Shown one piece after another: positions 1 to 42,385 of a stretch of 42,385 nucleotides of DNA. Location of the stretch: the NCBI GenBank assembly GCA_037386965.1, contig JARRLN010000010.1, positions 1 to 42,385 of the forward strand, given 5' to 3'. The first letter of the stretch is position 1. Each line of letters opens with the position of its first letter. The notes beneath the pieces were generated by a model that had not been told where the DNA came from, did no database searches, and saw only the letters and a list, made by a program, of their open reading frames with translations. Position numbers and translations under genes: made by a program. Source of the stretch: Nitrospirota bacterium. GTDB lineage: Bacteria > Nitrospirota > Thermodesulfovibrionia > Thermodesulfovibrionales > JdFR-86.

Positions 1-38
1 GACGGCTCGTCATCGACCACCAGAACTCTCTTGCTCAT
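1..38 (-). CDS. Response regulator receiver domain, N-terminus only (partial)
   Basis: The first 12 codons read MSKRVLVVDDEP on the minus strand and run off the window edge. The hydrophobic strand followed by the Asp-Asp pair is the classic first beta strand and acidic pocket of CheY-like receiver domains. The ATG at 38 is preceded by GGAGG at a good distance. The output domain is outside the window, so the target process is unknown. Confidence 0.7.
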   Translation of the reverse strand, partial: MSKRVLVVDDEP

Positions 39-311
39 CCGCGCCTCCGTTCTGGACATTCTTAGACATAGATATCAGTGCAACAAACATGCCCGCCGCG
101 GCGATGCCGAAATTTCAGCCTCCACCATGAACCAAGGTGTTTGAAACGGTGAAATAACCAATCAACGGCATGGGTATTTCACCACTTCATCGGAAAAAAC
201 CCATTCTTTACGCCACCTTCTCCACCGCGAACCACGTCCATATATGTCCACCCTGCTCCGGCTTTCCCGGATTGTAGCAGCAAGGGGCTGCAACCGCAAG
301 TTACTTTCCTC

Positions 312-337
312 CTCTGCGCGGCGGCCGCCGCGCAGAG
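312..337. repeat. 26-bp perfect GC-rich palindrome
   Basis: Positions 312-324 are the exact reverse complement of 325-337, with the centre GCGGCCGC. It has no loop spacer. On the plus strand it is followed about 30 bases later by an A-rich tract and not by a T-run, so it is not a textbook intrinsic terminator on either strand. It could be a protein-binding site or a cruciform-prone element. Confidence 0.8.
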
Positions 338-409
338 CAAGAGCGGGTCCCCTTTCGGACTGCGAAAAAAAGAGAAAAAAGCATTTATTCCCGGAAAACG
401 CATCGATTA

Positions 410-511
410 TATCATAACCGGCTTTTTCATCGGGCATTTTATTCAGGGCAAACAGAGGCGTATCATAACCGGCTTTTTCATCGGGCATTTTATTCAGGGC
501 AAACAGAGGCG
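410..511. repeat. Perfect 51-bp tandem duplication (two copies)
   Basis: Copies at 410-460 and 461-511 are identical over 51 bases, each starting TATCATAACCGG and ending AACAGAGGCG. The unit is a multiple of three and reads in frame on the minus strand (MPDEKAGYD...), but no gene is supported there. It is probably a recent replication-slippage duplication. Confidence 0.9.
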
Positions 512-624
512 AGAGAGGCGAAACCCCCTGGTCATTTCCTGGCTTGACGCTCGTCCAAAGATTACATTATCAATGGCTTATTGCGTAGGGGGATATGAGA
601 GGGAGCAGCGGGATACCGCGCGGC

Positions 625-2457
625 TCAGTATCCCAGCTCGGCCAGCCTCTGGAGCTGATGCCGGCTCCGAGAGGGGAAATGCTCGTAGATGGCCTTGGCC
701 TGGGCGTACCGGCCCAGGGCGAAAAGGGCGTCGGCCTTCTCGAGATTGAAAACGGGATGGTAGGGAGCGGTGGACAAGAAGACGTCCTCCATCCGGACGA
801 CCTCGGCGTAGACGTTCTTCTTGGGCATTGCGTAGCTCCGGATGACGGGCATGTTGCTTTCCCTGGCGCGGAGGAAAATGGCCGTGTTCCGGTCGAGAAA
901 GACGAGGCGCCAGTCCGCATCGCCCACGAGCCTCATGGTCAGCGGCACGCGCACGCCCGTATCGCGGAAGACGACGGGAGAGACGACGAAATTCACCCCC
1001 CGGGCATCCAGGCTCTCGCGCCACCCGGGACCCGCGTTGAGAATTCTATCGGCCTCGACGTTGACCTCGCTGCTCAAGGCGCGTCCGTCCACGAACACCT
1101 TGTACTTGGGGTAGAGCGACCAGATGAAAAAACCGCCCCAGTTATAGAAGTTGTACATGGGGGGCGCCACCGGGGTCTCGCGGAGAAAGGCGGCGGCGCT
1201 TTTCGGATACCACGCCGTAACCCACGTGGTGGCCACGCCGGGAGCAAGCAGGAAGGCCGATTTGTAGTACGCATACATGTATCCGCCAAAGGCCACCGAG
1301 AGCATCAGCACCACGGTCGCGGCGGCACGGGAAACAGCCCGGGCGGTTACGCCCATATCCTTGAGCTCGACGATGCTCTTGCCGGCATAGAAAGGAAGAA
1401 CGGCCAGCGAGAAGAGCTGCCCCCGGGCGTACGTCTCGGCAAACAGGACAAGGAAAGCCACGGCGAGAAGCTCGGCCAGGTCCACGCGCCGCCTCATCCA
1501 GTACTTGAGCACAAGCAACAGGGCGGTCACCCCGGCCAGGGCCCAATACGTAAGAAGCCAGCCGTATCCCATCTGCTTGTAGAAGTACCGCAGGGGAAGA
1601 TACTCAAGCAGCGTGGTGGCCACCCAGTTTGTCCCGCCGGCCCCATGGGAGGGCTGAGCCCCCGCTCCCAGCATTGCAAACGAAGACTTGAGGTAGGTCC
1701 AGAAAAAATAATACGTGTTTGGATTCGCAAAGGAAAAGACGATGGCGAGGGCGCCCACGGCGAAAAAGGCCGCACCCGGCCCGGCTGCGGCCGACCCGCG
1801 GAGCTTTCTGAGCAGAAGGAGAAGACCCTCGGCCGAAAGATAGAGAAGGAGAATGAAATTTCCCATGATGTAGCCCCCGTGGACGTTCGACCAGAAAGCC
1901 ATGGCAAGGGGCAGGAGAACCCAGGTAAAGTCGGCACCCCGTCGTCTCCTCAGCCTCTCAAGGAGCATGACCACGACGAGAGCCAGGGCGAAGGAGAACC
2001 CCTGGGGACGTTCGAAGGCATAGAAAAGCTTGGCCGAGAAAACGATGGCCGGGTACGCGGCGACCGCCAGTGTCGCCAGGAGCCCCGCCTTCCTCCTCCA
2101 CAGCCACAGGCACAAAAGAATCGAGGGAAGCACGATGAGAAGGTTTCTGAGGAAAACCACCCCGGCGAGACCCCCGGTACGCTCGGCCATGTACGAGAAC
2201 ACCTGGCCCAGCCATTGCGCCCGCAGGCCTCGTATCTGGTTGTCCGTGAGGGGCTCGGGCACCGTGTAGGAGAAAAGATCGCTCGAGGGAAGGCTCTTTG
2301 CTTCAACAATGTACTCACCCGTCTTCAGGTGCCACCAGAGGTCGGAGTCGTTCAAGGGGTACTTGAGCGCCACGCCGAAACAGTAAAGAAGGACCAGCAC
2401 AGGTATCAGATACCCCGCCGTGCGCTCCAGTTTATGGGAAGGCCGGGGAAATGGCAT
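625..2457 (-). CDS. Polytopic membrane protein, GT-C glycosyltransferase-like, with C-terminal soluble tail
   Basis: About 610 residues with roughly ten hydrophobic segments. After the first membrane segment comes a conserved-looking acidic/aromatic loop, DSDLWWHLKTGEYI (about residues 37-50), which recalls the first-loop DxD/His of GT-C lipid-linked sugar transferases. The C-terminal ~150 residues are soluble and end in a TPR-like helix pair (FNLEKADALFALGRYAQAKAIYEHF). ATG at 2457 is preferred; a TTG two codons upstream is possible. No strong ribosome site is seen. It lies downstream of the 7-heme cytochrome in the same direction, so it could modify an exported product, but that is inference. 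The enzyme class is tentative. Confidence 0.6.
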   Translation of the reverse strand: MPFPRPSHKLERTAGYLIPVLVLLYCFGVALKYPLNDSDLWWHLKTGEYIVEAKSLPSSDLFSYTVPEPLTDNQIRGLRAQWLGQVFSYMAERTGGLAGVVFLRNLLIVLPSILLCLWLWRRKAGLLATLAVAAYPAIVFSAKLFYAFERPQGFSFALALVVVMLLERLRRRRGADFTWVLLPLAMAFWSNVHGGYIMGNFILLLYLSAEGLLLLLRKLRGSAAAGPGAAFFAVGALAIVFSFANPNTYYFFWTYLKSSFAMLGAGAQPSHGAGGTNWVATTLLEYLPLRYFYKQMGYGWLLTYWALAGVTALLLVLKYWMRRRVDLAELLAVAFLVLFAETYARGQLFSLAVLPFYAGKSIVELKDMGVTARAVSRAAATVVLMLSVAFGGYMYAYYKSAFLLAPGVATTWVTAWYPKSAAAFLRETPVAPPMYNFYNWGGFFIWSLYPKYKVFVDGRALSSEVNVEADRILNAGPGWRESLDARGVNFVVSPVVFRDTGVRVPLTMRLVGDADWRLVFLDRNTAIFLRARESNMPVIRSYAMPKKNVYAEVVRMEDVFLSTAPYHPVFNLEKADALFALGRYAQAKAIYEHFPSRSRHQLQRLAELGY

Positions 2458-2592
2458 GTACAAAGGTTAGTTTAACGAACCCCCCGAAAATATATCAATT
2501 GCCGACGGAGGGCAACCGTATCGTCTTCTCCCCCTCCGAAAAGAGGCGGCGCCCTGCTTCCGGCTCCTCGAGCTCAGCGGAGGCGGAGGGCC

Positions 2593-3168
2593 CTAAAACT
2601 CGTGGCAGTGCCCGCAGATTTCAAAAGCGTCCTGCGCTTCATAACGGAAAAGAGTGGGCGAGCTCGACGCGTGGGGGTTGTGGCAGCTCACGCAGCCGAA
2701 GGGCTCCCCGGGGCGCTTGGGGTCCTTGGGTCCCTTGAGGGGGTGTCCGGCCGTCACGTGGGAGCCCTCCTTGATGTCCCCGTGACAGCCCGTGCAGAGG
2801 GCGTTGCCCTTTGCCAGGAGGAGCTTGGCGTTCTCGCTGGTGTGGGGGCTGTGGCACTGCAGGCACATGCCCGCCGTGACCGGCATGTGCACCGTCTTGC
2901 CCGTGAAGGCGCCGGTCCCGTGGCAGCCGAAGCAAAGGTCGGGCACTCCCGAGGAGAGGCCCTTCTCTCCCGTAAAGGCGTGGGGAATCTGCGAGGCGTC
3001 CACCCCACTGTGGCAGGACGTGCATCCCATGGAGACGGCCGGGTGTACGACCTTGCCCTCCGCTTTGTCAGGATGGCACATGGAGCAGTCCGGGGTTTCC
3101 CCTCGGGACAGGCCCGGCAAAAGAAACAGGACAACGGCACATATGGCAAAAGCGGCTGCCTTCGGCAT
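2593..3168 (-). CDS. Secreted seven-heme c-type cytochrome, miniature of the 35-heme repeat cytochrome
   Basis: 191 residues with a signal peptide (MPKAAAFAICAVVLFLLPGLSRGE) and seven CXXCH motifs: CSMCH, CTSCH, CFGCH, CLQCH, CTGCH, CVSCH and CGHCH. The ATG at 3168 follows GGAGG at ideal spacing; the open frame extends upstream, but that part is not protein-like. The head (KVVHPAVSMGCTSCH) and tail (TAGHPLKGPKDPK, then C..CHNPHASS, then CGHCH) match both ends of the 35-heme protein at 24160-26727. The centre here holds one diheme repeat instead of fifteen. A periplasmic or surface electron carrier is likely. Confidence 0.9.
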   Translation of the reverse strand: MPKAAAFAICAVVLFLLPGLSRGETPDCSMCHPDKAEGKVVHPAVSMGCTSCHSGVDASQIPHAFTGEKGLSSGVPDLCFGCHGTGAFTGKTVHMPVTAGMCLQCHSPHTSENAKLLLAKGNALCTGCHGDIKEGSHVTAGHPLKGPKDPKRPGEPFGCVSCHNPHASSSPTLFRYEAQDAFEICGHCHEF

Positions 3169-3259
3169 CTCAACCTCCAGTGATGCTTTTCTCACAGGAT
3201 AAGACAACTGAAAAAAGAAAGTAAACAGCGCCCCACATCCGAAACGGCCTCGCCGCGCA

Positions 3260-5644
3260 TCAGGGCTCGGCACCCACCACGGGGTTGGCATGCATCATGT
3301 GGCATGAGGCCTGGCAGTTGGCGGCAGTATAGCTCCACGGGGCGGCCTTCTTGAACCCCGATATGACCAGGGACATGCCCTGATAATTATAAGGTGCGGG
3401 GTCCGTGGCATAGCCGATAAGCCGCGAGCGCTTGGAGCCGTGGGGCACGGCCACGTGGCATTGCACGCACTGCTTGTCCTGATGGTTGCCCACCGAATGA
3501 GGCAAGTTGTTCCAGGCTCCTCCGTTATAAATGTCGTGGCAGTTGTTGCAGAAAAGATCGGGATTGCCGGCGTCGGCAAGGGTCCAGGGAAGACCGCCCG
3601 GCCCCGCCGGCCAGTACTTGCCCGTGCCTTTCAGCATGAACTTCACGTTTGAGCCGTGGGGGCCTTCGGGCTCAAGCAGCGTGTCCTCCTGCCCGTGGCA
3701 GTCGGAGCAGTACATGCTCTGGGCACCCACCTGGGTCCAGGGGGCCTTCATGCCCGAAGCCGGCAACGCCTGCGGCAGGGAGGAGCCGGGCATGTTGGCC
3801 AGCCCCACGGCCACCGGATGGGCCGACTTGTTGTTGGGGTTGAACTCCCAGGCCTGGTCGGTGATGTACTGCCCCGAAGGCCCCACGATGGCCGAGACAC
3901 TGTCAAGCTGCGTGCCCAGCCCGTAGTAGGAGTGGCACTTGAAGCATATCTGATACTCGTACTGGCTTCCGTCCGGATAAAGGGGCGGCCTCTGCTCGGT
4001 GAAGCTCGTCGGCTGGGTCCAGATGGAGGGCCAGGCCGGCTCCACGCCCCAAGTGCCCTGGAGGGCCTCGGAGACGGCATTGCCCGGGGGCGTGTGGGTG
4101 TCTCCGGCGGGGCCGAGCGCGTGGGCGTTATGGCAGTCCGAGCATTCGGCGTGCCGGTTATCCGGGCCGAAGCTGGTTCCCCCGGGCTGGCCGTTTTCGG
4201 GGAGCACGTGGCGCCCCGTATAGGCGTGCGTGGGATGGCTGTATGTTTTGGCGAACTGGGCCTTCACGTTTTCGGCGGCTCCCGCCTGAGTGCCGTCGTG
4301 GCACGCCTCGCAGAGACTCTCCTCACGGGCAAAGGCCATGCTGTTGATAAGCCCCAGAGAGTCGGAGAAGCCGTGGGGGTTATGGCAGTTGTGGCAGTTG
4401 CCCGCGTCGTCGAGCGCGGGGCCGGGAGGGCTGGGGTCGGGGCTCCACAGCATGTTCAGGCTGGTCGCGTGGATGGAATCGTCGTACTTCGTCTTCCCCT
4501 GGTATATGCCGTACCGGCCGTACCCCAGGGGCATGCCTTCCAGTGTGAACCGCTCATGGCACTCGTAGCAAAGCTGGTTCTTGAAGGCGCCGAAGTTGTT
4601 CTCAAACAGAGCGTACTGCGAGGCCCCCTGGCCCACAGGCGGCTCGGGCTCTGCACCCTGGACGCTCGCGTGCTGCTCATGGCACTGCCCGCAATGCCCC
4701 GGGGTCGCATAGGGAAGCGCTGCGCCGATGACGCTCCGGTCCGCAAACATGCCGTGCTTGGTCGACATATAGGTGCCGCTCGCCACCGGAGCCAGAAGAC
4801 TATACGAATTATAAATGCTGTATTCGGTCGGGCCGGCCGGAAGAACGGTATCCGTGGGATGCCGGAACCACGGCGAAGCCAGACCCACGTCCGCACTGCT
4901 GTGGTAAGTCCCGTGGCATTCGGCGCAGAAATAGCTGATGGTGTTGGTGATGGCATAGCCGTTTGCGCCGGCGTATTCGTTATGACTGAAGACGCTCTGG
5001 TCGTACTCCCAGTCGGGGGCCTCCTTGCCGCTGATGCCGTTGAGGTAGCGGTAGCTCCGCCCCACGGAGGAGCCGTCCAGCGGCGCTCCCCTGTCATGGT
5101 GCGCCCCGTCCATGGCCATGAGCTGGTCGTCCACCGGGGCCTCTCCGTGCCCGCCGTTCAGACCGTGGCACCCCCGCGTACCGGCGCATCGAAGCTGCTC
5201 CGTATAGGAGCCCCCGGAAGGAAAGGCCCCCCCGGGGGGGTCGGTGCCCAGGAGGTCGTCGGGATTGGACGGAAGGACGTTATGGCCGTTTGAGTCATCG
5301 AGTCCGACGTAATAGAAATTGCCCCCCGCCAGAGGATGGGCCGGGTCCGCCAGGTTGTTGACCACCGGCGTGTTGGTCACCGGAAGGCCATAGATGGTCT
5401 CCGAGGACAAGCTGCTGTGGCATCCCAGGCAAGAGGAAACCAGTAGCCGGGAAAAGGGAGTGGCCAGGGGATTTCCGCTCAGGTCCGTTGCCACGGGCTC
5501 GCCATTCTGGCTGTTGTGCATGGTATGGCAGTCACCGCAGACACCCCCCATTATCTTCCCCCTGGCTGGAGAGGAGAGCAGGACCATCCCCGCCGCGAGG
5601 AACGCGGCGCCCAGGGCGACGGAGAGAACCCTGCTTTTCTTCAC
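3260..5644 (-). CDS. Large multiheme cytochrome: OmcS-like N-terminal domain fused to a multiheme C-terminal half
   Basis: 794 residues with a GTG start at 5644 after GAGGTG, and a signal peptide ending near SSPARG. There are twelve CXXCH motifs plus one CX5CH (CAGTRGCH) and one CX3CH (CQASCH, near the C-terminus). The first ~290 residues carry the signature of the OmcS-like paralogues at 18-24 kb: CGDCHTMHNSQNG, LAGGNFYYV, GHNV, the CX5CH site, SYRYLNG, DWEY...SHNEY, CAECHGTYH and FRHPTD. The rest does not follow that family and carries spaced motifs such as CHNCHNPHG and CNNCHDIY. It may be a wire-capping or adaptor subunit, which is inference. It is separated by about 180 bases from the upstream 16-heme gene. 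Confidence 0.88.
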   Translation of the reverse strand: MKKSRVLSVALGAAFLAAGMVLLSSPARGKIMGGVCGDCHTMHNSQNGEPVATDLSGNPLATPFSRLLVSSCLGCHSSLSSETIYGLPVTNTPVVNNLADPAHPLAGGNFYYVGLDDSNGHNVLPSNPDDLLGTDPPGGAFPSGGSYTEQLRCAGTRGCHGLNGGHGEAPVDDQLMAMDGAHHDRGAPLDGSSVGRSYRYLNGISGKEAPDWEYDQSVFSHNEYAGANGYAITNTISYFCAECHGTYHSSADVGLASPWFRHPTDTVLPAGPTEYSIYNSYSLLAPVASGTYMSTKHGMFADRSVIGAALPYATPGHCGQCHEQHASVQGAEPEPPVGQGASQYALFENNFGAFKNQLCYECHERFTLEGMPLGYGRYGIYQGKTKYDDSIHATSLNMLWSPDPSPPGPALDDAGNCHNCHNPHGFSDSLGLINSMAFAREESLCEACHDGTQAGAAENVKAQFAKTYSHPTHAYTGRHVLPENGQPGGTSFGPDNRHAECSDCHNAHALGPAGDTHTPPGNAVSEALQGTWGVEPAWPSIWTQPTSFTEQRPPLYPDGSQYEYQICFKCHSYYGLGTQLDSVSAIVGPSGQYITDQAWEFNPNNKSAHPVAVGLANMPGSSLPQALPASGMKAPWTQVGAQSMYCSDCHGQEDTLLEPEGPHGSNVKFMLKGTGKYWPAGPGGLPWTLADAGNPDLFCNNCHDIYNGGAWNNLPHSVGNHQDKQCVQCHVAVPHGSKRSRLIGYATDPAPYNYQGMSLVISGFKKAAPWSYTAANCQASCHMMHANPVVGAEP

Positions 5645-5825
5645 TGCACCTCACTAAAGCGCATACCGACCGTGATTACTGAGCAACGTTCTATGATACC
5701 ATGAGAGGCCCCCGGCGGGGGACAGGAAGGAGAGGGGAGAACCTTATTTCGCGCCCCCGGAGGAAGCGACGACGCATTTTCCGAAAAGGGCGGACCGGCC
5801 GCGACCGACCTCGGCCAGGGCGGGA

Positions 5826-7100
5826 CTAATCCTCCTTATGGCACTGAATGCAGAGCTGCCGCTTTCTGTCGTACTGCAGCATGTAGTCGGCCCGGGCATC
5901 GTGCAGGCTGTGGCAGGATATGCACGTCAGGACCTGGCCGTTACGCGGGTCCACGACCCCCTGGCCCAGGGGATGGGTGATTCTGTGCTGGCCCGCATGG
6001 CACTTCGAGCACAAGGTGATGACATCCGTCTTGAAGTAATGGGGCTGGCTGGAGTGCATGGGCTTGTGGCAGTCGAAGCATTCCCTTTCCTTGTGCACCT
6101 TTTTCAGCGACTTTTTCATGATGCCTATCTTCTTCTCGATGGTGTCGTGACAGGTAAAGCAGACCGACGACTCCTTCTTGGTCAGGGTGTCTCGCATGGA
6201 GGCGTGGTAGTCATGGCACAGGGTGCAGGGGTTCTGGGCGACCATGAGATGGATGTCGTCGTCCCTGAAATTCGTGGGGTCCTTCTCATGGCAACTGAAA
6301 CAGAGCTTCTGCCCCTGGGCCCACGTCGTGACGGGCTTGCCGGGCTCGATGGGATTGTGACAACTCTGACAGGATTTGGCCATGAAGGGGGCGTGCCCCT
6401 TGGGTCCGAAGAGGCCGGCCACCTTGCCGTTGTGCCCCGTGTGGCACTGCGTGCAGTTGAGCTTCTTGGTGATGTGGGTTATGGAGACCCCGTTCACGTT
6501 GCAGCCTGGTTCATGGCAGCGCTGGCAGAGCGCGTTGGGCTTTGCCACCAGCTGGTTCTCCTCCGAAGAGGCATGCGGGTCGTGGCATGACGCGCAGCTG
6601 CCCGCGGCAAAGGGGGCATGGACGACCGGGTTTGCGAGCTGCTCCTTCACCCCGCCGTGGCAGTTCCAGCAGAGGTCCTTCTCCTCGGATACAAGGAGCT
6701 TCTTGTGCTTGCCGCTGTGGGGGAAATGGCAGTCCGTGCAGGTGCCCTGCAAAAGAGCGGAATGCACCCCGCCCTTTTCCAACCGGGCCTTCATGTCGTT
6801 GTGGCAGCTCAGGCAGAGGGCGGTGATTTCTCCCTTGACCAGCGCCTTCTTGTCCCCGGCGTGCACCGCGTGGCAGGACAGGCACATGCCCTGCTTGAAC
6901 GGGAAATGTACCGAGGGGTCCTTCAGGTTTTCCTTGAGGTCGGGGTGGCACCCAAAGCAAAGCTCGGGGGGCTGCTGCCTCAGCTTCGTCGACGCAGAGG
7001 CAGGGGGGACCGCGAAGGCTAAAGCGGCGGCAAGCACGCAGAGGAAAACCACCGCAGCCGCCCTGCGCGGGGCCGGTGACGGAAATCCTGCTCTATTCAT
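5826..7100 (-). CDS. Sixteen-heme c-type cytochrome, doubled-CXXCH repeat type
   Basis: About 424 residues with a signal peptide (PRRAAAVVFLCVLAAALAFA) and sixteen CXXCH motifs arranged as alternating pairs, LCxxCH then CxxCHxxH, typical of doubled-CXXCH periplasmic or surface cytochromes. One unit is irregular: CQRCHEPGCNVNGVSITH, then CTQCHTGHNG. The ATG at 7100 overlaps the restored end of the preceding cytochrome (ATGAATAG), which suggests translational coupling. A TTG at 7109 sits at better distance from an AGGAGG and is an alternative start. It should be co-transcribed with the lipoprotein cytochrome at 7093-8893. It probably carries electrons in the periplasm or on the surface. Confidence 0.88.
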   Translation of the reverse strand: MNRAGFPSPAPRRAAAVVFLCVLAAALAFAVPPASASTKLRQQPPELCFGCHPDLKENLKDPSVHFPFKQGMCLSCHAVHAGDKKALVKGEITALCLSCHNDMKARLEKGGVHSALLQGTCTDCHFPHSGKHKKLLVSEEKDLCWNCHGGVKEQLANPVVHAPFAAGSCASCHDPHASSEENQLVAKPNALCQRCHEPGCNVNGVSITHITKKLNCTQCHTGHNGKVAGLFGPKGHAPFMAKSCQSCHNPIEPGKPVTTWAQGQKLCFSCHEKDPTNFRDDDIHLMVAQNPCTLCHDYHASMRDTLTKKESSVCFTCHDTIEKKIGIMKKSLKKVHKERECFDCHKPMHSSQPHYFKTDVITLCSKCHAGQHRITHPLGQGVVDPRNGQVLTCISCHSLHDARADYMLQYDRKRQLCIQCHKED

Positions 7101-8893
7101 GGCACGCAATGCAGTCCCTCCTCTCAAAGGGTGCGTGCCGCACCTCTCTCAGCATCCCCGCCTCTTCCGTGACGTGGGGCGCATGGCAGCTCCGGCACTG
7201 GCCTATCTCGCTGAGCGACGATCTGCTGGTGGCAGGAGAGGCAGAGTTCCTGGGGCTGGCTCAGGAGCTGGTGCTTCAGCCTCGAGCCGTGGGGGCTGTG
7301 GCACGCCGTGCACTGCCCCTCCTCGACGGGCGTATGAGGGTCCTTGCTGGCCATGACCTTCTTCTTGACGTCGCCGTGGCAATCGAAACAGAGCGACGTG
7401 ACCGGCTTGACCGTCAGGGCCTCGTTTTCGCTGGCGTGGGAGACGTGGCACGCCCCGCAATCACGGGCCTCAAAGGGCTGATGCACGAGGTCCTTCTGCA
7501 CATTGGGAATGAGGTTGTCATGGCACCGCAGGCAGAGGTCCGCCTTGGCGGCTTTCAGGAGGTTGTCCTCCGAGGACGCATGCGCCTCTTGACAGGAGCC
7601 GCACTGCTTTTCCTCCACGGGACGGTGGACGTAGGTCTTTAAAAACTCGTCCTTCTTGTCCTCATGGCAGGTGTAGCAAAGCGCGGTAAGCTTTGTTTTC
7701 ATCATGCGGGGGTTGTTGCTCCCGTGGGCGTCGTGGCAGCCGACGCACTCGGCCTCGGCGAAAGGGGCGTGTGTGTACTTCTCTTTCAGGCTCTTCCGGA
7801 TATCCGTGTGGCAGGTGAAGCATATTTCCTTCTCGTCGGCGACCAGGAACTTCTGGTACTTGGAGGAATGGGGGTCGTGGCAGACCACGCAACCGCTTGT
7901 CTTGATGGGCGCGTGAAGGGCGGCGACCCCTATGTCGGGTTTGCCCTCATGGCAGGACGTGCACAGCTTCACCGGGTCCCGCCTGGTCACGTCGGCGTAG
8001 TCGCTGGCATGGGGGTCGTGGCATTCGAGGCACTTCCCCTCCTGCACGGGCTGGTGCTGCTTGCCCACCGCAAACTGCTCCTTCTCCTTTGCGTGGCAGC
8101 CGTAGCAGAGGTTCTCTCCCTCCGCGGCCACCTGAAACGGTGCTTCCCCGGAGGAGGGCTTGTGGCAGGCGCTGCACTCCCCCAGAAGCGGCGGATGCAC
8201 GGACTCCCTCAGGAGCTTGTCGTTGGACGAGCTGTGGGGCGTGTGGCAGCTCGTGCAGGTGCCCCGCTCCACGGGATAGTTCTTGTGGGCTCCTTTGAAG
8301 GACGCGGCCCCGTAGTCATGGCAGCTCCGGCAGAGCTCCACCTCTGGCTGTACCAGGTTGTCCTTCTGGGCGGACCCGTGGGGCGCGTGGCAGGTGAGGC
8401 AGCCGCTGGTGACCGCCGCATGCACGGTGCTGCGCGTGAAAGGAGCCCTGTCGTGGCAGGTGAAGCACTGCTCGTTGCCCGGCTGTTTCTGGAGCGTCTT
8501 GTTTTCCGCGGCGTGAGGGTCGTGACAGGCGAGGCATTTGCCCTTCTGTATGGCCGAATGTATGTGGGGCATCTGCTTGACCTGCGCCTGCATCTCGGTA
8601 TGGCACCTGAAACAGAGGCGGCTCTCAACCCTTTCCACAAACGCCATGACCGGAAGCCGGCCGTGGCGCACGTGGCATGCCTCGCAGTCCTTCTCGGCCA
8701 TGGGCGCATGGACGAACTGCTTGTTGTACTCCGAGAGCTGTTCGCTGTGGCACTCCAGGCACGGCTTCGGCTTGAAACCGAAGCCCCCGGAGGGCCTCCG
8801 CTCCTTTGGTGCACACGAAGCCAGAAGGCCGACCACCCCGAGAGCGGCGAGCACCACGAAAATCAGTCTTGCCTTCCTGTGGCCGGAATTCAT
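7093..8893 (-). CDS. Outer-membrane lipoprotein multiheme cytochrome (21 in-frame hemes, 23 if a frameshift is corrected)
   Basis: The start MNSGHRKARLIFVVL leads into lipobox LLASC, so this is a lipoprotein. It has 21 CXXCH motifs in doubled-repeat spacing (CxxCH...HAP...CxxCHxPHxS). One further position reads CGSCQ: the haem-ligand His codon is CAA at 7589-7591. The open frame ends at 7124 with a non-heme tail (RDRPVPELPCAPRH...). Shifting one base near 7213-7222 restores SLSEIGQCRSCHAPHV and then CIACHE before a TAG at 7093-7095, two more hemes in the same repeat style. This is either a sequencing error or a real +1 frameshift. A sigma-70 promoter lies 50-80 bases upstream. It probably links the periplasmic and surface parts of the conduit. 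Confidence 0.88.
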
Positions 8894-8946
8894 TGGGCGT
8901 CAGCTCCTCTGGTTGGGCTCAAGCCCGACGTGCAAGGGCAAGAGCT

Positions 8947-8976
8947 ATTCTACTCGTACTCTTTCCACCCTGTCAA
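8947..8976 (-). promoter_or_regulatory. Sigma-70-type promoter for the cytochrome operon starting at 8893
   Basis: Read on the minus strand, TTGACA (8976-8971) and TAGAAT (8952-8947) are separated by 18 bases. Transcription would begin near 8940, leaving a ~47-base leader with AGAGGAGC ahead of the ATG at 8893. This places a transcription start between the PPIase operon and the four downstream cytochromes. Confidence 0.6.
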
Positions 8977-9009
8977 GGAGCGCCGCGGGGCGCAGGCAGC
9001 GGCAGTCCG

Positions 9010-10698
9010 TCAGGGGCGCGCTCTCAGCCCTCTCAGGGATTGTTCGATCGAACGGACAACGTCTTCGTTGACCTTTATGTCGGCCCCCTCCATCAACTGG
9101 GAGACGTACTCGCTCCGGATGCTCTCGAACTGGCTGCGGAAACAGGCCCTGCCGGCGCTTTCCTTCACCTTGGCGAATTCCCAGACCTCTCCCTCGTCTT
9201 TCTCCTGCAGGCGGATTATCCGGTAGTCCTTGCCTACCTTGACCACCGGGCTGAGCTGGCCCGGCTGCAGTTCCCTGACCACCGCACGCAACTCGCCGGC
9301 GAGCTCGGCTTCCGTCCGCCAGCCCAGGTATCCGCCGCGCTCCCGGGCCGCATCCACCGAACGCGTCTTCGCCACCCAGGAGAAAGCCGCACCTCCCCGA
9401 AGGTCCTCCAGCACCTGTGCCGCCTTCGCCTCGTCCTCGACGGTTATCTGCATGAGCTTGTAGCGGGCGGGCTTGAGGAACTCCTCCGGGTGCTCCTCGT
9501 AGTACCGGTGGACCGCCTCGTCGGTCACGGATATTTTGGGAAATACGGCCTTCTGGTAGAAGGCGTTCTTCAGGAGCTGCTCTTTGTAACGCTCTATGCC
9601 GGTCTTTACGTCTGGTTCGTCGAGATAATTTCTGCTGAGCGCCTCGTGGTCGACGACTTTCACGTTTATCCAGTTTTCAAGGAGGTCCCTCTTCGTCCGT
9701 CCGGGCTTGGCGTTTTTTATCCTCGCCGCCATGTCGGCGGCGGTAAACGTCTGGTCGAAGACGCGGGCCAGGACCGTGGCGTCGTTCTCCCACTTGCCCG
9801 GCTCCGCGCTTATCTCTTTGAAGAGCTCCTCGTTGACCTCGATGTCGGCCTTCGCCCTGAGCTCCTCCAGGTACTGGCTCTCCCTCTCTCTTGTTTTTTC
9901 ATCGAGGACGGCCTTCTTCATCCTTTTCTTTATGTGCTCGAGGTCGGCTTCGGGGGGGTCCTGCTTGTTCAGGTATTTCACGATGTAAAAGGAACCGTCC
10001 CCTTCCTCGATGATGCCGGTCGCCTGCCCTTCCTCAAGCTGAAAGACCGCCTGCGCCACCTTGGGAGTCCCAAGCAGCGAGCGCTCCGACAGAGGCATGC
10101 TTTTGACGTCGCCTGCTTCGTCATCATAAAGGGTCGAGTACTCCTCCACGACCTTGACAAAGTCGGCGCCCCCGTTGATCTTCTCCAGGGCCTCCTCTGC
10201 GGCCTCCCTCGTCTCGGTCTTGACGACGAGGAGGTTGTAGATTTCAAGGGTCTCGTTGTAGTAGTCCATGATTTCCTCGTCCGTGACCGCGACCTTGTCC
10301 AGCACTTCCTCCTTATGCAGCCGGACAACCGCCTCCCGCACCTCGTAGGCCCGCAGCTTCTGCTGCACGGCGGGGTCCCGCTCAAGCCCCATGCGGCGGG
10401 CCTCCTGGACGATCAACTTGTCTTCCACGAGGTTCTGCACGTAATCCGACAGGTCCAGGGCGCCGCCCTTGGAAAGCTCCTCCTTCCGGTGTGCGACCTC
10501 CAGGGCGTAGGCCAAGTCCCCCTTCATGATGGGCTCGCCGTTTACCACGGCCAGCACGTCGTCGCTCCTCCTGCCCGGGAAGGACGCGCAGCCCGCGACG
10601 ACCGCCATGAGCATTACCGCCACCGTCGCCCATGCTGCCCTTTTCGCACGCGAACACCGTACGGCTCCCTTTATCGTGTCCTTCAACGTCTCACGCAT
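9010..10698 (-). CDS. Lipoprotein parvulin-type peptidyl-prolyl isomerase/chaperone (SurA/PrsA-like)
   Basis: 562 residues with a lipobox (AVVAGC) and then an N-terminal chaperone region beginning VLAVVNGEPIMKGDLAYAL, typical of SurA_N domains. Two parvulin-like modules follow. The first lies around residues 150-260 (GGADFVKVVEEYS... then LEEGQATGIIEEGDGSFYIVKY). The second lies around 395-500 (GGAAFSWVAKTRSVD, GGYLGWRTEAEL, LQPGQLSPVVKVGKDYRIIRL). It should assist folding of exported or outer-membrane proteins, here most likely the barrel and the cytochromes. It starts three bases after the stop of the preceding CsgG-like gene and is the last gene of that operon. Confidence 0.88.
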   Translation of the reverse strand: MRETLKDTIKGAVRCSRAKRAAWATVAVMLMAVVAGCASFPGRRSDDVLAVVNGEPIMKGDLAYALEVAHRKEELSKGGALDLSDYVQNLVEDKLIVQEARRMGLERDPAVQQKLRAYEVREAVVRLHKEEVLDKVAVTDEEIMDYYNETLEIYNLLVVKTETREAAEEALEKINGGADFVKVVEEYSTLYDDEAGDVKSMPLSERSLLGTPKVAQAVFQLEEGQATGIIEEGDGSFYIVKYLNKQDPPEADLEHIKKRMKKAVLDEKTRERESQYLEELRAKADIEVNEELFKEISAEPGKWENDATVLARVFDQTFTAADMAARIKNAKPGRTKRDLLENWINVKVVDHEALSRNYLDEPDVKTGIERYKEQLLKNAFYQKAVFPKISVTDEAVHRYYEEHPEEFLKPARYKLMQITVEDEAKAAQVLEDLRGGAAFSWVAKTRSVDAARERGGYLGWRTEAELAGELRAVVRELQPGQLSPVVKVGKDYRIIRLQEKDEGEVWEFAKVKESAGRACFRSQFESIRSEYVSQLMEGADIKVNEDVVRSIEQSLRGLRARP

Positions 10699-10701
10699 CG
10701 A

Positions 10702-11799
10702 TTAATACCACCTCACATTTTCGAGTTTAACTGTCGCCGCGGCCGCGGCTTCGTAGGCCGTCTGAATCAGGGACTTCGTCTGCTCCCAGGTCAGCAGCAC
10801 CATATCCTTCTCGCCCGTGGTGCGGACGCTGTCGTACCAGAGTATCCTGTTGCGCCGGGCGTCCAGCAGGCGTGCGGTCAGCTCCACCTTTGGCGGCAAA
10901 GCCGCACTCCGCTTGTCCAGGAATTCGTCCACGCTTCCCAGCAGTATGCCGTCGGCGCCCAGGGAGTCCGACAGCTCTTGGATAGTCTCATGCCGCATCT
11001 CGCCCACGGGCCCCATCCGCAACTTGATCAGAGCCTCCCGTACGTTACCGTACTCGATGACGTCGAATCGGCGGCTCTTGAAGAGCTCCACAACAACTAT
11101 GTAGCTCGCCACGATGCCGACGTGGGGGGTCTGGGTGTTGTTCTCGAAGGGAATGACCGCGATCTTGAAGGTGGATTCCTGTTGCAGCAGAGGCATGGGT
11201 TGCACGGTGAACGTCTCCAGGAGGCGTCCCGCAGCCTTCGGCGCAAGGTCCTCCAGAGTATCGATGCGTCCCAGGCCGAGGGCCTTGGCGAATTCCTCCC
11301 CCGAGGCCGCACTCTGCTCGGCCCAGACGACCCGCCCCGTCTTCGTGTCGATGAGCCGGGCCGTCAGCCCCAGCTGCGGGTCATCCTTTTCGGCGGCATA
11401 GAAGATGCAGCCGACGAGCACCGACCGCACTCCCAGCCGCGCGCCCAGGACCGCCGCCACGTCTTCGGGAAGGGAGCCGAAGGACCTGACCCTCATGTCC
11501 AGGAGGACTTTCTTCAGGTCATCATCGTCCACGAGGTCTACGCCCTTTTTCCTCATTTGCTCCTTAACGGACGCCATCACCAGGCCCCGCGCTTCGTAAA
11601 CGTCGCTGAGGTTCTGGAAGGGCAGGACGGCGACCCTGTTGGGCAACTCCCCCCGAAAGAGGACGCCCCCGCAGCCGGACAGGGAAAGGGAGGCAAAGAC
11701 GGCCGCGACAAGAAGCGCTTTGTGCAAACCCGAGCGCCGCGCCGCCCCGGTGCCGCCGGAGACGGGAAACCCCTTTGTGCGCACGTCAGACCCCCTCAT
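10702..11799 (-). CDS. Lipoprotein with two tandem CsgG/GNA1162-like domains
   Basis: ATG at 11799 is chosen because GGAG stands six bases before it; a GTG at 11835 keeps the frame open further. Lipobox SLSGC. Two copies of the same fold follow. The first begins NRVAVLPFQNLSD and continues through LGVRSVLVGCIF to DTKTGRVVWAEQSAASG. The second begins FKIAVIPFENNTQ and continues through LGADGILLGSVDEF to DARRNRILWYDSVRTTG. This AVLPF-N start, followed by a GA-x-x-G strand and a D-x-x-x-x-x-I-W strand, is shared with the next two genes. The family includes outer-membrane assembly and curli-secretion lipoproteins (CsgG, GNA1162). The exact role here is unknown. Confidence 0.8.
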   Translation of the reverse strand: MRGSDVRTKGFPVSGGTGAARRSGLHKALLVAAVFASLSLSGCGGVLFRGELPNRVAVLPFQNLSDVYEARGLVMASVKEQMRKKGVDLVDDDDLKKVLLDMRVRSFGSLPEDVAAVLGARLGVRSVLVGCIFYAAEKDDPQLGLTARLIDTKTGRVVWAEQSAASGEEFAKALGLGRIDTLEDLAPKAAGRLLETFTVQPMPLLQQESTFKIAVIPFENNTQTPHVGIVASYIVVVELFKSRRFDVIEYGNVREALIKLRMGPVGEMRHETIQELSDSLGADGILLGSVDEFLDKRSAALPPKVELTARLLDARRNRILWYDSVRTTGEKDMVLLTWEQTKSLIQTAYEAAAAATVKLENVRWY

Positions 11800-11844
11800 T
11801 CCTTTCTCCATGAGTCTCCGCATAAGGAAAGCCACTGTGGTCTT

Positions 11845-12420
11845 CTAGTACTGGGCGAGCGTCCCAACCGCTTGCCGCACGACCTTCATGGCCGTCTCAC
11901 TCATCGTGGGTACTCGGGCTCCCAGGTGCTTCGTGGCGAAGCCCGCACCCCCGGACGTCTGGGTCACCGACCAGATAACCGTGCCGGAATCCGTCTCGGC
12001 CATCATCATCGTTACGGTGACCTCCGGGGCCAGCCCCACGGCGCCGAATTTCTCGACAGTGCCGAAGATGACGGCCTGCACCTTCAACGCCTTGCCCACA
12101 CCGCGGATTTCCTCCGCACTGAGGGAAGAAACGTCCTTCACCCCGACGCGGTTCATGGCCGCCACGACGTCTCCGGGGACAACGATGTCCACCGTCCCCG
12201 AAGCCAGGAGCTCGTTTATGACCATTTGCCTGACTATCTCTCCGGCGTTTCTCTGCGGTGCGAGGTTCTTGAAGGGAAGGACGGCGACCTTCTTGATGTA
12301 GGAGAAATCGACGTCTCCGCGGATGTGATACGACGTGGGATTGCCGCTGCTGCACCCGGCAAGCACGGCCGCCGCGGCGAGAATTCCCATGAGGAGCCGA
12401 TGAATTTTTTCAGAACGCAT
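11845..12420 (-). CDS. Small CsgG/GNA1162-like lipoprotein
   Basis: 191 residues: signal peptide MRSEKIHRLLMGILAAAAVL, lipobox LAGC, then a single domain starting KKVAVLPFKNLAPQRNAGEIV. The fold markers of its neighbours recur: ALKVQAVIFGTVEKF and AETDSGTVIWSVTQTSGGAG. The C-terminal helix MSETAMKVVRQAVGTL aligns with TVSETARKVVKEAVDVLF of the next paralogue. The ATG lies three bases after that gene's stop, so the two are translated together. It is probably periplasm-facing on the outer membrane, as a ring or assembly factor partner, which is inferred from the family only. Confidence 0.8.
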   Translation of the reverse strand: MRSEKIHRLLMGILAAAAVLAGCSSGNPTSYHIRGDVDFSYIKKVAVLPFKNLAPQRNAGEIVRQMVINELLASGTVDIVVPGDVVAAMNRVGVKDVSSLSAEEIRGVGKALKVQAVIFGTVEKFGAVGLAPEVTVTMMMAETDSGTVIWSVTQTSGGAGFATKHLGARVPTMSETAMKVVRQAVGTLAQY

Positions 12421-12423
12421 GGC

Positions 12424-13032
12424 CTAAAATAACACGTCCACGGCTTCCTTTACAACTTTCCGGGCGGTCTCGCTGACCGTCAAGGGCTCCGCCCCGAAGT
12501 GCCGGACGGAAAAACTCGCCCCGCCGGCGTTGTGCCACGACGAGGCTATGATGTGTCCGGTATTCGCATCGTAGAGGGTCAGGTGGATGGATACCTCCGG
12601 GTACGTGACCCTGGAGCCCTTGTGCATCTCGTAAGCGCTGACCGCTCCGGCTACGATTGCATCGACGTGCAGTCTCCCGCCTATCTGCCGCATCTCCTCG
12701 GCCGTGAGGGTCCTCAGGGACCTGATCTGCAAGTCTATGAGCACGCTGTTGACCTCTCCCGGCTCCACGATGCGGATGCCGTGGGCAAGGAGCTCCGACA
12801 TGACGGCCTGTCTGACCTTCTCGTCGGCGCCCTTCTCCCCGGTCAGGTTGTCCATGGGCAGGACCCCGACTTCCCGGATGCCTTTCATGTCCACGCCGGG
12901 GGCGACATGGGCGCTGGGACGGTAACCGCACCCGGCAAGAACAAGCCCCCCCAGCAGAAGAAAGACGGTGAGGAAAACCCCCGCCCGGGGCGTTCCCGCC
13001 CTTGTCCCTTGCCTTGGCTTTTTCTCTTCCAC
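12424..13032 (-). CDS. Small CsgG/GNA1162-like lipoprotein
   Basis: 202 residues from a GTG at 13032 with GGAAGGGG upstream. Lipobox LAGCG is followed by REVGVLPMDNLTGEKGADEKV, LHVDAIVAGAVSAYE, YDANTGHIIASSWHNAGGAS and the terminal helix SETARKVVKEAVDVLF. It is a clear paralogue of the 11845-12420 product and of each half of the 10702-11799 product, giving four copies of this domain in a row. It starts 28 bases after the barrel gene, in the same operon. Confidence 0.8.
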   Translation of the reverse strand: MEEKKPRQGTRAGTPRAGVFLTVFLLLGGLVLAGCGYRPSAHVAPGVDMKGIREVGVLPMDNLTGEKGADEKVRQAVMSELLAHGIRIVEPGEVNSVLIDLQIRSLRTLTAEEMRQIGGRLHVDAIVAGAVSAYEMHKGSRVTYPEVSIHLTLYDANTGHIIASSWHNAGGASFSVRHFGAEPLTVSETARKVVKEAVDVLF

Positions 13033-13060
13033 GCGAACAACCCCTTCCGAGAATTAGAAA

Positions 13061-15373
13061 CTACCGCGCGCAGACCCTTCCACTCAGGGTCCCCGTGAAC
13101 ACATGGCTCTCCGTTGTCTTCTCCCTCTTGCTGCGGGAATAGCTGTAGGTGAGGCGCAGGCTCAGGAAGTCCGTGATTTCCCATCTGCCGGAGCTGCTCA
13201 CCGTGTCGCTCGTGGCCCCGGGGTTGGTGTCGGAGTGCGCATAGCTCGCGTTCAGCCTGAAGACGGGCGCGGGCAGCCAGTTGGCAGAGACGGCCTCGCT
13301 CGTCCGCGTGGAGCTCTCCGTGTCCTGGAAGTTGAAAGCGCCTGAAAAATTGAGGAATCTTGCCGGACGATAGCTGGCGGCGAGCGTGGACTGCACGGAG
13401 GTGGTGGATGCCGTCTCGCTCTCGCTGTGCGACACGCTGTATCTCAACGTCGAGAACAGCTGCTCGGTGAACCGGGCATCGATGTTTCCGTTAAGCGTCG
13501 TCGACGTCGACTCGTCGCCCGTCTCCTCGTCCTTGGACATGCTGTAAACCGCATCCGTCAGCATGTTGACGCCGCGATACAGTTTGGTTCCCACGCTCAG
13601 GACAAAGGAATGGGATGTGCTCTTTTTCTGCGAAAAATCGAACCTCTCGCTCCTGGCGGCGTTGAAATGAATGTCCACCGTGGGAAGCGGGGCGGATGAC
13701 AAAGCCAGGGAGTAAGTGTTGGTGCTGTTGTCCACAAGGCCGAGGTTGTCGAAAAACTCGCTTCTCTGCGCGCGCAGTGAAGCAGTGAGGTATTTCTCCA
13801 GCGCCCTCCAGTTTACACCGCTTCCGTAACTGCGCCGGACGGAGCTTACCTGCTTGCCGCCGCCCCCGATGTCCTTGACGAAGAGGTTCGCGAACGTGCC
13901 CCCCATGGAGCCGGCGATATTCTCGGGCTGCGCGTCGCTCCTGTCCACCGAGGCGTTGACGTCGAAGCTCCATTTCCGGAAGGGGGCCACGCTCGCCGAT
14001 ACCCGGAACCCCTGTATGATCACCTCCTCCTCGCTGGAAAGCTTTCCGGTGGTGGGGACCGCCTCTATGCCGTAGGCCTCGATTTCCGTCACGCGGACGT
14101 CCGTCACGAGGGGCACGGTCACGGCGTCCACGGCCTGTTGGTTGATGACCTTGAAAAACGGGCCCGTCTGAGGGGAATCGAATACTATCTCGTACCTGAA
14201 GATGTTTTCAAAGCCCGGCACCGATACGGGGCTGACGGAGTCCAGGTGCGACGCAATGTGCTGCCAGTCGTCGTTATTTGTGGGACTGACGAACGCCTCC
14301 CAGGGAATCGTAAGCGAAGCTCCATCATCGGGCATGGTGCCTTCCACCTGTACGTAGACGAAAATCCTGTCCACGGTCTGCGTGGCGTCCTGTATCTCGA
14401 TTCCGATGTTGTGAAAGCGATTTTCGGGTTCGCCCAGGAGGCTGATTTCCGGAGATACCGGCTCGGCAAGACGGGGGCTGGTCGAATCCAATCCGGCATC
14501 GATTAACCCGGTCACTGCCGTTGTGCTGAGCACCGGCGCATTCCCGAAGAGTTCCGTCTCCACGCCCAGAGCGTACAGGCCCACGAGCGGGGCCCGCCCA
14601 AGGAGGACGTCGCCGGTCCCGCTTATGAAGGTCTGCGTCACGCTCCGCGAGTACGTGCCGCGGTAATTTGCCCGGACGTTCGCGCGACCCTCCCAGAAGG
14701 CCCGCCTGTAGGAGATGGTGTACGCCCCGCCGTACTGGTTCCGGATGGTCTCGCTTACCTGAGTAAGCGGGGTCTCCGTCTCGGAGCGGTCGTAATTCAG
14801 GTTATAGGAGGCCCGAAGGTCTCCCGCCCGGAAAGTGTCGTTCGTGCTCGCCGCATAGCGGGTGCCCGTCGAGTCCGTCCGCCGCACGGGAAGGTGGTCG
14901 AACGTTTCCCGTCTGCTGTACTCCAGCAGGACGGGAGGGAAATTCCCCACGTGAAGCTGGAGACGCCCGTAATAAAACTGGGTGGTGAGGCGGGTGTCGT
15001 TCTCCAGCTCCTTGCCGTTGAATTCTTCCTGCCGGCGGTAGCCCGTCGTCAGGTCATAGAAAGGGTTCCGCACCATGACGTCCAGAGAGGGCGTAAAGGT
15101 ACGCAGCGAGCGGTCCCTCGTTACCCCTTCGGCCGACAAACTCCGGTCCGAGACGTTGACGCGCAGCCCCGCTCTGTAAGAAACGTACGGGGTGACAGGC
15201 CTGGTGAGGTCAAGGAAATAGTTCTGGTTCAGGCGGCTGAAGGACGAGGTCTCCCGGCCGTCCTCAAAGGACTTCCCGGTGCTGTACGTAACGGTGCCCC
15301 TGCCGCTCAGAACCGCCCACGCGGGCGAAGAGAGGCAGAGCAACCCCAGGCACAGAAGAATCCACCATCGCAA
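13061..15373 (-). CDS. Outer-membrane beta-barrel protein, putative porin partner of the cytochrome conduit
   Basis: About 770 residues. I choose the TTG at 15373 because GAGGTG stands seven bases before it and it gives a clean signal peptide (MRWWILLCLGLLCLSSPAWA). The body is made of alternating polar/hydrophobic strands of 10-14 residues with aromatic girdles (for example FYYGRLQLHVGNFPPVLLEYSRRE and LNASYAHSDTNPGATSDTVS), separated by Ser/Thr/Asp-rich loops. A central region at about 300-440 looks like a non-barrel insert (FHNIGIEIQDATQTVDRIFV). There is no CXXCH. The last residues (TGTLSGRVCAR) lack the usual terminal Phe. In known outer-membrane conduits a porin sheathes multiheme cytochromes; this gene has that context, but no family member is recognised by name. 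Confidence 0.78.
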   Translation of the reverse strand: MRWWILLCLGLLCLSSPAWAVLSGRGTVTYSTGKSFEDGRETSSFSRLNQNYFLDLTRPVTPYVSYRAGLRVNVSDRSLSAEGVTRDRSLRTFTPSLDVMVRNPFYDLTTGYRRQEEFNGKELENDTRLTTQFYYGRLQLHVGNFPPVLLEYSRRETFDHLPVRRTDSTGTRYAASTNDTFRAGDLRASYNLNYDRSETETPLTQVSETIRNQYGGAYTISYRRAFWEGRANVRANYRGTYSRSVTQTFISGTGDVLLGRAPLVGLYALGVETELFGNAPVLSTTAVTGLIDAGLDSTSPRLAEPVSPEISLLGEPENRFHNIGIEIQDATQTVDRIFVYVQVEGTMPDDGASLTIPWEAFVSPTNNDDWQHIASHLDSVSPVSVPGFENIFRYEIVFDSPQTGPFFKVINQQAVDAVTVPLVTDVRVTEIEAYGIEAVPTTGKLSSEEEVIIQGFRVSASVAPFRKWSFDVNASVDRSDAQPENIAGSMGGTFANLFVKDIGGGGKQVSSVRRSYGSGVNWRALEKYLTASLRAQRSEFFDNLGLVDNSTNTYSLALSSAPLPTVDIHFNAARSERFDFSQKKSTSHSFVLSVGTKLYRGVNMLTDAVYSMSKDEETGDESTSTTLNGNIDARFTEQLFSTLRYSVSHSESETASTTSVQSTLAASYRPARFLNFSGAFNFQDTESSTRTSEAVSANWLPAPVFRLNASYAHSDTNPGATSDTVSSSGRWEITDFLSLRLTYSYSRSKREKTTESHVFTGTLSGRVCAR

Positions 15374-15407
15374 ACCGATACACCTCGTCCTTTGACAAAA
15401 AAGCCGC

Positions 15408-16988
15408 TCAGAAGGAACGGAACATGGCAATACCGTAAGGACGCCGCCCCACGGGAATCGCCTTTTCCACGGACCCGCTTGTCTTGTTTACGACCGTAAC
15501 GGAGTCGGACCCCCGGTTGACAACATAGAAGAGCCGCCCCTCGGTGTCCAGGATAAAGGACGCGGGCGAGAGCCCCACGCGTATGGTGCCCACAATGGGA
15601 GGCAGGTCGAGATGGACGGTCTGGAGGGTGGAGGGCGGCCGCAGAATCAGGATTTCCCCCGGCGCGTCCTTCAGAACATAAATGCGGTCCAGCGACGGGT
15701 CCGCCAGGACACCCACGGAAAACATGCCCACCCCGCTGATGTTCGTCACCGCGTTGAAGTTGCCCCGGATCAGGCTGGGGATGTCTATGACGGACAGAAA
15801 ATCGGCGTCATAGTCGGCCACATAGATCTTTCCCCTCTGGGGGTCCACGGTCAGGTCGCTGGGACTCCACTCGACCCCTATCGTCGCTATCTTCTCCACA
15901 TTCCCCGTCTCGCGCTCTACCCTGAGGACGGTGATATCACGGGAATTCTGGTTGGCCACGTATACGTGGAAGAAAAGGCGCAGAAACTCCCGTATGCTCG
16001 AAAGATCCTCCGTCGAGAGGAAAGGCGACCCCTCGAAGTCCTCCACGGGCGGGTCCGCCGCCACGGCGAAGGGGCCGTCGCCCACGTCCACCGACTCCCT
16101 CTCGTTCAGGCTCACGGCGTCGATGACCGAGACGTTGTCGGAGGCGAAGTTGGCCACGAAGAGAAGCTCGGAGTCCGCCCCGGTCCTGGCCGCCGCGACG
16201 TCCTCGGGCTCCATGCCGAACCGGATGGGGACTTCGCTCTCCACGCTGTTGTCACTGGGGTCTATGACCGAAATGCTGTTGGAGCCCCGGTTGGCCACGT
16301 AGACCCTCAGCCGGTCCGGAAGAAGGCCGGCGGCCACGCCCCGCGGCCGAAGGCCCGTCAGTACGGTAGCGGCGACCCTGTTGGTCTGCCGGTTGATAAC
16401 CGAAACGTTTGCGGACTCCTCGTTGCTGACGAAGACGAGGAGGTTGACGAGCTCCGGGGTCTCCCCCCGGGCAATCAGTGCGGGTTCGAAGCGGTACCCC
16501 TTGACGAGCGAGGCGTCGGCGTCCCAGGACAGAAACACGGTTGTGTTTTCGCCGGGACGGACCTCGAACTTTATCGGTACGAGGACCTCCTTCTTCTCCG
16601 GCAGGCCCAGATGCACTTCCTTTTCCGAGCCCTTGGTTACGGATGCATCCGTTACAAGAAGCTCCAGGGCGTCGTATTCCCCCTTGGGGAGCGCGGTTTC
16701 CCCGAGCCGCATCTGCCCGGCCTTGACGGCCACGGAATTGACCGTGTGGGTCTTGGACGAAACCGCGTGCTTCGTCCCGTCCTTGTCCACCGCAAGGACG
16801 TCCTCCACGATGAACGTGAGGTCCACGGAGGTCTTCGCGGGGCCGTTCAGGTAAAAGGTGAACTGTCCGAAGTCCGGGCCAAACTCGGGGCGGCGCTCCG
16901 GCGCCGTCATGCATCCGAGGACGCCCAGACAAAGCGCCAGCAGGGCAAGGGCCCCCCATGCCGTCGGGCCGCGCACGCCCGCCCTCAC
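15408..16988 (-). CDS. DUF4382 plus YVTN beta-propeller lipoprotein
   Basis: About 526 residues. The GTG at 16988 overlaps the TGA of the preceding NHL gene (GTGA) and gives a short signal with lipobox VLGC; the frame is open further upstream only because it shadows that gene. Residues ~35-160 match a DUF4382 domain (FTFYLNGPAKTSVDLTFIVED, MRLGETALPKGEYDALELL). The rest is a seven-bladed-type propeller with repeated RVYVANRGSNSISVIDP, LLFVANFASDNVSVID and LFYVVNRGSDSVTVVN blades. Such lipoproteins are surface or periplasmic scaffolds. Tight coupling with the NHL protein and barrel suggests one complex. Confidence 0.85.
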   Translation of the reverse strand: MRAGVRGPTAWGALALLALCLGVLGCMTAPERRPEFGPDFGQFTFYLNGPAKTSVDLTFIVEDVLAVDKDGTKHAVSSKTHTVNSVAVKAGQMRLGETALPKGEYDALELLVTDASVTKGSEKEVHLGLPEKKEVLVPIKFEVRPGENTTVFLSWDADASLVKGYRFEPALIARGETPELVNLLVFVSNEESANVSVINRQTNRVAATVLTGLRPRGVAAGLLPDRLRVYVANRGSNSISVIDPSDNSVESEVPIRFGMEPEDVAAARTGADSELLFVANFASDNVSVIDAVSLNERESVDVGDGPFAVAADPPVEDFEGSPFLSTEDLSSIREFLRLFFHVYVANQNSRDITVLRVERETGNVEKIATIGVEWSPSDLTVDPQRGKIYVADYDADFLSVIDIPSLIRGNFNAVTNISGVGMFSVGVLADPSLDRIYVLKDAPGEILILRPPSTLQTVHLDLPPIVGTIRVGLSPASFILDTEGRLFYVVNRGSDSVTVVNKTSGSVEKAIPVGRRPYGIAMFRSF

Positions 16989-17920
16989 TGCTCGTGGAAG
17001 CCGACGGGCCCGAAAACCTGCACCCGGTTGTTGAAGGTGTCGGCCACGATGACCCTGCCCAGGGAGTCGACCTCGATGTCGTTGGGGAACTGGAACCATC
17101 CGTCGCTCCACCCCATTCCCCCGAACTCGGTGAGGTAATTGCCCTCCTTGGTGAAAACCAGCACGGTATGCCGCATGTAGTCGACCACGTATATCCGGTC
17201 GAACCGGTCGTCCACCGCCACGCCCACGGGCCGGCTCATCTTCCCGCTGCTGCCGCCCTTTCTCCCGAACGAGAACAGGAGCTCATGGTCGCCGTCATAG
17301 ACATAGACCTTCGCGCTGTCGGCGCTCAGGATGTATATCCTCCCGTCCTCGCCCACGGCAACGTCGTTTATGCCCACTTTGTTCCCCTTTTCCGTGGGGG
17401 CCATGACCTCCAGGACCTTTCCGTCCTTCTCCAGGACGGGAACACCGGGGAAGAAGGAAGCCACCAGATACATGCGCCCCTCTCCGTCCAGCGCGATGCG
17501 GCTCGGTTTGAAGTCCTCCACTCCTTCGAAGCCCTTTATCTCGATATCCCTCTCCCACATCAGCGAGGCGTTGAAGACCGATATGCGGAAGGGCATCCCC
17601 TTCTCCAGAGGGCCCTGAACGACGAAGAGGTTGCCCTCCCCGTCCAGGGCGGCCCCGTAAGGCGACTGGAGGTTCCTGTTTTTGTCCAGGGCCAGCAGGG
17701 GGAAGAAGTCCGAGGTGTATAAAATGACGCGGGAGCGGCTCGTCACGTAGACCTCTTCCGTAACCGGGTCTGCAAAGACAAAGGACGGGGCCGAGAGCCT
17801 TCTGCCTTCCTCGTCCTGGACGACCGTCTGGATGTGAATGACGAACTCCCGCCCGCTGAAGGCTTTCACGGAAAAAAGGAGACAGATGACCAGGGCGAAG
17901 GCGAAAAGTGCGCGTTTCAT
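16985..17920 (-). CDS. Secreted NHL-repeat beta-propeller protein
   Basis: 311 residues with a signal peptide (MKRALFAFALVICLLFSVKAFS) and NHL blades: SPYGAALDGEGNLFVV, KPSRIALDGEGRMYLV, GINDVAVGEDGRIYIL, RPVGVAVDDRFDRIYVVD and FPNDIEVDSLGRVIVADT. Propellers of this kind are protein-interaction platforms. NHL genes are found next to multiheme cytochromes in metal reducers. It is the first gene of the block running down to 9010 and overlaps the next gene by four bases. A TTGACA/TAATAC pair lies immediately upstream, so the leader would be very short. Confidence 0.88.
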   Translation of the reverse strand: MKRALFAFALVICLLFSVKAFSGREFVIHIQTVVQDEEGRRLSAPSFVFADPVTEEVYVTSRSRVILYTSDFFPLLALDKNRNLQSPYGAALDGEGNLFVVQGPLEKGMPFRISVFNASLMWERDIEIKGFEGVEDFKPSRIALDGEGRMYLVASFFPGVPVLEKDGKVLEVMAPTEKGNKVGINDVAVGEDGRIYILSADSAKVYVYDGDHELLFSFGRKGGSSGKMSRPVGVAVDDRFDRIYVVDYMRHTVLVFTKEGNYLTEFGGMGWSDGWFQFPNDIEVDSLGRVIVADTFNNRVQVFGPVGFHEQ

Positions 17921-17932
17921 AAGCGTCTTATG

Positions 17933-17959
17933 GTATTACATTGTTTGAGAAACTGTCAA
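17933..17959 (-). promoter_or_regulatory. Possible sigma-70 promoter of the NHL-to-PPIase operon
   Basis: On the minus strand, TTGACA (17959-17954) and TAATAC (17938-17933) are 15 bases apart, slightly short. The TG just before TAATAC would help as an extended -10. The start site would fall only 5-6 bases before the ATG, leaving no room for a ribosome site, so this call is tentative. Confidence 0.35.
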
Positions 17960-18040
17960 TGCTCTCCCCCGTGCGGCTGCCCCGCACATCCGGACCATCC
18001 GAAACGGGCGAAGGCCTTGCGGACTTTTCACCGCGGCCAT

Positions 18041-18079
18041 AAAAAAGAAAGAGGGCATCGCTACGCGATGCCCTCTTTC
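18041..18079 (-). terminator. Strong rho-independent terminator after the 18089 cytochrome gene
   Basis: On the minus strand, a perfect 15-bp stem (18079-18065 with 18061-18047) closes a three-base loop and is followed directly by TTTTTT (18046-18041). It separates the OmcS-like cytochrome genes from the NHL operon, so the latter needs its own promoter. Confidence 0.92.
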
Positions 18080-18088
18080 CCGTACCCG

Positions 18089-19273
18089 CTAGGGGTTGTT
18101 CTTGCTGGTGTGGCAGTAGAAGCATCCCGTGTCCGAACCGCCCCCCGAGGCTATCTGCGTCTGGTAGTCCCACCGGAGCATGTCGGAGTACTGGGAGCCG
18201 TGAGGCCGGTGGCAGGTCAGGCACATGACCACCGGGCCGTCGTAGACGGTGGCGTTGGTGATGCTCGTCCAGGCCACCGGGGACTCCGTGCTGTAGTTGT
18301 TCTTGGGGTCCACGGAGCCGTACTCCCCGTACGTGGAAAGCGCAACGTCCGTGGGGTGCCGAAGCCAGGGGCTTCCGCTGCCCATGCCGTACTCGCCATA
18401 GATGCCGTTCTGGTAACCATGGAAGCCGTAGTGGCACCCGGAGCAGAAGGCCGTCATCGTGTGCTGGAGCTGGAGCCCGTTGGTGCCGTCACTGAGATAG
18501 ACGTCCGTCGTGCCCTGGTAGACGTTGTGGTCCGTGAGGGATGTGGTGTACTCCCAGTCGGCGTCCTCTATGCCCTTCACGTAGTCCGGATAGGTGGTGT
18601 AGTTCTTCCGGTCATCGCCCAGCGGACCAAACGGTGGGCCTGTGCCGTGCCCCTTGAGGAACCTGTAGACGGGCGGGTCCTGGTGGTGGTACGTGAAGAT
18701 GTGGCAGGCCTGGCAGCCACCCCTTTGGTAGTTATAGGGCCCGGGCGCTGCGGCCAGGGTCTGGTGGCACACGGTGGCTCCGGCGCACCCGCTCCCGTCG
18801 TGCCCGGGTGCTCCCTCGCTGGCCGAGATGTTCGCGTCCTGGCTGCTTACGCCGTAGACATTATGTCCCTTGGTATCATCGTTGCCGCCGCTGTCGGCAA
18901 CCCAGTAGAAGTTCCCCCCGGCCAGATAGGTCGTGGGGACCGTGTGGTTATAAACTATGGGAACGTCATTGCCGTCGCTCAGGGACACAATGGGCTCGGC
19001 CGTGGAGTTGGAGTGGCACCCCACGCAGCTGGCGATAAGAAGGTTCCCGTTGGGGGCCGTCTTGGGGTCTCCCGTCAGGGCTCCGCCGTCCCAGACCACG
19101 TTGCCCGTGAGGGCCATGGGCGCTCCGTCCTGGCTGTTGTGCATGGTGTGGCAGTCCGCGCACTGGCCCTTCACCTTGGCCTCGGTGGGGAGGGGCAAAA
19201 ACGCCACCAGCGCGGCCAGGGCGATTGACCAGAGTGCGATGCCTCGGATAGAAATTGTCCTGCTGCTCGTCAT
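18089..19273 (-). CDS. OmcS-like extracellular cytochrome, seven heme sites
   Basis: 394 residues. The ATG at 19273 follows AAGGAG at five bases, and a signal peptide ends near LPLPTEA. The heme sites in order are CADCHTMHNSQDG, CVGCH, CAGATVCH (CX5CH), CQACHIFTYHH, CSGCHYGFH, CLTCHRPHGS and CFYCHTSK. Landmarks shared with Geobacter OmcS are the CHTMHNS start, a GGNFYWV and GHNV pair after heme 2, LRHPTD after the heme preceding the last two, CL.CHR.HGS with a following LRWDY, and a final CXXCH close to the C-terminus. OmcS polymerises into conductive filaments, and the same is inferred here. An intrinsic terminator follows directly. Confidence 0.88.
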   Translation of the reverse strand: MTSSRTISIRGIALWSIALAALVAFLPLPTEAKVKGQCADCHTMHNSQDGAPMALTGNVVWDGGALTGDPKTAPNGNLLIASCVGCHSNSTAEPIVSLSDGNDVPIVYNHTVPTTYLAGGNFYWVADSGGNDDTKGHNVYGVSSQDANISASEGAPGHDGSGCAGATVCHQTLAAAPGPYNYQRGGCQACHIFTYHHQDPPVYRFLKGHGTGPPFGPLGDDRKNYTTYPDYVKGIEDADWEYTTSLTDHNVYQGTTDVYLSDGTNGLQLQHTMTAFCSGCHYGFHGYQNGIYGEYGMGSGSPWLRHPTDVALSTYGEYGSVDPKNNYSTESPVAWTSITNATVYDGPVVMCLTCHRPHGSQYSDMLRWDYQTQIASGGGSDTGCFYCHTSKNNP

Positions 19274-19337
19274 ACCCACTCCTTCTTTCTCTCTTTCTGA
19301 AACCCCTCGCCGCTGTCTTTACCCGTGAAAAGGGACG

Positions 19338-19363
19338 GGGTGCCGCCCCGTAAGGCGGCACCC
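19338..19363 (-). terminator. Hairpin with weak T-tract between two OmcS-like genes
   Basis: A ten-base perfect stem (19363-19354 with 19347-19338) and six-base loop, followed on the minus strand by CGTCCCTTTTC. The T-run is short and offset, so it may attenuate and not fully stop transcription from the sigma-54 promoter into the second cytochrome gene. Confidence 0.6.
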
Positions 19364-19391
19364 TTATCCCTTATGAGCAAGCTAACCCGCA

Positions 19392-20549
19392 TTAGGGGTT
19401 GTTCTTGCTGGTGTGGCAGGTGAAGCAGCCGGTGTCGGAGCCGCCGCCCGATGCGATCTGGGTGGTGTAGTCCCAGCGCAGCATGTCGGGGTTCGGCGAG
19501 CCGTGCGGCCTGTGGCAGCTCAGGCACATGACCATGCCGTTGCCGGCGCCCACGGTGTTGTCGACGAAGGCCACCGGGGCCTCGGTGCTGTAGTTGTTGA
19601 TGTAGTCGTACGCTGAGTACTCGCCGTAAGTCGGCAGGAGCTGGTCGGCGGGGTGCCGCACCCAGGTGCTGCCCTCGCTCTGCTCCTCGTGGAAGATGGT
19701 GTGGCAGGCGGCGCAGAAGGAGCTGATGCTGTGGTTCACCTCGTTGACAACGCCCTTGGTGCCGTTATAGCCCCTGTAGACGTTGAAGGAGCCGGCCGTG
19801 CCGGTGGTCTTGTAGCTGCCGGACTCCCAGTTGGCGTCCTCGATGCCCTCAACGAACCGGTTGCCGTTGCTGTGGGCGCCGGAGAGGTAGTGGTGGCCGG
19901 CGAGGAACCGGTAGGTCGGGTCAACGGCGGTGGCCGCGATGGGGTCAGTCCAGTCGGTCACGGTGCCGGGGTCCTTGTGGTGGAAGGTCATGAAGTGGCA
20001 GCCCTGGCAGCCGGTTTCCACGTCTTCCCTGGCCGGGCCGGTCACGAGGTTGGTGTGGCAGGAGTCGCTGCAGTAGCTGTGGGAGCTCCAGGTGCCGTCG
20101 TTGGTGCCGTCAAGGCCGGGGGCCTCAAGCAGAGTGACGTCCTTGGTGATGATGTTGTGGCCGTACGCGTCGCCATCGGCCTCAACATAGTAGAAGTTGC
20201 CGCCGGCCAGCAGATCGGCCTCGGTCGGGGCCGAAAGGTTCCGCACGATGGGAATCGTATTGCCGGTGGTCGGGTTGACGATGATGGTGTTGGCGTCGGC
20301 GCTGGTGTGGCAGCCGATGCAGGTGCTCACGAGCAGGTTGCCATGGGGCGTGTTGGTGATGGTGCCGCCCCCGATGGACCCGCCGGTCCAGCCCACGTCC
20401 GTGCCAGTCCTCGCGACGGCAATGCCGTTCTGGCTGTTGTGCATGGTGTGGCACTCGGCGCACTGGCCGGTGACCTTGGCCATGGCCAGGCCGCTGACAA
20501 GAAGCGTGGCGGCAAGAACCACCATAAGAACGACTAAAGACTTCTTCAT
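19392..20549 (-). CDS. OmcS-like extracellular cytochrome, seven heme sites, likely the major sigma-54-driven subunit
   Basis: 385 residues with signal peptide MKKSLVVLMVVLAATLLVSG and an ATG at 20549 preceded by AAGGAG. Heme sites: CAECHTMHNSQNG, CIGCH, CSDSCH (CX3CH), CQGCHFMTFHH, CAACHTIFH, CLSCHRPHGS and CFTCHTSK. LAGGNFYYV, GHNI, VRHPAD and MLRWDYTTQIASGGGSDTGCF closely match the 18089 paralogue. Codons are strongly C-ending (AAC, TAC, GGC, ACC), more so than in neighbours, as expected for an abundant protein. It stands alone behind a 300-base region with a consensus sigma-54 promoter and has its own hairpin terminator. A filament-forming role is inferred from OmcS. Confidence 0.9.
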   Translation of the reverse strand: MKKSLVVLMVVLAATLLVSGLAMAKVTGQCAECHTMHNSQNGIAVARTGTDVGWTGGSIGGGTITNTPHGNLLVSTCIGCHTSADANTIIVNPTTGNTIPIVRNLSAPTEADLLAGGNFYYVEADGDAYGHNIITKDVTLLEAPGLDGTNDGTWSSHSYCSDSCHTNLVTGPAREDVETGCQGCHFMTFHHKDPGTVTDWTDPIAATAVDPTYRFLAGHHYLSGAHSNGNRFVEGIEDANWESGSYKTTGTAGSFNVYRGYNGTKGVVNEVNHSISSFCAACHTIFHEEQSEGSTWVRHPADQLLPTYGEYSAYDYINNYSTEAPVAFVDNTVGAGNGMVMCLSCHRPHGSPNPDMLRWDYTTQIASGGGSDTGCFTCHTSKNNP

Positions 20550-20696
20550 CCTCACTTCTCCTTATTTCGGGTTTGTACGTCTTTCCTTTAACCCTTGTGC
20601 TTCAAGCTTGCAACCCTGTAGAAGTTGTTCCCCCTTCTCGGGTCTCCCTCTTCCGAACTCACCTCCTTCCGAAAAAATCAGGCATGCCGTTCATCA

Positions 20697-20712
20697 AGCA
20701 ATGCCCGTGCCA
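20697..20712 (-). promoter_or_regulatory. Consensus sigma-54 (RpoN) promoter
   Basis: On the minus strand the sequence is TGGCACGGGCATTGCT, which matches the -24/-12 consensus TGGCACG-N4-TTGCW at every position. The start site would lie near 20685, giving a leader of about 135 bases before the ATG at 20549. Sigma-54 promoters need an enhancer-binding activator; a candidate site is listed at 20764-20779. Confidence 0.85.
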
Positions 20713-20763
20713 CAAAAAGTATTCCGCTTTTACAGGCTGTTGCCAGAAGGGAGGGGAAGCCGT

Positions 20764-20779
20764 CTGGTGATTTCACCAG
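20764..20779. promoter_or_regulatory. Inverted repeat, candidate enhancer-binding-protein site
   Basis: CTGGTGATTTCACCAG is a perfect 7-bp inverted repeat with a two-base spacer, about 80-95 bases upstream of the predicted sigma-54 start site, the usual position for activator binding. Half-site-like GTGGTGG follows at 20787-20793. Confidence 0.5.
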
Positions 20780-20850
20780 TTTTGAAGTGGTGGTTTCCCC
20801 AAACAGTAAGAGGAAGCACTCACATCAAAGTTCGCGAAAAGAGAAGAGTG

Positions 20851-22008
20851 CTACTTGGAGGCGTGGCAGCGGAGACAGCCCGAGGACCTCCCCGAGCCGG
20901 CTATCATCTCGTCGTAATCGAACCGCAGAAGCTCCGGCTGGTCGGAGCCGTGCGCCCGGTGGCAGGTGAGGCACATGACCACGGCCTCCGAGCGGTCCGG
21001 CGTCTCGGGGTCGAGCCAGGCCACGGGGGTCTCCACGCTGTAGTCCGTGATGGGGTCATAGCCTGCGTACTCGCCCGAGGTGGCGATGGCGACGTCCGTG
21101 GGGTGCCGAAGCCAGGGGCCGGCGCTTCCCGCACCGGAGGAGTTCAGGGGGTCGTAGGGGCCGTGAAACGCGTAGTGGCACCCGGCGCAGAAGGCGCTCA
21201 CGCTGTGGTACTGTCCCAGGGCCGTCCCCGTGCTCTTGTACGCCCGGTCGGTGCCCTTGTAATAATTGTGCTCCGTGCGGGTCGCGTTCTGCTCCCATGC
21301 GGGGTGCTCCCTGCCCGCGACGTAGTCCGGGTGCTTCTGGATGTCCCTGCGCTCCGGCGCCAGATCGTCCGCCGGGGCCTCCGCACCGTGGCCCTTCAGG
21401 AACCGGTAGACGGCGTTATCCTCGTGGTGGTACGTGAAGACGTGGCACCCCCGGCAGCCGCCGCGCTCGTAGTTCTTCCCGCTGGGGGGGTCGGCCAGGG
21501 TGTCGTGGCAACTGTCGGCGCAGAAGCCCGTCCGCCTGTCCCGCCCCGGAGCGCTGTGCAGCACGCCATCGGGCTCACCGACGCCGGAGACGTTGTGCCC
21601 GTAGGCGTCGCCGTCCCGGACGACCCAGAAGAAGTTGCCCCCGGCCAGAGGCTCCAGGGGCAGGGACTGGTTATACACGATGGGCACCTTCCCGCCGCCG
21701 GGCAGGGTGACGATGGTCTCGCTGCCGGTGCTGCTGTGGCAGCCCACGCAATCGGTCACCAGCAGGTGGCTCTGGGGCGAGGGCTCCGGGTCGCCCGTGA
21801 GGGCGCCCCCCTTCCAGGCGGCGCCGTTTGTCAGCGCCACGGGCTCCCCGCCCTGGCTGTTATGCATGGTATGGCAGTCCAGGCAGAGTCCCGTAACCCG
21901 CGCCGGGGCCGAAGGGGAAAGCCCCAGGAGAAGGAGGACGAAAAGAGCACAGGACAGCGGGCCCGCAAGGGCCCGCCTTTCCTTCTTGCCGCCTTCGGCC
22001 TTTCTCAT
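20851..22008 (-). CDS. OmcS-like extracellular cytochrome, seven heme sites
   Basis: 385 residues from ATG 22008, with GAGG ten bases upstream. The open frame reaches 22374 only as a shadow of the preceding gene. Signal peptide ends near LSPSAPA. Heme sites: CLDCHTMHNSQGG, CVGCH, CADSCH (CX3CH), CRGCHVFTYHH, CAGCHYAFH, CLTCHRAHGS and CLRCHASK. It shares LAGGNFFWV, GHNV, VYRFLKGHG and WLRHPTDVAI with the 18089 and 19392 products. It lies 11 bases after the six-site paralogue at 22020 and ends the operon coming from 24091. Confidence 0.88.
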   Translation of the reverse strand: MRKAEGGKKERRALAGPLSCALFVLLLLGLSPSAPARVTGLCLDCHTMHNSQGGEPVALTNGAAWKGGALTGDPEPSPQSHLLVTDCVGCHSSTGSETIVTLPGGGKVPIVYNQSLPLEPLAGGNFFWVVRDGDAYGHNVSGVGEPDGVLHSAPGRDRRTGFCADSCHDTLADPPSGKNYERGGCRGCHVFTYHHEDNAVYRFLKGHGAEAPADDLAPERRDIQKHPDYVAGREHPAWEQNATRTEHNYYKGTDRAYKSTGTALGQYHSVSAFCAGCHYAFHGPYDPLNSSGAGSAGPWLRHPTDVAIATSGEYAGYDPITDYSVETPVAWLDPETPDRSEAVVMCLTCHRAHGSDQPELLRFDYDEMIAGSGRSSGCLRCHASK

Positions 22009-22019
22009 GATCTTCGGCC

Positions 22020-23075
22020 TCACTTTCTCCTGTGGCATGAGAAACAGCCTTTCTTGGAGGTGGAGCCCCCGGGGGTGGCCAGGCTCTCGGTGTACGCCCA
22101 CCTCATGATGTCGGGGAAGGGGCTGGCATGGGCCCGGTGGCACGACAGGCACATGATGATGCTTTGCTGGTCCACCCGCGTCTCTTCGCCGGTGGGCTCG
22201 GCAAAGGCGACGGGGGTCTCCAGGCTGTAGATGACGAACTCCTCGTACTCGGAATCCGCAAACCCGATGTGCACGTCTGCGAAGGATACGTCGGAGGGAT
22301 GGCGGTGCCAGACGGTGCCGCCCAGGGCCGCCGTGCCGCCCAGAAAAGGGTTGGGATGAAAGAGCCCGTGGCACTGGCCGCAGAAGTAGCTTATGGTCTC
22401 CATGCTCTGGTGCTGGCCGTCGCCCTTGTAGCCGTTATGGCTGCTCTGGGTGGCGAGGTACTCCCAGTCGGGGTGCTCCGCCCCGGTGACGCCGAAGAGA
22501 AAACGGTAGCTCTTCCCCACCGTGGAGCCGTCGATGGCGCTGTCGTCCTCGTGGTGCGCGCCGTACATGGCCTCGAAGGGGTCCTCTTTCCTCCTGTCTC
22601 CGTGGCAGCCCCAGGTGCCCGCGCAGGTCAGCTGCTTCTCCTTGGGCCAGAAGGTGGGCCCCGTCCCGCCGGGGATTTGCACCCCGTTGATGAAGCCCGG
22701 CGGGATGTCCATGGGCGGGTCTTCCTGAAGGGAAATGCCCTGCACGTTGTGGCCATTCTCATAGTGCGGGGAAAAATCCTCCGACACGTAATAGAAGTTC
22801 CCCGCAGCCAGGTCCCCGCCCTCCATGTGGTGGATGACCTGGGGGGTTCTCGTCTCCCCCGTGACGACGATATTGACGTCGCCCGCGGGCTCCATGGCGT
22901 GGCATCCCAGGCATCCTCCCTCGGTGAGCGCGCCTGAGAGCTCTCCGCCCTGGGAGCCGTGCATGTCATGGCAGTCCTTGCATCTGCCCTTCACCGCCCC
23001 GGAGGCCTGGGGGGGCGGCAGAAGGAGCAGGAGGACAAGGGCCGCGAGCCCGGCCGGTGCCCGCCACGCCTTCAT
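22020..23075 (-). CDS. OmcS-like extracellular cytochrome, six heme sites
   Basis: 351 residues. The ATG at 23075 overlaps the upstream TGA (ATGA), so translation is coupled. Signal peptide MKAWRAPAGLAALVLLLLL. Heme sites: CKDCHDMHGSQGG, CLGCH, CAGTWGCH (CX5CH), CGQCHGLFH, CLSCHRAHAS and CFSCHRRK. Landmarks include AAGNFYYV, GHNV, GAHHEDDSAIDGSTV, SYRFLFG, DWEYLATQSSHNGYKG and WHRHPSD. It lacks the extra heme found between sites 3 and 5 of the seven-site paralogues. Confidence 0.88.
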   Translation of the reverse strand: MKAWRAPAGLAALVLLLLLPPPQASGAVKGRCKDCHDMHGSQGGELSGALTEGGCLGCHAMEPAGDVNIVVTGETRTPQVIHHMEGGDLAAGNFYYVSEDFSPHYENGHNVQGISLQEDPPMDIPPGFINGVQIPGGTGPTFWPKEKQLTCAGTWGCHGDRRKEDPFEAMYGAHHEDDSAIDGSTVGKSYRFLFGVTGAEHPDWEYLATQSSHNGYKGDGQHQSMETISYFCGQCHGLFHPNPFLGGTAALGGTVWHRHPSDVSFADVHIGFADSEYEEFVIYSLETPVAFAEPTGEETRVDQQSIIMCLSCHRAHASPFPDIMRWAYTESLATPGGSTSKKGCFSCHRRK

Positions 23076-24091
23076 TTTGCCTGTGAGGCCTTTCGCGTAT
23101 GGCATACGAAGCACCCGCTTTCACCCCGGCCCACGAAGAAGTCCTCGTAGTTCCATCTGAGCGCGCCGGCATAAGGGCTCCCGTGGGCCCGATGGCAGGA
23201 GAGACAAATGACGACGTCCGTGCCGGGCTGGACGGTGGCCGACGGAGAGTTGGGGATGGTGGGCCTGCCCACCGGCGCCGTCGTGTTATAGATGCTGTAG
23301 CTTTCGTACTCGCCCCGCCGGGGAAGGGCAATCCCCGTGGGATGACGGAACCACGGGCTCCGGCGCGCGCGGTGGCCGAAGTGGATGTCGCCGTGGCAGT
23401 TGGCGCAGAAGGCGTTGATGTCCGTCGAGTATTCGTTGTGGTCGGACGTCGAGGTGGTCCGCTCCCAGTCCTTGTCCTCCAGGCCCTCCACACCCTGGAC
23501 CAGCGCCGTGTTCCTGAGGTACCGGTAGCTCCTTGCCGTGGTGCTTCCGTCCACGGGGCTGTCCGGCGCGTGGTGGCTCCCCCTCACCGCCTCCAGGGGG
23601 TCCTCTATGTTTCTGTCCCCGTGGCACCCGTTGGAGCCCGCGCAGGCAAGGCGCCGGCTGCCCTGGTACCCGACGGCCGAGAGGTCGTGCTCCCTCATGT
23701 AGCCCGGCGGAAGGCCGGTGTACGTGCCGTCCGGGCCAACCACGTCCCTGACGTTGTGCCCTCTGCGCTCTTCCGAGCCGTCCAGGGACCGGACGGTCAG
23801 GCCGTGGAAATTTCCGCCGGCAAGGGGCTCCAGCGGGTTGTCCACGTTGTAGACGACGGGCACGCGAACCCCGCCCATCATCTTTATGGTGTTTGCTCCC
23901 TCGCTGCTGTGGCAGGTGACGCACTGGGCGTTGCTCGCGCCCTCGATGGGGGCTTCACCCATGAGGCCGGGCACCAGGGCGTGGCAGGCCGCACAGTCAT
24001 CGGAGACTATGGCCGCCCGGCCCGGGAAAGAGAACACAAGCGCCACGGCCATCGCCGGAAACACGCGAAGGACGGGACCGAACCTCTTCAT
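23072..24091 (-). CDS. OmcS-like extracellular cytochrome, six heme sites
   Basis: 339 residues with a signal peptide ending near FPGRAA. Heme sites: CAACHALVPG, CVTCH, CAGSNGCH (CX5CH), CANCHGDIHFGH, CLSCHRAHGS and CFVCHTRK. It keeps LAGGNFHGL, GHNV, GSHHAPDSPVDGSTT, SYRYLRN, DWERTTSTSDHNEY and WFRHPTG. The first site lacks the usual TMHNSQ sequence, so this is the most diverged copy. No clear ribosome site is seen before ATG 24091. It lies 68 bases after the 35-heme gene and overlaps the next gene by four bases. Confidence 0.88.
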   Translation of the reverse strand: MKRFGPVLRVFPAMAVALVFSFPGRAAIVSDDCAACHALVPGLMGEAPIEGASNAQCVTCHSSEGANTIKMMGGVRVPVVYNVDNPLEPLAGGNFHGLTVRSLDGSEERRGHNVRDVVGPDGTYTGLPPGYMREHDLSAVGYQGSRRLACAGSNGCHGDRNIEDPLEAVRGSHHAPDSPVDGSTTARSYRYLRNTALVQGVEGLEDKDWERTTSTSDHNEYSTDINAFCANCHGDIHFGHRARRSPWFRHPTGIALPRRGEYESYSIYNTTAPVGRPTIPNSPSATVQPGTDVVICLSCHRAHGSPYAGALRWNYEDFFVGRGESGCFVCHTRKASQAK

Positions 24092-24159
24092 AGCCAGATA
24101 CTATCACGAAGCGCCCGGGAGTCAAACGGCCGGGCTCGGGGGGCGAAGGCGGGGGCCTC

Positions 24160-26727
24160 CTACCGGGGGGCCGCTCCCTGGAAGGCGTTGGGATGGCAGT
24201 GGACACAGATATCGAAGGGTTTATCGGCCTTGTACTTGAAGAGGTCGATGTAGGCGGAGCTGTGGGGGTCGTGGCAGCTGGCGCAGGTGAGGATACCGTA
24301 TTTCGATTTCGGGTCCTTCTTCCCCGTGAGGGGGTGCCCCGCGCTCGTGAAGGTCCCCGCCGCATGGCCGCCCTCGGGGATGGACGGATGGCAGGAAAGG
24401 CAGACCTCGTTTATGGGCAGCCGGGAGACCGCCGGATTGGGCGACGCATGGGCGTCGTGGCAGGCGAAGCACAGGCCCGAGGCGGCGGGAACGTGCTTGT
24501 TTTTCCTCTGGAACTTCGCCCGGTCGTGGCACATGAAGCAAAGGTCCGGGACCTTGTCCCTGAGGAGCTTCTCCTGTGTCCCCTGGTGGGGTTGGTGGCA
24601 GGTCAGGCACTGCCCCTCTCCCACGGGCTTGTGCGTATAGGCCCCCGTGAAGCGGGCGCGGTTATGGCAGATGAAGCACAGCTCCGTACGGTCGGCGACG
24701 AGGAGACTCTCCCTGTCCCCGGAGTGCGGCGTATGGCAATCCGCGCACATCCCGGCCAGGACGGCCGGATGAACGCTCTTCTGAGACGTGAACTGGGTCT
24801 TGTTGTGACAGGAGAAGCACAGCCCGGGGAGCTTGTCCACGAGCATGTTGCCGGCGGCGTCGGAGCTGTGGGGGTCGTGGCACGTGGTGCACATCCCCTG
24901 GGCGGTGGGCGTATGGGCCACCTTCTTCGTAAACTGCTCCTTGCCGTGGCAGTTGTAGCAGAGCTCCGGGGGCTTCACGTAGAGGAGCTTGTCCTCGGAT
25001 GTCGAATGGGGGCTATGGCACGTCGGGCACATGCCCGCGGCCACCGGGGGATGCGTGGAAGAACGGGTGAACTTCTCTTTCTGGTGGCACATGTAGCAGA
25101 GCTCGGGGGACTGCTTGACCAGCATGTTCGCCTTCGCGGTGGAGCCGTGAGGGTCGTGGCACGTCGTGCACATGCCCATCGCCACGGGGGCGTGGACGAC
25201 CTTCTGCGAGAACGCCTTCTTCCCGTGGCATCGGTAACAGAGCTCCGGGGGCATCTCCAGGAGAAGCTTCTTCTTCTCTCCGCCGTGCGGACTGTGGCAG
25301 GACGTGCACATGCCCGCCCTGACCGGCAGGTGCACGGACGTCTCATCCTTCGTGACGAGGTCCCCGTGGCAGGTGAAGCACAGGGTCGAGGGGCTGCTCA
25401 CCAGGAGCTTTTTGCTGGTGTCGGTGCTGTGCGGCTCGTGGCAGCTCCCGCACTGCCCCGCGGCCACCGGGGGATGCATGTTCTTGCCCTGGAAGGCCGT
25501 CTCGTCGTGGCACTGGAAGCACAGCGCAGGGCTCTCGGCCACCAGGAGTTTCTCGCGCTTTCCCGCGTGGGGCTTGTGGCAGCTCGTGCACATTCCCGAG
25601 GCCACGGGAACGTGCTGGAATTTCTTCATGAAAACTTTCTTGTCGTGGCACTGATAGCACAACTGCGGTATTTTCTCGGCCAACAGGTCGCCGGCGACCC
25701 GCGAGCTGTGGGGGTTATGGCACGTGGTGCACATGCCGCCCGCCACGGGCTGATGGACCGTCTCGCCGTAGAAGGTCTTCGGGTCGTGGCAGTTATAGCA
25801 GAGCTCCGGGGGCGGGGCCACGAGAAGCTTTTTTTCCGTTGCCGAGCTGTGGGGGTTGTGGCAGGACGTGCACATCCCGCCTTTTACGGGCATATGGACG
25901 GACCTGCCCTTGGCCATGCTCTTGTCGTGGCACTGGAAACAGAGCTTGGACTGCCCTTCCTTCAGCAACCTGTCCTCATCGCTGGCGTGAGGCAGATGGC
26001 ACATGTCGCAAGCCCCGGAGGCTACCGGCATATGCTGGTACTGCTGCGTGAACGCCTTCTTGTCGTGGCAGCCGTAGCAGAGCTCCGGCGGCTGCTTCTT
26101 GAGGATGGCCTTCTTGCTGTCGGCGCTGTGGGGGTCGTGGCACGAAACGCACATCCCCGCCTGCACCGGGGCGTGCGTCGTCTTCTTCATGAAGGCCTCC
26201 TTGTCGTGGCAGCCGAAACAGAGTGCGGGCATGGGAGCGGAAAGGAGAGACTTCTCGCCGCTTGTATGGGGGGAGTGGCAACTGGTGCACATCCCGGCGG
26301 CCACGGGCGCGTGCTGCGCGCTCCGGGAGAACATCTCCTTCTGGTGGCAACGGTAGCACAGGCCGGGCGGGGGCTCGGCCAGGAGCTTGGGGTTGTCCGA
26401 GCTGTGCACATCATGACAGAAGAGGCACTGCCCCTGCGCCACCGGGCCGTGCACGACCTTGGAGGAAAAGGACTTCCTGTCATGGCAGGCAAAGCAGAGG
26501 TCGGCGCCCTCGGCGAAGAGCCCCTTGGGGTGGTCGGGGTTGCGCTGGTGCGCCTGGACGTGGCAGCTCTTGCAGCCCATGGAGACGGCGGGATGGACCA
26601 CTTTCTTTTCCGTCAGTTTGGCGTGGCAGTCCCGGCACTTGGACATGTCCTGAGCCGCGCCCAGGGCGGGCAGGAGCACAAAGAGCAGAAAAAACAGCTT
26701 CACGGCCGGGATTTTCATGGCGTCCAT
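24160..26727 (-). CDS. Giant 35-heme c-type cytochrome built from 15 diheme repeats
   Basis: 855 residues with signal peptide MKIPAVKLFFLLFVLLPALG (an ATG at 26718 is an alternative start) and 35 CXXCH motifs. Residues ~31-56 hold a two-heme head (CRDCH, CKSCH). Residues ~78-763 hold fifteen ~46-residue repeats with the pattern LCYxCHxKxxF, HxPVAxGMC, TSCHxPHSS and LLxxxPPE. Residues ~776-850 hold a three-heme tail (CLSCH, CASCH, CVHCH). Every heme pair carries further His residues able to act as distal ligands. Its length suggests an extended wire of 10 nm or more that could span the periplasm or reach beyond the outer membrane; this is inference. It leads the operon of OmcS-like cytochromes and shares head and tail with the 7-heme protein at 2593-3168. 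Confidence 0.93.
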   Translation of the reverse strand: MDAMKIPAVKLFFLLFVLLPALGAAQDMSKCRDCHAKLTEKKVVHPAVSMGCKSCHVQAHQRNPDHPKGLFAEGADLCFACHDRKSFSSKVVHGPVAQGQCLFCHDVHSSDNPKLLAEPPPGLCYRCHQKEMFSRSAQHAPVAAGMCTSCHSPHTSGEKSLLSAPMPALCFGCHDKEAFMKKTTHAPVQAGMCVSCHDPHSADSKKAILKKQPPELCYGCHDKKAFTQQYQHMPVASGACDMCHLPHASDEDRLLKEGQSKLCFQCHDKSMAKGRSVHMPVKGGMCTSCHNPHSSATEKKLLVAPPPELCYNCHDPKTFYGETVHQPVAGGMCTTCHNPHSSRVAGDLLAEKIPQLCYQCHDKKVFMKKFQHVPVASGMCTSCHKPHAGKREKLLVAESPALCFQCHDETAFQGKNMHPPVAAGQCGSCHEPHSTDTSKKLLVSSPSTLCFTCHGDLVTKDETSVHLPVRAGMCTSCHSPHGGEKKKLLLEMPPELCYRCHGKKAFSQKVVHAPVAMGMCTTCHDPHGSTAKANMLVKQSPELCYMCHQKEKFTRSSTHPPVAAGMCPTCHSPHSTSEDKLLYVKPPELCYNCHGKEQFTKKVAHTPTAQGMCTTCHDPHSSDAAGNMLVDKLPGLCFSCHNKTQFTSQKSVHPAVLAGMCADCHTPHSGDRESLLVADRTELCFICHNRARFTGAYTHKPVGEGQCLTCHQPHQGTQEKLLRDKVPDLCFMCHDRAKFQRKNKHVPAASGLCFACHDAHASPNPAVSRLPINEVCLSCHPSIPEGGHAAGTFTSAGHPLTGKKDPKSKYGILTCASCHDPHSSAYIDLFKYKADKPFDICVHCHPNAFQGAAPR
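24439..26496 (-). repeat. Fifteen tandem ~137-bp coding repeats (diheme module)
   Basis: The repeat unit encodes two CXXCH motifs and averages about 46 codons. Copies differ at the DNA level, mostly in the first residues after each CXXCH, so expansion is old or the copies are diversifying. The conserved core is HxPVAxGMCTSCHxPHSS. Confidence 0.85.
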
Positions 26728-26826
26728 TATACAAGAAGAGCCGTCAAGAGATAAACAACTGAAAAAAGCATATCGGCTCCGCCCTCTTCGAGAGGGGCGA
26801 ACTTCCGGCTCGCGCAGGGGGGAAAT

Positions 26827-29800
26827 CTAGGGGAAAGTAACGGTGAACTCGGCCTCCGAGCCCCGCCCCCAGGAGCCCTCTCTGCGCACCTTCAGGGACA
26901 GGGTCTCTCCCGGGTGCTTGTCGAACAGGGCGATGCGGAGGTCGGAGATTTCCTTTATGTCCAGGCCGCCCGCGCTGACCAGGACGTCGCCGGGCTGAAG
27001 GCCCGCCTTTGCCGCGGGGCTGTCCGCGGCCATTTCCTTGATGCGAACGCCCTCTTCGCCCTTCTCCAGGACCACGCCCAGCTTCTCCGGCTCAGGGGCC
27101 GCGAGGGGCTGGGCAAAAACCACATAGTCGGCCATCCCCGGGACCAGGTGCTCGCCCTCCGGAGAGCCGAGGAGAATGGCGTAGTCCTTTCCCGTGAGGC
27201 GGTACGCCCGCCGGGGAATCCCCGAGCCGAAGGCCACGTGGGAGGAGCCGGCCAGAACGACCATCTGGTAGCCCGGATAGGTCCGGAAAAAGTCCGCCAC
27301 CGCGTGGGCCATCGTCTCGTCCCAGAGGATTTGCGCCTGGTAGAAGTTCGTAAAAGAGCCGTTGTCGTGCACCGTGAAAGCGGCACGGAGCCTTTCTTTG
27401 TACCCCGCATCGGAGAAGTCCATGTCTTCGGGGACCTGGCTCCTCTCCTCCTTGCCGAGGGCGTCCAGCCCGCCCTCGGCGACCTTCTTGACGACCTCGG
27501 CCTTCTGGTTGAGGGCCACCACCGGAATCTTATGCGTGCGGGCGAAGCTGAGGATTTCCCGGTACAGGTGATAGTTGTACCGCCAGCGCTCGTAGTACTG
27601 CGTCTTCTTCAGGAGCTCCTGCTCGTCGATGTTTCCCGCGACATACTCGTCAAGGGCATCCTGGAAGGGGCGCTCGAACATCTCCATGCCGATGCCGAAG
27701 GGGCGCCCTTCCTCCTGGAGGGCCTTGAGCAGGGCCAGCTGCACCCGATGGTCCTGGTAGCGCGCGTGCCCCTCTCCCACATAGATGACGGGCTTGTCGA
27801 TGACCTTTCGTATCGCCTCGTCCAGGGATACGCCGCTTCCGGGCACCATGGCCGAGGCGCGCATGGAAAGGTCGAAGCGCATACCCTCCTGGCTGGGCAG
27901 AGTGTAGGAAAGAACCCTCTCGCCGTCCCTGAATCCGAGCACGGAGGAAGCGTCGTCCCTGAAAAAGGCGTGTGAGGAACTCAGCACCTGGAAGGCCTCC
28001 GCCGCCTCTACCGAGGCAACCACCCGCCTCCCGTTCAGGGGGTTCTTCCGGACGGCCAGCTCCAGGGCCGCTTCCCCCCCGCGGGGCTGGCCCGCTTTAT
28101 CGAGGGCCTCGCGGAACGGCGCGTCTCCGGCGTAAAGGCGCCCAAGCACGGGGCTTCCGTGCCCCAGCACCATGAACGACGCCTTGCGGATCTCCTCGTC
28201 AGTCACCTCCGTTTCGTCCTTCAGGGTAAATCCCCGTTCTCTCAATGTTTCGAGAAGTGCGGCGTACTTCTTCCGTTCCGCGTCGTCCCCGGGCAAGGCA
28301 ACGATGCGCTCGGGACTGCCCAGAAAAGCCGACAACACCGGGGGGGTCTCGTCCTCGTCAAGCACCCGCAGAACGTCGTACCCGGGGTCGACGACGAGCT
28401 CCGTGGGCTGCCCCGGGGTCTTGAGCGACACGTACTGGACCGGCTCGGTTACCTCCACGTCCGTCTCGTGGGCGCCTGCCTCCGTGTCGACGACCACGGG
28501 GAGACTGAAGCGGTAGGGCTTGCCCTGCTGCCTCAGGGTAAAGGTCACCCTGTAGCTCCCGTCAAGAAGCAGGGCGCGGGGCTCGCTCACCGTAAAGGAG
28601 GGCACCCCCGGCCGCTCGACCCACTGGGCGAAGAACTCCTTGAGGTCCTTCCCCGAGGCCACCTCGAAGGACTCCCTCACGTCCGTCCAGGAGGCCATCT
28701 TGAAACGGCGTATCTTCACCAGGTGCTGTAGGGCCTGAAAGAGCGCGTCCCTTCCCACTTTCCTGTCGAGCATGTGGAAAAAGACCACCCCCTTGCCCTG
28801 CATCATGGCCCGGCCCGCGGCGTCCTCGGGGCCCTTGTAGTCGGCCAGGCTCGTGCCGCCGCCGCCCTGGGCGTAGTTGTTATAGGTAACGAGGGCCTTC
28901 TTGCGGAAGGCGGCGTCCCTTTCCTTCCGCTCGGCAAAGAGGTGCTCCGAAAGGAAGGCCGTCAGCCCGTCCCCCCAGTCTCCCTGATGGACGTCCACAT
29001 AGAGGGAATTGCCCACCCACTGGCTCAAAACGTCCCTGGCCACGATGGGCTCGGCCAGGAACGGCCGGCGGGCGATGTCCCATCCCAAAAGGGCGTAGGT
29101 GGGCATGGAATGGCTCTCGGGCAGGACGTTCTCGACGATGAACAAGTGCCTGTAAGGGTAATCCCCGAGCACCTCTTCATAGAAGCGGATGTACTTCTTG
29201 GCCTGCTCGATGTAAATGTCCGACAGTTTCGCGTCCCGGGGGAACAGATATGTGTAGATGACCGTGTTGCCCACGTAGCCGGCGTTCCTGCTGTACGGGC
29301 CCGCCGTGAGGGTCAGGGCGGGAAGGGGGTTTTTGAAACGGAAGGAATACCGGGTCTGGTTCCCGGGGAGGCCCTCCGGCCGTATCTCGTCGTTCTCCGA
29401 CACGGGGACGAAGCCGTCGGGCAGGGTAACGGTCAGCCGGTAGTAGGCCAGGTGGTCCTCGGTCTGCACAATGGGGTACCAGTGGCCGGTAAGGAAAAGC
29501 CCCTCCTTGTCGATGATGCCCTCCCTGACGACGGGAAGCTCTTCGTCCTTCACGATCTCGTTCCCGGGGAAAACGCCCTCGAAGCCCACGACGAGGACGC
29601 CGGCCGTGGGGCCGACCGTGAAGACCCCGTCAGTGGGCGTAACGTCCAGCATCTCGCCGTTCAGGGCGACCCCCGTCAAGCGGAGCTTTCCCAGGTCCAC
29701 CGTGTACTGTTTCTCCACGGGCAGAATCACCCGCACCCTGCCCGTCAGCAGATGCTTGGACGGCTCCACGGTCACATTTATTTCATGCTCCGGCAGAAGC

Positions 29801-29886
29801 GGCCCTTCGATGAGCTGCACCGCAGCGGCCGGCACGGCGGCGGCCACAAGGATAAAAACGACGAGCGGGACCACGACGTTACGCAT
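26827..29886 (-). CDS. Three-domain exported protein: catalytically dead M1-peptidase-like, ChaN-like haem-binding, PDZ
   Basis: 1019 residues from ATG 29886, with AGGAGG at six bases and a perfect TATAAT at 29908-29913. Signal peptide MRNVVVPLVVFILVAAAVPA. Residues ~20-440 follow the M1 aminopeptidase layout. Where active enzymes read HExxHQWxGN, this one reads ARDVLSQWVGN, and the downstream NEG motif is GDG, so all zinc ligands are lost. Residues ~670-920 match the ChaN-like haem/iron-binding family (VIYVGEGHARYQDHRVQL, IGMEMFERPFQDALDEYV, MVVLAGSSHVAFGSGIP). A PDZ domain ends the protein (KEMAADSPAAKAGLQPGDVL). Next to ten cytochrome genes it may handle haem or act as a chaperone. Confidence 0.85.
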   Translation of the reverse strand: MRNVVVPLVVFILVAAAVPAAAVQLIEGPLLPEHEINVTVEPSKHLLTGRVRVILPVEKQYTVDLGKLRLTGVALNGEMLDVTPTDGVFTVGPTAGVLVVGFEGVFPGNEIVKDEELPVVREGIIDKEGLFLTGHWYPIVQTEDHLAYYRLTVTLPDGFVPVSENDEIRPEGLPGNQTRYSFRFKNPLPALTLTAGPYSRNAGYVGNTVIYTYLFPRDAKLSDIYIEQAKKYIRFYEEVLGDYPYRHLFIVENVLPESHSMPTYALLGWDIARRPFLAEPIVARDVLSQWVGNSLYVDVHQGDWGDGLTAFLSEHLFAERKERDAAFRKKALVTYNNYAQGGGGTSLADYKGPEDAAGRAMMQGKGVVFFHMLDRKVGRDALFQALQHLVKIRRFKMASWTDVRESFEVASGKDLKEFFAQWVERPGVPSFTVSEPRALLLDGSYRVTFTLRQQGKPYRFSLPVVVDTEAGAHETDVEVTEPVQYVSLKTPGQPTELVVDPGYDVLRVLDEDETPPVLSAFLGSPERIVALPGDDAERKKYAALLETLRERGFTLKDETEVTDEEIRKASFMVLGHGSPVLGRLYAGDAPFREALDKAGQPRGGEAALELAVRKNPLNGRRVVASVEAAEAFQVLSSSHAFFRDDASSVLGFRDGERVLSYTLPSQEGMRFDLSMRASAMVPGSGVSLDEAIRKVIDKPVIYVGEGHARYQDHRVQLALLKALQEEGRPFGIGMEMFERPFQDALDEYVAGNIDEQELLKKTQYYERWRYNYHLYREILSFARTHKIPVVALNQKAEVVKKVAEGGLDALGKEERSQVPEDMDFSDAGYKERLRAAFTVHDNGSFTNFYQAQILWDETMAHAVADFFRTYPGYQMVVLAGSSHVAFGSGIPRRAYRLTGKDYAILLGSPEGEHLVPGMADYVVFAQPLAAPEPEKLGVVLEKGEEGVRIKEMAADSPAAKAGLQPGDVLVSAGGLDIKEISDLRIALFDKHPGETLSLKVRREGSWGRGSEAEFTVTFP

Positions 29887-30033
29887 AAGGCTCCTCCTCA
29901 GCATCCTATTATAAAGAAGAAGGGTCGAACAGTGGTAGCGCCGTCCCGAAGGGCGCTCAAAGGACCGCGCGAGGCGGCCTCCGGAGGGGAGCCGGGACGA
30001 CCGTGCCCCGGGACACGCTCTGCACGGAGCGCC

Positions 30034-30062
30034 TTGACAAATCGCCCCGGCACGCCTACAGT
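30034..30062 (+). promoter_or_regulatory. Sigma-70 promoter of the candidate selenoprotein gene
   Basis: TTGACA at 30034-30039 and TACAGT at 30057-30062 are separated by exactly 17 bases. The start would be near 30069, just before a short CCCCCGGCAAGGGGG hairpin, leaving a ~47-base leader to the ATG at 30116. Confidence 0.65.
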
Positions 30063-30115
30063 AGCATTCGAAGCCCCCGGCAAGGGGGATGCGCACGGAG
30101 CAAGGAGGTGCCGTC

Positions 30116-30373
30116 ATGCTGATAAGGCTTTTTCTGAATGACCCGCAGGGACGGCGGTGAAAAACCATCGGCTCCGTGGTCGCGGAGCTTGGAAAATCCT
30201 ACGCCTTCGATGTCGAGATAATCAGAAAGCCCGAGGCCGGCAGGCTCGGCCGCCCTTCCCTTCCGAAATTCCCCGCCATGGAGATAGACGATGAGCTTTT
30301 CTTTGAGGACGGGGGAACGTCCGTGAAAGAGCTCGAGCGGGAGCTCATCCGCAGAAACGCACCCAGGGCGTAA
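30116..30373 (+). CDS. Candidate small thioredoxin-fold selenoprotein (in-frame TGA at codon 15)
   Basis: ATG 30116 follows a nine-base Shine-Dalgarno (AAGGAGGTG) at five bases. It reads MLIRLFLNDPQGRR, then TGA (30158-30160), then continues in the same frame for 70 protein-like residues to TAA. With the TGA read as selenocysteine the product is 85 residues: a beta strand (LIRLFLN), Sec15, a helix (GSVVAELGKSY), a strand (FDVEII), a Pro-containing loop and strand (LPKFPAMEIDDELFF) and a final helix (VKELERELIRR). That order is thioredoxin-like. A SECIS-like hairpin with GGUC in its loop follows the TGA by ten bases. The alternative is a simple nonsense mutation, or initiation at GTG 30176, which has no ribosome site. 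No Sec machinery is in the window. Confidence 0.6.
30171..30188 (+). promoter_or_regulatory. Bacterial SECIS-like hairpin after the in-frame TGA
   Basis: GCTCCG (30171-30176) pairs perfectly with CGGAGC (30183-30188) around the loop TGGTCG. The loop contains GGUC, as in the E. coli fdhF SECIS loop. GGUC begins 17 bases after the TGA, close to the 18 bases in fdhF. A U-G pair could close the loop to GGUC exactly. Confidence 0.55.
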
Positions 30374-30505
30374 GGCCTAGAAGGGGAAGCTGAAAGAGGC
30401 CGTATTCGCGACCCCGCTTTTCACCCCTATCTTTTCAGCATCCCTTGCCGTGGGCCGAGGCGCCCGGAGCGGCCCATGGCCTTTCGGGCACGCGCCTCCC
30501 GCACA

Positions 30506-30533
30506 TTTACTTCCGCTCCTTTCTTGCTACAAT
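30506..30533 (+). promoter_or_regulatory. Possible sigma-70 promoter upstream of the DUF6448 gene
   Basis: TTTACT at 30506-30511 and TACAAT at 30528-30533 are 16 bases apart. The start would be near 30540, leaving a ~165-base leader that contains the strong hairpin at 30633-30663. Confidence 0.45.
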
Positions 30534-30632
30534 CAGAGGGGGATGTTCCTCGGCACCTTGAGCTTTCGGTGGCTTGAAACGGCGCTCCTTCCGGAGGTCT
30601 TCCGGGCAGCGCACGCCAAGCTCAAATAAAGA

Positions 30633-30663
30633 AGGCGGCCCGAGCACGTGGTTCGGGCCGCCT
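30633..30663. terminator. Strong hairpin in the leader of the DUF6448 gene; terminator-like on the minus strand
   Basis: AGGCGGCCCGA (30633-30643) pairs perfectly with TCGGGCCGCCT (30653-30663), extendable by two more pairs. Read on the minus strand it is followed by TCTTTATTT, like an intrinsic terminator, yet no minus-strand gene ends here. On the plus strand it lies about 40 bases before the ATG of the 30704 gene and could act as a leader structure. Confidence 0.55.
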
Positions 30664-30703
30664 GTGGACGCATCAAAGCCCACGGAGAATCGGGAGGTGT
30701 TCC

Positions 30704-31303
30704 ATGAAACCCAGAACAGTCCTTTTGACGGCGGGGGTTTTCCTTGCCTCTCTGTTTGCTTTGCCCGGCGGGGCCGCCGCGCACTGCGACACGCTGGGCG
30801 GGCCGGTGGTGGCCGCGGCCAAGACGGCCCTGGAGACGGGCGACATCACGCCCGTGCTGAAGTGGGTGAGGAAGGAGGACGAAGCAGAAATAAGGGAGAT
30901 GTTCGAGAAGGCCCTCGCCGTCAGAAAGAAGGGGCCGGAGGCGCGGGAGCTTGCCGACATGTACTTCTTCGAGACGCTGGTGCGCATCCACAGGGCCGGC
31001 GAAGGGGCGCCCTACACCGGGCTCAAGCCTGCCGGAGCCGTGGAGCCGGCGGTAGAGCAGGCCGACCGGGCGCTTGCTAGCGGGAAGGTCGACGGGCTCG
31101 TCCGGCTGGTCACCGAGGCCGTCCGGGAGGGAATCCGCGAGCGTTTCCAGCGCGCGTACACGCGCAGTGAGCACGCCCAGGACAGCGTTGCGGCAGGCCG
31201 CGCCTTTGTCCGGGCCTACGTGGAGTTCACGCACTACGTTGAGCGGCTCCACATGGATGCGACGGCGCACGGCGGGGCGGAAACGCACGAGCATCACCAG
31301 TGA
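30704..31303 (+). CDS. DUF6448 family secreted protein
   Basis: 199 residues. GGGAGGTG stands five bases before the ATG, and the signal peptide (KPRTVLLTAGVFLASLFALP) is cleaved before HCDTLGGPVV. The motifs HCDTLGGPVVAAAKTALETG, TPVLKWVRKEDEAEI, ELADMYFFETLVRIHRAGEG and APYTGLKPAG are the hallmark of DUF6448, a family without assigned function. The mature protein is helical and has a His-rich C-terminus (HGGAETHEHHQ), which could bind metal. The gene is monocistronic and convergent with the ABC transporter genes. Confidence 0.85.
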   Translation: MKPRTVLLTAGVFLASLFALPGGAAAHCDTLGGPVVAAAKTALETGDITPVLKWVRKEDEAEIREMFEKALAVRKKGPEARELADMYFFETLVRIHRAGEGAPYTGLKPAGAVEPAVEQADRALASGKVDGLVRLVTEAVREGIRERFQRAYTRSEHAQDSVAAGRAFVRAYVEFTHYVERLHMDATAHGGAETHEHHQ

Positions 31304-31562
31304 CGCAGGGGCGACCGGAAATACAAGGCAAGGCAGGCCGAAGGGCCGGGTGGTTGTGCAGGACGCTGCCGCCCCCCGGGCGTGGCCGGGCCAAAAGAAC
31401 GGGATACATTCAGGCGGCGCGGCGCGGTCGAAGCGAGGCCCTTCGGCCGGTAGGGTTATGTTCCCCGTACGGGTGGGGCGGACGGAGTTCCGGGCGTCCG
31501 CCGCCGGCGGATGCGGAAGCTCCCGGTTCCGGGGAAGGTTCCGGCGTGCTTTTGAAAGTCCT

Positions 31563-32336
31563 TCATCTCCTGAAAAATATCGACGCGAAAAAGATTGCCG
31601 TGCTTACCAGGATGATCAGGGGGCCGGCGGGAAACCCGGTCAGCTTGAAAAGCACTATCCCCGCGGATGAAGACACCGCGCCGATAACCATCGCCCCGAA
31701 GGCATACTGGGACAGATTTCTGCTCAGGTTCCGCGCGGCGGCGGCCGGAATGGCGACCAGCGCCGCCGTCAGGAGGCCGCCGACCATCTTGACTCCCAGG
31801 GCGACGATGACGGCAATCAGGAGCAAATAGACGAGATTGTGTTTCTTGACGTTTATGCCCTTGGACCGCGCCAGGTCGTCGGAAATGTTGACCAGGACCA
31901 TGTCCGGGTAGATTTTCCTTATGACAACGAAAAGGACAAGGGCGACAAGCACGGAGACGACCGTTTCCCAGAGGCCTATCCTGGAGATGTCGCCCACCAG
32001 GGCCGCCTCCGCCTGTTCCATGGGCAAGAACAGGAAAGCGACGGCCACGCCCGAGGCAAAGACGACGGCGGTCAGCGCTTCCATGGGCAGGTGTGTTCCC
32101 AGTTCGAACAGCCAGATGAAAACGATACCCAGAATGACGAAGGGGAAAGCGCCCAGCGATACGTCGAAGCCGTATATCAGGGCCAGGGCCACCCCCGGCA
32201 GGGCCAAATGCCCCAGGGGGCCGGCGACGAGGGCCATCCTCTTGCTCAGCATCAGAGACCCCAGGTATCCGGCCACGCCGCCGATAAAAATGCCCGCCGT
32301 CAGGCTTAACCACAGTTGACCCGGCATGGCCGTCAT
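31563..32336 (-). CDS. Zinc/manganese-type ABC transporter permease (ABC-3 family)
   Basis: 257 residues from ATG 32336, which overlaps the TGA of the ATPase gene (ATGA). About eight hydrophobic segments are visible. LGHLALPGVALALIYG and VKMVGGLLTAALVAIPAAAARNLSRN are typical of ZnuB/MntB-like permeases; the second contains the EAA-like cytoplasmic helix. It pairs with the adjacent ATPase. No substrate-binding protein gene is present in the window. Confidence 0.88.
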   Translation of the reverse strand: MTAMPGQLWLSLTAGIFIGGVAGYLGSLMLSKRMALVAGPLGHLALPGVALALIYGFDVSLGAFPFVILGIVFIWLFELGTHLPMEALTAVVFASGVAVAFLFLPMEQAEAALVGDISRIGLWETVVSVLVALVLFVVIRKIYPDMVLVNISDDLARSKGINVKKHNLVYLLLIAVIVALGVKMVGGLLTAALVAIPAAAARNLSRNLSQYAFGAMVIGAVSSSAGIVLFKLTGFPAGPLIILVSTAIFFASIFFRR

Positions 32337-33025
32337 TCGTGCCCGTGCTGATAGTATTTCACTTCGCCGCCGTAAAGGTCCTGGAGGCTCTCGGGGGTGA
32401 GCACCTTGCGGGGCGGGCCGTGGCACGTCGCCTTCCTGCTCAGGCAGATGACCTGGTTTGAAAACTGATACACCACGCTCAGGTCATGCGTAACCAGCAG
32501 AACGGTGAGATGCCGCTCTTCCCTGAGTTTCGCCAGGAGGTTGTAGATGGTCTCCTCGCCGCTGATGTCGATGCCGGTGGTCGGCTCGTCGAAGAGCAAC
32601 ACCTGGGGATTGCCGACCAGGCCCCAGGCTATCAGTATCCTCTGAAACTGTCCCGAGGAAAGGTCGCCTATCTTGCGCCCGATAAACTCCTCGCTGAACC
32701 CCACCGCGCTGACGATATCCCGCACCTCCTCTTCGGAAACCTTTTTGAGGGCGAAGAAATCCATGACGCTCAGCGGGATGTCCCTTATGAACGGCAGCCT
32801 CTGGGGGACATAGCCGGTCTTGATGCCCTTTTCCCAGCTTATCTCTCCGGCGTAAGGCAAGAGCCCCAGCAGGCATTTCAGCAGGACCGTCTTTCCCGCC
32901 CCGTTGGGGCCCAAAATGGTAACGATGTCCCCTCTTTTCACGGTAAAGGAAAGGTGCTCGATAACGCGCCGGTGGTCCAGCTCCACGTTGAGGTCCTGCA
33001 CTTTCAAGATCAAATCGTTTTCCAT
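32333..33025 (-). CDS. Metal ABC transporter ATP-binding protein (ZnuC/MntA-like)
   Basis: 230 residues. Walker A is GPNGAGKT (about residues 39-46), followed by a Q-loop (YVPQR), the ABC signature LSSGQFQR, Walker B VLLFDEPTTGID and the H-loop LLVTHD. The C-terminus has VKYYQHGHE, a His-containing tail. It energises uptake with the permease encoded four bases inside its 3' end. The likely substrate is Zn2+ or Mn2+, by family. A promoter lies about 135 bases upstream. Confidence 0.9.
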   Translation of the reverse strand: MENDLILKVQDLNVELDHRRVIEHLSFTVKRGDIVTILGPNGAGKTVLLKCLLGLLPYAGEISWEKGIKTGYVPQRLPFIRDIPLSVMDFFALKKVSEEEVRDIVSAVGFSEEFIGRKIGDLSSGQFQRILIAWGLVGNPQVLLFDEPTTGIDISGEETIYNLLAKLREERHLTVLLVTHDLSVVYQFSNQVICLSRKATCHGPPRKVLTPESLQDLYGGEVKYYQHGHE

Positions 33026-33159
33026 CTGTCTTCCCTGACGCTGGATGTCTCCTCTTTCATCCTCCCTCTCATGGCTGCGGGCGCCCCCCGGGAGGACCGG
33101 GCGCCGTTGTTCCCCTTCACCCGGGCGCGTATCGCGTTGATAATAACAGATTTATCCAC

Positions 33160-33187
33160 ATGCTAGCACTGCGGAAAGGGATGTCAA
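33160..33187 (-). promoter_or_regulatory. Sigma-70 promoter of the metal ABC transporter operon
   Basis: On the minus strand, TTGACA (33187-33182) and TAGCAT (33165-33160) are 16 bases apart. Just downstream of the predicted start, at about 33148-33135, the minus strand reads TGTTATTATCAACG, which loosely resembles a Zur-type operator; this resemblance is weak. Confidence 0.55.
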
Positions 33188-33285
33188 CGGCGTCCGCGAG
33201 AGCGGCCCCCTGGAGGGAAACGTGCGTGTCGGCCGGGGCGAGCGGGAAAAGTGCGTCGCGATGAAGGGGAATCGGAAATCCCGCC

Positions 33286-33576
33286 CTAGGGGCGAGAGCC
33301 GTCTTCCACTTCCGCAATCAGGTTGTCAAGGAAGCCGACTTTATCCTTCAGCTTCTCCGAAGCCCACCGGCGTCCTTTCGACTCTATTTCCTCCAGCACC
33401 AGGCCGAGGGAATAGGGCTGGCGTCTTTTCCCGTTCTCCCATTCCAGGAGAACCTCGGGACGGACGCCGAGGACGGAGGCCAGGTCCTCCAGGCTGAAGT
33501 GATTCCTCTCGCGCCACTTCTTCAGTGTCTGAGCATGCATGGCCAGAAAACCGCGGTGCATCGGAAAAGGCTGCAC
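33286..33576 (-). CDS. Small XRE-type helix-turn-helix regulator
   Basis: Up to 96 residues. The core TLKKWRERNHFSLEDLASVLGVRPEVLLEWENGKR is a helix-turn-helix of the Cro/C1 or plant-type MqsA/HigA kind (LEDLASVLGV.P..L.EWE.G). The C-terminal half is helical and charged. The start is uncertain: GTG 33576, ATG 33561 and ATG 33540 are all in frame and none has a good ribosome site. A TATACT at 33594-33589 lies just upstream of GTG 33576, so the message could be nearly leaderless. The target is unknown; no toxin partner is adjacent. Confidence 0.7.
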   Translation of the reverse strand: MQPFPMHRGFLAMHAQTLKKWRERNHFSLEDLASVLGVRPEVLLEWENGKRRQPYSLGLVLEEIESKGRRWASEKLKDKVGFLDNLIAEVEDGSRP

Positions 33577-33795
33577 GGACTAAATTCAAGTATAGTACAA
33601 CCGGGAAAGAGAGCAACCACCCGCAGGTTGCAGCTCGGGGGCTTCACGGTGGCCGCCCGGTGGCGGCGGAGGCCTCCCCAAGGGGCACATTATCTTTAAA
33701 ATCCAAGGAGGAGCGGGCCCTATGGAGGAAACGTAATTTGTGCTACATTATTATTTAAGAGACCAGGTTCCGGTCGAGGCAAAGGTGGTGTAACG

Positions 33796-35031
33796 ATGAA
33801 GAATTACCGGTTCAGGGTCGAGCAGAACTACGTCATTCAAAAGACCATCAGCTCCGTCTTGAAGGTCGCGCTCGAGCCGGTCCCGATAGAGGAACAGATT
33901 GAGCGCATTCTTGACCTGGTCCTCGGGGTGCCGGGCCTCTCACCGGAGCCCGTGGGCGCCATCTACCTGGTGGGAGAGGAGCCCGACGTGCTCGTTCTAA
34001 AGGCCTCCCGCACGCTGCCGGGTTCCCGGCACGTCTTCTGCGAGAAAGTTCCCTTCGGGAAATGCCTGTGCGGACGGGCGGCAGCCGCCCGGACGATGGT
34101 ATTTGCGGACCATGTCGACAACCGCCACGAGATCCGCTGCCCGGAGGAATTCTCCCACGGGCATTACTGTCAGCCGGTGGTTTCGGGCGAGGAGGTGCTC
34201 GGCCTTATCAACCTGGTAGTGGAGGAAGGGCACCGGAGGACCAAGGAGGAAGAGGAGTTTCTTTCGGCGGTTGCCGACGCCCTGGCCGGCATCATCGGGC
34301 GGCACCGCTCGGAAACGGATAAACGGAGGATTCTGGAGCAGTGCGCCGAATCCGAAAAACTCGCGGCGCTCGGGAGACTGACCGCCAGTGTCGCACACGA
34401 GATCCGAAACCCCCTGACCGCCATCGGGGGATTCGCCAGAAGGCTTGACAAGAGATTCGAGGAAGGCACCGCGGAGAAGGAGTACACCGGGGTCATCATT
34501 TTCGAGGTTGCGAGGCTGGAGAACATCCTGCGCAACGTCCTCACTTTTTCGGGCGTCGCCAAGCCTCGCGTGAGAAAGTGCGACGTCCGTGACATAAGCG
34601 AGAGGGCCCTCAGGACTTTCGAGGAAATCTGCAGCGAACAGTCCATAACCATAAAGAGGTCCTACCAGGAGCTCCCGCAGATAGATGCGGACGGAGAACT
34701 CCTCCTGGAGGCCGTGGAAAACCTCATATCCAACGCGATAGACGCGATGCCCGGCGGCGGCACACTCACCGTCGCAGCGGGCATGAAAGCCGCCAAGGAG
34801 AGGTCCTATGTGACGGTGAAAGTGGGAGATACGGGCCGGGGGATAGAGCCGGAGGACCAGAAATATATTTTCGAGCCTTTCTTCACCCGGAAGGCCGGGG
34901 CGAGAGGGGCCGGGCTGGGGCTCTCCATTACAAAGAAGATAGCGGAGGAACACGGCGGGTTCGTCAAGGTGCAGAGCGCGCCGGGGGCGGGTTCCACTTT
35001 CAGTCTCTATCTCCTGGCGCCGGAATCCTGA
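33796..35031 (+). CDS. Soluble GAF-domain sensor histidine kinase
   Basis: 411 residues without membrane segments. A GAF domain (about residues 20-175) carries the Cys/His-rich signature VPFGKCLCGRAA, ADHVDNRHEIRC and HGHYCQPV, seen in GAF kinases of anaerobic bacteria. The dimerisation/phosphoacceptor helix has AHEIRNPLTAIGGFARRL. The ATPase domain has NLISNAIDAMPGG (N box), DTGRGIEP (G1), IFEPFFTRK (F box) and GAGLGLSITKKIAEEHGG (G2). The cysteines suggest sensing of redox, metal or a gas, which is inference. No response regulator is adjacent. Confidence 0.9.
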   Translation: MKNYRFRVEQNYVIQKTISSVLKVALEPVPIEEQIERILDLVLGVPGLSPEPVGAIYLVGEEPDVLVLKASRTLPGSRHVFCEKVPFGKCLCGRAAAARTMVFADHVDNRHEIRCPEEFSHGHYCQPVVSGEEVLGLINLVVEEGHRRTKEEEEFLSAVADALAGIIGRHRSETDKRRILEQCAESEKLAALGRLTASVAHEIRNPLTAIGGFARRLDKRFEEGTAEKEYTGVIIFEVARLENILRNVLTFSGVAKPRVRKCDVRDISERALRTFEEICSEQSITIKRSYQELPQIDADGELLLEAVENLISNAIDAMPGGGTLTVAAGMKAAKERSYVTVKVGDTGRGIEPEDQKYIFEPFFTRKAGARGAGLGLSITKKIAEEHGGFVKVQSAPGAGSTFSLYLLAPES

Positions 35032-35046
35032 AAGCCTTGCCGCCTC

Positions 35047-35670
35047 TTAGCCGCCGCCGATTTCCTTCAGTATCTCCCTGACCGTCTCCTCCGGGACTTC
35101 CAGGCGGTAGCGGCTCCGCAGTTGCAGCCGGATGGTCCCGGGGTCCCTAAAGCCGGCCTCTCTCAGTCCCCGGATGAAGGCGGTGGCATCCTCCCAGAAG
35201 TGCCAGGGGAATATCACCCACCGCCACTTCACGAGCTTGCGGACATAATAGTCCGGCACCGTCCTAGAGACCGCCTTGTGCAGGACGGTCGCGGACCTGA
35301 GCTGGGCGGGGCGGAACCGGCCCAGGTAATCAAGGGTCACGTCCAGGGTGTCGCCGGTGTCGGTAATGTCGTCCACGACGAGCACCCTCCTGCCCTTTAT
35401 GTCCACGCAGAGGGGGAACCTCAAAACCGCCTTCTCGCCGGGCGCGGCCGTTATCCCCCAGTGCTCCACCTTCACCGTCGTGAGGTCCTTTATGTGCAGG
35501 TAGTCGCAGAGGACCCGTGCCGGTACGAGGCCTCCCCTCCCTATGGCCACGACCATGTCCGGGCTGAAGCCCGAGGCCCTTATCTTGCCGGCCAGGGCCT
35601 TGCAGTCCCGGGCCACCCTCCTCCAGGTGAGGACCTCGCAGCGGACCGGCTTGGGCGGCGGGGGCGGCAT
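35047..35670 (-). CDS. Purine-type phosphoribosyltransferase
   Basis: 207 residues with the PRPP-binding motif VLVVDDITDTGDTLDV (about residues 115-130) and an upstream MVVAIGRGGLVPARVLCDYL, which fits xanthine/hypoxanthine-guanine-type type I phosphoribosyltransferases. The WRWVIFPWHF stretch is common in archaeal-like and bacterial short PRTases. It probably salvages a purine base, but the exact substrate cannot be read. It converges with the GAF kinase gene, with 15 bases between stops. The N-terminus (MPPPPPKPVRCE) is proline-rich. Confidence 0.85.
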   Translation of the reverse strand: MPPPPPKPVRCEVLTWRRVARDCKALAGKIRASGFSPDMVVAIGRGGLVPARVLCDYLHIKDLTTVKVEHWGITAAPGEKAVLRFPLCVDIKGRRVLVVDDITDTGDTLDVTLDYLGRFRPAQLRSATVLHKAVSRTVPDYYVRKLVKWRWVIFPWHFWEDATAFIRGLREAGFRDPGTIRLQLRSRYRLEVPEETVREILKEIGGG

Positions 35671-35837
35671 TGCCGTGACGCTCTCCTTTCTCTGAAGAAA
35701 TATACCCCGTCACGGGCGGCCAGGCAATCCCCGGAGGGGAGCACGCTTCCCCCTTCGAGAGAGCCTCGATGCGCGGGCGCGGCATCCGTGCATGAAAAGA
35801 ACCCTTTAAATAATTATGAAAAGATTGTGAACCGCGC

Positions 35838-35865
35838 TTGACAACGGTCTCCCCGGTGATACCAT
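35838..35865 (+). promoter_or_regulatory. Sigma-70 promoter of the 35903-37963 genes
   Basis: TTGACA at 35838-35843 and TACCAT at 35860-35865 are separated by 16 bases. The start would lie near 35872, giving a ~30-base leader with GGGGGGAG before the ATG at 35903. Confidence 0.55.
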
Positions 35866-35902
35866 CTATGTGTAAATCCGGGGCGGGGCCGGGGGGAGTG
35901 AA

Positions 35903-36349
35903 ATGAGCACCTCACCTGCACAGGGCCGGCGGGCGGTACTTCTTAAATACAAGATACACTGGCACGTGGTGTTCACCCATTTTCCGATATCCTTCTTCAT
36001 GCTCTCGTTCGGGTTCATGGCCCTGCACCATGCGACCGCACGGGCGTGCTTCGAGCTGTCGGCATACGTCAGCCTTCTCGCCGGCGCGGCTGCGATGCTG
36101 CCCACGGCACTGAGCGGCTGGCTTACATGGAAAGGCCGGTACAGAGGAATGAAGGGCAAGGTATTCATATACAAGATGAGAATAGCCTTTGCCATGATTG
36201 CCTTGAGCTTTCTTCTGGTCTTCATCCGCTCCGTCTTCCCCGACGCGCTTCATACCGGGTGGTTATGGCTCTATTCGTTCGGCATGTTGCTTCTTCTTCT
36301 GGGGGCCGGGGCCGAGGGGTACTACGGCGGCCGGCTGAACCATCGTTAA
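35903..36349 (+). CDS. Small four-helix membrane protein, DUF2231-like
   Basis: 148 residues with four hydrophobic segments. The first, WHVVFTHFPISFFMLSFGFM, carries the H...HFP pattern of DUF2231/cytochrome b561-like proteins. A second His pair (LHHA) and the loop LSGWLTWKGRYRG follow, and a Gly-rich end (LLGAGAEGYYGG). Paired His residues on helices could bind haem, but this is not shown. GGGGGGAG stands upstream of the ATG. The next gene starts 19 bases after the stop. Confidence 0.7.
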   Translation: MSTSPAQGRRAVLLKYKIHWHVVFTHFPISFFMLSFGFMALHHATARACFELSAYVSLLAGAAAMLPTALSGWLTWKGRYRGMKGKVFIYKMRIAFAMIALSFLLVFIRSVFPDALHTGWLWLYSFGMLLLLLGAGAEGYYGGRLNHR

Positions 36350-36367
36350 GCCCGTGAGGAGGGCGCA

Positions 36368-36775
36368 GTGGCGCAATTCCGTGACATCGAGGACATGATT
36401 GAAATTCTCAACCTGGCAATCGCCAGGCAGGAGGCGGAGGAGGAGTTCTTCCGGCGCTCCGCCGAGGCCTCCTCCAACGAGGTGGCCAAGGCCCTGTTTG
36501 CCGAAATAGCCGAGGACCTCTCGGCCTACCGCCGGGGCCTGGAGGCGCGCAAAGAGAAGCTCCTCCATGCGAAAGAGGACCTCGGCGGGCGCCCCGCGGT
36601 ATCGGAGGCTGCGGGGGAAGGCGCCGGAACGGCCCGGGACCCCGTGTGCGGCATGAAGGTGGACGCGGCCAGGGCGGAACACGTCTCAACGTACAAGGGC
36701 AAGACGTATTCCTTCTGCTCCGCCGACTGCAAGAAGGCCTTCGACCTCGCACCGGAAAAATACGTGAAAGAATAA
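36368..36775 (+). CDS. Ferritin-like (rubrerythrin-type) domain fused to a YHS metal-binding domain
   Basis: 135 residues from GTG 36368, with GAGGAGG before it. Residues ~5-70 form a two-helix ferritin-like segment (MIEILNLAIARQEAEEEFFRRSAE, then AKALFAEIAEDLSAYRRGLE). Only half of a four-helix rubrerythrin is present, so a dimer would be needed. Residues ~90-134 form a YHS domain: DPVCGMKVD, YSFCSADCKKAFDLAPEKYV. The paired Cys motifs bind Cu, Fe or Hg in relatives. It may be a metal chaperone or sensor. It lies between the DUF2231-like protein and a membrane histidine kinase. Confidence 0.82.
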   Translation: MAQFRDIEDMIEILNLAIARQEAEEEFFRRSAEASSNEVAKALFAEIAEDLSAYRRGLEARKEKLLHAKEDLGGRPAVSEAAGEGAGTARDPVCGMKVDAARAEHVSTYKGKTYSFCSADCKKAFDLAPEKYVKE

Positions 36776-36955
36776 CCCTCTTTGGCGAAAATCACGATGC
36801 CTCCGGGGCAACGGAAGCGGTGCCCGTGCCGCCGAGCACCGTCATCGCGGCCGTACATGCGCGGTTTTTGAAGGCGGAGAAGGCCGAAGCGTAAAGCCCT
36901 GGAGGAGGGACCTTTAAACGAGTCCGCATGAGGCTCGAAAACACATCGAGGCCCG

Positions 36956-37963
36956 ATGCAGAGAAAAAGACTCCCCATAATCGTCATTGTCGTCATTACG
37001 GCGTTTATTACCTATCTGCACTACTCCGAGGCCCCCGGCATCCGCGAGCTCCACAGGATATATACCGAGCTTTACTACATACCGGTCCTTATCGCGGCTA
37101 TCGCATTCGGGTCGCGGGGTGCGATACTGACGTTCGTGCTGGTCTGCGCGCTTTACCTTCCGTATATTTTCTTCTCCCGGGTCGAGACGGTCCTCACCCT
37201 CACCGACCAGCTGCTGCATCTCGTGCTCTTCGGGATATTCTCGGTCCTCGCCGGCCTCCTGGTGGACCGGGAAAGGAAATCGAGCAGGCAGGCCGAGAGG
37301 GCCGAATACCTCGCCGGCCTGGGGCAGGCGGCCACGACCATCGTGCACGAGCTCAAGAACCCTCTGATTACCATTCTCGGCTTTGCCGGACGGATTGAAA
37401 AGGGCAAGGGGAACGCCCGGGAATCCGCACGGGTGATATCGGAATCGGCCCGGACGATGCAGAAGATAGTGAGCGACGTACTGGACTTTGCCAGGCCTGC
37501 CACGCTCTCGCTTGAGGAAAACGACGTTTCGGAAGCGGTGCGCCGGGCGTGCGATTTCTGCAGGGCCAAGGCCGAGAAACGCGCCGTGGGCCTCTCGCTT
37601 GACCTTCCCGCCGAGCCGTTAACCGCCATGGCGGACCACTACCGCCTCGAGCGCGTGTTCACAAACCTCATCGACAACGCCGTGGACGCATCGGCGCAGG
37701 GCCAGACCGTGTCGGTCTCGGCACGCATGGAAAAGGGCAACGTCCTGGCCAGAATAAAAGACAGCGGGCCGGGTATCGACAGGGAAGCCCTCCAAAAAAT
37801 CTTCACGCCCTTCTATACGACAAAGAGCGCCGGGACGGGCCTGGGCATGGCGATAGCCAAGAAGGTCGTCGACGAGCACGGAGGAAACATCCGCATCCAG
37901 AGCGAGCCCGGGAAGGGAACGGAAGTGACGGTAGAGCTGCCCCGCAAGGAGGAGAGCCCCTGA
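36956..37963 (+). CDS. Membrane sensor histidine kinase with four-helix N-terminal region
   Basis: 335 residues. The N-terminal ~100 residues hold four hydrophobic segments with short loops (YLHYSEAPGIRELHRIYTELYYIPVLIAAI), a compact membrane sensor without a periplasmic domain. The kinase core has IVHELKNPLITILGFAGRI (H box), FTNLIDNAVDASAQG (N box), DSGPGIDREALQKIFTPFYTTKSAGTGLGMAIAKKVVDEHGG (G1, F, G2 boxes). About 180 bases separate it from the YHS gene. The partner regulator is not in the window. Confidence 0.9.
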   Translation: MQRKRLPIIVIVVITAFITYLHYSEAPGIRELHRIYTELYYIPVLIAAIAFGSRGAILTFVLVCALYLPYIFFSRVETVLTLTDQLLHLVLFGIFSVLAGLLVDRERKSSRQAERAEYLAGLGQAATTIVHELKNPLITILGFAGRIEKGKGNARESARVISESARTMQKIVSDVLDFARPATLSLEENDVSEAVRRACDFCRAKAEKRAVGLSLDLPAEPLTAMADHYRLERVFTNLIDNAVDASAQGQTVSVSARMEKGNVLARIKDSGPGIDREALQKIFTPFYTTKSAGTGLGMAIAKKVVDEHGGNIRIQSEPGKGTEVTVELPRKEESP

Positions 37964-38072
37964 AAACCCGGCCCGGATAGAGATCAAAGACATTTATCCC
38001 CGTTTCGGGATCTTCCTGTTTGTGTTAAGATGACCAAAAAGGTAAATCAAGTTGTTGGCAACATGAAGAAGG

Positions 38073-38423
38073 ATGCTGATAATGCCGCGATTGTTTAAAG
38101 TTGGGATTTATACCGGCTGCCTGGTTCTGCTTATATATCTCGCCTTCAGGTTATACATTCGCGACGTCACATTCCTAATACCGTTTATACTGGGTCTTGT
38201 GTTTGTCTGCGTGTCACTGCTAGGCCTTGTTATTTGGCTTTTTGTCCGGCCATCCTTCTCGAAATTTCGGGAAGCGGCGATTTCTCTTCTTGTGGTCGCG
38301 TTAACAGTTTTTTTGCCAATGTCTCATTTTCGGTTGCTTGGACACTATTTCTCTGGCCTCGTCAACAGGTCCATTTACACGAACGTGGCAAAGGATGGTA
38401 TCTGTTCGCAACCGCGCCTGTAG
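38073..38423 (+). CDS. Small hypothetical membrane protein, probably frameshifted at its end
   Basis: 116 residues with three hydrophobic segments (YTGCLVLLIYLAFRLYI, FLIPFILGLVFVCVSLLGLVIWLFV, AAISLLVVALTVFLPM), less GC-rich than the genes before it. The last ten codons (KDGICSQPRL) look out of place. A one-base shift near 38390 continues as GWYLFATAPVELLQKMRQVL to a TAA at 38465, which is more protein-like. A second short frame, MTKKVNQVVGNMKKDADNAA (38030-38098), overlaps the start. I recognise no family. Confidence 0.45.
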   Translation: MLIMPRLFKVGIYTGCLVLLIYLAFRLYIRDVTFLIPFILGLVFVCVSLLGLVIWLFVRPSFSKFREAAISLLVVALTVFLPMSHFRLLGHYFSGLVNRSIYTNVAKDGICSQPRL

Positions 38424-38467
38424 AACTCCTGCAGAAGATGCGCCAGGTGCTCGATGCGGCGTACTAA

Positions 38468-38917
38468 CTGAGGAGTTCAAGACTAATCAACGAATTATCC
38501 CGTCTTGAAGCCACGGCTTTGTGGGTGGTATATGCCGCAACATTAATCACCTCGTGCTTCTTGCACACTTGGAGGGGGAAGTCGTAGTTATTCGAAATTG
38601 AGACCCTTGCGGCTTCCAGGAAGAAGAGCGCAACTCGTCAAAAGCCAAATGGCTCTGTCACAGGGAGAACTTCTGCTTGGGGTTTACGGTTGAGGGCAGC
38701 GGCAGCGCGACTCACGCTTCGAATTCGCTTCGCGGGAGGGCTGATTGTCATATGATGGACAGCAATGTACCAATGCGCAGGTTGCCATGTGCCGAGACCG
38801 GAACGGTGATCGTACTGACTTGAAGTCTTTTCTATATGGCAATATGGCTGCCTCGGCGCCGGACTTTTAGAAAGCCGTGTCTCGAAAGGACTCGGCAAAC
38901 TTCCTCGCCCGAAAGCG
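38468..38917. other. Non-coding or decayed stretch
   Basis: No open frame with a ribosome site and protein-like composition was found in these 450 bases. A minus-strand frame at 38638-38898 is open, but I recognise nothing in it. Composition is mixed and less GC-rich than the cytochrome region. It fits the decayed state of the neighbours. Confidence 0.5.
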
Positions 38918-39250
38918 TTCGGAGCTTACCTGATGAGGAGCGAGGGGGACCAGACGGTGGAGAAGTGGATGTTCCGGAAGGCCTTCGAGGACATGCTTCC
39001 CTGCTCCGTGGTCTGGAGGGTGAAGCAGGAGTTCTCCCAGAGCTCGGGCTCCGCCCAGGTGCTCCCGCAGTATTTCGAGGAGAAGATGAGCGACGCGGAG
39101 TTCGAGCAGTGGAAGGCGGAGCACCCGGTAATCAGGAGCAAGGAGGAGCAGTACTATTTCCGTGTCTTCACCGAGCACTCCGGCTCCGACCATGCGGTGC
39201 GCACCGAGGGGCAGTGGGCTGCCTCTGAGAGAAGACCGGAGCCGCTGTTT
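38918..39250 (+). pseudogene. asnB: Asparagine synthase C-terminal fragment
   Basis: The frame reads GAYLMRSEGDQTVEKW, then RKAFEDMLPCSVVWRVKQEFS, KMSDAEFEQWKAEHPVIRSK and EEQYYFRVFTEHSGSD. This matches the C-terminal end of AsnB-type glutamine-hydrolysing asparagine synthases (EKW.LRKAFE..LP..V.WR.KE.FS). The glutaminase and most of the synthetase domain are missing, so the gene is dead. The open frame continues past the usual end into unrelated sequence and by chance joins the deacetylase remnant, giving a false 472-residue fusion. Confidence 0.75.
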
Positions 39251-39321
39251 CAAAAAAGAAGGGTTAACGAACGGGGCAAAGCGCGGGAAAATGGGAAGAG
39301 CGTTCTCATTTGGGGTGAGCG

Positions 39322-40351
39322 ATGGCCACGGCAATCCTCTACAGCGAGAAGATACGGGAATACGACCTCGGTCACGTCCTCACCGCAGAAAGATACCGGA
39401 ACTTCATGCGCCTGTTCGAGGAGAAGCTGGGTGACAACCCTCTTTTCCAGGTGGTGGAGCCGCCCTATGCCACCGACGAAGAGGTGCGAAAGCCGGGACC
39501 CCATGGACACCCCCCTTTCCCCTCCTCTGGTAAGGGCGGCCAGGCTCATGGCCGGTGCGGGAAAGCTGGCTGGGGAGCTGGTGCAGACCGGGGAGTTCGA
39601 GAAGGCGGCCTCCATCGGCGGGGGCGTGCAGCACGCCTCCCGGGAGCAGGAGCGGGGGTTCGGGGTTTTCAGTGACACCGGCATCTGTGCCAGGAACCTG
39701 ATACGAAACCATGGGGTGGAGCGGGTGATGATCATCGACACCGATGCCCACGCCAGCGAAGGCCTGTACCAGATTTTCTCGAGGGACCCCCAGGTCCTCC
39801 TGCTTTCCCTCCACCAGGACACCGGCACCCTATACCCAGGACCCGCCTGGGGCAGGGTGGAGCAGACCGGGGAGGCCGAAGGGGAGGGATACTCCATCAA
39901 CGTTCCCCTCCCGCCCCATACGGGCGACGAGGCCTACGGCATGGCCCTGGAGGAGGTCTTCACCCCGGTGGCCGAGGAGTACGGGCCCGAGGTCATCCTC
40001 ATGGTGGACGGGAGCGACACGCATTATAGCGATGGCATAACGCAGATGGGGCTTACCCTCAAAGGGCTCCGGGACATCGCAGGCCGGGTGCGGAAGACCG
40101 CGCACAGGGTGTGCGGGGGCAAGGTGGTGAGCTTTGTGGGCTCGGGCTACGACCGTGAGGGCCTGCTCCTGCCCCGGGGGTGGCTGGCATCCATCTGCGG
40201 GCTCACCGGCGTAGAGCTGGAGCTTGAGGAGCCCTATCCCGCCCCGCCAGGGCTCGGCAGGGGGCGCAGCCTGGAGGAAACCAGGAAGGTCATAGAGACG
40301 GTCAAGAAGCACCTGGCCCCCTACTGGGGGTGCTTCTCCCAGGCGGCATAG
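39322..40351 (+). pseudogene. Broken histone-deacetylase/AcuC-type deacetylase
   Basis: ATG 39322 begins MATAILYSEKIREYDLGH and runs to YATDEEVR (39490). The rest of the family (SRDPMDTPLSPPLVRAARLM, GGGVQHA, FGVFSDTGI, IDTDAHASEG, YSINVPLPPHTGDEAY, DGSDTHYSD) continues in another frame. About 30 residues of the normal sequence at the junction, including the usual H-x-x-x-Y stretch, are missing, so this is a deletion with frameshift. Zinc ligands D and H of DTDAH survive; the catalytic HH pair reads QH. It is a decayed deacetylase acting on acetoin, acetyl-CoA synthetase or polyamines in relatives. Confidence 0.75.
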
Positions 40352-40827
40352 CGGGGGCTCTTCCGGATATAGGGGAAGACAAAGGAAACAGCACGCTGCT
40401 AATATGTTCCCATATTTTCTACATCTTCCTCTCAGACGAGGATCTGCTCAGGGAGGCCTAGGGGAAGCTCGTGGAGCACTTCGGTCTCAGGGAGGAGAAG
40501 GAGGGGAAAGCTGGGCGGCGGCTTCCGGGGACTGCCGTCTGCGCCTCCACTTCCTCAGGCAGGTGGGCCCTTTCGAGCTCGCCGGCACCCACAAGGCGGC
40601 GGAGGCCCTGAAGCACGGCGAGCGCAAGGTCATACCTTTCTTTCTGAAGTCCGCGCCGGCTTCGATTTTTGATAACTACGACTTCCCCCCTCCAAGTGTG
40701 CGAAATCAAATGATGCAATGGAGCGCGGTGTACATAGGCTACTTCGCAATTATTCAGCATACTATCTATCGTACCATTCGAAAAGAAATACACAGGGCGA
40801 GCCACATTAACGCGGGGCTTTGCTTCT
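40352..40827. other. Decayed stretch, no intact gene
   Basis: Fragments such as LSDEDLLREA-stop-GKLVEHFGL and, in another frame, GTHKAAEALKHGERKV look like coding remnants interrupted by a stop and shifts. I cannot name the parent gene. From about 40670 the base composition turns AT-rich, marking a junction with the following low-GC segment. Confidence 0.45.
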
Positions 40828-41421
40828 TCACTCGAAAAAATCACCGCCTTTCGCTGTCGGATTGTCCAGGCCATCTACCTGAGAGCCTCTTCTCTTCTCG
40901 TCTGCAATAGTGGCCAGAGTATTCACTTGACCAAAAAGATATAAAGGATCTCCATCGTGCCCGAATCCGAACAGAACGTAAGACTCGTCCATTTCTTTCG
41001 TTATGTTCCTAAGGAAGATAATTTTATAATCTTCGATCTTTAAGTCTTCTACTGTATTCATCAACGGACACGGCTGTCGCCAAAGGCTGATCAAGCGTGA
41101 TATGAAGGATAAGTCGCTGGTCCTGAAGTAAACGTCGAGATGACCTCCGTAATAGCTTCTGTGCTTAACATTTCGCCATCTCAACTGTTCGCGATAGAGA
41201 TTCTTGATGATTTCCTTCTCGATGACCTCTGGTTCTTCCTCATGTGGTGGAAATATATAAATCGTCTCTATGGAATCAATATTATTCTCAATCAAGGGCC
41301 AGACATCTCGGTGGAAAACAGGCAGATCATCGTATCCTTGAGGATTATTTTCTGAATATGAAGTACATTCCAGAAAATATATCCGCTCATCGGGCTGCAG
41401 CATCATTTCACTAGACCACAT
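40828..41421 (-). CDS. Hypothetical protein, low GC
   Basis: 197 residues with no membrane segment or signal peptide and no family I recognise. The sequence is acidic and aromatic (IYFLECTSYSENNPQGYDDLPVF, IETIYIFPPHEEEPEVIEKEI). The C-terminal region reads DESYVLFGFGHDGDPLYLFG. GAGGT abuts the ATG at 41421; an internal ATG pair at 41406/41403 is also possible. It is clearly lower in GC than the rest of the window and forms a pair with the next gene, which suggests horizontal arrival. Confidence 0.55.
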   Translation of the reverse strand: MWSSEMMLQPDERIYFLECTSYSENNPQGYDDLPVFHRDVWPLIENNIDSIETIYIFPPHEEEPEVIEKEIIKNLYREQLRWRNVKHRSYYGGHLDVYFRTSDLSFISRLISLWRQPCPLMNTVEDLKIEDYKIIFLRNITKEMDESYVLFGFGHDGDPLYLFGQVNTLATIADEKRRGSQVDGLDNPTAKGGDFFE

Positions 41422-41448
41422 ACCTCAATGTTCTTGAAATAAAATCCT

Positions 41449-41865
41449 CTAATTTCTAGCCTTCGAGTCATAGGTCGATTTTTTGAACAATTGCAGGAGC
41501 AAGATGAAAATGCCACCCTGATCCGCCTTTCCAAGTCCCTTTGCCCAATAACCTAATTGTCCTCTTTCGCCCTCCCTCAGAAGAGACACAACTTTATCTA
41601 CAAAAGCCTTTATGAGTTCATCTTCTGTCCTATAATCCGGAGCTTCAAAGCACTGTGTCCCAGTATCAGATTTGACGTCAGCGGAGTCATCATAGATCCA
41701 TATGGAAATATCGCCAATAATTGCTTCAATGAAGGTTTCGGCTTCCGAAAATGATGTAGGCGCTCCTTCTACAATTTTTCTGTCCGTAATGTGAACACCG
41801 TGGAGAGCAAGTCGTCTTGCCAGTTCTCCCTCGCATTTTTCCTGAAAAGGATTTAATTCGGTCAT
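41449..41865 (-). CDS. Hypothetical protein, low GC
   Basis: 138 residues from ATG 41865, with AAGGA nine bases upstream (a TTG two codons earlier is in frame). The sequence is soluble: MTELNPFQEKCEGELARRL, IEAIIGDISIWIYDDSADV, FEAPDYRTEDELIKAFVDKV. The mixed acidic helix-strand pattern is like small accessory or immunity-type proteins of mobile DNA, but no family is assigned. It lies 27 bases upstream of the 40828 gene in the same direction, so the two are probably one operon. Confidence 0.6.
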   Translation of the reverse strand: MTELNPFQEKCEGELARRLALHGVHITDRKIVEGAPTSFSEAETFIEAIIGDISIWIYDDSADVKSDTGTQCFEAPDYRTEDELIKAFVDKVVSLLREGERGQLGYWAKGLGKADQGGIFILLLQLFKKSTYDSKARN

Positions 41866-41871
41866 GATCAA

Positions 41872-42257
41872 CTATCCTTGTTATCTTATCTTCCTAAAAG
41901 CAAAGTTCCTCTGGCGTGACGGCCTGCTACCTGGTTCCGCGTGTTCTACTAACTATAGTTGTAAAAGTCAAGTCTTTTTTACCATCTATTGCGGCCGTGC
42001 TTTGATTAGTCGAGATATTCACAGAAGGCTAGGAAAGAATTGTTGCAGGATACGAGAAGGAATCCTCGGGACTTTCATAATCTCCGCGGGTGCAGGGTCC
42101 TGGATGTAATCTATATTTCCTGATGACTAATGTCAACCGTTTGTTACAGGAAGGAAGACAAATAGCAGAGTTGAAATTATTTAAAACCGTTGGTGACGAT
42201 TTGGTGACGGTTTTTCGTGCACAAAAAGGGAGGCAACACGTTGAATAAAGAAAAAGG
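41872..42257. other. AT-rich intergenic stretch next to the attachment-like site
   Basis: No gene is supported here. The stretch contains two direct TTGGTGACG copies (listed separately) and leads into the tRNA fragment. Confidence 0.5.
42190..42209. repeat. Two direct copies of TTGGTGACG, 11-bp period
   Basis: Copies at 42190-42198 and 42201-42209 repeat with an 11-base period, about one helical turn, roughly 50-60 bases from the tRNA-end fragment. Such repeats could be arm-type binding sites for a tyrosine recombinase; this is inference. Confidence 0.5.
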
Positions 42258-42279
42258 TGGCGGAGAGGTGGGATTCGAA
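42258..42279 (-). other. tRNA 3'-end fragment, probable att site of an integrated element
   Basis: On the minus strand these 22 bases read as a T-loop (TTCGAATCCCAC), then an acceptor arm (CTCTCCGCCA), as in a tRNA-Ser/Leu-type 3' end. The 5' side of the T-stem does not pair properly, and no matching acceptor 5' strand (GGAGAGG) follows at higher coordinates. It is therefore a fragment and not a tRNA gene. Integrases commonly recombine at exactly this tRNA segment. The intact tRNA and any integrase would lie outside the window. A GCCCGG/CCGGGC hairpin follows at about 42325-42343. Confidence 0.65.
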
Positions 42280-42385
42280 AACACCACGCCTATTTAAAAA
42301 TCAATACCTTAGGTGCGCTCATTGCCCGGCCATTGTCCGGGCCTTCCTCATGCCTTGGAAAATCAACGTTTTTCTTGTACTCTAT

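Follow-up and report, generated by a model that had tools for sequence, protein, structure and literature searches.

The locus at positions 30116-30373 of the window, by which we mean the complete 42,385-nucleotide stretch of Nitrospirota DNA analyzed here, raises the question of whether a TGA codon lying inside a short reading frame is translated as selenocysteine (Sec) and, if so, to which protein family the product belongs. The frame opens with an ATG at 30116, meets the TGA at codon 15 and runs on for 70 codons to a TAA at 30371-30373, which would yield a product of 85 amino acids with Sec at residue 15. The original prediction had described this arrangement, preceded by a Shine-Dalgarno sequence and a TTGACA-17-TACAGT promoter and followed by a SECIS-like hairpin, and all of these elements were recovered:

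30034..30062, plus strand: putative sigma-70-like promoter TTGACA-17-TACAGT (consensus scan, 10/12 matches)
30102..30109, plus strand: Shine-Dalgarno sequence AAGGAGGT, read off the sequence, its GGAGG core ending 7 nt before the ATG
30116..30373, plus strand: probable tsoC-type selenoprotein gene (NF045708 match; 49 family members compared)
30158..30160, plus strand: in-frame TGA, predicted to be read as selenocysteine from the aligned codon column of the family
30170..30189, plus strand: bacterial SECIS-type hairpin of 8 bp with a GGUC loop (fold -15.6 kcal/mol; covariation; published bSECIS limits)

Promoter-like sites occurred at a mean of 0.1 in shuffles of the region. The predicted protein reads MLIRLFLNDPQGRRUKTIGSVVAELGKSYAFDVEIIRKPEAGRLGRPSLPKFPAMEIDDELFFEDGGTSVKELERELIRRNAPRA.

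The original prediction had found no Sec family to which this protein could be assigned, a view overturned by comparison with NCBIfam. The protein scores 57.9 bits against NF045708, 'NEPxGxxU motif selenoprotein TsoC', for which the curated cut-off is 45, and a six-frame search with the same model also exceeded the cut-off, at 49.1 bits. The window motif NDPQGRRU corresponds to NEPxGxxU with Asp in place of Glu, as in many relatives, and the TGA falls at the position of U. Pfam offered no model for the window protein, and Rfam returned chance matches only. A contig search with the single protein as query gave no match; with the alignment as query, it retrieved 12 loci.

TsoC has already been described: a 2026 review, in its listing, gives it with the motif GxxU, credits it to Haft and Tolstoy 2025 (mSystems), and presents Tso as a three-selenoprotein operon (PMC13188914). 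The window protein shares with TsoC its length, the motif N-x-P-x-G-x-x-U and a score above the curated cut-off, but differs in the Asp of its motif (NDPQGRRU), in belonging to a Nitrospirota group with the sequence LPKFPA-x-EIDG/D and about 30% identity to the highest-scoring TsoC proteins, and in the absence of a Tso operon around its gene. TsoA gave no match in a search run without a positive control, and TsoB gave no true match, the best score being 58.5 of 805 bits, far below the cut-off; the gene is therefore a new orphan tsoC outside the Tso operon. With it, a recently named selenoprotein family gains an orphan member, and an annotation treating TGA solely as a stop would miss the gene or cut it short.

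The family was next followed through the phylum, where it was found in 45 of 396 Nitrospirota genomes, with 20 passing the curated cut-off. Across the 49 Nitrospirota matches, counting the window gene itself, 39 have TGA at the codon corresponding to that of the window and 10 have TGC or TGT, with no other residue at this position. Homologues with Cys at codon 15, the check proposed by the original prediction, thus exist, and no random residue takes their place. Three groups can be distinguished: the high-scoring TsoC proteins (NEPxGxTU), the window's own group (NDPxGxRU ... LPKFPA, together with its Cys forms), and a third group with NDPMGKRU, which also carries a CPS motif and lies mostly below the NF045708 cut-off. 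Residues N8, P10, G12, C/U15 and P53 are invariant in the family. Two genomes each carry a pair of TsoC-type selenoprotein genes that come from different groups and are no more than about 1 kb apart (L038/L058 and L039/L062), and in L021/L050 there are two TsoC-type copies of one group.

These comparisons bear directly on two other readings of the locus. The TGA might terminate translation after all, as a genuine stop or through a nonsense mutation, the downstream frame being a pseudogene or an open frame by chance, and the failure to find a copy in five other sampled genomes of the host's own taxonomic family would fit this; against it, TGA at this very codon, or else Cys, is found in relatives from many genera, and homology extends across both sides of the TGA. 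Alternatively, the genuine product might start at GTG 30176 and carry no Sec site. Although a 65-codon frame does run from this GTG, such a protein would be missing strand 1 along with the active site, where most of the invariant family residues lie, and a Shine-Dalgarno sequence, strong before the ATG at 30116, is not evident before the GTG; we consider this start extremely unlikely.

The hairpin downstream of the TGA was then assessed. Its stem pairs GCUCCG with CGGAGC across UGGUCG, beginning 10 nt past the TGA; lengthened to 8 bp, it closes on a GGUC tetraloop located 17 nt downstream of the TGA. Published limits for bacterial SECIS elements are a stem of 4-16 bp, a loop of 3-9 nt with G in its first two positions, a loop distance of 16-37 nt from the UGA and an energy of at most -7.5 kcal/mol (PMC13188914). 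The window hairpin lies within all of them in stem length, loop, distance and fold energy. By itself, the hairpin is nevertheless near chance level and is weak evidence. Model-like hairpins of at least 6 bp follow 102 of 516 and 77 of 472 TGA triplets on the two strands of the window (~18%), a stem of 8 bp or longer also turns up in about 11% of the gene's synonymous recodings, and shuffling gives a z-score of just -1.2. The E. coli fdhF SECIS also places GGUC in its apical loop, about as far from the UGA as here, but its stem is different and the protein is unrelated.

Comparison among relatives is more telling. When 12 Sec members of the window's group were aligned without gaps, 88.1% of cells in the 7-pair stem were paired, against 30-46% in slid controls, and four pairs have changed on both sides, a number reached by 1 of 500 shuffles; the aligned rows are related sequences, and these counts are not independent events. 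Among six Cys members of the same group, the stem forms in 31.0% of cells, no better than in shuffles. Three fixed positions were considered over all groups: at the best of them, a choice that favours hits in both sets alike, a stem of at least 4 bp occurs in 38 of 39 Sec members and 5 of 10 Cys members, and an early loop G is present in 37 of 39 and 2 of 10, respectively. We regard the hairpin and the Sec site as real because the codon column holds TGA or Cys and nothing else, and because the pairing persists in Sec members but not in Cys members.

The same data weigh on two rival explanations. A single hairpin of this kind can occur by chance in the window DNA, which would fit the TGA being a stop or a nonsense mutation, but the hairpin covaries, and together with the codon column this leaves the stop or pseudogene reading very improbable. 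The hairpin might also be a terminator for minus-strand transcription whose position after the TGA is coincidental, and a scan does pick it up as terminator-like on the minus strand, with a TTTT tail. Yet no minus-strand gene is seen to end at this point, the nearest starting near 29886; sites of this type are as numerous as in shuffled sequence (mean 1.0); and Sec relatives retain the stem amid different surroundings whereas Cys forms have lost it, so that a terminator role can hardly be credited.

For decoding of the UGA, all four genes named for checking by the original prediction were found in the genome:

selA, C131: 590 bits
selB, C13: 363 bits
selC (tRNA-Sec), C20: 75 bits; anticodon tca by ARAGORN
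selD, C114 (L017): 362 bits; own in-frame TGA in ARTCGUAAK

Given its in-frame TGA (TCGUAAK), SelD is probably itself a selenoprotein. With a codon column of TGA or Cys only, the sel genes present and covariation of the SECIS stem, the selenoprotein reading stands, and decoding of the TGA as Sec appears well supported by comparison. We put the probability that the gene encodes a selenoprotein of the TsoC family at roughly 0.93.

AlphaFold modeling (13 sequences, Sec entered as Cys) gave a pLDDT of 79.5 and a pTM of 0.67 and predicted strand-helix-strand-helix-strand-strand-helix as the succession of elements. The first predicted helix spans residues 13-25, with Sec15 close to its start, and the invariant P53 lies just before the third predicted strand. 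The best Foldseek matches in the PDB are nearly all thioredoxins, though weak (best E 9e-4, TM ~0.55-0.7), and a PDB sequence search returned weak thioredoxin-like matches only. The model thus agrees with the thioredoxin fold anticipated by the original prediction, with the active residue predicted at the start of helix 1; the anticipated Sec after GRR with no second Cys is likewise seen in NDPQGRRU and the 85-residue sequence. Proteins of the thioredoxin-like MTH895/ArsE family (TIGR00412) have a CxxC pair as a rule. The window protein shares their fold class, and its close relatives match that family weakly (25-31 bits), but these scores are below the cut-off of 62, and the window protein contains a single Sec but lacks Cys altogether, which excludes an intrachain cycle of the CxxC type.

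We propose that the UGA at codon 15 would be read as Sec by SelB and tRNA-Sec, aided by the hairpin at 30170-30189, placing a selenol at the start of the first helix (NDPQGRRU), with P53 probably taking the position of the thioredoxin cis-Pro. Because there is no second Cys, a one-selenol mechanism seems most likely, in which the selenol would attack a disulfide or persulfide and be regenerated by an external thiol; alternatively, the protein may carry sulfane sulfur.

The genomic context of the relatives suggests sulfur handling. TauE/SafE sulfite exporters (Pfam PF01925) occur within a few genes of relatives at five loci (L095, L096, L098, L099, L100), and ArsR/SmtB-type regulators, weakly TsoR-like (NF045707) and below the cut-off, lie near relatives in L093, L098 and L050. 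In L098, TusB/TusC-like proteins and an SQR-like flavoprotein are also found near the relative, with similar genes in L058 and L101 and a related flavoprotein in L091. None of these sulfur-linked neighbours lies alongside the window gene, whose neighbours encode a ChaN/PDZ protein on the minus strand and, at 30704-31303, a DUF6448 protein. Besides the gene itself, all that the window and the relatives' surroundings have in common is generic matches (histidine kinases and one further frame). Taking the fold together with the relatives' neighbours, a redox or sulfur-transfer role is reasonably likely. It is possible, though doubtful, that the Nitrospirota forms (NDPxGxRU, often near TauE/SafE and ArsR-type sensors, the window protein being without a second Cys) constitute a distinct functional branch of TsoC, acting as monoselenol sulfane-sulfur carriers or persulfide reducers tied to sulfite export. 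The Cys forms as a comparison set and the recurrent sulfur-pointing neighbours make function testable.

Several other features of the window were recorded. A perfect 11-bp inverted repeat at 30633-30663 (AGGCGGCCCGA ... TCGGGCCGCCT, 9-nt loop), in the interval separating the selenoprotein and DUF6448 genes, has no T run. The minus-strand neighbour at 26827-29886 encodes a large protein that matches ChaN/Tiki-like and PDZ models and, weakly, an M1-peptidase-like one, and beyond it the minus strand encodes a multihaem cytochrome (24160-26727) with 17 doubled-CXXCH matches. At 38933-40351, a 472-codon frame combines an asparagine synthase match (residues 8-74) with a histone-deacetylase-like domain (189-410), representing either a fusion or a start placed too far upstream.
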